From contig CABYCL010000010.1 in NCBI GenBank assembly GCA_902517505.1, positions 1 to 41,550 of the forward strand: a DNA stretch of 41,550 nt, given 5' to 3'. The notes under the pieces were generated by a model. That model searched no databases, had not been told where the DNA came from, and saw only the letters and a list, made by a program, of their open reading frames with translations. Each line of letters begins with the position of its first letter. Position 1 is the stretch's first letter. This DNA is from an uncultured SAR86 cluster bacterium (lineage in GTDB: Bacteria; Pseudomonadota; Gammaproteobacteria; Magnimaribacterales; D2472). The position numbers and the translations under genes were made by a program. Shown here piece after piece: positions 1 through 41,550 of this stretch.

Positions 1-443
1 TTAACTTAAAATTAAAAGAAATGTTTCCTAAATTATTTGGTGGTGGAGTTGCAGAATTGACTTTAACTGAAGATGATTCATTAAACGCAGGTGTTGTCTT
101 AATGGCAAGACCGCCTGGAAAGAAAAATTCTTCTATCTCTCAATTATCTGGTGGTGAAAAAGCACTTACTGCTCTAGCTTTAGTTTTTGCAATATTTGAT
201 CTGAATCCAGCACCATTTTGTCTGCTTGATGAGGTAGACGCTCCATTAGACGATTTAAATACATTAAGATTTATAAATATGGTGGAAGAAATGTCAAAAA
301 CAGTTCAATTTATTTTTATTACACATAACAAAGTATCAATGGAAAGAAGCGACTTTCTTATGGGTGTTACTATGCAAGAAGCTGGTGTCTCTAGAATGGT
401 ATCTGTAGATGTTAACCAGGCCCTAGAATTAGCTGAATCATAG
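1..443 (+). CDS. smc: Chromosome segregation ATPase SMC, C-terminal end (5' truncated by window)
   Basis: This is the C-terminal ATPase half-domain of the SMC protein, which organises and helps segregate the chromosome. The reading frame is open to the left edge (first whole codon at base 3), so the ATG at 21 is internal. The PKLFGGG segment is the usual lead-in to the C-terminal head lobe. It is followed by the ABC signature LSGGEK, the Walker B and D-loop segment [12 protein letters not shown], and the switch region FITHNK. These are the parts that complete the nucleotide-binding site with the N-terminal Walker A, which lies outside the window. zipA starts on the base directly after the stop codon, so the two are probably cotranscribed. 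The smc-zipA order is common in gammaproteobacteria. The family call is secure; only the length is unknown. Confidence 0.95.
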
Positions 444-1064
444 ATGACCACAAACTTAGAGATATATTTAATAGGATTAGCTGTATTATTCTTCTTGGTC
501 ATTACTTTTCTTTTTCTTAGAAAATTATCAAATAGTGGGAAATTAAAAGTAAAAATTGAAGACGTTCCAGAATCTTTAAATTCTGAAGTATTTGACAATA
601 AGAATAATCAAACATCATTTGATTTTGATCAAAATGATGAACAAGAGCTTGTTATATTAAATTTGATATCAATGGATAGGTCTATGTACGACATAGATCA
701 AATTTTTGGTTTTCTTAGTAATTCCGGCGCAGTGATTAAAGATAATTATTTTACTTTCTATGATAAAGATCGAATAGAGAAATTTAGGGTAATTAATGCT
801 CTCAAACCGGGTACTTTTGAAAAAGACACAAAAACATTTGCAATAGCAATTGTTTCTGATCTCAACGTTGTTTTTGATCCATTAAATACTGTAAAACAAA
901 TGACAGAGTTTGCATTTAACTTCTCTGAAAATTTTTATGCAACACTTTGTGACCAAGAAAGAATGCCTGTTAGCAAGCAAATGATTTCACATATTGAATC
1001 GAGAGCTCAAGATATAGCCAGAATAAAACAACTTAAGAAACATAAAGTTGATGAGGACAATTAA
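444..1064 (+). CDS. zipA: Cell division protein ZipA
   Basis: ZipA is the inner-membrane anchor that tethers FtsZ rings in gammaproteobacteria. The 206-residue protein starts immediately after the smc stop codon. It has one N-terminal transmembrane segment (about residues 6-25, followed by RKL), a short acidic linker, and a C-terminal domain from about residue 68. That domain begins VILNLISMDRSMYDIDQI, the typical opening of the FtsZ-binding ZipA fold. The linker is much shorter than in E. coli ZipA (about 328 residues in total), in line with a compact genome. The identification rests on position next to smc plus the C-terminal domain pattern. The following ligase gene begins 4 bases downstream. 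Confidence 0.85.
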   Translation: MTTNLEIYLIGLAVLFFLVITFLFLRKLSNSGKLKVKIEDVPESLNSEVFDNKNNQTSFDFDQNDEQELVILNLISMDRSMYDIDQIFGFLSNSGAVIKDNYFTFYDKDRIEKFRVINALKPGTFEKDTKTFAIAIVSDLNVVFDPLNTVKQMTEFAFNFSENFYATLCDQERMPVSKQMISHIESRAQDIARIKQLKKHKVDEDN

Positions 1065-1068
1065 TTAG

Positions 1069-2355
1069 ATGTCGTACCCATGGAAAATAATTAAAGAATT
1101 AGAAAGCGATAATAGTAGGCTTTTTAAAGAAGGCGTCATTGAAAAATATATTAATGATAAAGATTTCCAGGAAGGCTTGGCGATGTGCCTTGATCCCCTA
1201 GTAACTTTTGGGGTTAAACAAGTTCCTGAAAGCGACCATGAAGGAGTCGGCCTAGACTGGAATGCTTTTAAAGAAGCTGTAAATCAATTAATAGAAAGAG
1301 AGAAAACAGGCCATGCAGCAAGAGATTTAATTATCAATTTACTAAACTTATCTAAAAAAGATCAATGGAATGATTGGTATAGAAGGATTTTGATAAAAGA
1401 TCTTAGATGTGGAGTAAGCCAAAAGACTGTAAATAATGTTACAAAAAGAATGGGTTTGAAATTCAAAGTTCCTGTTTTCTCATGCATGTTAGCCCATGAT
1501 GGAGCAAAACACCCAAAGAAAATAAAAGGGGATTGTCTTGTTGAATATAAATATGATGGAGTCAGAGTAATAGCAATTGTTAAAAATAATAAAGCAACGT
1601 TATATAGCAGAAATGGAAAGATATTTTATAATTTTCCTAATATTGAAAGCGCTCTAAGCAAACCAGAATATAACAATATGGTATTTGATGGCGAGGTTAT
1701 GAGCGATGATTTTCAGGCCCTTATGAAGCAAGTTTATAGAAAATCTGGTGCACAAACTGATGATGCTTATTTAGCTTTATTCGATATACTTCCTTTAAAA
1801 GAGTTTAATAATGGAAAAAGTAAATTAAACTCAATTGATAGAAAAAAAGAATTAAATCAACTATCAAAAACCTTTGAAGATGTAATTAAATTAGTGGATT
1901 ATGAAATAATAAATTTTGATAGTGAAAATGGTCAAAATAAGTTTTCAATCATGAATAAAGAAGCTCTTGATAAAGGTTTTGAGGGGTTAATGATTAAACC
2001 AAATGAAAATTTTTATGAATGCAAAAGAAGCCATGCATGGTTAAAAATAAAACCATTTATAGAAGTAACTTTAAAAATTATTGATATACAAGAAGGAACA
2101 GGAAAGCATGAAGGTAAATTAGGCGCATTTCATGTTAAGGGCGATGATGATGGTAAATTCTTTTCTCTAAGTGTTGGGAGTGGCCTTACTGATGAAGATA
2201 GAGAAAAATTTTGGGCTTCAAAAGATAATCTTATTGGAAGACTTGTTGAGATAAGAGCTGATGCAGTCACACAAAGCATTGAAGGAGAACACTATAGCCT
2301 TAGGTTCCCAAGATTTAAAAACTTTAGGGGCTTCAAAGAAGATGAGAAGATATAA
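1069..2355 (+). CDS. ATP-dependent DNA ligase, T4-like architecture, at the ligA locus
   Basis: This enzyme should seal 3'-OH/5'-phosphate nicks in duplex DNA using ATP. In its 428 residues the nucleotidyltransferase motifs run in order: KYDG with the adenylated lysine at residue 161, SRNG (Ia), FDGEV (III), LALFDILP (IIIa), FEGLMIKP (IV) and WLKIKP (V). An OB-fold follows, beginning VTLKIIDIQ. Before the catalytic core is an all-helical domain with RRILIKDLRCGVS, which resembles the equivalent stretch of phage T4 ligase (RRVMMRDLECGAS), whose nucleophile is Lys159. The zinc finger, HhH and BRCT domains of bacterial NAD-dependent LigA are absent. In many gammaproteobacteria ligA follows zipA, so this gene sits where the replicative ligase is expected. 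Whether LigA exists elsewhere cannot be seen here. It overlaps the next gene by 14 bases. Confidence 0.9.
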   Translation: MSYPWKIIKELESDNSRLFKEGVIEKYINDKDFQEGLAMCLDPLVTFGVKQVPESDHEGVGLDWNAFKEAVNQLIEREKTGHAARDLIINLLNLSKKDQWNDWYRRILIKDLRCGVSQKTVNNVTKRMGLKFKVPVFSCMLAHDGAKHPKKIKGDCLVEYKYDGVRVIAIVKNNKATLYSRNGKIFYNFPNIESALSKPEYNNMVFDGEVMSDDFQALMKQVYRKSGAQTDDAYLALFDILPLKEFNNGKSKLNSIDRKKELNQLSKTFEDVIKLVDYEIINFDSENGQNKFSIMNKEALDKGFEGLMIKPNENFYECKRSHAWLKIKPFIEVTLKIIDIQEGTGKHEGKLGAFHVKGDDDGKFFSLSVGSGLTDEDREKFWASKDNLIGRLVEIRADAVTQSIEGEHYSLRFPRFKNFRGFKEDEKI

Positions 2356-2950
2356 AATTAGTTATTTATTGTTGTTAATTGTATTTATCATTCAATCTTG
2401 TGCAACACGGCCTCCAGAAAACCCAGATAATATATGTTTAATTTTTAAAGAAAAAAGAGGTTGGTATAAAGCAGTAATTAGAAGCGAAAAAAGGTGGAAA
2501 ATTCCTCCTTACGTTCTAATGTCATTTGTATATCAAGAATCAAGCTTTCAGGCTGATGCAAGACCTGAAAGGGAGAAGCTGATGGGTTTTATTCCTTGGT
2601 TTAGGCCATCATCAGCTGTTGGATATTCTCAAGCACTATCAAAAACCTGGGAAGACTATCAAGATGAAACAGGTAACACTAGAGCAAGCAGAAAAGATTT
2701 TGCAGATTCAGCTGATTTTATAGGTTGGTATGCAAGTAAAGGATACTATCAGGGTTTTGAAAAAACTGATGCAAGGTCATTGTATCTTGCATATCACGAA
2801 GGTTACGGTGGTTTTGAAAAGAAAACATATAGAAAAAAACAATGGCTTATTAAAGTTGCTGATAGAGTTCAGGCACGCTCAACTAAGTATCAAAAACAAT
2901 ATTGGGGATGTGCAAAAGAATTAAAGAGAAAGAAGTTTATATTTTTTTAA
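2342..2950 (+). CDS. Lytic transglycosylase-like (SLT domain) lipoprotein
   Basis: This is a predicted outer-membrane-anchored murein-cleaving lipoprotein of 202 residues. The start at 2342 is chosen over an upstream in-frame ATG at 2261, which lies deep inside the ligase gene, because it gives a clean lipoprotein signal: MRRYKIS, a hydrophobic core, then the lipobox IQSC with Cys20. The SLT-like domain begins near residue 54. VYQESSF carries the likely catalytic Glu66, and AVGYSQAL with a later YHEGYGG fits the lysozyme-like fold of small transglycosylases. The gene overlaps the ligase end by 14 bases, so translation is probably coupled. It converges with the M16 peptidase gene with no gap at all. 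The domain call is good; substrate specificity is unknown. Confidence 0.8.
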   Translation: MRRYKISYLLLLIVFIIQSCATRPPENPDNICLIFKEKRGWYKAVIRSEKRWKIPPYVLMSFVYQESSFQADARPEREKLMGFIPWFRPSSAVGYSQALSKTWEDYQDETGNTRASRKDFADSADFIGWYASKGYYQGFEKTDARSLYLAYHEGYGGFEKKTYRKKQWLIKVADRVQARSTKYQKQYWGCAKELKRKKFIFF

Positions 2951-5815
2951 TTAGATATTCTTAATTTCAAAATTCATTTTCTTCATTTCATCAATGTAAT
3001 TTTCTCCTGCAATCACTGACTTTTTAGATTCATTAAATAAATATTTTTGAGATACATTTATTAAATCATCAAGCGTACAATTTTTTACTAATGACCTAAC
3101 CTCTAGCCTTTTTTCTAAATCTTTTTTATCAAGATTCATAGAAAAATCACTCATTGCTTCTCCAAATGGAGATAAGGGCTTATCAATGCTTGATATTATT
3201 CCTAAAATACCCTCATCAAGCTGCTCTTGTGAGATATTTTTAAGAGACCATTCTCTTGATTTTTTAAACTCTTCAAATGTTTCAGTGCATCTAGGATCAC
3301 GATAGGAAAAGAATTTAAAGACTTTGTTGTTTGAGTCTTGCATTGCACCAGATCCATAAGCACCACCTTTTTCTCTTATAGCTGAATGTAGATAACCATT
3401 TCTTAGTACAGCACCTAAAACACTTAGAGCTGGAGCATCTTTATGGAAAAAATCTACGGTTGGAAAGGCCTCAGCACAATAAGTTACTTGAGCTCCCGTA
3501 ATCCATCCTATAGATTCTTGCTGGATATCAAAATAATTTTGAATACTAAAAGAATTATTTTTATCATCAAATGCAAAATTAATTTTTGACTGATCTATAT
3601 TTAAAGAAGATGCGGTGAACGTATATGAAGGGACAGGATTAATCTTATTTTTTATGCTATTTAATAATTCAATATATTTATCAAGTTCAGAATTTTTATC
3701 AATTTTTTTTGAAAGTTTACTCGTATTAGTAATGAAATTTAAGCCAGATGCAAAATCATTTGTAGCTGAGACATTGTTTATTTGAGCCGCAGCATTACTC
3801 ATTGAAAGAATATGTCCTTTTTGTATCAAAGATTTTTCATTATCAGATGTTATAAAGTTGAGCATATCTTTAATTCTACTTTTATCAGAAAAATTTGAAT
3901 CTTTAGCAGTTTCAATCATCAAGTCTTGCATTTCTTTTTCATTTTCCTCTAATGATTTTGATGTGATTTTTAATCCTAGATAATGAGATGATTGATTTTC
4001 GTTTGGAATCAGAGTAAAACTTGCAGAAATTCCGCCGGTAACAGCTGATTGAATTCTTTGTATTTCTTCATAATTTTTATTACCAATTCCTATATCTGTT
4101 AAAGTATTTGTAAACAATGAAGCAACTTTAAATTCATTATCAGTTAGCGGACTGCAAGGCAGAACTATTGAATGATAAGTAATCCCATTAGTTCCAACCT
4201 TATAAAAGAAATTTTTACTATCATTTTTATATGATTCAGATTTTGCATAGACACGCTTTTTAGGGATATCATTTTTAGTAACCTTTGGTAAAACTTCTGG
4301 ATTATCAGATTTTTCTTGTCTTATTTTTAAATCTTTAGTTAACTCAATTATCCTTTCTTTATCTCTGGACGAAAGTTTTTTTGATTTCTCATCAACTTTT
4401 TCTTTGATCTTTATTTCATTTTTTGAATTAAATTCAGTATCTGGAGCAAGACAATAATTTACTCTATGCGGATTATTTATAATCTTTTCTTCAATTAATT
4501 TTTCAATATAGTTTTTGTCTTTTAGATTATTTTTTATTAGATTAAAAGATGAATCTAAATCCAAAACTTTAAGAGGATCATCATTATGAAGACATGCAGG
4601 TAGACAACTTAACATTATTTGCAGTCCATAGGGCATTCCAGATCCTGTAATTTCCCTTTGCTTAATTTCAAGCTGGTGTAACGAAGATCGAATAAGTTGA
4701 TCAGAAATACCATTTGATACAACATCTTTTAAACAATTTAATATTAATTCTTCAACTTCTAGTTGTCTATTTGAATCCACGCCTTCAAGCCCAGCAGCAA
4801 AAACAAGCTCTTTATGATCTGCTTCAAGGCCTGTAAGTGGAGATAATGATTTACCAAGATCAGTATTTTCCAAAGCCTTCCTTAAAGGTGATGCAGAGTT
4901 ATCTAAAAGTATATTTGATACCAAATATGATTCTAATAACTCTACAGGATTATGACTTTCTCCTAGTAGCCAACTTAAAACTACATGATGATTATTTTCA
5001 TCATCCGGCATAGGATTATAAAATTCAGTAACAATTTTTGGCTCAGAAATTCTATCTTCATTTTTAACACTTATTACTTCATTTGATGGTTTAAAGTTTT
5101 CTAATACATTTTCTCTTATGAAATTCTGAATTTCAGCTGGATTTACATTACCGAAAGTAAAAAAAGTTGCATTTGATGGGTGGTAATGTTTTTTGTGGAA
5201 ATTTACAAGATACTCATGAGAAAGATCTATTATATTTTCTGGATTACCGCCACTGTTATATTTATATGTTGATGAGTTATATAGATGTTTTGATAGACCA
5301 TGCCATAATTGGCTTGATATAGAGCTCATAGCGCCTTTCATTTCATTGTATACGACTCCTTTAATTTCAAGCTCACTATCTGAGTTATTCTTTTCAGAGT
5401 ATTCAAGTCTGTGACCTTCTTGAAGAAAATCTAACTCATCCAAGTTAGGAAAAAAAGAAGAATCTAGGTATACACTTAGTAAGTTGTTAAAATCTTTATC
5501 ATTTTGAGTTGCAAATGGGTAAGCAGTCCAATCACTTGAAGTAAAAGCGTTCATAAAAGTATTTAATGATCGCCTTATCATCATAAAAAATGGGTCCCTT
5601 ACAGCATATTTTTTTGAACCACATAAAGCTGTATGCTCTAAAATATGCGCAACCCCAGTAGAGTCTTCTGGAATAGTCCTAAAAGCGACCATGAATACCT
5701 TCTCATCACTCTTTGAATCTAGATGAATATGCTTGCAATTGAATTCGGATTCAGTATATATTTGAGCATTAAGGTCTAATAACTTTATATACTTTTGATC
5801 TTCTAAATTAAACAT
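2951..5815 (-). CDS. M16C-family zinc metallopeptidase (PreP/insulinase-like)
   Basis: This is a 954-residue single-chain insulinase-family peptidase that probably degrades peptides. The inverted zinc motif HILEH lies at residues 57-61 (His57, Glu60, His61) and is followed by TALCGSKKYAVRDPF, characteristic of the PreP (M16C) group. The size also fits PreP, which holds two M16 halves joined by a linker; the charged, lysine-rich stretch around residues 455-540 fits that linker. A second, inactive half follows, with the usual REKGGAYG segment near residue 820. No signal peptide is obvious, so a cytoplasmic site is likely. The gene is divergent from the DUF4136-like lipoprotein gene with only 20 bases between the start codons. 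Confidence 0.9.
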   Translation of the reverse strand: MFNLEDQKYIKLLDLNAQIYTESEFNCKHIHLDSKSDEKVFMVAFRTIPEDSTGVAHILEHTALCGSKKYAVRDPFFMMIRRSLNTFMNAFTSSDWTAYPFATQNDKDFNNLLSVYLDSSFFPNLDELDFLQEGHRLEYSEKNNSDSELEIKGVVYNEMKGAMSSISSQLWHGLSKHLYNSSTYKYNSGGNPENIIDLSHEYLVNFHKKHYHPSNATFFTFGNVNPAEIQNFIRENVLENFKPSNEVISVKNEDRISEPKIVTEFYNPMPDDENNHHVVLSWLLGESHNPVELLESYLVSNILLDNSASPLRKALENTDLGKSLSPLTGLEADHKELVFAAGLEGVDSNRQLEVEELILNCLKDVVSNGISDQLIRSSLHQLEIKQREITGSGMPYGLQIMLSCLPACLHNDDPLKVLDLDSSFNLIKNNLKDKNYIEKLIEEKIINNPHRVNYCLAPDTEFNSKNEIKIKEKVDEKSKKLSSRDKERIIELTKDLKIRQEKSDNPEVLPKVTKNDIPKKRVYAKSESYKNDSKNFFYKVGTNGITYHSIVLPCSPLTDNEFKVASLFTNTLTDIGIGNKNYEEIQRIQSAVTGGISASFTLIPNENQSSHYLGLKITSKSLEENEKEMQDLMIETAKDSNFSDKSRIKDMLNFITSDNEKSLIQKGHILSMSNAAAQINNVSATNDFASGLNFITNTSKLSKKIDKNSELDKYIELLNSIKNKINPVPSYTFTASSLNIDQSKINFAFDDKNNSFSIQNYFDIQQESIGWITGAQVTYCAEAFPTVDFFHKDAPALSVLGAVLRNGYLHSAIREKGGAYGSGAMQDSNNKVFKFFSYRDPRCTETFEEFKKSREWSLKNISQEQLDEGILGIISSIDKPLSPFGEAMSDFSMNLDKKDLEKRLEVRSLVKNCTLDDLINVSQKYLFNESKKSVIAGENYIDEMKKMNFEIKNI

Positions 5816-5835
5816 ACTTTAATAATAAATAATAT

Positions 5836-6348
5836 ATGAAAAAAATAACAACAATTTTTAGTCTGGTAGTACTTATTGGTTGTTCTACAACTCAATCTAA
5901 TATCAAAACAGATTCAATTGAGACTTTCAATCTAGGTAATTATAACGAATTTAATATAAAGATAAACAATGCCAACATGAGCGCTGAAGTAAATCCTATT
6001 GTTCTAGAAAGATTCAAAGAAAACCTAAAAACTGCAATAGAAGAAAGAGGTCTTAAATATAACAGCGATTCAAAAATTGTTTTTGATATTAACTTTACTA
6101 CAAAAGAAACCGTAGAGTCTGACCCTCTGAATTTTTACTATTCAAGATATTATTATGATTATTACAGATATAGAGATGATATATACAACGTAACTCAAAA
6201 TATTCTAAGAGTAAATTTAAGAAATCTTGAGGATGATAAAACGCTTTGGACTGTTGTAACGGTTTGGAGAGATGGTTCTAACAGATCTATATCCTATGAT
6301 GATGCATCAAACATGCTAGTAGATGAAATAATGATAAGCTTTTTATAG
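5836..6348 (+). CDS. DUF4136-like lipoprotein
   Basis: This is a 170-residue predicted lipoprotein with a short signal and the lipobox LIGC (Cys16). The mature part has a beta-rich pattern and a tyrosine-rich stretch (YYSRYYYDYYRYRDD, about residues 102-116). The ending, in which a conserved LWxxxxxW-like segment is followed by a C-terminal helix, resembles DUF4136 proteins. That family assignment is from memory of the pattern only. No function is known. It is followed after 9 bases by the alkylsulfatase-like gene, another lipoprotein on the same strand, so the two may be cotranscribed. Confidence 0.6.
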   Translation: MKKITTIFSLVVLIGCSTTQSNIKTDSIETFNLGNYNEFNIKINNANMSAEVNPIVLERFKENLKTAIEERGLKYNSDSKIVFDINFTTKETVESDPLNFYYSRYYYDYYRYRDDIYNVTQNILRVNLRNLEDDKTLWTVVTVWRDGSNRSISYDDASNMLVDEIMISFL

Positions 6349-6357
6349 TAATTTATT

Positions 6358-8076
6358 TTGTTCAAATACTATTCATTATTTCTTGCATTTATTATTTTAT
6401 TTGGATGCTCAAATCCTAAAGATAAAGAAATAAATATTCCAAGTACATCAGAAGTAGAAGACTTAATTTTACATTCAGAAGAATTTGAACAAAAAATATT
6501 GTCATACGACACACCAGGAGGAAAGATTCATTTTGCTATTGGATTTGGAATTGCAAATTCAATAATGGTAGAGGGTAGTGATGGAAATATTATTATTGAT
6601 GCAGCTGACAGTATTTATGAGGCCGAGAAGATTTACAATCTCTTTTACCAAAAGAATTCTAATCCAATTAAAGCAATAATTTATACGCATAATCATGGTG
6701 ATCATACATTTGGCACACAATATTATTTAAATATTCAAAAAGACAAACCACAGATCATTGCTCATGCAGATACTGATTTCTATGTCCAAAGAATATTGGG
6801 GATTCTTAATCCAATAATTGCTACTAGAAGTACAAGAATGTTTGGTACAACCTTACCTGAAGAAGATCTTATTAATGTTGGTATTGGGGCAAGTTTAAGT
6901 GTTTCAAAATCAGTGAGCGGTTATGTTAAACCAGATCTTACATTTAATGATCAACTAAAAATTAGTATTTCTGGCATTGATATTGAGTTATACCATGCTC
7001 CAGGAGAGACAAATGATCAAATTTTTGTATGGCTACCTAATCATAAATCTTTGATGCCTGGAGACAACGTATATAAGACCTTTCCAAATCTCTACACTAT
7101 TAGAGGTACAACACATAGAGACGTAAAAGGATGGATAAATAGCTTAGATCATATGAAAAAATTCAATCCAGAATTTCTTTTTCCTAGTCATACAAAACCA
7201 ATAATTGGAAAAGATGAGATAAAGAATGTATTAAATATTTATAGAGATGCAATTCAATACATTCATGATCAAACTATTAGATTAATGAATTTGGGGATGT
7301 ATCCTGATGAAATAGCAGAAGAAATAGAATTGCCAGAGAATATTGCAAGTTCACCATATTTATATGAGTTTTATGGAACAGTCAGATGGTCTGTTAAGAG
7401 TATTTTTAATGGTTACCTTGGTTGGTTTAGTGGAAATCCGTCTGAATTAGATCCTCTTTCTAGAGAGGAAAAAGCAATCAGAATATCTAGTCTTGCTGGA
7501 GGCAATGAAGTTTTAATAGAAAGATTAAGAGAGGCTGTAGAAAACGAAGATATGCAATGGGCGCTTGAGTTGAGCGATCATCTCATAGCATTAGACAATT
7601 TCAATGATGAAGTAAAAGACTTAAGAATCAAAGCTTTGATATTTGAAGGATCACGATCATCAAATCCTAATAAAAGAAATTATTTTTTGACCTCAGCATA
7701 TGAGTTAAATGAAGATTTCATTGAATCTACTCTGGTAGATAGAACTTCTGAAGATCTTCTTAAACATATTTCAATTAATACCTTATTTGATGTTCTCTCA
7801 ACTAGGTATAATCCAGAAAATAGCAGTAATGATAATTTGACTGTCTGTTTTAATTTTTCTTCAGGTTTGAAAAAAAATATAACTATAAGAAATAAAGTCG
7901 CAGTTATAGGCGAGTTTAATGATAAAGATTGTTATATAACTGTTCTCACAGACGAGATGCAACTTAAAAAAGTTTTAACTGGATTATCTAATCCAGTATC
8001 ATCTATTGCATCTGGAGATATACAAATAGATGGGAACCAAATTGAATTCCTCCAATTTTTAAGCAAATTTAGATAG
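6358..8076 (+). CDS. Metallo-beta-lactamase-fold alkyl/aryl-sulfatase-like lipoprotein
   Basis: This protein is related to the SdsA1/BDS1 alkylsulfatases, which hydrolyse primary alkyl sulfate esters to alcohol and sulfate. In 572 residues it shows THNHGDHTFGT (the HxHxDH dimetal site), then HAPGETND with a further ligand histidine, PGDNVYKTFPNLYTIRG (conserved in this family) and FPSHTKPI. A helical dimerisation region and a C-terminal SCP2-like domain (about residues 475-572) follow, completing the family layout. It is shorter than SdsA1 (about 660). The TTG start at 6358 is the only usable one: the frame is closed by TAA at 6349, and this start yields a lipoprotein signal with LFGC (Cys17). 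The real substrate is not known; sulfated marine lipids or surfactants are plausible. Confidence 0.8.
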   Translation: MFKYYSLFLAFIILFGCSNPKDKEINIPSTSEVEDLILHSEEFEQKILSYDTPGGKIHFAIGFGIANSIMVEGSDGNIIIDAADSIYEAEKIYNLFYQKNSNPIKAIIYTHNHGDHTFGTQYYLNIQKDKPQIIAHADTDFYVQRILGILNPIIATRSTRMFGTTLPEEDLINVGIGASLSVSKSVSGYVKPDLTFNDQLKISISGIDIELYHAPGETNDQIFVWLPNHKSLMPGDNVYKTFPNLYTIRGTTHRDVKGWINSLDHMKKFNPEFLFPSHTKPIIGKDEIKNVLNIYRDAIQYIHDQTIRLMNLGMYPDEIAEEIELPENIASSPYLYEFYGTVRWSVKSIFNGYLGWFSGNPSELDPLSREEKAIRISSLAGGNEVLIERLREAVENEDMQWALELSDHLIALDNFNDEVKDLRIKALIFEGSRSSNPNKRNYFLTSAYELNEDFIESTLVDRTSEDLLKHISINTLFDVLSTRYNPENSSNDNLTVCFNFSSGLKKNITIRNKVAVIGEFNDKDCYITVLTDEMQLKKVLTGLSNPVSSIASGDIQIDGNQIEFLQFLSKFR

Positions 8077-8077
8077 T

Positions 8078-9298
8078 TTAAGAATTACCAGAAGGTATAT
8101 CTTTAAATGCAACTCCTTTATCTGCTCTTGGATCTTGAGGAAGCCCAAGCACTCTTTCTGCAATTATGTTTCTTAGAATTTCATCAGTTCCACCAGCAAT
8201 CCTCATTCCTGGAGCACCTAGCCATGCATTTTGAAAACTTTTAATATCAGCATCATCAGTTTTTAACATTCCTGCCATATCTAATGAGTCAATTCCAAAA
8301 TTGCCAATATTTTGAAGTTTTCCAGCACTAACGATTTTTGTAATTGATGCTTCTGGACCTGGTGTATCACCTCTAGATAACGCAGACATGGTTCTTAACT
8401 TTGTATTTTTAAGACCACTTTTTTCACAATACCAATCAGCGATAGATTCTCTTGCAGCTTTATTATTAAGAAGAGGTTCTCCAAGGTTGTCTTGATTTTT
8501 AGCCCATCTAAAGGCGTCCTCAACATCAGCGCCACCAGCATCACCGACTGCAAGCCTTTCATTCATTAACGTCGTAATTGCAACCTTCCATCCATCTCCA
8601 ATTTCACCAAGTCTTTGGGAATCAGGTATCTCAACATCAGTAAAATATACTTCATTAAAGCTGGAACCACCTGTTATTTGCTTTATAGGCTTTACCTCTA
8701 TGCCTGGAGATTTCATATCTACAAAGAAGAATGTCATTCCTTTATGTTTTTCAAGATTTGGATCATGCCTAACAACTAGAATTCCATAATCTGAAAAATG
8801 TGCTCCAGATGTCCAAACTTTTTGACCATTTATAATCCATTTATCACCATTTTGAACCGCCTTACTTCTAAGTCCTGCAACATCAGAACCAGCGGACGGT
8901 TCTGAAAAGAGTTGGCACCATATTTCTTTACCTTCTGCCATTGATGGAAGATATCGTTCTTTTTGTTCTTCTGACGCATATTCCATCATAACTGGGCCAC
9001 ACATTCCCAAGCCAATCTCAAAAATACCTTTTGGTACATCAAATTTTGCTTCTTCATTAGCCCAAATAATTCTTTCCATTGAGCTTGCACCAATTCCTCC
9101 ATACTCTTTTGGCCAATGAAGCATAGCCCAACCAGCATCATATTTCTTTTTTTGCCATGCCTTAGCATCATTTAATTTATCTTTATTAGCGAAATCTTCA
9201 GATTTTGAAGATCCATCCTTATAACTGGCATTTTTTTCAAGCCAATCTCTACATTTTTTTCTAAACTTTGCTTCTTGAGGTGTATCGTTAAAATCCAT
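8078..9298 (-). CDS. Acyl-CoA dehydrogenase, first of an adjacent pair
   Basis: This is a 406-residue FAD-dependent acyl-CoA dehydrogenase that introduces an alpha-beta double bond into an acyl-CoA thioester. FSEPSAGSDVAGL and WIINGQKVWTSGA are the classical ACAD signatures. The C-terminal segment reads AGGTDEILRN, so where medium-chain dehydrogenase has the catalytic Glu in YEGT this protein has Gly; many relatives with GGTxEI look this way. The start at 9298 (MDFNDTPQ) is preferred over one 57 bases upstream because AGGA lies 6 bases before it and it avoids overlap with the upstream gene. Eight bases separate it from the partner ACAD gene. Tandem unlike ACADs often form heteromers, as with the FadE28-FadE29 type in steroid side-chain breakdown. 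That parallel is inference. Confidence 0.88.
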   Translation of the reverse strand: MDFNDTPQEAKFRKKCRDWLEKNASYKDGSSKSEDFANKDKLNDAKAWQKKKYDAGWAMLHWPKEYGGIGASSMERIIWANEEAKFDVPKGIFEIGLGMCGPVMMEYASEEQKERYLPSMAEGKEIWCQLFSEPSAGSDVAGLRSKAVQNGDKWIINGQKVWTSGAHFSDYGILVVRHDPNLEKHKGMTFFFVDMKSPGIEVKPIKQITGGSSFNEVYFTDVEIPDSQRLGEIGDGWKVAITTLMNERLAVGDAGGADVEDAFRWAKNQDNLGEPLLNNKAARESIADWYCEKSGLKNTKLRTMSALSRGDTPGPEASITKIVSAGKLQNIGNFGIDSLDMAGMLKTDDADIKSFQNAWLGAPGMRIAGGTDEILRNIIAERVLGLPQDPRADKGVAFKDIPSGNS

Positions 9299-9304
9299 AT
9301 TTTT

Positions 9305-9308
9305 TCCT
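9305..9308 (-). promoter_or_regulatory. Ribosome binding site setting the ACAD start at 9298
   Basis: AGGA on the minus strand lies 6 bases before the ATG at 9298 and overlaps the TAG stop of the upstream dehydrogenase (TAGGA). It supports 9298 as the start and suggests translational coupling of the pair. Confidence 0.6.
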
Positions 9309-10419
9309 AATTTATATTTGATTGCTCTAAACTTATGACCAATTTTTCTCTCCAATTACTTAAAGACCCAATATTTAATGATAATAGTTTAGATCTTCTG
9401 TAATACATATGACAATCATACTCCCAGGTGAATCCATTACCACCATGAGTTTGTATATTTTCTTGAGAACATAACTGATAGGCTTTGGTAGCGCTGACTC
9501 TTGCTGTTGCTGAGGCAGATGGCAAGTCAGCAGAATCAGTTGATAATGCCCACGCTGCATAGTAACAATTCGACTTTGCCAAAGTTAATGCAACATACAT
9601 ATCAGCTAATTTATGTTTAATTGCTTGATATGAACCAATAGGTCTTCCAAAAGCATATCTTTCTTTTGCATAATTAATTGCCATATCAAGGGCAGCCTGG
9701 GATCCTCCAATTTGTTCATAACTAAATAACACTGCAGCTTGATTTATAAGAGTTTCGTATAACTCCCAACCAGAATTTTCATCTCCAACAAGATCAGACT
9801 TAACGCCATCAAATTCTATAGAGAAATGACCTCTGCTTTCATCAATGTTTTCTTGATGTTTAATTGTTACACCTGGAGAGGAAAGGTCTACTAACTGAAG
9901 GCTGACACCTTTATCAGATTTTGAAACAACTAATGAATGAGTGGCTATTTCAGCATCAGGCACTGCAATTTTTTTCCCATTAAGAGTATTGTTTTTAGAG
10001 CTAACTTTTATATTGCTTTTTGAGGGGGCATAAAGTTCTTCTGTAACAGCTAAAGTTCCTATAACCTCACCAGTTACTAGTTTTGGAAGAAGGTCTTTCT
10101 TAATTTCTTCATTTCCGTAATTAATTATTGCTTCTGTAAATAAATAAACTGAAGATGAGAAAGGCACTGGTGCTAAATATCTTCCAAGCTCTTCAGCTAT
10201 GACACATAACTCAAGATGTCCCAACCCAAGGCCACCATATTCTTCAGGTATTCTTATGCCTGTCCAACCAAGATCAACAATTTTATTCCATAACTCTTGA
10301 TCAGCATGAGATTCTGTTTCAAGAACAGATCTATTCCTAGATAAAGCTTTTTCTTTTTCAAGGAATTTTTTTGCTTCCTCTTGAAGAAATTTTTGATCAT
10401 CTGAGAAATCTAAATTCAT
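9307..10419 (-). CDS. Acyl-CoA dehydrogenase, second of an adjacent pair
   Basis: This 370-residue ACAD-family protein is encoded first in a two-gene operon with the dehydrogenase ending at 8078. It has the N-terminal helical domain (DLGWTGIRIPEEYGGLGLG), a middle beta domain (GTLAVTEELYAPS) that is less canonical than usual, and the C-terminal helices with YAKERYAFGRPIGSYQAIKH and IQTHGGNGFTWEYDCHMYYRR. It ends SLNIGSLSNW and has no EGT/GGT segment, so the usual catalytic glutamate site is missing. This is typical of one partner in heteromeric ACADs. The substrate is unknown; bulky acyl chains such as sterol or terpenoid side chains are possible. Confidence 0.88.
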   Translation of the reverse strand: MNLDFSDDQKFLQEEAKKFLEKEKALSRNRSVLETESHADQELWNKIVDLGWTGIRIPEEYGGLGLGHLELCVIAEELGRYLAPVPFSSSVYLFTEAIINYGNEEIKKDLLPKLVTGEVIGTLAVTEELYAPSKSNIKVSSKNNTLNGKKIAVPDAEIATHSLVVSKSDKGVSLQLVDLSSPGVTIKHQENIDESRGHFSIEFDGVKSDLVGDENSGWELYETLINQAAVLFSYEQIGGSQAALDMAINYAKERYAFGRPIGSYQAIKHKLADMYVALTLAKSNCYYAAWALSTDSADLPSASATARVSATKAYQLCSQENIQTHGGNGFTWEYDCHMYYRRSKLLSLNIGSLSNWREKLVISLEQSNIN

Positions 10420-10488
10420 AATTTGGTTTTAACTTAAGGTAAAATAGATATCTATTATATGTCAAATGCGATTTAATTTTAATTATCT

Positions 10489-11124
10489 ATGGACAGTAAA
10501 TTTAAAATAAGTAAAAAATTACCTTCATATCTTAATAGATCTTCAAAAGGCGGGCTTTTAGTTGGCTTTATTTATGTTATTGCTTTTATGAGCATTTTAT
10601 TTTTAGCAATTTGGCAAACATTTGAGTCTGAAAATAACAAATCTACAATGCAACTTGTTGATGAGCGACTATCGCTAATAGAAGAGCAGGTAAATATCGT
10701 TGATGAAACCAACAATGATTCAATGACAGACATCACTTCTTCAATACAATTTCTTGATAAAGAAATAAGAAAACTTTGGGATTTAAGCAATAAAAGAAAT
10801 AAGGTAAATATTGAGAAATTAATTAATCAGACTGACGAAATTAACAAAATTTTAACCTCAGCCCAAAATGATATAAAAAATAATCAGAGAGACTTAGAAT
10901 CAACTAAAAATACCATTATAAATAATACTTCCAAAATTGATGAACTTGGCTTGTCATCTGAAGATCTAATCTCACTTAAATCAAATTTAACAAATATTGA
11001 TACTCAATTAATATTACTTGATGACTCAGTTCAGGCTCTAAATAATTACAAAAATCAGTTAAATCAAGTTATTTTAGAAATTCAAACTCAGATATCTAGT
11101 ATTGAAAACACCTTAGTTGAGTAA
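10489..11124 (+). CDS. Single-pass membrane protein with long coiled coil, unknown function
   Basis: I do not recognise this 211-residue protein. It has a basic N-terminus (KISKKLPSYLNRSSKGG), one transmembrane segment (about residues 22-42) and then a long hydrophilic helical region rich in Asn, Ile, Leu and Glu with heptad-like spacing, running to the C-terminus. The topology is probably cytoplasmic N-terminus with a periplasmic coiled coil. Such proteins can act as spacers or scaffolds in envelope complexes, but nothing here identifies a partner. It lies divergent from the acyl-CoA dehydrogenase pair (69 bases between start codons) and 45 bases upstream of two small membrane-protein genes. 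The coding call is good because of coherent codon use and domain structure. Confidence 0.75.
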   Translation: MDSKFKISKKLPSYLNRSSKGGLLVGFIYVIAFMSILFLAIWQTFESENNKSTMQLVDERLSLIEEQVNIVDETNNDSMTDITSSIQFLDKEIRKLWDLSNKRNKVNIEKLINQTDEINKILTSAQNDIKNNQRDLESTKNTIINNTSKIDELGLSSEDLISLKSNLTNIDTQLILLDDSVQALNNYKNQLNQVILEIQTQISSIENTLVE

Positions 11125-11169
11125 GTTATTGTTCTATACTAACAATTATCTAATATAATATTTCAAGGT

Positions 11170-11382
11170 ATGAATAGATTTGTTTTGCAGGTTTTCTTAT
11201 TTTTAGCCTTTATTCCTCTAGCAATATTAATTGGATATGGAATATTGGTCATTGCCCCCATTTTTTGTTGTTTTCTTGCAATTAATTCATATAAATTTAA
11301 CAATTATAAAGAAATGTACATTTGGATGGCCTTTGGAGGGCTTTCATTCATGCTTGCGCTTTATATGTTGGGGGTAATATGA
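11170..11382 (+). CDS. Small membrane protein, two to three predicted segments, unknown function
   Basis: This 70-residue hydrophobic protein has an N-terminal pair of helices (about residues 5-40, possibly one hairpin) and a C-terminal helix (about 50-68), separated by a short polar loop KFNNYKEMY. I do not recognise a family. Its TGA stop overlaps the ATG of the next gene in an ATGA junction at 11379-11382. That suggests translational coupling and supports the gene being real despite its size. Confidence 0.6.
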   Translation: MNRFVLQVFLFLAFIPLAILIGYGILVIAPIFCCFLAINSYKFNNYKEMYIWMAFGGLSFMLALYMLGVI

Positions 11383-11774
11383 CGACTTTTTTTAAGGGGT
11401 ACTTATTAATTATAGGAATTGTTTCATTAATAATGGGTCTTTGGGGTATGTTTACTCCAGAATTTGCTAACTATCCAACATTTCAAAATATTGAAAGAGG
11501 AACTCCTGAAGCAAGTTTTATAAGAACAATCTCTGGTGTTTTCGTATCATGTGGGTATGTATTAATTAGGTTTATATTTTCATCATCAAAGGTGCAACTT
11601 GGCACAGTTTTGATATACATCTCGTCATTTATGCTTTTTGGTAAGTTAATGGGATTGTTGTATGAGGGGTATTCACGACACGATGTTATAGTTACTATTT
11701 TAGGCATCGTTTTAGTTACTGGTTTGATCGTTGTTCATAAACATAGAAAAGATTTATTAAACTACGATCTATAA
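11379..11774 (+). CDS. Small polytopic membrane protein, DUF4345-like
   Basis: This is a 131-residue protein with about four transmembrane helices: a first helix before the loop GMFTPEFANYPTF, then three more. The overall pattern is like DUF4345 proteins, whose function is not known; the match is by eye and weak. The start at 11379 is chosen because it forms an ATGA overlap with the preceding small gene; a longer frame from 11322 would read through that gene. A second protein of the same general type is encoded at 19355. tRNA-Leu follows 46 bases downstream on the same strand with its own -10 element. Confidence 0.6.
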   Translation: MTTFFKGYLLIIGIVSLIMGLWGMFTPEFANYPTFQNIERGTPEASFIRTISGVFVSCGYVLIRFIFSSSKVQLGTVLIYISSFMLFGKLMGLLYEGYSRHDVIVTILGIVLVTGLIVVHKHRKDLLNYDL

Positions 11775-11804
11775 AAAACTCTCCACTTAAACTACATATC
11801 TATA

Positions 11805-11810
11805 TATAAT
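11805..11810 (+). promoter_or_regulatory. Probable -10 element of the tRNA-Leu promoter
   Basis: A perfect TATAAT is followed by GCC, a GC-rich discriminator typical of stable-RNA promoters, and the tRNA begins 10 bases after the hexamer. No good TTGACA-like -35 is visible at the usual spacing, so the call rests mainly on the -10 and its position. Confidence 0.5.
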
Positions 11811-11820
11811 GCCATTGCCT

Positions 11821-11905
11821 GGGGATGTGGTGGAACTGGTAGACACGCTTGGCTTAGAACCAAGTGCCGCAAGGCGTGGGGGTTCGACTCCCTCCATCCC
11901 TACCA
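11821..11905 (+). tRNA. tRNA-Leu (anticodon UAG)
   Basis: The 85-base gene folds as a class II tRNA. The acceptor stem is GGGGATG with CATCCCT, the D-arm contains AACTGGTAGAC, and the anticodon stem CTTGG/CCAAG holds the loop CTTAGAA (anticodon TAG at 11855-11857). The long variable arm is GCCGCAAGGC. The T-loop is TTCGACT, the discriminator is A and CCA is encoded (11903-11905). The terminal 1-72 pair is G-U rather than the usual G-C, a small oddity at exactly the part of a tRNA gene that integration can replace. The GH16 gene starts 7 bases after the CCA end. Confidence 0.95.
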
Positions 11906-11912
11906 AATTAAA

Positions 11913-12893
11913 ATGAAACACTTATTTCTGATTATTTTACTATCTAGTTTTTTCCTAGAATCAGATGAGGGAGATATAGTTGAAACCAAGATTGTAAATC
12001 TTCAAGATTTTTCAATTGACAAACCTTCATATTGCAAAGAAAGAGCCTCAGAAGATAGTCTGATATGGTCGCAAGATTTTAATCAAAATTATCTATCACC
12101 TGATTTTTGGAATTTCGCGACATCTAATGGTTTCCATAATGGAATATCCTATATTAGTGGATGGGGTAATGGAGAATTACAATATTATACAAAACCATCT
12201 CGAAAAGAAGCAGAATCTAAAACTACAAAAAATCTTTTTATTGAAGATGGATATTTAAAAATACAACCTATATATAAAAAAAATACTTCAAGAATAAGAG
12301 ATGATGAGAATGCATATAACTTTACATCAGCAAGAATTGATACAAAGAATTTAAAATCTTTTTCATATCCCGCAAAAATATCCATCTGTTTTAAAGTACC
12401 AAAGGGAATAGGGTTTTGGCCAGCATTTTGGTTAATGCCTGTTGAAGAAATACAATGGCCAAATGGTGGAGAGATAGATATTATGGAAAACAGAGGCAGA
12501 ATATCTAATATAGCCAGTTCAGCTCTTCATTTTGGAGAAAAATGGAATAAAAAATCTACTCTTGTTGGAGAGGCACTAATTCCAAGAGAAGTTCGTTTCC
12601 AAGATAAATTTCACTCAATTTCACTTATTTGGAGAGAGAATTCAATGGAATTTTATCTTGATAATGCAGCAGAGCCATATTTTAAAATTGATTCTAATAA
12701 TAAGGAATTTAAAAAATATAAATATCCATTCAATAGAGACTATTACATGATTTTAAATGTTGCAGTTGGAGGAAAGTATGACGATTTTTGGGTAGATTAT
12801 GATTCTTTTTGCATAGACGAAGAATGTTCTAATAAAACAATTCCAGATAATCATAGATTTTTAATCGATTGGATCGAATATGAGAGCCTATAA
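11913..12893 (+). CDS. Secreted GH16 family beta-glucanase, laminarinase-like
   Basis: This 326-residue enzyme is predicted to cleave beta-1,3-linked glucans such as laminarin outside the cytoplasm. A short signal peptide (about residues 1-18) leads to a jelly-roll domain. Key marks are SGWGNGELQYYT near the N-terminus, GFWPAFWLMP, the GH16 active site EIDIME with Glu187 (nucleophile), Asp189 and Glu192 (acid/base), and ALHFG shortly after. The C-terminal part has MILNVAVGGKY and ends in the expected DWIEYE. Specificity within GH16 is inferred. No Shine-Dalgarno is visible before the ATG, and the gene begins 7 bases after tRNA-Leu, so its message may come from tRNA processing. A TonB receptor gene follows on the same strand and may import the released oligosaccharides. 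Confidence 0.88.
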   Translation: MKHLFLIILLSSFFLESDEGDIVETKIVNLQDFSIDKPSYCKERASEDSLIWSQDFNQNYLSPDFWNFATSNGFHNGISYISGWGNGELQYYTKPSRKEAESKTTKNLFIEDGYLKIQPIYKKNTSRIRDDENAYNFTSARIDTKNLKSFSYPAKISICFKVPKGIGFWPAFWLMPVEEIQWPNGGEIDIMENRGRISNIASSALHFGEKWNKKSTLVGEALIPREVRFQDKFHSISLIWRENSMEFYLDNAAEPYFKIDSNNKEFKKYKYPFNRDYYMILNVAVGGKYDDFWVDYDSFCIDEECSNKTIPDNHRFLIDWIEYESL

Positions 12894-13056
12894 AATATAC
12901 AAATTAATATATTATCAGCTACCTTAAGAAAATATTAAGTATAAAAATAATATACTTTTTTTGTATAAACCCTAGCCATATCTATTTTCATATATATACT
13001 TATTTAATGATGTTTATTATTAACATACATAATAAAAAACGGGAGCCATCAGTATA

Positions 13057-13104
13057 GCTGGGTTATCTGTTTAGATTTACCCAGCATATGCTGGGTTTTT
13101 TTTT
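13057..13104 (+). promoter_or_regulatory. Putative attenuator/antiterminator leader of the TonB receptor gene
   Basis: Three complementary segments lie upstream of the receptor: GCTGGGT (13057-13063), ACCCAGC (13079-13085) and GCTGGGT again (13090-13096). The middle copy can pair with either outer copy but not both. Pairing with the right copy makes the intrinsic terminator below; pairing with the left copy would disrupt it. This is the layout of a transcription-attenuation switch. A conserved-looking stretch GGGAGCCATCAGTATA just upstream might be part of a sensing domain. I do not match it to any riboswitch class I know. Confidence 0.5.
13079..13104 (+). terminator. Intrinsic terminator in the TonB receptor leader
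   Basis: A 7-bp perfect stem ACCCAGC/GCTGGGT with an ATAT loop is followed directly by a nine-T run (13096-13104). It sits only 20 bases before the receptor ATG, with an AGAGGA ribosome site (13111-13116) in between. It therefore lies in the 5' leader of that gene or between it and the GH16 gene. It could simply end the GH16 transcript, but the duplicated left arm argues for regulated read-through. Confidence 0.75.
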
Positions 13105-13123
13105 ATATTGAGAGGATATAATT

Positions 13124-15487
13124 ATGAATAAATTAAATATAGTATTTTTTTCTTTTTTGTTAGTACCTTTTCTTCTTATATCTCAGGAAGTAGAAGAAGT
13201 AATTGTTACTGCTAATAAGAAAGCTGAAACTCTTCAAGAAATACCAATGAACATTTCTGTTATAAGCGAATCAGCATTAGAAGAAAGAGGAATAATGAAC
13301 CCCGAAGATTATTTACGATCTCTTGCGGGAGTTTCTTCACCGGGTGGAGCAAATTATTATACCTTCAGAGGGTTAAATACTTCTACATCTCAACGTTCTT
13401 CAGGAACTTCTTCAACTTATATTGATGAAGTAAGTGGGGCTCTTATGAGTTTATTTGATATTGAAAGAATTGAGGTGCTTAGAGGCCCACAAGGAACGCT
13501 GTATGGATCAAATGCTATTGGAGGAACTATTAGATATATTACTAATAAACCTGATTCAAGTTCATCTTATGGAAAAATAAGAGTTGGATACGGGAATAAG
13601 GTAAAAGCTGATGATCCCGAAACAAGTATTGAAATGATGTATAACTTATCGATTTCAGATAGCCTTGCTCTAAGAGCAGTATATTCTCAACTAGTTTCAC
13701 CTGGTATATATAAAAATATACAAACCGGGAATACCGTTGGTGAAGAAGATGATTCACAGTTAATGGTTACACTTGGTTTCAATGATGGTGGCAAGTTAAC
13801 AGGAAGTTTAAGATATATTAATTTTAATAACAAAGCATACGGAATATTAGAACCTGGTCAAAGTAAACCTGGAAGTGCAGACGTCTATGTTGAGGGCTGT
13901 CCTCAGGCAACCAGTTGGTTTTATAATTTTGATGGCGATCCAACATGTTCACGTTTAAGTGCAATTTCAACATATGCAGTCAGCGAGGGCGTTAATGGAG
14001 TTCTTACAAATTATGATCCAAAATTTGCACATGCTTTAGCAGCGGATGAATCTGAGGATATTACTAGAGAAACTTTAATTGCGAATATTAAATATGACTT
14101 TGGTGCTTTTGATGCTAACTTAATTATTTCTGACAGAACAGTAACTGATGATTCAGTAACTGATTGGGCTAGAATTGATATGGATGATTATGTTCCAGCA
14201 CCACTAATTGTAGATGGAGATGAATATTACCAAGAAACAACTGAGCTAAGATTAATCTCAAAACCGGGAAAATTTGAGTGGACTGTAGGTTATTATAATT
14301 ATAAGTTTAATGAAGAACCTAATTCAGTATCACAAACTCAATATGCGGTGGATCAAGATTGGTTAGAGTATGTGATGCTTTATGCAGCTGGTTTAAGTCC
14401 TGGCGATTATGATGCAACAATTTATTGTCCTCCTTTCTGTGATGATCATTTAGGCTATCCATACTTCTATTATGGTTCCTATACTGAGTACAACGAGCAA
14501 GAAGAAACATCTTTTTATGGTCAATTTGATTACAACGTTAATGACAAGTTAACACTAACATTTGGTATCAGAGATTATGAAATTGAAGATGCATCAAAAT
14601 CTTATCAGTATGGTATCTTCTTTATGGGCAGCAATGGATGTGATGGTAATGATCCTGCTGGAACTGATTGTGCTGAACTTTCAGGATCAGAGTCTGATAC
14701 AAGAATGAAATATGCTCTTAATTACATGGTTAATGATGACTTAACCTTGTATGCAACACAGGCAGCCGGGTATAGACCTGGTGGAAATCAGGCTCCACTT
14801 CCACCTTTTTGTAGTAGTGACGAAGCAGCACAAGCAAACTTCTCAAGAAGATTTAATTCAGACGAAGCTGAGACTACAGAATTTGGAGTGAAAGCAAGAG
14901 GCGAAAATTATAGTGCCAATGTTACATATTTTGATGTTGATTGGGATGGAATTATCATTCAGGTAACACCGGGTTGTGGATGGAGATATAATTTTAATGG
15001 TGGTAAAGCTGAGACTTCAGGTTGGGAAGTCGACTTTACTTATGCAGTTAATGATGAAATTTCTCTTGATTTTGCTGGAAGTTCCATGACCGCTGAGACA
15101 TCAATAGATATTTCATCTCTTGGAGCTTCAGCTGGCGATAGACTACCTAATACAGTTGAAACTCAGTGGAATCTTGGAGTGGTATATGACACAACAATTA
15201 TGTCATACCCATCTTATGCAAGACTTGATGTAAATTATTACGGAGATAGCTTTAATACTTTTGCTGAGAATCCAAATTCAAGCTCACCGGATTACACTAA
15301 GTTAAATTTTAATCTTGGATTAGACTTGAATGATAATTCAAAATTACAACTGTCTATAGATAATCTTACAGATGAGAGAACTGAAGCATATATTTATGCA
15401 GTTAATGATACCTCTTGGAGGCCTAGAAATTGGATGCAATGGATACCTCCTAGAACTGTAACACTTAAATACTCTTACAGTTTCTAA
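13124..15487 (+). CDS. TonB-dependent outer-membrane receptor
   Basis: This is a 787-residue TonB-dependent receptor that would import a scarce substrate across the outer membrane using energy from TonB-ExbBD. It has a signal peptide (about residues 1-20), then a TonB box-like EEVIVTA (25-30) and the plug domain with LQEIPMNISVIS and RIEVLRGPQGTLYGSNAIGGTI. A beta-barrel follows whose last strand ends with an aromatic residue (YSYSF), the usual signal for BAM assembly. The closest style I recall is the receptor group abundant in sphingomonads and SAR86. The substrate is not evident. The GH16 gene upstream suggests a glucan product; the downstream P450 operon suggests instead a hydrophobic compound. 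A ribosome site AGAGGA precedes the ATG and an attenuator-like leader lies before it. Confidence 0.92.
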   Translation: MNKLNIVFFSFLLVPFLLISQEVEEVIVTANKKAETLQEIPMNISVISESALEERGIMNPEDYLRSLAGVSSPGGANYYTFRGLNTSTSQRSSGTSSTYIDEVSGALMSLFDIERIEVLRGPQGTLYGSNAIGGTIRYITNKPDSSSSYGKIRVGYGNKVKADDPETSIEMMYNLSISDSLALRAVYSQLVSPGIYKNIQTGNTVGEEDDSQLMVTLGFNDGGKLTGSLRYINFNNKAYGILEPGQSKPGSADVYVEGCPQATSWFYNFDGDPTCSRLSAISTYAVSEGVNGVLTNYDPKFAHALAADESEDITRETLIANIKYDFGAFDANLIISDRTVTDDSVTDWARIDMDDYVPAPLIVDGDEYYQETTELRLISKPGKFEWTVGYYNYKFNEEPNSVSQTQYAVDQDWLEYVMLYAAGLSPGDYDATIYCPPFCDDHLGYPYFYYGSYTEYNEQEETSFYGQFDYNVNDKLTLTFGIRDYEIEDASKSYQYGIFFMGSNGCDGNDPAGTDCAELSGSESDTRMKYALNYMVNDDLTLYATQAAGYRPGGNQAPLPPFCSSDEAAQANFSRRFNSDEAETTEFGVKARGENYSANVTYFDVDWDGIIIQVTPGCGWRYNFNGGKAETSGWEVDFTYAVNDEISLDFAGSSMTAETSIDISSLGASAGDRLPNTVETQWNLGVVYDTTIMSYPSYARLDVNYYGDSFNTFAENPNSSSPDYTKLNFNLGLDLNDNSKLQLSIDNLTDERTEAYIYAVNDTSWRPRNWMQWIPPRTVTLKYSYSF

Positions 15488-15506
15488 AATTGTCATAAAT
15501 ACATTT

Positions 15507-15533
15507 GATGTAGGGAGTTCGACTCCCTACATC
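15507..15533 (+). repeat. Perfect hairpin overlapping a tRNA-3'-end-like sequence
   Basis: A 12-bp perfect inverted repeat with a TCG loop starts 20 bases after the TonB receptor stop. It lacks a T-run, so it is not a typical intrinsic terminator, though it may stabilise the 3' end of the receptor message. Its right half, extended to 15540, matches the 3' end of tRNA genes: bases 15517-15540 agree at 20 of 24 positions, without gaps, with the last 24 bases of the tRNA-Leu gene in this window, including terminal CCA. No D-arm or anticodon arm lies upstream, and a T-arm with a 7-base loop would contain mismatches, so this is not a functional tRNA. Confidence 0.6.
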
Positions 15534-15555
15534 ACCTCCATATATAATTGTGCCC

Positions 15556-16158
15556 ATGAACAAAGTAGCAATATTTGGAAAAAAAGGCTCGATATCTAAA
15601 TATGATTTAATTGAGAACAAGCCAATATGGGTTGGAGACATAACTCCAGGCTATAAACCGGATATCATTGGTCAGTATGAGAATTATATAATTGTCTTTA
15701 GCTCAACTTGGGCAGGCTCAAAGATGGTTCATTGCTTTCAAGAAGATTCTGGAAACCTTCTTTGGTCGCACTATCAACAAACACTCCATAGCATATTGGT
15801 ACCATTTATACCTCATACCTATGAAAATCATATGTACTATCTCGCTTCTTCAAAAGAAGTTGCAAAGCTATCTTGGGATACTGGAAAAATTATTTTTAGA
15901 AAAAGATTTAAAAAATCAATTTTTAGTCAATATTTCCTAGTAATAATTTCTGATGAAGTTATTTTAATATCAAAAAAAAATGCTTTTATAGTGGACAAAC
16001 AGTCAGGACAAATAGAACCGTACCCAGAACTTTCCAAAAAATTAAATTTAAAAGAAATATCTACTGCGTTGGGTAATGGTGTTTCTTTTATGTCTTCAAT
16101 TTACTTGACGCATCCCCAACCAACTGCAGATGGTGGTGGTGCTGGCGGTGGTGAATAA
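15556..16158 (+). CDS. PQQ-propeller-like protein, unknown function
   Basis: I do not recognise this 200-residue protein with confidence. Repeated beta units with segments such as VHCFQEDSGNLLWSH, KLSWDTGKIIFRK and IVDKQSGQIEPYP resemble blades of PQQ-like beta-propellers, but only about three to four are present and there is no signal peptide. The protein ends in an unusual low-complexity tail, HPQPTADGGGAGGGE. A GTG two codons upstream (15550) is an alternative start. The cytochrome P450 gene starts one base after its stop, so this is the first gene of a three-gene operon with the P450 and an MFS permease. It might be a cytoplasmic partner or sensor of the P450 pathway; that is a guess from position only. 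Confidence 0.6.
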   Translation: MNKVAIFGKKGSISKYDLIENKPIWVGDITPGYKPDIIGQYENYIIVFSSTWAGSKMVHCFQEDSGNLLWSHYQQTLHSILVPFIPHTYENHMYYLASSKEVAKLSWDTGKIIFRKRFKKSIFSQYFLVIISDEVILISKKNAFIVDKQSGQIEPYPELSKKLNLKEISTALGNGVSFMSSIYLTHPQPTADGGGAGGGE

Positions 16159-16159
16159 T

Positions 16160-17515
16160 ATGAGTGGTTTTGTTTTATCAGATGAAATTTTAACTCACAA
16201 AATTAATCATTCTAAATATGATCATAAATATTCTTTTAAAGCCTCTGGTGAGTTGAATGACTTAGATTTATTTACAAGAGGACAACCATTTAGCTTCTAC
16301 AAAGAGCTAAGAGATCATGCCCCTGTTTTTTTTCACAAGCCAATGTTAATGGATCCTGAACCAGGTTACTGGGTTCTTACTAAATATGAAGATATAAAAT
16401 ATGTTTCAATGAATCCGACAATTTTTTCATCTCAATATGCAACTGGCAATATGTTAACTCAAGGATCTGAAGAAAATCGACATCCAAAATTATTTAAATC
16501 AACTATTGATCATATGCTTAATTTAGATGGTGAGATGCACCTAGGACTTAGAAAAGAACACATGCCATTTTTTAAACCTGGATATGTTGATGAATTACGT
16601 CAAAAAGTTTCTGTGAAAGTCACAGAATTGCTAGATTCAATTGCCCCAATGGGAGAGTGTAATTTGGTTGAACAAGTCTCTCAACAGTTACCAATCTATA
16701 CATTATCAGAGATTTTAGGAATTCCTAATGAAGATAGACAAAAATTAGTATCCTGGATGGAATTTCTTGAACTAGCTCAATATTTCACTTATGAAATGAT
16801 TAAAGAACAAAATGAAGGAAAAACAGATTCAACACCTGATCCAGCAATGATAGATATGTTTAATTCAATGGTTGAAGAGATGTTTGATTATGGACAGTTT
16901 ATATTGAAAGAAAAAAGAAAAAATCCTTCTAATGATTTATTAAGTGCAATCGCTAATGCAGAGATAGATGGTGAACCATTATCAGATGAATTCTTAGATG
17001 GCTCATGGTTATTAATTATATTCGCTGGCAATGACACAACAAGAAATACTTTGAGTGGAGGTATAAAATTATTGCATGAGAATCAAAAGCAAAAAGAAAT
17101 GCTTATACAAAATAAAGATTTGTTACCAAATTTTATTAATGAAACTATAAGATGTGTATCACCCGTGATTCATATGAGAAGAACTTCTCTTAAAGAAACT
17201 GAAATTAATGGTCAAAAAATAGGACCATATGAAAAAATTGCATTATGGTATGGAGCAGCAAATAGGGATCCTGACATTTTTAAAAATCCAGATGAATTTA
17301 ATATATTGCGAGAAAATGCTGATAAACATCTTGCATTTGGTATTGGAAGACATACTTGTTTAGGTAAACCAATTGCGCTTATGCAACTACAAGAATTTTA
17401 TTCACAATTTTTATCTAGATTTCCAGATTTTCAAATGAATGGTGAGTGGAAAGTTGCTCCAAATAATTTTGTTCATGCAATTCAAGAAATGCCAATTAAA
17501 TTTACTCCAGAATGA
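16160..17515 (+). CDS. Cytochrome P450
   Basis: This is a 451-residue soluble bacterial P450 monooxygenase that would hydroxylate an organic substrate using electrons from a ferredoxin, which is not encoded nearby. The I-helix oxygen-activation motif is AGNDTT (residues 289-294), the K-helix is ETIR (Glu328, Arg331), and the heme loop FGIGRHTCLG has the thiolate ligand Cys400. The overall look is like CYPs acting on steroids, terpenoids or fatty acids in marine and actinobacterial genomes, but no subfamily is assigned. The start at 16160 (MSGFVLSDE) is used rather than one 30 bases earlier because it follows the previous stop and has GGTGGTG upstream. Its stop codon overlaps the MFS start in an ATGA junction. 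Confidence 0.92.
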   Translation: MSGFVLSDEILTHKINHSKYDHKYSFKASGELNDLDLFTRGQPFSFYKELRDHAPVFFHKPMLMDPEPGYWVLTKYEDIKYVSMNPTIFSSQYATGNMLTQGSEENRHPKLFKSTIDHMLNLDGEMHLGLRKEHMPFFKPGYVDELRQKVSVKVTELLDSIAPMGECNLVEQVSQQLPIYTLSEILGIPNEDRQKLVSWMEFLELAQYFTYEMIKEQNEGKTDSTPDPAMIDMFNSMVEEMFDYGQFILKEKRKNPSNDLLSAIANAEIDGEPLSDEFLDGSWLLIIFAGNDTTRNTLSGGIKLLHENQKQKEMLIQNKDLLPNFINETIRCVSPVIHMRRTSLKETEINGQKIGPYEKIALWYGAANRDPDIFKNPDEFNILRENADKHLAFGIGRHTCLGKPIALMQLQEFYSQFLSRFPDFQMNGEWKVAPNNFVHAIQEMPIKFTPE

Positions 17516-18786
17516 GAGTCCCCTATAGATTTAAAGTAGTTCTTTTATCATTTCTAGCTGTATTTATATGTTACATAGATAGAGTAAATATTTCTGTAGC
17601 AATAATACCAATGCAAGATCAGTTTGGTTGGTCAGAATCTCAAGTAGGTTTAATTTTAGGATCATTTTATTTTGGATATATGATTACTATGATTTTAGGT
17701 GGATATTTAGCTGATAAATATGGCGGTAAAAAAGTTCTTGGATATGCGCTACTTATTTGGTCATTATTTACAATTATTACTCCATTTTTTGCATATCAAG
17801 GGTTATGGTGGTTAATATTAATTAGAATTTTAATGGGATTAGGAGAGGGCGTAACTTTTCCTTCTTGGCATGCTATCTATGCTAGATGGATTCCTTTTGA
17901 AGAAAGAACAAGAGCTGTCGGGTTCACCAATAGCGGTATAGCAGCAGGTACATTATTTGGGTTTGCAGTTACAGCATTAATAATTGCAAATTATTCATGG
18001 GAGTTAGTCTTCTATTCTTTTGGATTGTTAGGATTTTTTTGGTATTTCTTCTGGAATAAGACGGTTACATCATTTCCTGAGAATAATAAATTTCTTTCAG
18101 AAGAAGAATTACATCATATAAAAATTGAGGCACCTTCAAAAGAATCCGCTCCGACCGTACCTCTATTAAAACTTATAAGAAATGGCCCTTTCATGGCAAT
18201 TGCTGTTGCAACGTTTTGTAATAACTGGTCTTTATATACATTCCTTTCATATCTACCAAAATATGTTAATGCTCCAGTTGTGCAAGGTGGCATGGGAATA
18301 GATTTAGGGTCAAATATTTTTATTTACTCAATACTTATACCAAGTTTGGTTTCTATTTTTTCATTGATATTAGGTGGCTATTTAGCCGATGGCCTCATTA
18401 AAAAGGGATACGGAATTCTTAAAGTACGAAAAAGTGTAAACTCAATAGGTTTTTTTGGATCTGCATTATTTCTATACCTAATCTCATTAGAGGACTCTTT
18501 AATAAATGTTGTAATTTTATTATGTTTAATAAATATATGTTCTGGTATATGCGCTGGTGGTTTTGGAGTAAATCATGCTGATCTTGGCCCGAAATATACA
18601 GGTTCTTTGGTTGGTATAGCAGGAAGTATTGGAATGATAGCAGCAATTTTAAGCCCAATAGTTGCTGGATATATTCTTGAATCAACTAATTCTTGGAGTT
18701 CGATTTTTAATGTTTGTACAATTGTGCTTTTATTAGGCGGAATCTTTTATTTATTTTTTGCAAGCGTTGATAAACAATTCGATTAA
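17512..18786 (+). CDS. MFS permease, organic anion transporter type
   Basis: This is a 424-residue inner-membrane transporter with about twelve transmembrane helices. The N-terminal CYIDRVNISVAI, the loop 2-3 signature GGYLADKYGGKKVLG and RILMGLGEGVTFPSWHAI match the anion:cation symporter branch of the major facilitator superfamily, which handles carboxylates such as glucarate, hexuronate or phthalate-like compounds. The start overlaps the P450 stop (ATGA), so it is translationally coupled and probably carries the P450 substrate or product. The real cargo is not identifiable from sequence. It converges with the thioredoxin-like gene 9 bases downstream. Confidence 0.88.
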   Translation: MRVPYRFKVVLLSFLAVFICYIDRVNISVAIIPMQDQFGWSESQVGLILGSFYFGYMITMILGGYLADKYGGKKVLGYALLIWSLFTIITPFFAYQGLWWLILIRILMGLGEGVTFPSWHAIYARWIPFEERTRAVGFTNSGIAAGTLFGFAVTALIIANYSWELVFYSFGLLGFFWYFFWNKTVTSFPENNKFLSEEELHHIKIEAPSKESAPTVPLLKLIRNGPFMAIAVATFCNNWSLYTFLSYLPKYVNAPVVQGGMGIDLGSNIFIYSILIPSLVSIFSLILGGYLADGLIKKGYGILKVRKSVNSIGFFGSALFLYLISLEDSLINVVILLCLINICSGICAGGFGVNHADLGPKYTGSLVGIAGSIGMIAAILSPIVAGYILESTNSWSSIFNVCTIVLLLGGIFYLFFASVDKQFD

Positions 18787-18795
18787 ATTATATTT

Positions 18796-19299
18796 TTAGC
18801 TTTTCAACATATTTTGAAAGAAATCAAAAATTTCTTGGCTAGTTCTATCTCTTGCAGTTCTCCATTCAGTAGTATTTGAGTTATTAATTAAGTTTTTGTT
18901 TTTATCGAAAACTAGAACTCTTGGAATCCCCTCAGCTGAAGGAATCCCATATTCTTCCATTAACTCCATATTTATTTCATATCTTTTGACATCAATATAT
19001 AAGATTTCAAAATGCTTATTAATGTAAGAATTAATTTTTGGAATATCCATTGTTCCTGAAAAAATTCTGCAGTCTGGGCACCAATTAGCACCAAAAATAA
19101 TTATAGGTTGCTTGCCTGAATTAATAGAGTTATCTATAAATTTATTTAAGTCATTAACATCATAGACTTTTCCATCATATGGAAGCGGAAGAGGGTTAGC
19201 CAACTTATCATTTTCATTTAACATAATATTTCCATTTATATTTAAGCAAATTAAGAAAAGGTATGAAATAGTTAAAATTTTAATTAAACTTTTAGACAT
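18796..19299 (-). CDS. Secreted thioredoxin-fold protein (CPDC)
   Basis: This 167-residue protein has an N-terminal hydrophobic signal (about residues 5-24) and one thioredoxin domain. The active site WCPDC gives Cys74 and Cys77 with a Pro-Asp pair between them. GIPSAEGIPRVLVFD supplies the cis-proline region expected later in the fold. The likely place is the periplasm, where it would act as a thiol-disulfide oxidoreductase. CPDC differs from classic thioredoxin CGPC and from DsbA CPHC, so its direction (reducing or oxidising) is uncertain. It stands alone: the neighbours on either side are on the opposite strand. Confidence 0.8.
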   Translation of the reverse strand: MSKSLIKILTISYLFLICLNINGNIMLNENDKLANPLPLPYDGKVYDVNDLNKFIDNSINSGKQPIIIFGANWCPDCRIFSGTMDIPKINSYINKHFEILYIDVKRYEINMELMEEYGIPSAEGIPRVLVFDKNKNLINNSNTTEWRTARDRTSQEIFDFFQNMLKS

Positions 19300-19340
19300 T
19301 ATTGAATATATTATAAATATAATTCATTTTAATAAAAAAT

Positions 19341-19346
19341 TAGGAG
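19341..19346 (+). promoter_or_regulatory. Ribosome binding site deciding a TTG start
   Basis: TAGGAG lies 8 bases before the TTG at 19355. The ATG at 19348 is out of frame and terminates after seven codons, and the TTG frame is closed upstream by TGA at 19349, so TTG is the likely start. Confidence 0.55.
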
Positions 19347-19354
19347 CATGAAAG

Positions 19355-19774
19355 TTGAATTGGACAATTAAAGCATATTTATTTTTAATGGCATTAATGT
19401 ATGCATGGATAGGTCTATGGGCCATTTTAGATCCATTTTTTATCAGCTTAGGCTTTGATTATCCTTCATTTCTTGATGTGGTTGGATTATCTGCAACGTC
19501 TGCATTGGGTTTGTCAGAAATTGCAGGAATATACGGTGGTTTAAATATTTGTATTGGATTTATGTGTTTAATTGGAATGTTTAAAACTAATATTGGTTTA
19601 TTTTCAGTAAAATTTATTACTTTTCTTGTTGGATCAATTGCTTTCGGAAGAATCCTTTCCTCAGCGATATTAGTAAACCAAGATTTTTTTAATACTTATT
19701 TTATATTTGAAGTTTTTGCCTTTACAGCAGGTTTAGCCATTTTATATTATCAAAAAAAAATTAAATTAAATTAA
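19355..19774 (+). CDS. DUF4345-like membrane protein
   Basis: This 139-residue protein has about four transmembrane helices. The order is a first helix (about 5-27), the loop DPFFISLGFDYPSF, a helix containing SEIAGIYGGLNICIGF, and two further helices, ending in a lysine-rich tail. The pattern recalls DUF4345, a family of unknown function. It starts with TTG after a good ribosome site. A protein of similar layout is encoded at 11379. It converges with the Ca/Na antiporter gene and overlaps its end by 9 bases. Confidence 0.65.
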   Translation: MNWTIKAYLFLMALMYAWIGLWAILDPFFISLGFDYPSFLDVVGLSATSALGLSEIAGIYGGLNICIGFMCLIGMFKTNIGLFSVKFITFLVGSIAFGRILSSAILVNQDFFNTYFIFEVFAFTAGLAILYYQKKIKLN

Positions 19775-20719
19775 ATTACTTAAGTTTAAGATATACCCTG
19801 CATAGGCTAACAAACACAAGACTCCTATAAAACGAATAGCATTCAATTTAATAATATTTGAAGAGTAAAAAATAACAATCAACATAAAAGCAATCGTTGC
19901 AATACTCATAATAAAATAATCCCTTGCAAAAAGGACTTGCTCGAGTTCAACGCTAGAAAATAGGCCAATAATTGGCACAACCAATGTAATATTTAAGACA
20001 TTTGAACCAATTACATTTCCAACTACCATGTCAGTTTTCTTCTTAATTACAGCACTAATTGTTGCAGCCAATTCAGGTAAGCTTGTTCCAATAGCAATGA
20101 TAGTTAATCCAATTATCAATTCAGATATGTTTAACAATATTGCTATATTTTCAGCATAAATAACTGCATATCTAGAACCAAAAATTAATGCAATAAGACC
20201 GATAGTTAAAAGAATAAGAGTGATAGGATTATTTTGGTTTTCACTTTCTTCAGGGATGCCTATATTAGTTTGCGATTTATTTTTAATGATGACATATAAA
20301 AAATATAAGAAAACAATTAATAAAAGGATGCTATCAAGTATTGAAACTTTGAGATCATACAATGTAAATCCAAGAACAATTGCTGATAATAAAAATGGTA
20401 ATAGCTGTATTATCGGCGTTTCCTTGGGTTTAAAAGATATTCCAATACACGAAACACCAAAAATAAGAGCAATATTTGATATGTTTGAACCAACTACTGC
20501 ACCCATAGCAATATTTTCACTTTTATTTAGTACCGAAGAAATACCAACAAAAATTTCAGGAGCTGAAGTACCTAATGCAACAACAGTTAAACCAATTGTT
20601 AGTTCATTAATACCAAGTTTTTTTGCCAATATAGATGAATTATCAACAAATTTATCTGCACCCCAGATCAAAACTGCCAAGGAGGCTATCAAACCAAGGA
20701 AATTTATTAGAAAATCCAT
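19766..20719 (-). CDS. Calcium/sodium antiporter (CaCA family, YrbG-like)
   Basis: This 317-residue inner-membrane exchanger has about ten transmembrane helices and two inverted alpha-repeats that form the ion pathway. The first reads GLTVVALGTSAPEIFVG with GAVVGSNISNIAL, and the second GLTIIAIGTSLPELAAT with GNVIGSNVLNITL. The conserved Glu in each (APE and LPE) and the Asn/Ser residues are the expected cation ligands. The length matches bacterial YrbG. It exports Ca2+, or exchanges it with Na+ or H+, which suits a marine cell. The gene is alone on its strand here. Confidence 0.92.
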   Translation of the reverse strand: MDFLINFLGLIASLAVLIWGADKFVDNSSILAKKLGINELTIGLTVVALGTSAPEIFVGISSVLNKSENIAMGAVVGSNISNIALIFGVSCIGISFKPKETPIIQLLPFLLSAIVLGFTLYDLKVSILDSILLLIVFLYFLYVIIKNKSQTNIGIPEESENQNNPITLILLTIGLIALIFGSRYAVIYAENIAILLNISELIIGLTIIAIGTSLPELAATISAVIKKKTDMVVGNVIGSNVLNITLVVPIIGLFSSVELEQVLFARDYFIMSIATIAFMLIVIFYSSNIIKLNAIRFIGVLCLLAYAGYILNLSNLI

Positions 20720-20812
20720 ATCTAATTTTACCTTAGATATTAAACAAATAGATTATGTTTCAATAATTAAAAATACAATATAATTAATATTCAATTCAAT
20801 AGGGGTTAGAAA

Positions 20813-21610
20813 ATGGAAATTAATAATTTATTTAACATCAAAGGGAAAGTTGCAGTTGTTACAGGTGGCTCAAGAGGTATTGGAGAAATGATTACTTCAG
20901 GCTTTCTAGCAAATGGTGTAAAAGTTTATATTTCTGCTAGAAAAGCTCCAGCTTTAATTGAAAAAGCTAAAGAATTAACTGATAAGTACGGTCAAGAATG
21001 TATAGCAGTACCTTGTGATCTTAGTTCAATCGAAGGAATGGAGGAATTTACTGATTTAATTTCTCAAAAGGAAGAGGGCGTAGATTTCTTGGTTAATAAT
21101 GCAGGAGCAGCATGGGGAGAACCATATGAAACTTTTTCTGAAAAGGGTTGGGATAAAGTCATGGACTTAAACGTTAAAAGTATGTTTTTTCTTACACAAA
21201 AAATGACAAACTTATTACTTGAAAGAGCTTCATTAGAAGACCCTTCAAGAGTAATCAATATTGGCTCTATTGATGGTCTCAATGTACCTGCTTTAGAAAC
21301 ATTCTCCTATAGCGCATCCAAAGCAGCAGTTCACCATCTAACAAGAGTAATGGCAGCAAAATTAGTTAAAGAAAACATTCTTGTAAATGCTATTGCACCA
21401 GGACCATATCCAAGTGCAATGTTAGGATCCGCAGTTAATCACGACTATTCTGAAATCGAAAAAAGAAACCCAAGAAAAAGAGTTGGTTCAGCTGAGGATA
21501 TAGCAGGACTTGCAATTTTTTTATGTTCAAGAGCAGGTGCTTATACAGTTGGAGAAACTATTACATCTGATGGCGGTATAGTCAAAACTGCCAGTCATAA
21601 TTTGAGTTAA
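20813..21610 (+). CDS. Short-chain dehydrogenase/reductase
   Basis: This is a 265-residue NAD(P)-dependent oxidoreductase of the classical SDR family. It shows the cofactor motif TGGSRGIG (residues 17-24), a cofactor-side CDLSS, NNAGA (96-100) and the catalytic residues Ser152, Tyr166 and Lys170 (YSASK). The C-terminal half has NAIAPGPYPSAM and ends in the usual TVGETITSDGG. The substrate is unknown. A LysR regulator gene converges with it one base downstream, and an acyl-CoA dehydrogenase gene lies beyond, so these three may belong to one catabolic group. Ribosome site GGGG lies shortly before the ATG. Confidence 0.9.
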   Translation: MEINNLFNIKGKVAVVTGGSRGIGEMITSGFLANGVKVYISARKAPALIEKAKELTDKYGQECIAVPCDLSSIEGMEEFTDLISQKEEGVDFLVNNAGAAWGEPYETFSEKGWDKVMDLNVKSMFFLTQKMTNLLLERASLEDPSRVINIGSIDGLNVPALETFSYSASKAAVHHLTRVMAAKLVKENILVNAIAPGPYPSAMLGSAVNHDYSEIEKRNPRKRVGSAEDIAGLAIFLCSRAGAYTVGETITSDGGIVKTASHNLS

Positions 21611-21611
21611 T

Positions 21612-22514
21612 TTATCTTTGGGCGTCTTTAAATGCTCTTTCTATAAGATCTTTCATCCATATATGACCACCATCGCCTTCATCATTTTTATGCCAAATTA
21701 AGAAATACTCCATTAAAGGAATTTCGATAGGGATCTCAACAAAAGTTAAATCATTCCTTTTTGCAAAACTTCTTGTACCCATTAAAACCAAATCTGTTGA
21801 TTGTATTATTCTAGGTGCGATTAAAAAGTGCTGACATCTAAGAGCCACCTTTCTTCTGTAACCAACTTTATCTAATTCAACGTCAATAAGGTGGAGTCCT
21901 CTTTTTCTGCCAGATACATGTAAATGTTTTTGATCAAGAATATCATCTATAGAAGGATTTTTTACCTTAGATAAATCATGATCTTCCCTATGCATTACTA
22001 CAAAATCATCTTCAAAAACCTTCATAGAATTAATTTCATCAGAACGAGGTATTACAGGATCTACAACAAAGTCTAAATTATTTGTAGAAAGAGCATGGAC
22101 TTGATCACTTCTTGAATATGCGTAACTTCCAATTGAAATATTTGGTGCTTGTTTGTAAATTTCTTCCATTATGAATGGAAGTACTCTTCCTTCAGAAACA
22201 TCACCTAGTGATAATTTAAAATTTCTTTTAGTAGCAGATGGATCAAATGTATCTGGTTCATTAACGCTTTGTTGGATTAAAGTAAGAGCATTTTGAACAT
22301 CTTGGATCATATTCTCCGTCTTCTGTGTAGGTACCATGCCTGAACCTGTTCTTATAAAAAGATCATCATTAAATTTCTCTCTTAACCTTGATAATGCATT
22401 ACTAACAGCAGGTTGAGTAATCCCTACAACTTCTGCAGCTTTTGTTAAACTGCCTTCTGTGTAGATTGCATTTAAAATTACAAATAGATTAAGATCAAAA
22501 GAACTTATTTTCAT
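21612..22514 (-). CDS. LysR family transcriptional regulator
   Basis: This 300-residue regulator has a winged helix-turn-helix at the N-terminus (about residues 5-64, with GSLTKAAEVVGITQPAVSNALSRLR) and a periplasmic-binding-protein-like effector domain after it. The NLFVILNAIYTEGSLTKAAE pattern is like the NodD/LeuO branch. It is transcribed divergently from the acyl-CoA dehydrogenase at 22675 across a 160-base gap, the usual arrangement for a LysR protein and its target. It also converges with the SDR gene. The effector is unknown. The gap is AT-rich, and I could not pick out a convincing T-N11-A operator by eye. Confidence 0.92.
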   Translation of the reverse strand: MKISSFDLNLFVILNAIYTEGSLTKAAEVVGITQPAVSNALSRLREKFNDDLFIRTGSGMVPTQKTENMIQDVQNALTLIQQSVNEPDTFDPSATKRNFKLSLGDVSEGRVLPFIMEEIYKQAPNISIGSYAYSRSDQVHALSTNNLDFVVDPVIPRSDEINSMKVFEDDFVVMHREDHDLSKVKNPSIDDILDQKHLHVSGRKRGLHLIDVELDKVGYRRKVALRCQHFLIAPRIIQSTDLVLMGTRSFAKRNDLTFVEIPIEIPLMEYFLIWHKNDEGDGGHIWMKDLIERAFKDAQR

Positions 22515-22674
22515 TTCAGTAACCTCGCATCTAATTTTTCATAAAAATAGTTATATTTATTTTCATATAGATTTGTAATTAACATACGGCTATCATAGAA
22601 ATAAGTTACTTTAATACTATTCATGGTGTTTATAATAGTAACAAAATTTTTGATATAACGGGAGATTAAACCTC

Positions 22675-23895
22675 ATGATGCCTGAATTAAGAACTGAAGC
22701 CATTGAATTGGTAGAAAAAGTTAAAAACTTTATTAGTGAAGAAGTTAAGCCAAAAGAACATTTATTTCATGAGCAAATAAAAGTTGGGGAAGATCGTTGG
22801 AATAGTTATCCAGAGGTAATTGATGAATTAAAAGAAAAAGCAAGATCTGTTGGACTTTGGAATTTATTTTTACCAGAAAGTGAATTCGGTGCAGGTCTTT
22901 CAAATTATGAATATGCACATTTAGCTGAACAAATGGGTAAATCTCATATTGCATCCGAGGCCATGAACTGTAGTGCTCCAGATACTGGAAATATGGAAGT
23001 CATAGCTAGGTACGGAAATGAACAACATCAGGAAGAATGGCTTCAACCTCTTCTTGATGGAAAAATTAGATCAGCTTTTGGTATGACTGAGCCTGGAACA
23101 GCATCATCAGATGCTACCAATATGCAAGCAACCGCGGTTCTTGAGGGAGATGAATACGTAATTAATGGTGAAAAATGGTGGACATCTGGAGCTGGAGATC
23201 CAAGGTGCAAAATTATTATATTTATGTGTGTCACTAATCCGGATAATCCAAAACATCAAAGACATTCAATGATACTTGTTCCAATGGAAACAGAGGGAGT
23301 GGAAATTAAAAAGATGATGCATGTATTTGGTTATGATGATGCACCTCATGGACATGCTCATATGAAATTTACTAATGTTAGAGTGCCAAAAGATAATTTA
23401 CTGCTTGGAGAGGGAAGAGGATTTGAAATAGCACAGGGCAGGCTTGGACCGGGTAGAATTCACCATTGTATGAGAGCGATTGGTTCTGCTGAAGTTGCTT
23501 TGGAGTTAATGTGTAGAAGAGGAATTGATCCTAGTAAAGTAGCATTTGGTAAAAACCTTGCAAATCTAGGTGCTAATTTTGACTATATTGCAGAATCAAG
23601 AATTGAATTAAATGCAGCTAGATTTTTAACTTTAGATGCTGCAGTAAAAATGGATACTGTAGGAAATAAAGTTGCTGCAAGTGAGATAGCTCAAATAAAA
23701 GTATTTGCACCAAATGTTGCGCTTAAGATTATTGATAGAGCTATTCAGATTCATGGAGGGGAAGGAGTATCACAACTAACACCGCTCGCTTCTATGTATG
23801 CTCATATGAGAACTCTTAGGCTTGCAGACGGCCCTGATGAAGTTCATAGAAGAGCTGTTGCAAGGCATGAGCTTGGCAAATATATTGCTGAGTAA
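22675..23895 (+). CDS. Acyl-CoA dehydrogenase, ACAD10/11-like
   Basis: This is a 406-residue FAD-dependent acyl-CoA dehydrogenase. [17 protein letters not shown] and [19 protein letters not shown] are the FAD and substrate-loop signatures, followed by [23 protein letters not shown] and the C-terminal [15 protein letters not shown]. The GPDEVH ending marks the ACAD10/11-like branch, whose members act on unusual or long acyl-CoAs. The start is ATG at 22675 or the adjacent ATG at 22678. The divergent LysR gene is its likely regulator. Exonuclease I begins 2 bases after its stop codon. Confidence 0.9.
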
Positions 23896-23897
23896 CA

Positions 23898-25295
23898 TTG
23901 TCTAATAACTTAATTTTTTACGATACAGAGACCACAGGTATTCACAAAGACTTTAGTCAAATTATCCAATGTGGATCAATACTTACTGATAACCTTTTAA
24001 ATACAAAAGATCAACAAAACATCGGAAGCGCTCCTTTGCCATGGGTGATTCCTCAACCAAAGGCAATGCTAACCAATAAGAAGATTAATTCTTTTAAATC
24101 TAATATTTCTCATTATCAAATGATGAAAGATATTCAAAATCAATGGAAAGAATGGTGTGCCGACAATCCTTCAATTTTTGTTACATATAATGGTCATGCC
24201 TTTGATGAAGAGCTTATAAGAAGACAGTTTTGGTGTAATCTACTTGAACCATATATTACTAATACAAATCAAAACGGTAGGCTTGATTTGATGTTAATGA
24301 TTCATAATGTTGCTTCATTTTTTTCTGATGAGATTTCAATACCATTATTTGAAGAAGGACCAACTATTAGTATTAAACTAGAACATTTAGCAAAAGAACA
24401 TGGAATAGATGTAAGCGATGCTCATGATGCAATATCTGACTGCAAATTTATGATAGGTTTATGCAAGGTAATTAAAGAAAAAATACCTGAGGTTTTTGAT
24501 TCATTCTTAAACATTTCAACAAAGGAGGGCGTTAAAAACCTTTTATATACAGATGAATTTCTTGCTCTTGGTGAGGTATATAGAAGACATTCATTTAAAT
24601 ATCCTGTCGTGATGTGCGGAGCAGATAACTCTAGACCAAATGATATATGCTTCTATGATTTAAGTTTTGATCCTGATGAAATTCTTAATTTAGATTTTAC
24701 TGAAATAAACAAAATGGTGCAGTCTGGAAAAAGAGACCTTCCTTTAAAAAAGTATAAAATTAATAAAACAATACCAATATGTTCACATAAATTACTAACT
24801 AGTAATAACCACTTTGATATTAGTCACGATGAACTTCAAAGACGAGCGGACAGCGTTAAATCAAATGAAGATTTTTTTACCAAAGTTTCACAAGCCATGG
24901 AAGATAGAATTATGAATTTTCCAGAGCCAGATTATTTAGAGGGAAAAATATATTCAGGAGGTTTTCCTTCATATAGAGACCAAGACTTAATGAAGGAATT
25001 TCATATAACAGATGAGATGGAGCATCTTGTAAAAATATCTAGAAATTTTGAGGATGAAAGATTTCGTTTATTAGCTGAAAGGATAATTTGTTCAAAGTTC
25101 GAAGGCGAAATCCCCATTGATATCAAAAACAGATACGATGATTTAATTCATGAGAGAGTAAAGACTGAAGGTAAATGGGGTTCTGTTGAAAAGTCATTAC
25201 AAGAAATAGATCAGTTAATAGAGGAAACCACAAATGATGAAGATCTTAATATACTTAATGCAACTAAAGAAAAAATATCATCAATGAAAAAATAA
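23898..25295 (+). CDS. sbcB: Exodeoxyribonuclease I
   Basis: This is a 465-residue 3'-5' single-strand DNA exonuclease used in recombination and mismatch repair (E. coli enzyme about 475). The DEDDh motifs are FYDTETTG (Asp9, Glu11), VTYNGHAFDEEL and HDAISDCKF. After the nuclease domain come the SH3-like and helical parts of the ExoI family. The start is TTG at 23898: the frame is closed by TGA at 23889, and no ATG lies before the catalytic DTE. The gene follows the acyl-CoA dehydrogenase by 2 bases, so it may be read through from that operon despite the unrelated role. The next gene starts 2 bases downstream. Confidence 0.93.
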   Translation: MSNNLIFYDTETTGIHKDFSQIIQCGSILTDNLLNTKDQQNIGSAPLPWVIPQPKAMLTNKKINSFKSNISHYQMMKDIQNQWKEWCADNPSIFVTYNGHAFDEELIRRQFWCNLLEPYITNTNQNGRLDLMLMIHNVASFFSDEISIPLFEEGPTISIKLEHLAKEHGIDVSDAHDAISDCKFMIGLCKVIKEKIPEVFDSFLNISTKEGVKNLLYTDEFLALGEVYRRHSFKYPVVMCGADNSRPNDICFYDLSFDPDEILNLDFTEINKMVQSGKRDLPLKKYKINKTIPICSHKLLTSNNHFDISHDELQRRADSVKSNEDFFTKVSQAMEDRIMNFPEPDYLEGKIYSGGFPSYRDQDLMKEFHITDEMEHLVKISRNFEDERFRLLAERIICSKFEGEIPIDIKNRYDDLIHERVKTEGKWGSVEKSLQEIDQLIEETTNDEDLNILNATKEKISSMKK

Positions 25296-25297
25296 TA

Positions 25298-26044
25298 ATG
25301 AAAAAATTAATTTATCCATTTTTTCTGCCACTTTTAATAATTCTTCTTAGCTCATCTTTTCTTAAAGCAGATATATTGTTAAAAGACTTTAATTTAGAAG
25401 ACGTTCTTAACAACGGAAGAGATTTGATGGATCTTGGGTATGGTGTAAATTACTTAGAGGATAAATCAATAAATCAAAATAAATTATTTATAGGTGTGCA
25501 TGGAAGTAATAGTGAGGGGTATGAATGGATATATCCTCTTATAACGATTGATTCAGATGCAACTTTAATATCTTTTTTTAGATACAATGACAGTTTTTGT
25601 CCCAATAGCGCATATTTAAAACTTAATAATGAAATAGATAATATATTAAGTACAAATCAAAACATTAAGGAAGTTATTCTAATGGGGCATAGTTATGGTG
25701 CTATGGTTGTTTCAATGTTTTCTGATCAATGGATAAATGATGTTCCATTATCTATTCATACTGTAGCCGGACCATTGACGGGACCTGTTTCAACCTCTTT
25801 AAGGTCAAGCTTGTTCAAGAATATATGTAATTACTATCCACCAAAAGTAATAATGAATAATGTAAATTTTTTTCAATGGAGAACAATAAAAGAACTAGAT
25901 GCAGCGTTTAGGGATTTAGAATACGACCCTCAAATAATAGATCTTCAAGGAAGTACAGTTGTAAGGTTACCTGAAACATACAATAACAGAAGACTAGGAC
26001 ATAACTGGTCATTAAGTTGGGTATCTGAACAGATAACTAAATAA
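25298..26044 (+). CDS. Secreted alpha/beta hydrolase
   Basis: This 248-residue protein has a signal peptide or N-terminal anchor (about residues 4-22). Its alpha/beta-hydrolase core has the oxyanion-hole segment FIGVHGSNSEGYEW, the nucleophile elbow MGHSYG with Ser132, and a possible catalytic His in RRLGHNWSLSW near the C-terminus. The substrate is unknown; esterase or lipase activity is likely. The gene begins 2 bases after exonuclease I and may be cotranscribed. The tRNA-Val gene follows, converging from the other strand. Confidence 0.78.
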   Translation: MKKLIYPFFLPLLIILLSSSFLKADILLKDFNLEDVLNNGRDLMDLGYGVNYLEDKSINQNKLFIGVHGSNSEGYEWIYPLITIDSDATLISFFRYNDSFCPNSAYLKLNNEIDNILSTNQNIKEVILMGHSYGAMVVSMFSDQWINDVPLSIHTVAGPLTGPVSTSLRSSLFKNICNYYPPKVIMNNVNFFQWRTIKELDAAFRDLEYDPQIIDLQGSTVVRLPETYNNRRLGHNWSLSWVSEQITK

Positions 26045-26049
26045 TTTTA

Positions 26050-26126
26050 TGGTGGGCGAGGAGAGATTCGAACTCCCGACTTCCTGCGTGTCGAGCAGAC
26101 ACTCTAACCAACTGAGTTACTCGCCC
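26050..26126 (-). tRNA. tRNA-Val (anticodon GAC) with C at position 33
   Basis: The 77-base minus-strand gene folds as a normal class I tRNA. The acceptor is GGGCGAG/CTCGCCC, the D-stem ACTC/GAGT with AGTTGGTTA in the loop, the anticodon stem TCTGC/GCAGG, and the T-loop TTCGAAT; discriminator A and CCA are encoded. The anticodon loop is TCGACAC, so positions 34-36 are GAC (26092-26090). The residue before it, position 33, is C (26093) instead of the nearly invariant U. Valine identity is supported by A35, C36 and A73 and by the overall likeness to tRNA-Val genes. Confidence 0.85.
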
Positions 26127-26177
26127 TAATAGAACGGTAATTTTACACAAAAAAATTTAAAAGAGTATATATAAGCT

Positions 26178-26819
26178 TTAGGCTACTTCTTTTTTAGGAT
26201 CATCATTCATTTCTTTTTTAGATGATTTACTTTGAACATCATTTGCATAGTCATGGTTAACTTCTGCATGATGCATTTCATCTGCTCTTACAGATATTAT
26301 TAGATCGGATAATCTAGCATCTTTTTTAAGATTATAGTATTCAATTGCAATTCTCGGTGCTCTTATGTTCATCACTGTGCCATTTTCGACAAGGTCTAAG
26401 TACTCTGTATAACTTTTAACAGCTTCATCTTCAAAATATCCAATCATTCTGTGTGATGTTTTTGGAAAACATATATACATAAACAGATAAAAAGCCATAA
26501 AAATTGCCTGAGCTGCTATTACCAAAAATCTTTCAAAAGCATTTGGCTTAGCTATTTCAATAAAAAACATAAGATGCATTCTTTCATTTTCGGCTTCTGC
26601 TAGCATTTCCCTTATTTGACTACCATAACCAGTTTGCATTTTTCTTAAACTTCTAAGATGTATAAGCATTCCTGCTACCATCCCTGGAACACCAGCAATA
26701 GTTTCTAATACAACAGCTCTATGGCCATATCGTTTAGCAAAAAAAGTATCTGCAATAAATCTAAAAAATTTAGTCATAGTAAGGGCGAAAAAGTCTGAAA
26801 AATTCCTTGGTTTATTCAT
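26178..26819 (-). CDS. aox: Alternative oxidase (cyanide-insensitive ubiquinol oxidase)
   Basis: This is a 213-residue di-iron membrane protein that would oxidise ubiquinol and reduce oxygen to water without pumping protons. All iron-ligand motifs are present: LET (Glu39), NERMH (Glu79, His82), FEDEA (Glu130) and RADEMHH (Glu181, His184). Two hydrophobic helices (about residues 37-58 and 98-119) fit the monotopic membrane surface. The size matches bacterial AOX such as that of Novosphingobium. Its ATG overlaps by one base the stop of a pseudoazurin-like gene (TAATG), so the two are translated together. Such a branch may relieve over-reduction or keep respiration running when cytochrome oxidase is limited by iron, copper or nitric oxide; the specific role is inferred. 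Confidence 0.93.
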   Translation of the reverse strand: MNKPRNFSDFFALTMTKFFRFIADTFFAKRYGHRAVVLETIAGVPGMVAGMLIHLRSLRKMQTGYGSQIREMLAEAENERMHLMFFIEIAKPNAFERFLVIAAQAIFMAFYLFMYICFPKTSHRMIGYFEDEAVKSYTEYLDLVENGTVMNIRAPRIAIEYYNLKKDARLSDLIISVRADEMHHAEVNHDYANDVQSKSSKKEMNDDPKKEVA

Positions 26820-27259
26820 TAATTAATTTGGGATAAATAATCATCCAATCTAGTTTGATTCATTACGAATACAGATTTAAAAGTTTGTGCAACTGATTTA
26901 ACTTGACTCAAATTAGATTGATCATTGCCGACCTCAATAACACCAACCATTGCCATCATAGAATGAGGAGTGCATTGATATCCATATATTCCAGCCACAT
27001 CAAATGAAACTGTTAAGTCTTTGCTCAATTCACTATTCCAGGGTATTGCACCAGCTGGAATCATTCCTGGTATTGAGGCTGAGTTGTGTGCTGCATCTAT
27101 AGACTTAAACGTTACGGTATCACCAACATTAATTTTTAAAACTGCTGGTTCAAAAACCATAACACCTGAAGCATTCTGATTAAGCATTTTCACATCATAA
27201 TTAGCAGCAAATATACTTAGATTGAATAGAATTAATGTAAATACTAATAAATATTTCAT
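26819..27259 (-). CDS. Pseudoazurin-like blue copper protein
   Basis: This is a 146-residue periplasmic cupredoxin that would carry single electrons. The signal peptide (about residues 1-19) ends at FAAN. The type 1 copper ligands are His58 (AAHNSAS), then Cys96, His99 and Met104 (C-x2-H-x4-M), the pseudoazurin spacing. A C-terminal extension of about 36 residues (from NDQSNLSQ) follows the barrel. Pseudoazurins usually feed copper nitrite reductase or other periplasmic oxidoreductases; none is in the window. It is the first gene of a two-gene operon with the alternative oxidase and shares one base with it. Confidence 0.88.
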   Translation of the reverse strand: MKYLLVFTLILFNLSIFAANYDVKMLNQNASGVMVFEPAVLKINVGDTVTFKSIDAAHNSASIPGMIPAGAIPWNSELSKDLTVSFDVAGIYGYQCTPHSMMAMVGVIEVGNDQSNLSQVKSVAQTFKSVFVMNQTRLDDYLSQIN

Positions 27260-27386
27260 ATCATGTATTATTATAATTATTTATAATTAAATATCAATAA
27301 TATTTATATTAAAATCTATTTGCTAATAAATTAAAAATGTATATATTAATGATATATTTTTAAACACATATTCATTTCCTAAATTT

Positions 27387-28589
27387 ATGAAAACAAATAA
27401 TTACAAATCCAGATTAACCTTTTCATTATTATTTTTCTTTACATTAAATATATATGCTGGATATTTCCCTCAATCTGAAAATTGGGAAATTTCAACACCA
27501 GAAAATCAAGGGGTTAGTTCAGAAAAAATTAATAAGCTTTTAGATATATCATTTTCAGATGATTCAACATCTGCTGTTGTTGTAATTAAAAACGGAAAGA
27601 TCATAGGTGAAAAATATGCTGATGGTTATAACAGTTCATCTCATGGTACATCTTGGTCTATGGCGAAAAGCTATTATGCAGCTCTTATAGGAATTTCATT
27701 AGATAAAGGAGAGATAGAAAGTCTTGATGAAAATGTTTCAAATTATTTAGATTATTTTGGCGATGAAAGATCAAAAATAACTATTAGAGACCTCTTAGAT
27801 ATGTCTAGTGGTCTAGATTTCCCCAGTCATGAACATGAAAAAATGTTTTTTCAATCAGACCATCTTAAATATGCAAAAAATGTAGGTGTTGAGAAAGATA
27901 CTGGGGTAATGTTCGAATATAACAATGTTAATTCAATGCTCTTGGGTGATATATTGTTTCAGGCAACAGGGAAGAAGGCTGATGTGCTTTTTGAAGAAAG
28001 AATATTAGAACCATTATCAATAAAAGATTATAAATTATGGAAAGATGAAAATGGTAATGTAATGACCTATTGCTGTGTTGACATGTCGGCAAGAGATTAT
28101 TCTAAAATTGGTCTATTATTTTCGAGAAATGGTACCTGGAATGACCAAGAGATAATTTCTAAAGAGTTTATAGATGAAACATTTAAAGTCGTATGGGAAA
28201 CACCTAATAGATGGGCAGATTACAAACGATATTATTCACTTCATTGGTGGGTATCAAAATATGATGAAGAGTCAAAAATTTTTAATACAAGTGGAAAATT
28301 TGGACAATTTACATTTGTTGATAGGGAAAATGATCTAGTAGTTACACGCATTACCAAATACAATCAACAGGACTCTGGCTCAATTCAAAAATGGGGAATC
28401 ATGAAATACTTAAGGTGGGCTGGTATTGAGAATGCTATTAGTATTGGTAGGAAGCTAATAGAATCAGGATCTATAGAGCCTGGCACAGATGTAATCTCAC
28501 CTGTTACTGCAGAAGATGGTGAGTCATATGAATTTTACCTTCAATATCCAGAAATTATTGATTCTATTGCTGATCTAAGTCGAAATTAA
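27387..28589 (+). CDS. Serine hydrolase of the beta-lactamase class C fold
   Basis: This is a 400-residue secreted or periplasmic penicillin-binding-protein-like hydrolase. A signal peptide (about residues 8-25) is followed by SMAK (nucleophile Ser91, Lys94), FEYNNVNS with the YxN element (Tyr178, Asn180) and, near HWWVSK, the C-terminal part of the domain. The overall pattern, with the opening WEISTPENQGVSSEKINKLLD, resembles esterases and 6-aminohexanoate-dimer hydrolases rather than true beta-lactamases. The substrate is unknown. Its end overlaps by 26 bases with a small gene on the other strand. Confidence 0.85.
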   Translation: MKTNNYKSRLTFSLLFFFTLNIYAGYFPQSENWEISTPENQGVSSEKINKLLDISFSDDSTSAVVVIKNGKIIGEKYADGYNSSSHGTSWSMAKSYYAALIGISLDKGEIESLDENVSNYLDYFGDERSKITIRDLLDMSSGLDFPSHEHEKMFFQSDHLKYAKNVGVEKDTGVMFEYNNVNSMLLGDILFQATGKKADVLFEERILEPLSIKDYKLWKDENGNVMTYCCVDMSARDYSKIGLLFSRNGTWNDQEIISKEFIDETFKVVWETPNRWADYKRYYSLHWWVSKYDEESKIFNTSGKFGQFTFVDRENDLVVTRITKYNQQDSGSIQKWGIMKYLRWAGIENAISIGRKLIESGSIEPGTDVISPVTAEDGESYEFYLQYPEIIDSIADLSRN

Positions 28590-28770
28590 TATTTAATTCA
28601 TTAGCTTTTTTAATAAAACTATTGATATCTTTTTTCCATTCTTCTAAATAATAACCGTCGTTACCATGCTTGTTCAAATACCTTAGAAAAAATCTTCCAT
28701 CTTCACTTTCAAATCCTGGTTTGAATGGTTTCCCAGTAAGCTTATTAGGCCTTTTAAATTTTTCGTCCAT
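28564..28770 (-). CDS. Small conserved-looking protein coupled to the SLC13 permease
   Basis: This 68-residue soluble protein rich in Lys, Phe and Gly (FKPGFESEDGRFFLRYLNK, then GYYLEEWKKDINSF) is not recognised. The start at 28770 is chosen because it overlaps the stop of the SLC13 permease gene by one base (TAATG), the same junction type used by other operons here. The longer frame from 28845 would overlap the permease gene more deeply. It may be an accessory or regulatory partner of the permease; that is from position only. Its 3' end overlaps the convergent serine hydrolase by 26 bases. Confidence 0.6.
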   Translation of the reverse strand: MDEKFKRPNKLTGKPFKPGFESEDGRFFLRYLNKHGNDGYYLEEWKKDINSFIKKANELNINFDLDQQ

Positions 28771-30536
28771 TAAGTCCAAACAAAAAGAATCATGGGTATA
28801 GTTGCTAGTATTATAAGAATATCCATAGGCAAGCCCATACGCCAATAGTCAGTAAACTTATAATTACCTGGGCCCATTACAACAGTATTACATTGATGTC
28901 CTATCGGTGTTAGAAAAGCACAACTTGCACCAACAGCTACTACCATGAGGAACGGCTCAATTGTATAACCTAACTCTATTGCAATACCTGTGGATATTGG
29001 TGCCATTATGACTGCAGTTGCGGCATTATTAATAATATCTGTCGTTACCATAGTGACAATTAAAATTATAAGAAGTATCCAAAATAGACCTAAATCTGCT
29101 GCATATTGAGATATTGATGTTGCTATCAAAGCACTTACACCTGTTGTCTGAAGAGCTGTTCCAATTGGTATCATTGCGGCTAGCATAACAATAATTGGCC
29201 AATCAATATTTCTGTAAAAGTTACTATCAATAATTTTTATTCGCGCAAAAGCAAGCACGCATAATAAAAATGCTGGCGCAGCACTTAAATAATTAAATGA
29301 AACTAGAAATATTGAAAGTGCAAAGAAAATTAATCCTTTAAAAAGTCTACTTCTGCTTGGAATTGTTTGAAGTTCTCTTTGCCTAAGAGGCATTAAGCCC
29401 AAATGTTTAATTTTATTAGAAACATCTTCTTCGGCTAGATCTCTAACGCCTAAAAGTAAAACATCACCAGCTTTAAAGGTTTCTCTTGTAAGTCTTGTTC
29501 TATACTTAGAACCTTTTCTCCATAACCCTAAAAGATTAAGTTCTTCAAATGCTAGTTTTAAAAAGAAGTCATATTTTCTTCCTATAAGTCTTGATCCAGG
29601 AGTAATCATAACTTCAATTTCTTCAAGATCGTCTTCATCAAATGAGTGAAGTTCTTTTGGAATTGAAAAATCAAAAATATCGAGTATGTTACCTATATCA
29701 TCAGGCGGAGTTTTAATTACAAGAATTTGACCTGCTTTTATTCTCATATTGTTCTGAACTTTCTTTACTGATCCACTCTCTGAAACTATTCCAAGAATTT
29801 CAGTATCTTCCCCAGCTTGCGTTTTAAATGCATATAAAGTCATGCCTATAGATGAACTTCCTTCATTTACAAGAACTTCAAACAAATAACCTTTAAGATT
29901 TATTAGATGCTCATTGGATGGAATATCTTTTCTTAAAAAAATGAGTTTATTACCAATAAATGCAATAAATAAAATACATATAAAAGTTATCACAAGTCCA
30001 ACATAAGAAAAATCAAAAAAATTAAATCCTGATGAAGAAATTGAGGCTTTGTATTCAGAAATAATTATATTTGGAGGTGTGCCAATTGCTGTATTCATTC
30101 CTCCCAAAATACATGCAAAGGCAAGCGGCATTAAAAATTTGGAGGAGTGCCAATTCATCTTTTGGCATATATTCAATGTGATTGGTAATAGTATTGCTAA
30201 TGCACCAATATTATTTATAAATGAAGATAGAATTGCAGCAATAAAAAGAAGGGCGATTAAGAATTGTATTTCAGTAAACTCTCTTCCTCCAATTAATTTT
30301 CCAACAAGTCCAGCTATACCTGAGTTACTTAACCCTTGGCTAATTATAAGGACAAGCGCAACAGTGATTACAGCAGGATGGGCAAATCCAGCAAACGCTT
30401 CATTAGCTGGAATTATTTCAAGAACTACAAGTACAAATAGCGCTCCTACAGCAAGAGCATCATAACGAATTTTACCCCATATAAATAAACAAAGAAGGGC
30501 AACTAAAGTAGATGAAAGAATAATCTGATCGTTCAT
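28770..30536 (-). CDS. SLC13/DASS family permease with TrkA-C domains
   Basis: This is a 588-residue inner-membrane sodium-coupled anion transporter. The N-terminal half has ALVLIISQGLSNSGIAG and SSFINNIGALAILLPI. A soluble middle section (about residues 205-375) contains two TrkA-C (RCK-C)-type regulatory domains. The C-terminal half has TDIINNAATAVIMAPI and SCAFLTPIGHQCNTVVMGPG. Split by regulatory domains in this way, it belongs to the branch often annotated for sulfate, dicarboxylate or other anions. The cargo cannot be read from sequence. It lies 9 bases downstream of the mechanosensitive channel gene on the same strand and shares one base with the small gene after it. Confidence 0.9.
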   Translation of the reverse strand: MNDQIILSSTLVALLCLFIWGKIRYDALAVGALFVLVVLEIIPANEAFAGFAHPAVITVALVLIISQGLSNSGIAGLVGKLIGGREFTEIQFLIALLFIAAILSSFINNIGALAILLPITLNICQKMNWHSSKFLMPLAFACILGGMNTAIGTPPNIIISEYKASISSSGFNFFDFSYVGLVITFICILFIAFIGNKLIFLRKDIPSNEHLINLKGYLFEVLVNEGSSSIGMTLYAFKTQAGEDTEILGIVSESGSVKKVQNNMRIKAGQILVIKTPPDDIGNILDIFDFSIPKELHSFDEDDLEEIEVMITPGSRLIGRKYDFFLKLAFEELNLLGLWRKGSKYRTRLTRETFKAGDVLLLGVRDLAEEDVSNKIKHLGLMPLRQRELQTIPSRSRLFKGLIFFALSIFLVSFNYLSAAPAFLLCVLAFARIKIIDSNFYRNIDWPIIVMLAAMIPIGTALQTTGVSALIATSISQYAADLGLFWILLIILIVTMVTTDIINNAATAVIMAPISTGIAIELGYTIEPFLMVVAVGASCAFLTPIGHQCNTVVMGPGNYKFTDYWRMGLPMDILIILATIPMILFVWT

Positions 30537-30545
30537 GGGACATTT

Positions 30546-31631
30546 TTATTTTGGCATGGACTCTACATATAGTGATGTAGAAGGGTATGCAAATTCTGAT
30601 TTATTATTTTTAACTATTTTCATGATATTAAAAATTAAATTCTCTTTAACTTCATTAAACGCAGCAAACCCCATTGGATCAGCATAGGCTACAATCATTA
30701 AATCAATTGAACTACCACCTAACTCAACGACTCTCACAACAGGATCTAAATCACCATCTGTAGTAAAGTCATTACTTTTAATAATGTAATGTTTAATTTC
30801 ATTTCTTATCGATTCAAGTTGTTCAACATTTGTTGAATAAATAAGATTAATCTTCCAATTAATCCTTCTATTGATCATTTCACCATGGTTGATCACTTTA
30901 ACATCAGAAAGATCTTTGTTTGGTATAACCATTGGAGCAGTATCAAAAGTTCTAATTACTGTTGATCTAAAACCAATAGTTTCAACAATTCCATGAAGTT
31001 GACCGCTAACTTCAATTCTGTCACCTGGTTGGAATCTATGTTCACCAATTATTAATATTCCTGAAATTAGATTTTTAAAGAAATCCTGAGCCCCCAATGC
31101 AACTGCAACAGAAAACAAACCTAATCCAGCCACAAGAGGACCTATCTGAATGCCAAATATATCTAATATGATTGCTATTCCTATTACCCAGACTATAAAT
31201 TTTGATGCTCTCTCTAACCACATTTGCATTGATGCTGTTAACCACGAACTAGTTGATAAGGCTTCAAAAATAGGCTTTACGCTATTAGCAAGAGCACTAA
31301 AAATAGTAAAAATAACAAATGCCTTCACAATATTTGTAGCAATATCCCCAATTAATCCATCAAGAGGCAAAATCAATGTACATATATATAAAGCAATTGT
31401 TATTGGAATAAGACCAATTGGTCTTCTTAAAGCATTCAATATTTCATCATCAATTTTTGATTCTGTACTGTCAGCAAGCCTCTCAAGAGCATTTAAAATT
31501 ATTGAAATAATAAATCCTCGAAAAAGAAAAGCTAATAAAATAACCGCAAGAGAAGAAATAATAGAACCTAAATCAATACCTAAGAAACCTGAATTCCACA
31601 CCTCGGTAATTAGTTTTAAAAAATTATCCAT
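30546..31631 (-). CDS. Small-conductance mechanosensitive channel, MscS family
   Basis: This is a 361-residue inner-membrane channel that opens under membrane tension to release solutes during osmotic downshock. It has about five predicted helices, the last being the pore helix in AGLGLFSVAVALGAQDFFKNLISGI. A beta domain follows with GDRIEVSGQLHGIVETIGFRST and MVIPNKDLSD, the classic MscS signature, then an alpha/beta C-terminal part. Extra N-terminal helices place it among the larger MscS paralogues such as YnaI or YbdG rather than MscS itself (286). It sits in a minus-strand run between a YwaF-like gene (11 bases) and the SLC13 permease (9 bases). Confidence 0.92.
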   Translation of the reverse strand: MDNFLKLITEVWNSGFLGIDLGSIISSLAVILLAFLFRGFIISIILNALERLADSTESKIDDEILNALRRPIGLIPITIALYICTLILPLDGLIGDIATNIVKAFVIFTIFSALANSVKPIFEALSTSSWLTASMQMWLERASKFIVWVIGIAIILDIFGIQIGPLVAGLGLFSVAVALGAQDFFKNLISGILIIGEHRFQPGDRIEVSGQLHGIVETIGFRSTVIRTFDTAPMVIPNKDLSDVKVINHGEMINRRINWKINLIYSTNVEQLESIRNEIKHYIIKSNDFTTDGDLDPVVRVVELGGSSIDLMIVAYADPMGFAAFNEVKENLIFNIMKIVKNNKSEFAYPSTSLYVESMPK

Positions 31632-31642
31632 ATTATTAAGTT

Positions 31643-32350
31643 TTATTTTACAGCCTTATCTTTAATAAAATAAGGAAGATATATCAAATAAAAAACTGCT
31701 ATTGCAAGAGGTGTTGTATAAAGCAAATGATATGGTGGCTCTGGAAACATATCCATCAGAGATGCACCATCTGGTTTAGCTACCAGATACCAGAAGTTAG
31801 CTGGTTCGCCTAATAAGATATTTATTGCATAAACAATTGGTAATAATATAAATGCTGTTATTGCAGATACAATTAAAATATCTTTAGCATAAGGCCTATT
31901 TCCAAGTGCTACAGTTGCATACATAATCCCTACAATTATCATTCCATGACCAATCATGAAGAAAATATAATCTAAATCATGATGGGTAATATCTGGAGTC
32001 AATATAGCCATTGATGCTCCACCAAGGCCCCAAAAAAAAGCACATAAATATAAGATTTTTGGCCCACCTAATAGAAACCAAATGAGAAATATCTCTGATA
32101 AATCACACATATGAAGTGGTATGGTTTCTCTCCAATCATAAGGATTCGCAAGAAGATAAAGATCTTTGTAAGGAGAAATAATCACATGCAAGGCGATTAC
32201 ACCTGCAATAATTTTATTCATTGAAGATTTTTGACTATCAGATTTGCTCTTATAAAACTTAGGTAATAAAACTGATACAGCAATTACTGCAATTATTGTC
32301 ATCAAATGAACTGTGCCAAATATTTCAAAAGGAGTACCAAACATATTCAC
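31643..32350 (-). CDS. YwaF/TIGR02206-like integral membrane protein
   Basis: This is a 235-residue protein with about six to seven transmembrane helices. The opening FGTPFEIFGTVHLMTIIAVIA, then ETIPLHMCDLSEIFLIWFLLGG and SMAILTPDITHHDLDYIFFMIGHGMII, fit the YwaF-like (TIGR02206) family with conserved His and Asp residues in membrane segments. Molecular function is not known. It is transcribed with the MscS and SLC13 genes on the same strand with small gaps, a set that could relate to ion or osmotic balance. Confidence 0.75.
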   Translation of the reverse strand: MNMFGTPFEIFGTVHLMTIIAVIAVSVLLPKFYKSKSDSQKSSMNKIIAGVIALHVIISPYKDLYLLANPYDWRETIPLHMCDLSEIFLIWFLLGGPKILYLCAFFWGLGGASMAILTPDITHHDLDYIFFMIGHGMIIVGIMYATVALGNRPYAKDILIVSAITAFILLPIVYAINILLGEPANFWYLVAKPDGASLMDMFPEPPYHLLYTTPLAIAVFYLIYLPYFIKDKAVK

Positions 32351-32395
32351 AATTATATTTATTTTGTCAGTATTATATTACTTTAGTATGTCACT

Positions 32396-34366
32396 TTAAA
32401 AACTATCTAGCAAAATTTGTTCTGTAAGTATTGCTGGAAGAATAACTGATTCACTCATGCCTGGTTTCCAAAAAATGTATAACGGAACTCCACTTCTGTT
32501 ATAGGATTCAAGAGTTTTTAGAATTTCATCATTTTTGTTAGTCCAATCTGCAATAATGTATTGGATATTATTTTCATAAATGTATTCTTTTACGTTTGGC
32601 CTTGATAAGGCAATTTTGTCATTTGTTTGGCATGTAATACACCACGCAGCAGTAAAATTGATTAAATAAGCTTGATTTTTGTCTTGATATTCATTCTCTA
32701 TATTTTTATTCCATTGAACATAATCATAATTTTCAAGTTTTAAATCTTTTGTAGTTTGAATTTCGTTTGAAGGAATATCTTTGAATTGAAAGAAAATTAC
32801 AAAAATTGCAATAGCAAAAATAACTAGTCTGTAGCTTGATTTATGAAGTTTTGTCGCAAGCCAAATTAATAAAGAAATCATTAAAATTGTCATTAAAAGA
32901 AAAATTACTTCATTTGATGATGTTTGTACGCTAAATACCCATATTAACCATATTGATGTTGCAAACATCGGGAATGCAAAAAATTCTTTTAAAGCAACCA
33001 TCCAATTACCTGGTTTCGGTAGATAATTTATTAAGCTTGGTGAGACCGATAATACAAAATAGGGAAATGCAAAACCAAGGCCTAGAGCAGAAAAGACTGG
33101 TAAAGTTATTCCGGAAGGTTGAATTAATGCATAACCAAGGGCTGCACCCATAAATGGTGCTGTACATGGTGAGGCAACAATAACAGCTAAAATACCTGTG
33201 GAAAAGGAGCCAACCAAACTCCCACTAGCTCCTATACCTCCAAGTCTAGTAAATGCTGAGCCTATATTTATATCTGTGAGAAGTATCAAACCAATTACAA
33301 ACATTAATAAACTAAGCAATCCAACAATAAGTGGGGACTGTAATTGAAATCCCCAGCCCAAATATAAACCAGCTTGTTTTAGTAAAATCATTGCAAATCC
33401 GATAAGAAGAAATGAAATCATCACTCCAGCACAAAACGATAAGGCATGAGCTCTAATCTTTGATGGAGATTGATTGCTCATTGAAACAAAACTTAGAACT
33501 TTTAAAGAAATTATAGGAAAAACGCATGGCATTAAATTTAAAATTAAGCCTCCAACAAAAGCAAAAATTAAAGCTTGCAAAAATGAAATATTTAGAGAGT
33601 TTTTATTAGTATTTTCAATTTCAGCATCTATGATAAAACTTTCGTTATCATTAATTGATATCACACCAGATATATATTCAAAAGATTTAAGATCATCTAA
33701 TTTTTTGATCTTAAGCAGGTAATTGTTCTCTTCTTTGATAAGATTTTGATCTGAAGCATGTTCGACTATATCTTGATCATCTATAAAAAATATTGCAGAA
33801 CTAACATCAAAAGGCCAAGAAAACCTTATATTTATGAACTCTTTATCTATTGATGCCTTTATAGGAAGTGTCTGAGATGGAACTTTTAAAAACCAGTCAT
33901 ATAGCGAAGTATCATTTTTTATTTCATTAAGATTTGTTTTGATTAATGCTTTTTCTGGAACACAAATATCATCACAAATTAAAAAATCTATATTTGCCTC
34001 AATATATGAATTTTTATCATTAGAATTATTAATCTCATAGGGAAAAATTACAAAATTCTTATACCCATATGTCATTAGTGGTTCATATGGGATTAAAGTT
34101 GGAGTCGGCCAATATAAATCGCTTATTGAAATATTATCATCATGAGACCATTTAACTTTTATTGGGCCTCCTGAATCACCAGGATTTTTCCAGTAGGTAT
34201 GCCAATTCTCTTGCATATCCATTCTAATGCCAATTAGAGTTTGGCTTTGACCTTTTTGAATATTTTCAAACTTTACCAACGATACATTTGCATGACCGGT
34301 ATCAATAGTCACTGCATTTATAGCTAAGCAAAAAAATAATAGAAAGGATATTTTAAGAAATTTCAT
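32396..34366 (-). CDS. DsbD/ScsB-like transmembrane thiol-disulfide reductase
   Basis: This 656-residue protein moves electrons from cytoplasmic thioredoxin to the periplasm. After a signal peptide (MKFLKIS onward), an N-terminal periplasmic domain contains DFLICDDICVPEKA with a cysteine pair. The membrane domain has about eight helices with the CcdA-type half-sites LMPCVFPI and ASPCTAPFMG. The C-terminal thioredoxin domain has the active site WCITC. All three DsbD-type modules are present; the style of the N-terminal domain is nearer ScsB than E. coli DsbD. The start at 34366 is chosen over an upstream GTG (34411), which lies inside a palindrome. Candidate clients are periplasmic cysteines such as those of the thioredoxin-like protein at 18796, but this is inference. 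Confidence 0.88.
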   Translation of the reverse strand: MKFLKISFLLFFCLAINAVTIDTGHANVSLVKFENIQKGQSQTLIGIRMDMQENWHTYWKNPGDSGGPIKVKWSHDDNISISDLYWPTPTLIPYEPLMTYGYKNFVIFPYEINNSNDKNSYIEANIDFLICDDICVPEKALIKTNLNEIKNDTSLYDWFLKVPSQTLPIKASIDKEFINIRFSWPFDVSSAIFFIDDQDIVEHASDQNLIKEENNYLLKIKKLDDLKSFEYISGVISINDNESFIIDAEIENTNKNSLNISFLQALIFAFVGGLILNLMPCVFPIISLKVLSFVSMSNQSPSKIRAHALSFCAGVMISFLLIGFAMILLKQAGLYLGWGFQLQSPLIVGLLSLLMFVIGLILLTDINIGSAFTRLGGIGASGSLVGSFSTGILAVIVASPCTAPFMGAALGYALIQPSGITLPVFSALGLGFAFPYFVLSVSPSLINYLPKPGNWMVALKEFFAFPMFATSIWLIWVFSVQTSSNEVIFLLMTILMISLLIWLATKLHKSSYRLVIFAIAIFVIFFQFKDIPSNEIQTTKDLKLENYDYVQWNKNIENEYQDKNQAYLINFTAAWCITCQTNDKIALSRPNVKEYIYENNIQYIIADWTNKNDEILKTLESYNRSGVPLYIFWKPGMSESVILPAILTEQILLDSF

Positions 34367-34395
34367 TAATTGTAATTTTATCCTATTTAACATTT

Positions 34396-34414
34396 GGGGT
34401 GCATTATGCACCCC
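34396..34414. repeat. Perfect 9-bp inverted repeat between hsp20 and dsbD-like gene
   Basis: GGGGTGCAT T ATGCACCCC is a perfect 9+9 palindrome with one central base, a G/C-rich island in very AT-rich DNA. It follows the hsp20 stop by 17 bases on the minus strand and precedes the dsbD-like start by 29 bases. No T-run follows, so it may be a Rho-type or stabilising hairpin at the end of the hsp20 message, or an operator for the downstream gene. Confidence 0.45.
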
Positions 34415-34431
34415 ATTTCACAATATGTGTG

Positions 34432-34884
34432 TTATTTATTTGAGATTCTTTTTGGTGATTTAATCTCAATCATTCTAGGCTTCTTTTCATCAGGTATGAT
34501 CTTTTCTAAATTAATAGATAACAAACCATTAACTAGTTCTGCACCTTGAACAACAACATCTTCTGATAAAGTAAATTGTTGTTTAAAGGCTCTTTGAGCA
34601 ATTCCTTGATAAACAACCTTGTTCTCACCATTTATTACTTCAGTTTTTGGGCCGTCATAACTCACAGAAAGAACGCCATCAGCAAGTTCAATCTGTATAT
34701 CATCTTTTGACAATCCAGCAACTGCAACCTCTATAGCAAAAAGATTTCCATCTTTGCTTATGTTGTAAGGCGGATAGCTTGATGAACGATCATTTGACTC
34801 TGAGAGTCTTTGTAATCTATCAAACAAAGGTTCGAACCCTAATACACGAGTGGTAAAAAATGGGTCTGTAAAATTAAGTATCAT
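34432..34884 (-). CDS. Small heat shock protein Hsp20 (IbpA-like)
   Basis: This is a 150-residue alpha-crystallin-type chaperone that holds unfolding proteins. FTDPFFTTRVLGFEPLFDRL opens like IbpA. The crystallin domain runs from about residue 40 to 130, with YPPYNISKDGNLFAIEVAVAGLSKDDIQIE and the later GIAQRAFKQQFTLSEDV. The A-x-L-x-NGLL-type end is present as AELVNGLLSINLEK. An unusually strong ribosome site, AGGGAGGA, precedes the ATG by 5 bases. I looked for a heat-shock sigma-factor promoter and an RNA thermometer in the 188-base upstream gap and saw none with confidence, although a GTGTAT/ATACAC hairpin lies there. Confidence 0.93.
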   Translation of the reverse strand: MILNFTDPFFTTRVLGFEPLFDRLQRLSESNDRSSSYPPYNISKDGNLFAIEVAVAGLSKDDIQIELADGVLSVSYDGPKTEVINGENKVVYQGIAQRAFKQQFTLSEDVVVQGAELVNGLLSINLEKIIPDEKKPRMIEIKSPKRISNK

Positions 34885-34889
34885 AATAG

Positions 34890-34897
34890 TCCTCCCT
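34890..34897 (-). promoter_or_regulatory. Strong Shine-Dalgarno of hsp20
   Basis: AGGGAGGA on the minus strand, 5 bases before the ATG at 34884. It is the longest anti-16S match I noticed in the window, where most genes have weak or no visible Shine-Dalgarno, so it suggests high expression or a site whose access is controlled. Confidence 0.6.
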
Positions 34898-35072
34898 AAA
34901 AGCGACTTTATAAATGTGTATCTTTAAAGCATACACTTGTTAATGCGAAAATCCGTTATGGCATTTTCATCAAAACTTATTTGGAGTCTTTTTTGCCTTT
35001 TTCAACCTTTATTTTTTTTTGTTTTTAAAATATCCTTATAGAATCATTTATCAAATCCATTTATAAATTAAT

Positions 35073-35480
35073 ATGAAGACAAAAATCATTTTATACACAT
35101 CTATCCTCCTTTTTAGTTCCTTTTCTTTTGCTGAAGAAAAGAAACAACTTATTGAAGAGGGGCAAACATGGTATTTAGATGCAAAAAGTAATAAATTGAC
35201 ACCTTCTACTAGTAAAGTATTATATTTTTTTCCAAATGATGCTCACAACACCTATCAAGCAAGAAAGTTTTCTGATTGGGATAGATTCTCTATTGTTGAT
35301 TCAAGAAACTTAGTTCGACTTAACAAAGGAGATAGAGTTCAAATTATAAAGCCTAAGCACTTTGAAAAAATTTATGAAGTTAAACTTCTAGATGGGTTTG
35401 AAAAAAATAGAAAATATTTTGTAATAAAAGAAGATCTTTTACGATACTATAAACTAAATGAGGAAAAGAATAATGAATAA
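35073..35480 (+). CDS. Secreted protein of unknown function
   Basis: I do not recognise this 135-residue protein. It has a clear signal peptide (about residues 1-20, ending SFSFA). The mature part alternates charged and hydrophobic residues in a beta-like manner (RVQIIKPKHFEKIYEVKLLDGFEKNRKYFVI), possibly an SH3-like barrel, and ends in a charged tail. It overlaps the next gene, a glycine-zipper lipoprotein, by 8 bases, so both are probably made together and act in the cell envelope. It is divergent from hsp20. Confidence 0.7.
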   Translation: MKTKIILYTSILLFSSFSFAEEKKQLIEEGQTWYLDAKSNKLTPSTSKVLYFFPNDAHNTYQARKFSDWDRFSIVDSRNLVRLNKGDRVQIIKPKHFEKIYEVKLLDGFEKNRKYFVIKEDLLRYYKLNEEKNNE

Positions 35481-35931
35481 ACTATTTATCGGACTAATTT
35501 CAATTATAGTTACAACTTCATGTGTTAGCAGCGTTAATTCTTTGCAACCTGAAGTAGTTTCTAGATCAGACGCTCAAAAACAACAATATGTTGTTTTTGG
35601 AACCATCAGGGATACCAATAGAGTAACAATTGAAGATGACAGAGAGGTTGGAGCTATTGCAGGAGCAGCAATTGGTGGCAAAATTGGCAAAGAAATTACA
35701 GATTCTGAACCAGAACAAGATATTGCAACTGTTTTAGGTGCAGTGGTAGGCGCTTCAATTGGTTCGGAAATTGCTGCTAATAAAAGGGAAGGAATTGAAC
35801 TATTGATTGAAACAGACAGCGGAAGCTTTGTTTCAATTATTCAAGAGATAGGTGCTTATTCTTTCTTTAATGGTCAAAAAGTTAGAATTATAAGAAGAAA
35901 CGGCAAATCAAGAGTTATACCATCTGAATAA
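35473..35931 (+). CDS. Glycine-zipper outer-membrane lipoprotein (17 kDa antigen/SlyB-like)
   Basis: This 152-residue lipoprotein has a signal ending in the lipobox TTSC (Cys17). The centre holds a glycine-zipper pair (AIAGAAIGGKIGKEI, then VLGAVVGASIGSEIA), the mark of the Rick_17kDa/SlyB group that inserts into or lines the outer membrane. The tail (about residues 110-152) is a small beta domain. The start at 35473 gives the signal peptide; an in-frame ATG five codons earlier adds basic residues only. Its TAA overlaps the recX ATG (TAATG). The function of the family is envelope stability, not known in detail. Confidence 0.82.
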   Translation: MNKLFIGLISIIVTTSCVSSVNSLQPEVVSRSDAQKQQYVVFGTIRDTNRVTIEDDREVGAIAGAAIGGKIGKEITDSEPEQDIATVLGAVVGASIGSEIAANKREGIELLIETDSGSFVSIIQEIGAYSFFNGQKVRIIRRNGKSRVIPSE

Positions 35932-36383
35932 TGTCCGATGACATATTCAACAATATATATAATAAATCACTAGATCTTCTTTCCAGAAGAGAACATTCAA
36001 TTAAGGAAATAAAAGAGAAGCTTCTCTTGCGCTTTGATGATAAGGAAATCGTAAACTCTGTTCTTAATAAACTTAAAGAAAATAATCTTGTAAACAATGC
36101 TAGGTTTGCCGAAGCTTATGTTTCTAATAGAAAAAGAAAAGGATTTGGACCAAAAAAAATTTCTTTTGAATTATTATCTAAAGGTGTAAAAGAGTCAGTA
36201 ACAGAAAGCATAATTGCTGAAGAGGGAGGCTGGAAGAAGTCAGCTAAATTGGCTTTCATGAAAAAGTTTAAAGATGGACCTAGTTCTGATACTAAAGAAA
36301 TGTTAAAACAAAAAAGCTTTCTTCAAAATAGAGGATTTGGTTTTAAAGAAATAGAATCAGTTTTTACCAATAACATGTTATGA
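35931..36383 (+). CDS. recX: RecX regulatory protein
   Basis: RecX (150 residues) binds the RecA filament and modulates its ATPase and strand exchange. It is built of repeated three-helix units. LDLLSRREHSIKEIKEKLLLRF opens the first, VLNKLKENNLVNNARFAEAYVSNRKRKGFGPKKISFELLSKGV covers the highly typical second, and LKQKSFLQNRGFGFKEIESVF is the third. In many bacteria recX follows recA. Here it stands after a lipoprotein gene with a one-base overlap and 9 bases before dnaX, so recA must lie elsewhere. Confidence 0.9.
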   Translation: MSDDIFNNIYNKSLDLLSRREHSIKEIKEKLLLRFDDKEIVNSVLNKLKENNLVNNARFAEAYVSNRKRKGFGPKKISFELLSKGVKESVTESIIAEEGGWKKSAKLAFMKKFKDGPSSDTKEMLKQKSFLQNRGFGFKEIESVFTNNML

Positions 36384-36392
36384 TTTTTTGCT

Positions 36393-37970
36393 ATGTCTTA
36401 TGAGGTTTTAGCGAGAAAATATAGACCAATTAATTTTGATGAAGTTGTTGGACAGGATCATGTTGTTAAAGCCTTGGTAAATAGTATTGATCAAGAAAAA
36501 ATTCATCAAGCATATATTTTCTCAGGCACAAGAGGAGTAGGAAAAACCACAATTGCTAGAATTTTAGCAAAATGTTTGAATTGCGATAGCGACTCTAAAC
36601 CAACTTCAAACCCATGTAATAAGTGCTCAAATACTATGGAGATCTCAGCTGGAAGAAGTGTGGATTTTTTAGAAATTGACGCAGCTTCAAATACACAAGT
36701 TGATAAAATTAGAGATTTAATTGAAACCGTAGAATATAAACCAGCTAAAGGAAGATTTAAAATTTATCTAATTGATGAAGTTCATATGCTTTCGCCCGCA
36801 AGCTTTAATGCGCTACTTAAAACACTAGAGGAGCCTCCCGCGCATGTTGTATTTATATTTGCAACAACTAATCCTGAGAAAATTCCAAAAACCGTACAAT
36901 CTAGATGCTTACAACTTAATTTAAAGACAGTTAATGAGGAATTACTATTTAATCATTTTAGAAAAATACTTAAACATGAAAAAATTCAGTCGGATGATGA
37001 AAGTCTTGCCTTGATTGCAAATTCAGCAAATGGCTCAGTAAGAGATGGACTAACTTTACTCGATCAGGCTATAGCACATGGAAATGGAAAACTCTCACAA
37101 GATCAAGTTAAGGCATTACTAGGAACTATCGATGATTCATTATTAATAGGATTAATTAATTCTGTCATTGATGGAGATGGAGTATCTGTCTTTGACTTAT
37201 TATCAAAAATCGAAGAATTGTCTCCAGAATACGATTCTATTCTAAAAGATATTATCTCTATCCTTCATCAAATTTCTCTAGAACAGGTTTTAAATAACTC
37301 ACAAGACGAAAGAATAAAACATTTAGCAAGCCTTATTGATAAAGAATTCAATCAATTGCTTTATGAAATTGCTATGAATTCTTTTTCAAAATTCTCTGTT
37401 CATCCTAGTCCAAAAGAGGCTTTAGAAATATGTTTATTAAGAATGTTAACTTTTAATCCACTTCAAAAGTTATCAGATGATAGCAGTTCAAATGAAACAA
37501 ATAATTCAGAAAAAAAAACTCTAAAAAAAGTTGATAATAAATTAGATATACAAAAACCTGATCTTAAAGATAATAATAAAAGCCATTCAATAAAAAATAA
37601 TGATGATTGGGTAACATTATTTAATTCACTTGAAATGAGCCCTTTTGCTAGAAATTACTTTGGAAATATGTCATTAAACTCCTTTAGAGATAATTCGCTA
37701 ATACTTTGTTCAAGCCCTGAAATAAATGAGGTGCCTGAAAATATAATTTCAGAATTTAAATCAATTTTGCAGAATAAATTTTCTGAGAGTATTAGTATAA
37801 AAATTGAAGTTGGCGATGTCTTAAATTCACCAATTGAAGAAGAGCAAAATAATAAAAAAAACGAAAAAAGAGTTGCTGAAACTGACATTAATAAAGATAA
37901 AGAAATCCAAAATTTTATTAACAAATTTAACGGAAAAATAAAAACTGATACTATAAAGCCAATAAAATGA
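36393..37970 (+). CDS. dnaX: DNA polymerase III subunit tau (and probably gamma by frameshift)
   Basis: The clamp-loader subunit of DNA polymerase III has 525 residues (E. coli tau 643). The AAA+ part has Walker A GTRGVGKT (45-52), four zinc cysteines (61, 64, 75, 78), LIDEVHML as Walker B and the SRC arginine-finger motif (QSRCLQL). Domain III ends near residue 350, then a low-complexity linker leads to a tau-specific C-terminal domain (WVTLFNSLEMSPF to TIKPI) that should contact the polymerase alpha subunit. Two A-runs at 37510-37518 and 37523-37529 make a slippery region; a -1 shift meets TGA at 37532, giving a gamma-like product of about 380 residues. recR overlaps the stop codon (ATGA). 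Confidence 0.95.
   Translation: MSYEVLARKYRPINFDEVVGQDHVVKALVNSIDQEKIHQAYIFSGTRGVGKTTIARILAKCLNCDSDSKPTSNPCNKCSNTMEISAGRSVDFLEIDAASNTQVDKIRDLIETVEYKPAKGRFKIYLIDEVHMLSPASFNALLKTLEEPPAHVVFIFATTNPEKIPKTVQSRCLQLNLKTVNEELLFNHFRKILKHEKIQSDDESLALIANSANGSVRDGLTLLDQAIAHGNGKLSQDQVKALLGTIDDSLLIGLINSVIDGDGVSVFDLLSKIEELSPEYDSILKDIISILHQISLEQVLNNSQDERIKHLASLIDKEFNQLLYEIAMNSFSKFSVHPSPKEALEICLLRMLTFNPLQKLSDDSSSNETNNSEKKTLKKVDNKLDIQKPDLKDNNKSHSIKNNDDWVTLFNSLEMSPFARNYFGNMSLNSFRDNSLILCSSPEINEVPENIISEFKSILQNKFSESISIKIEVGDVLNSPIEEEQNNKKNEKRVAETDINKDKEIQNFINKFNGKIKTDTIKPIK
37510..37534 (+). promoter_or_regulatory. Slippery sequence and -1 frame stop in dnaX
   Basis: A nine-A run (37510-37518) and then CTA AAA AAA GTT, which contains the slippery heptamer A AAA AAA (37523-37529), lie in the linker after domain III. 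A -1 shift at either run reads AGT TGA and stops at 37532-37534; an extra A added by polymerase slippage gives the same stop. E. coli dnaX uses A AAA AAG at the equivalent place. I see no strong downstream stem-loop or upstream Shine-Dalgarno stimulator. Confidence 0.6.
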
Positions 37971-38563
37971 ACCAAGATCTAGTAACAGAACTTATAAATG
38001 CTCTAACTATTCTTCCAGGCGTAGGTAAAAAATCAGCTCAAAGAATGGCACTTTATCTATTGGATAGAAATAAAGATGGAGCAAGTATCTTAGCTAATAC
38101 TCTTAATCAGGCTGTTGAAAATATTCAAAGATGTTCAAGATGTAGAATGTTAACGTCAAAACCTATATGTGATATTTGTTCTGATACTTCAAGAGATTCA
38201 AAAAGTATATGTGTGGTTGAAAGTCCCTCAGATGTCCTTGCGATTGAATCAACCGGTGGTTTTCGAGGTAAATATTTTGTTTTACTTGGGAGGCTTTCAC
38301 CAATTGATAATATTGGACCAGAAGATTTAGGAATTGATGATCTATTAAAAATTATTGATAGTGAAGATATTAAAGAGGTCATATTGGCGACTAGCAGTAC
38401 TGTTGAAGGAGATGCAACAGCAATATTTATTAAAGATCATGTAAAAAATGCTATGGTTTCAAGAATTTCATATGGAATTCCAATTGGAGGAGAGTTAGAG
38501 TATGTTGATGGAACAACTATTGCTCGTGCAATAGAAGGGCGAGTAGAAATTAATGTCGATTAA
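37967..38563 (+). CDS. recR: Recombination protein RecR
   Basis: RecR (198 residues) works with RecF and RecO to load RecA at single-strand gaps. The helix-hairpin-helix opening [20 protein letters not shown], a zinc site of four cysteines (56, 59, 68, 71) and a Toprim domain ([15 protein letters not shown], then [14 protein letters not shown]) are all present, and the length matches the E. coli protein. The start overlaps the dnaX stop by four bases. In many bacteria a ybaB gene lies between dnaX and recR; here it is missing. It overlaps dcd by 11 bases. Confidence 0.95.
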
Positions 38564-39122
38564 ATCTGATAAATGGATACAAGAAATGTCTGAGAAAAAG
38601 GACATGATAAAACCTTTTTCTAAGAATCAAGTAAGACTTGATGAAGATGGAAATAAATTAATTTCATACGGTGTTTCTAGTTATGGATATGATGTTAGGT
38701 GTTCAAATGAGTTTAAGGTTTTCACTAATATACATTCAGCTGTAGTTGATCCTAAGTCTTTTGATAAAAAAAGTTTTGTAGATATCGATTCTGATATATG
38801 CGTAATCCCACCAAATTCTTTTGCATTAGCCAGAACAGTTGAATATTTTAAAATCCCAAGAAATGTTCTTACCGTATGTTTAGGTAAATCAACCTATGCT
38901 AGGTGTGGCATTATTGTGAACGTCACACCTCTTGAACCAGAGTGGGAGGGTCATGTAACTCTAGAATTCTCAAATACAACAAATTTACCAGCCAAAATAT
39001 ATGCTGGCGAGGGTGTCGCACAAATGCTTTTCTTTGAATCTGACGAAGAATGTGAAATAAGCTATAAGGATCGTGGGGGTAAATATCAAGGACAAACAGG
39101 CGTAACTTTACCCAAAACTTAG
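38553..39122 (+). CDS. dcd: dCTP deaminase
   Basis: This 189-residue enzyme deaminates dCTP to dUTP, the main route to dUMP for thymidylate synthesis in gammaproteobacteria. It carries the expected [32 protein letters not shown] block, with the catalytic Glu in the TLEFSN strand and the Ser-x2-Ala-Arg substrate residues, and a C-terminal [16 protein letters not shown] lid. Length and order match E. coli Dcd (193). It overlaps recR by 11 bases at the start and converges with the DUF3108 gene, overlapping it by 15 bases. Confidence 0.95.
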
Positions 39123-39785
39123 TATTTCCCTTAACTCCAATTTATTTATTCTTTCAGGACTAGAATCTATTATTTTTAGAAACATAAACTCTAAACCTTC
39201 AGCTAAGTAATACACAACTTTTCTTTTACTGTTTTCTTGAGTACGTTCAATAACATAACAATTATATTTTTTGTTACTAAATTCACATTCTTCATTATTT
39301 ACTAATCTAAAACTATATGTTTTATAGCCACCACTTTCCATATCAACAATGTTTAAATTAAAATCTTTAAGACCATTTTTAACTGAGTTTCTTATCATTA
39401 TCTGAACATTTAATGGGTCAAATATATTATTTTCACTAAGAGACGTCTCCCAGTTATTCACACCTATGGAATTAATTATATTATCTTCATAGTTAAATTT
39501 AATTGATTGATCTCTATTAAGAAATTTTGGTCTAATTTTAATATCATAGGTATTTGGAACGACAACATTTTTATTAATTTTAAATTTAGAAGAAAAAAAT
39601 AAAGAAGCAAACAAATTCGATGCTTCAAATTTTATTTCATCGCCATTACTAGTTTTTTTATATTCCCTTATTCCAGTAATTGAAATTTCATCTGATTCAA
39701 AATTATATTTTGCGCTATAGGCTGGTATTTCTGATAATAGAAAATTAAAAGGTAATAATAATAAAAATAGTTTCTTAAACTTCAT
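39108..39785 (-). CDS. DUF3108-like periplasmic protein
   Basis: This is a 225-residue protein with a signal peptide (about residues 1-18, [11 protein letters not shown]). The mature part opens [22 protein letters not shown], the typical DUF3108 beginning, and continues as a beta-rich single domain. The function is unknown. In Pseudomonas and relatives a gene of this type follows purN, as here. It overlaps the purN end by 11 bases, which suggests coupled translation rather than a shared pathway. Confidence 0.75.
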
Positions 39786-40425
39786 AATTCTTAATATAAA
39801 TATTTTTACCTTTTAAATTAATGTTTTTAAATTTAACTATATTTTGTTCGATATAAATATTGTCTTTACAAATTTCACTTATAATTTTAGGTAGCAATTT
39901 ATGTTCTATTTTATGAATTCGATCAATTAATGTCTCTATTTTTTCAGCATTATCTATATTAATTATTCCTTGAGCAATTATAGGTCCAGCATCCAATTCC
40001 GTTGAAACAAAATGTATTGAAATACCATGTTCTTTATCATTATTTAATAAAGCTTTTTCGTGCGTATTTAAACCTGGGTATAGAGGTAATAGTGATGGAT
40101 GAAGGTTAATCATCTTAGATGAAAATTTATTTATAATTTTTTTACCAAGTATTCTCATGAAACCTGCTAATACAATTAAATCAACATTTAGTTGATCTAA
40201 GTATTCGCCTAACACTTTTTCAAATTCATTTCTTGAAGCGAATTCATTATGATTAATAATTTTAGTATTAACCTTAAAATTTTTAGCACGAATTAATCCA
40301 TACGCATCAGGATTATTCGATATAACACTTACAACCTCACCATTAATTAGATTGGAGTTACAGGATTTTACGATTGCCTCTAAATTAGAACCACTACCAG
40401 ATATCAAGACAGCTATTTTTTTCAT
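39775..40425 (-). CDS. purN: Phosphoribosylglycinamide formyltransferase PurN
   Basis: PurN (216 residues) transfers a formyl group from 10-formyltetrahydrofolate to GAR, the third step of purine synthesis. The phosphate loop ISGSGSNLEAI, the folate-site segment LAGFMRILGKKI, and the catalytic Asn and His in MINLHPSLLPLYPG with the later Asp in TELDAGPIIAQ are all visible. It lies 4 bases after purM on the same strand, as is usual in gammaproteobacteria. Confidence 0.96.
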   Translation of the reverse strand: MKKIAVLISGSGSNLEAIVKSCNSNLINGEVVSVISNNPDAYGLIRAKNFKVNTKIINHNEFASRNEFEKVLGEYLDQLNVDLIVLAGFMRILGKKIINKFSSKMINLHPSLLPLYPGLNTHEKALLNNDKEHGISIHFVSTELDAGPIIAQGIINIDNAEKIETLIDRIHKIEHKLLPKIISEICKDNIYIEQNIVKFKNINLKGKNIYIKNYEV

Positions 40426-40429
40426 TTTA

Positions 40430-41461
40430 TTAGAAAAATTTTACTGAATCATTGTCTTTTTTTTCAGAAACCGCACCAATCTGAAAGCACTTATGTCCCA
40501 TTTGCAATATTTTATTCATTATTTTTGATGAATCATCTTTTTCAACAAATAGTGCCATTCCAATACCACAATTAAAAATTCTATACATTTCATTATTTGA
40601 TAGATTTCCTTCTTCTTTAAGCCATTGAAATATTTTTGGCATTTCCCATGAAGTTTCATCTATTTCAATGGATAGATTATTTGGAATAGATCGAGGAAGG
40701 TTTTCTAGTAAGCCACCTCCAGTAATATGAGAAATAGAGTTAACTTTGAAATCTTTTATTAAACTCATTATAAGGTTTGGATACAAAATAGTTGGCTTAA
40801 GAACTTGTTTAACCATATCCTCTTTCAGAGTTTTTGGAGACTGGGAATCGTTAATAATTTTTCTAATCAATGAGAATCCATTAGAGTGTGGGCCACTGGA
40901 TTCAATACCAATTAGAATATTTCCAACTTTAACATTCTTATCATTTAATATTTTTTTCTCATCAACACAACCAACGGAAAATCCTGCTAAATCAAAATTA
41001 TTATCAATATAGTGTCCTGGCATTTCAGCTGTTTCTCCTCCTAAGAGAGAGCAACCTGAATCTAAACATGCTTTAGCAATACTTTTGATCACTAAAGATG
41101 CTTCGTCTACATTAAGTTTAGAAGAGGCGTAATAGTCAAGAAAGAAAAGAGGTTCAGCACCACAAACAATTAGATCATTCACACACATTGCAACCAGATC
41201 TTGTCCGATACCTGATAAATCGTTATATTCTTGAGCAAGTGAGACTTTTGTACCAACTCCATCAGTACATGCAACTAGTACCGGGTTCTTAAAATTATTA
41301 CCAAGTTTATACATGCCTGCAAAACCACCAATGTTTTCTAAAACATTATTATTTTGAGTTGCAGCAACATCTTTTTTAATTTTGTTTATTAAATCATTAC
41401 CAGCATCTATATCAACGCCTGCTGATTTGTAGGGATCATTTTCTATAATTTCTTTTGTCAT
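40430..41461 (-). CDS. purM: Phosphoribosylformylglycinamidine cyclo-ligase PurM
   Basis: PurM (343 residues) closes the imidazole ring to make AIR, the fifth step of purine synthesis, using ATP. YKSAGVDIDAGN opens the protein, then VACTDGVGTKVSLA, CVNDLIVCGAEPLFFLDY and LLGGETAEMPGHY form the ATP and substrate sites, with HITGGGLLENLPR in the C-terminal half. Length and order match the E. coli enzyme (345). The start is fixed by the conserved N-terminus. It is the first gene of the purM-purN-DUF3108 run. Confidence 0.96.
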   Translation of the reverse strand: MTKEIIENDPYKSAGVDIDAGNDLINKIKKDVAATQNNNVLENIGGFAGMYKLGNNFKNPVLVACTDGVGTKVSLAQEYNDLSGIGQDLVAMCVNDLIVCGAEPLFFLDYYASSKLNVDEASLVIKSIAKACLDSGCSLLGGETAEMPGHYIDNNFDLAGFSVGCVDEKKILNDKNVKVGNILIGIESSGPHSNGFSLIRKIINDSQSPKTLKEDMVKQVLKPTILYPNLIMSLIKDFKVNSISHITGGGLLENLPRSIPNNLSIEIDETSWEMPKIFQWLKEEGNLSNNEMYRIFNCGIGMALFVEKDDSSKIMNKILQMGHKCFQIGAVSEKKDNDSVKFF

Positions 41462-41475
41462 TTAGAATACCTTAT

Positions 41476-41550
41476 ATGATATTAAATAATGTGAGATATA
41501 TAAAACATACTATATTCTGCCTTATTATCTTTTCTAATACATGCTTTGGA
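41476..41550 (+). CDS. Possible start of a divergent secreted protein gene (3' truncated by window)
   Basis: An open frame of 25 codons runs from an ATG to the right edge. It would encode a basic start and then a hydrophobic core (IKHTIFCLIIFSNTCFG) like a signal peptide. In Pseudomonas and relatives a DUF2066 secreted protein gene lies divergently beside purM, so this is a candidate for that gene. The start would be only 14 bases from the purM start, leaving little room for promoters, so the call is tentative. Confidence 0.35.
   Translation, partial: MILNNVRYIKHTIFCLIIFSNTCFG

Follow-up and report, generated by a model that had tools for sequence, protein, structure and literature searches.

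A putative arginine attenuator seems to have been kept in a SAR86 lineage while a TonB receptor gene took the place of the arginine operon behind it

A TonB-dependent receptor gene of an uncultured SAR86 cluster bacterium is preceded by an RNA leader that is very likely a classical ribosome-mediated transcription attenuator reading charged tRNA-Arg, kept while the receptor replaced an arginine operon. The anatomy of this leader is conserved among relatives, either of two genes lies downstream of it, the locus is shared where the flanks are comparable, and arginine genes are missing where the receptor follows. The window, i.e. the whole stretch of 41,550 nt that was analysed, belongs to a genome of 1.06 Mb in 28 contigs that is 83% complete. 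The preliminary description of this DNA had proposed GCTGGGT, ACCCAGC and GCTGGGT in this order, followed by nine T, as an attenuator-like switch, and all of these elements are present (Table 1). The closeness to the receptor gene also stood, with the ATG 19 nt past the last T instead of the 20 bases given. The span of 13041-13104 contains the three arms but starts too late, since a -10-like box, a leader ORF and arm 1 all begin before 13041.

Table 1. Features of the leader and of the gene behind it in the window
Feature	Position	Strand	Basis
-10-like box TATACT; -35-like TAGCCA at 12973-12978, spacer 16	12995..13000	+	9 of 12 consensus letters
Leader ORF MMFIINIHNKKREPSV followed by the stop (start 13007 or 13010)	13007..13057	+	Sequence; ORF in all 50 strong leaders
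Arm 1, pairs with 13057-13072 (1:2, anti-antiterminator)	13037..13053	+	Fold and partner-swap test across lineages
CGG (Arg) codon, presumed control codon	13040..13042	+	CGG in all 50 strong leaders
Arm 2 (left arm) GCTGGGT	13057..13063	+	Sequence, leader alignment
Arm 3 (middle arm) ACCCAGC	13079..13085	+	Sequence, leader alignment
Arm 4 (right arm) GCTGGGT	13090..13096	+	Sequence, leader alignment
T9 tract, intrinsic terminator	13096..13104	+	Terminator scan, sequence
TonB-dependent receptor, putative controlled gene	13124..15487	+	PF00593 and PF07715 above cut-off

In a scan of both strands the exact triple of 7-base arms followed by T6 occurred once in the 41.5-kb window, and it was absent from all 300 first-order Markov simulations of the window. 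Hairpin 3:4 was the sole terminator-like site in 12000-13600, where 0.6 were expected from shuffles, and the fold of 13040-13108 reached -28.1 kcal/mol (z = -5.7), which was matched by none of 200 shuffles. Folded as isolated hairpins, 3:4 of the window leader has -12.3 kcal/mol versus -15.4 kcal/mol for 2:3. The leader ORF reads ATG ATG TTT ATT ATT AAC ATA CAT AAT AAA AAA CGG GAG CCA TCA GTA TAG and comprises 15 or 16 codons, depending on the start chosen; the last base of its stop codon is the first G of the left arm. Matches like those to the -10 and -35 boxes were equally frequent in shuffles. Behind the receptor stop codon, a perfect 13-bp hairpin at 15506-15534 is terminator-like on the minus strand only; the receptor gene may be transcribed alone. 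Further downstream, a 200-aa PQQ-like ORF and a cytochrome P450 ORF overlap by 29 bases (16130-16158).

Homologous leaders were brought in by a BLAST search of the window leader against 107 genomes of the family, and a covariance model was built from 30 aligned leaders. This model gave one strong match (E<=2e-9) per genome in 50 of the 107 genomes; as it was made from 30 of these leaders, some likeness among the 50 is there by construction. The alignment omitted repeats of an identical 60 nt before the terminator, one leader with an N (L025) and the four terminator hits of L004 and L037, on both strands, that are devoid of a left arm. In L004 (contig C4 of G000, around 69899) and L037 the ACCCAGC/GCTGGGT hairpin stands elsewhere, apparently as a bidirectional terminator without left arm. 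Weak family matches with E-values from 3.6e-4 to 0.0073 were set aside, and the one in G008 (L037) was such a hairpin terminator. A search of the order (203 genomes, family included) yielded, at E<=1e-4, a single additional match from outside the family, a weak one (G127, E 2.6e-5), which was set aside; it overlaps the end of a 434-aa ORF that matches neither window nor arg proteins. However, the leader precedes each of the 28 argF' genes found in genera other than g5 and each of the 21 receptor genes found in the window genus, and is lacking at the 19 argF' genes of g5 and in 14 genomes elsewhere that encode receptor orthologs. Genome searches used a loose first look and, over 40 genomes, stricter filters by which weak matches are lost; the absences given here hold at such sensitivity.

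When the leaders were read, the start codon closest to 14 codons was chosen; a stop codon close to the left arm was obligatory, and CGG was not. All 50 strong leaders harbor an ORF of 13-15 codons upstream of the switch that ends at the left arm. The stop codon begins 2-6 nt upstream of arm 2 and is a TAG overlapping the left arm in 45 leaders and a TAA just upstream of it in the other five. The frame is uninterrupted in all 42 distinct leaders (identical leaders merged; that of G060, which contains an N, dropped), and the other two frames are interrupted in 36 and 33 of the 42. Shuffling of the letters interrupted the frame in 28.7 of 42 leaders on average, with a minimum of 16 in 2000 trials. 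A CGG codon was found in every one of the 50 leaders, despite its rarity among the Arg codons of the window (0.2%), and starts 17 nt (46 leaders), 18 nt (two) or 20 nt (two) before the left arm. In 45 of the 50 a -10-like hexamer (TATA-like or TAT(C/T)AT), identified by pattern, ends 6-9 nt before the leader start, and the five leaders of genus g7 show one at 6-7 nt in a looser reading. Because of this spacing the ORF would begin at or close to the predicted transcript start, which places the putative start of transcription near the leader AUG.

The preliminary description had asked for compensatory changes in the three arms among relatives. It had named loss of the left arm with the terminator kept as the outcome that would leave only a terminator of the upstream transcript, and this outcome was absent: the left arm pairs with the middle arm in all 50 strong leaders. 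Among them, all seven 2:3 pairs are formed in 12, six in 37 and five in one. Across the 30 aligned leaders 2:3 is paired in 90.5% of cells, and partners slid by 1-3 columns give 20-46%. Hairpin 3:4 is paired in 99.0% of cells, in rows that were chosen for having a terminator, and shows one compensatory change from C-G to U-A. No compensatory change was detected in 2:3 of the 30 leaders, and no covariation of arms 2 and 3 was seen. The covariation check says little in either direction, since the three arms hardly vary, and support for the switch comes instead from the leader ORF and from an additional hairpin, 1:2.

This further helix appeared on folding the leader upstream of arm 3; in it, leader codons pair with the left arm and the spacer behind it. 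It was examined by swapping partners among 22 lineage representatives of the 42 leaders, where the counts are not strict probabilities as lineages share ancestry. The outer stems of 1:2 average -5.47 kcal/mol in native combination versus -4.10 (sd 0.37) in swapped combination, and 0 of 5000 swaps were as good. Pairing of arm 1 with the left arm was equalled in 8 and pairing with the spacer in 45 of 5000 swaps; for 2:3 the number was 2713 of 5000, i.e. no partner-specific signal. The 1:2 helix folds weakly in some leaders, such as that of G076. In the window it differs in layout and takes in CGGG. As CGGG is paired in some of the 1:2 folds, including this one, part of the CGG conservation may be structural. 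Mean stabilities of the isolated hairpins are -12.1 kcal/mol for 2:3 and -13.0 kcal/mol for 3:4, and 3:4 is the more stable one in 37 of the 50 leaders, the window not among them. Taken as a comparison of sequences, these results favor conditional termination before the receptor gene, as the preliminary description had suggested.

The genes behind the 50 leaders start within 50 nt of the model match and are of two kinds: argF' in 28 and the TonB receptor in 21 genomes, with neither in one. The argF' gene encodes N-acetylornithine carbamoyltransferase (NCBIfam NF003384, 537 bits, cut-off 288), and in the regions that were read it is followed by argG and by genes recognised as argB, argC and argH. 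In one genome (L138 in G040) the match to the argG that follows argF' falls into two parts, as though the gene were divided between frames. The one leader with neither gene, in G044 (L155 / L077; 59% complete), resembles that of G100 and has MFS fragments in broken frames nearby; either deletion of the operon or chimeric assembly may explain this. The preliminary description had left the signal open as a ligand, a protein or a leader RNA. Two observations, the CGG codon of the leader ORF and the arginine operon that follows the leader in relatives, suggest charged tRNA-Arg as the putative signal, with a ribosome as its reader.

Arginine codons in the 42 distinct leaders are 42 CGG, 26 AGA and seven CGA. 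Leaders of the arg operon contain two or three Arg codons in 26 of 28 cases; leaders of the receptor contain one in 15 and two in six of 21, which counts against the attenuator reading, as textbook attenuators carry more control codons. An attenuator of this type could also respond to something other than arginine, namely to general slow translation at a rare CGG codon or to His or Lys. Indeed CGG is extremely rare (one of 434 Arg codons, or 0.2%, in the ORFs of the window, where AGA occurs 327 times), and one minor tRNA would read it, given the Arg anticodons TCT, TCG and ACG among the 33 tRNAs of G061 (96% complete), all of which were typed. CGG would be read by tRNA-Arg(UCG) through wobble. 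A point against the attenuator reading is that 26 tRNAs were found in the incomplete window genome, with Arg anticodons TCT and ACG, none of which is expected to read CGG. A His codon is frequent in receptor leaders, as is Lys. However, in many receptor leaders this His codon sits inside the 1:2 hairpin as ACAU/AUGU, and many arg leaders keep the hairpin as ACAC/GUGU without His; His as the sensed codon was therefore ranked second to base pairing. A signal other than arginine is also difficult to reconcile with the 28 genomes where an arginine operon follows the leader, whose ORF in most cases contains AGA or CGA in addition to CGG. Moreover, eight argF' upstream regions were examined in genus g5, in which 19 genomes encode argF', and five of them (L114, L116, L121, L122 and L137) hold an unrelated ORF of 37-40 codons with an Arg cluster at its end, made up of codons different from CGG. 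These clusters range from RRSRSI to RRRRRSI (e.g. TRRRRRSI and stop) and lie 34-36 nt before argF'. No such ORF was found in L115, L118 and L138, where argF' was anchored by pattern only. No T-run terminator was seen at the g5 leader ORFs, which possibly act by translational attenuation. A non-arginine signal is thus improbable, though it is the strongest of the alternatives. A further hint at arginine as the signal is that no ArgR regulon was recognisable: ArgR (PF01316) was above cut-off in none of the 107 family genomes, with weak matches in G059 and G094, and in eight of 14 control genomes.

The locus of the leader was compared among relatives. Between relatives of the window genes W10489-W11379 and of the MFS gene W17512, the segment carries the receptor in all seven receptor regions read besides the window (G054, G056, G061, G077, G079, G080 and G082) and argF' in G001, G053, G098, G100 and G101. 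In G091 the upstream side is shared over the part of the contig that was read, and G063 and G060 share the downstream side and the GH16 gene. In genus g7 (G051) leader and argF' are found amid other neighbours, with GH16 upstream in G048, and in the two g5 regions read the argF' operon is located elsewhere and lacks this leader. Among 34 genomes of the window genus, 24 have strong leaders, 21 of them before the receptor and three before argF'; in the other ten, no strong leader match and no match to argF' or the receptor was obtained. Over all 107 genomes argF' was found in 47 and the receptor in 36, and a single genome has both (Fisher p = 7e-11, kinship ignored). In this genome, G098 (L139), the leader lies between the end of the receptor gene and argF', and G088 (L148) has the receptor at the locus with neither a strong leader match nor argF'; the two may represent stages or parallel outcomes of the exchange.

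None of the 21 genomes with the receptor behind the leader (63-96% complete; many genomes are incomplete) showed a match to argF', including five that are at least 90% complete (G054, G061, G074, G079 and G080). Likewise, argG was not found above 20 bits in these genomes (cut-off 268); G055, G075 and G076 gave weak matches. Among the 34 genomes, argH was above cut-off in G063 and G060 only, and other lyases match more weakly throughout. In a tree of the MFS gene (31 rows, rooted at the midpoint), the 19 receptor rows of the window genus form one clade (96/93) beside G063 and G060 (fork 99/98). The receptor label needs three changes over the whole tree, since the receptor occurs in G088 and genus g3 with no leader before it. 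As the leader is followed by argF' in the other genera, a single exchange within the window genus is the simplest history, and it would have run from operon to receptor. The arginine attenuator thus seems to have been kept in one lineage while the operon behind it was replaced.

If so, the receptor might merely use an old promoter left by the lost operon, with the attenuator in decay. Receptor leaders do contain fewer Arg codons than arg leaders, and their outer 1:2 stems are weaker (mean -4.28 versus -6.65 kcal/mol). Nevertheless, all 21 keep the ORF, the CGG, the left arm and the terminator, although the receptors behind them have diverged to 67% identity, and partner-specific 1:2 pairing persists in 11 receptor lineages, where 48 of 5000 swaps did equally well. 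We therefore regard a mere relic as very improbable.

Two further explanations are hardly credible. The hairpin could be nothing but the terminator of the upstream gene in the window, GH16 (PF00722), as it lies on the same strand about 185 nt past the GH16 stop codon, but a promoter-like site and an ORF intervene, the left arm is kept in all 50 leaders, and the upstream gene varies while the leader stays: it is GH16 in G063, G091 and G053, a TonB receptor in G098, a P450 relative in G001, an oxygenase-like gene (recognised by eye) in G101 and W11379 in G100 and G054. A riboswitch or protein-responsive terminator would agree with alternative helices before a transport gene, and TPP and cobalamin riboswitches are described before TonB receptors in the available passages of PMC2659441 and PMC9723704, but conservation beyond the arms tracks the coding frame, the CGG and the 1:2 pairing. 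Furthermore, the failure of the preliminary description to match a known riboswitch was confirmed: an Rfam scan of the window gave two tRNAs and nothing else above gathering score, and a permissive scan of 12850-13200 gave no hit at gathering score, be it a riboswitch, a T-box or any other family. Its best sub-threshold matches were sRNAs with a similar terminator (RprA first, 33.4 bits versus a gathering score of 70), which were rejected as they rest largely on the U-tailed terminator.

Ribosome-mediated attenuation by arginine is the reading that accounts for the parts found: a leader ORF, CGG control codons with an arginine operon behind 28 of 50 leaders (for the receptor, the pathway is presumed), an intrinsic terminator 3:4 before the gene, a competing antiterminator 2:3 evident from pairing without covariation, and a protector hairpin 1:2 formed from the leader ORF. 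By spacing, and with a generally known ribosome footprint size, a stalled ribosome would free arm 2 and a ribosome at the stop codon would cover it. RNA polymerase would initiate at the leader AUG or slightly upstream of it, and a ribosome would translate the leader peptide of 13-16 codons. With enough Arg-tRNA this ribosome would pass CGG and reach the stop codon at arm 2; with arm 2 masked, arms 3 and 4 would make the terminator and transcription would end ahead of the receptor gene. Under shortage of Arg-tRNA the ribosome would stall at CGG and cover arm 1, arm 2 (17 nt downstream) would be free, 2:3 would form and transcription would continue. If there is no translation, 1:2 would form, leaving 3:4 free to form, and transcription would stop. 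Stalling, termination and arginine as the signal are predicted here from sequence. In relatives the leader heads the arginine operon, and in the SAR86 lineage of the window arginine shortage would raise the uptake of what is most likely an arginine source, in replacement of synthesis.

From the operon exchange and the missing arg genes, we infer that the receptor takes up an arginine source. As receptor orthologs in 14 other genomes occur without the leader, this argument rests on the window lineage. There is about an even chance that these bacteria are arginine auxotrophs in which the same sensor of arginine starvation now drives import, through a TonB receptor whose substrate is arginine or peptides that contain it. 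Named sequence relatives of the receptor are siderophore, colicin and heme receptors, PDB matches cover mostly the plug domain, and the AlphaFold model is poor (mean pLDDT 52). Its homologues in named genomes comprise 25 loci, 19 of them in records named SAR86 cluster bacterium (SAR86A included), five in gammaproteobacteria records and a distant one (36% identity) in Sphingosinicella.

In its architecture the leader resembles the attenuators of the proteobacterial ilv, leu, phe, trp and his operons as far as these are described in the available text of PMC2659441, with a leader ORF carrying a control codon, a stop at arm 2, helices 1:2, 2:3 and 3:4 and a T-run terminator. Unlike these, the SAR86 leader would sense arginine, with one Arg codon in most receptor leaders; its ORF starts at or near the predicted transcript start, and the gene under its putative control encodes an outer-membrane receptor. 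Arginine is sensed by ribosome pausing at Arg codons (AGG, CGG) in the orf34 leader of Salmonella speF, according to the passages available from PMC6386406. There, pausing protects the mRNA from RNase G, with additional layers of Rho and the ribosome-binding site, whereas the SAR86 leader has an intrinsic terminator; the two are likened by description, not by sequence. For carA of Pseudomonas aeruginosa, an arginine/pyrimidine gene, the accessible part of PMC4997734 describes a leader peptide and suspected attenuation, and a title cited there states that no untranslated region exists. Attenuation of carA is ascribed to pyrimidines and arginine acts at transcription, while no ArgR was found in the SAR86 family. 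The cobalamin and TPP riboswitches likewise link a nutrient to a TonB receptor by a cis-acting RNA, and in one such case the first steps of synthesis are missing, as indicated in the passages at hand (PMC2659441, PMC9723704); these RNAs bind the metabolite, however, and the SAR86 leader would be read by a ribosome. Exchange of sensors, with attenuation systems evolving as modules, is described for hisS genes in the portion available of PMC2965389. In hisS the sensor changes and the gene stays, whereas here the sensor would stay and the gene change. Leader ORFs that sense other amino acids are treated in PMC8632094, whose available passages do not mention SAR86 or TonB. In the literature searched on arginine attenuators, on SAR86 leader peptides, auxotrophy or TonB and on attenuated TonB genes, subscription papers being mostly outside the coverage, no title or abstract describes this element, and no example of an amino-acid leader-peptide attenuator of an outer-membrane receptor was found. 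Provisionally, the mechanism is known, and the sensed amino acid, the target gene and the exchange look new.

SAR86 bacteria are abundant in the surface ocean and, to our knowledge, most of their TonB receptors have no known substrate. A leader that heads arginine synthesis in relatives and a receptor gene here provides a concrete guess at the substrate of this receptor; if true, an orphan SAR86 receptor would thereby be given a substrate class. The leader also predicts arginine auxotrophy in the lineage of the window, and is a candidate for arginine control in the family, where ArgR was not detected. Finally, the exchange would show a regulatory element staying put while the gene behind it is exchanged.
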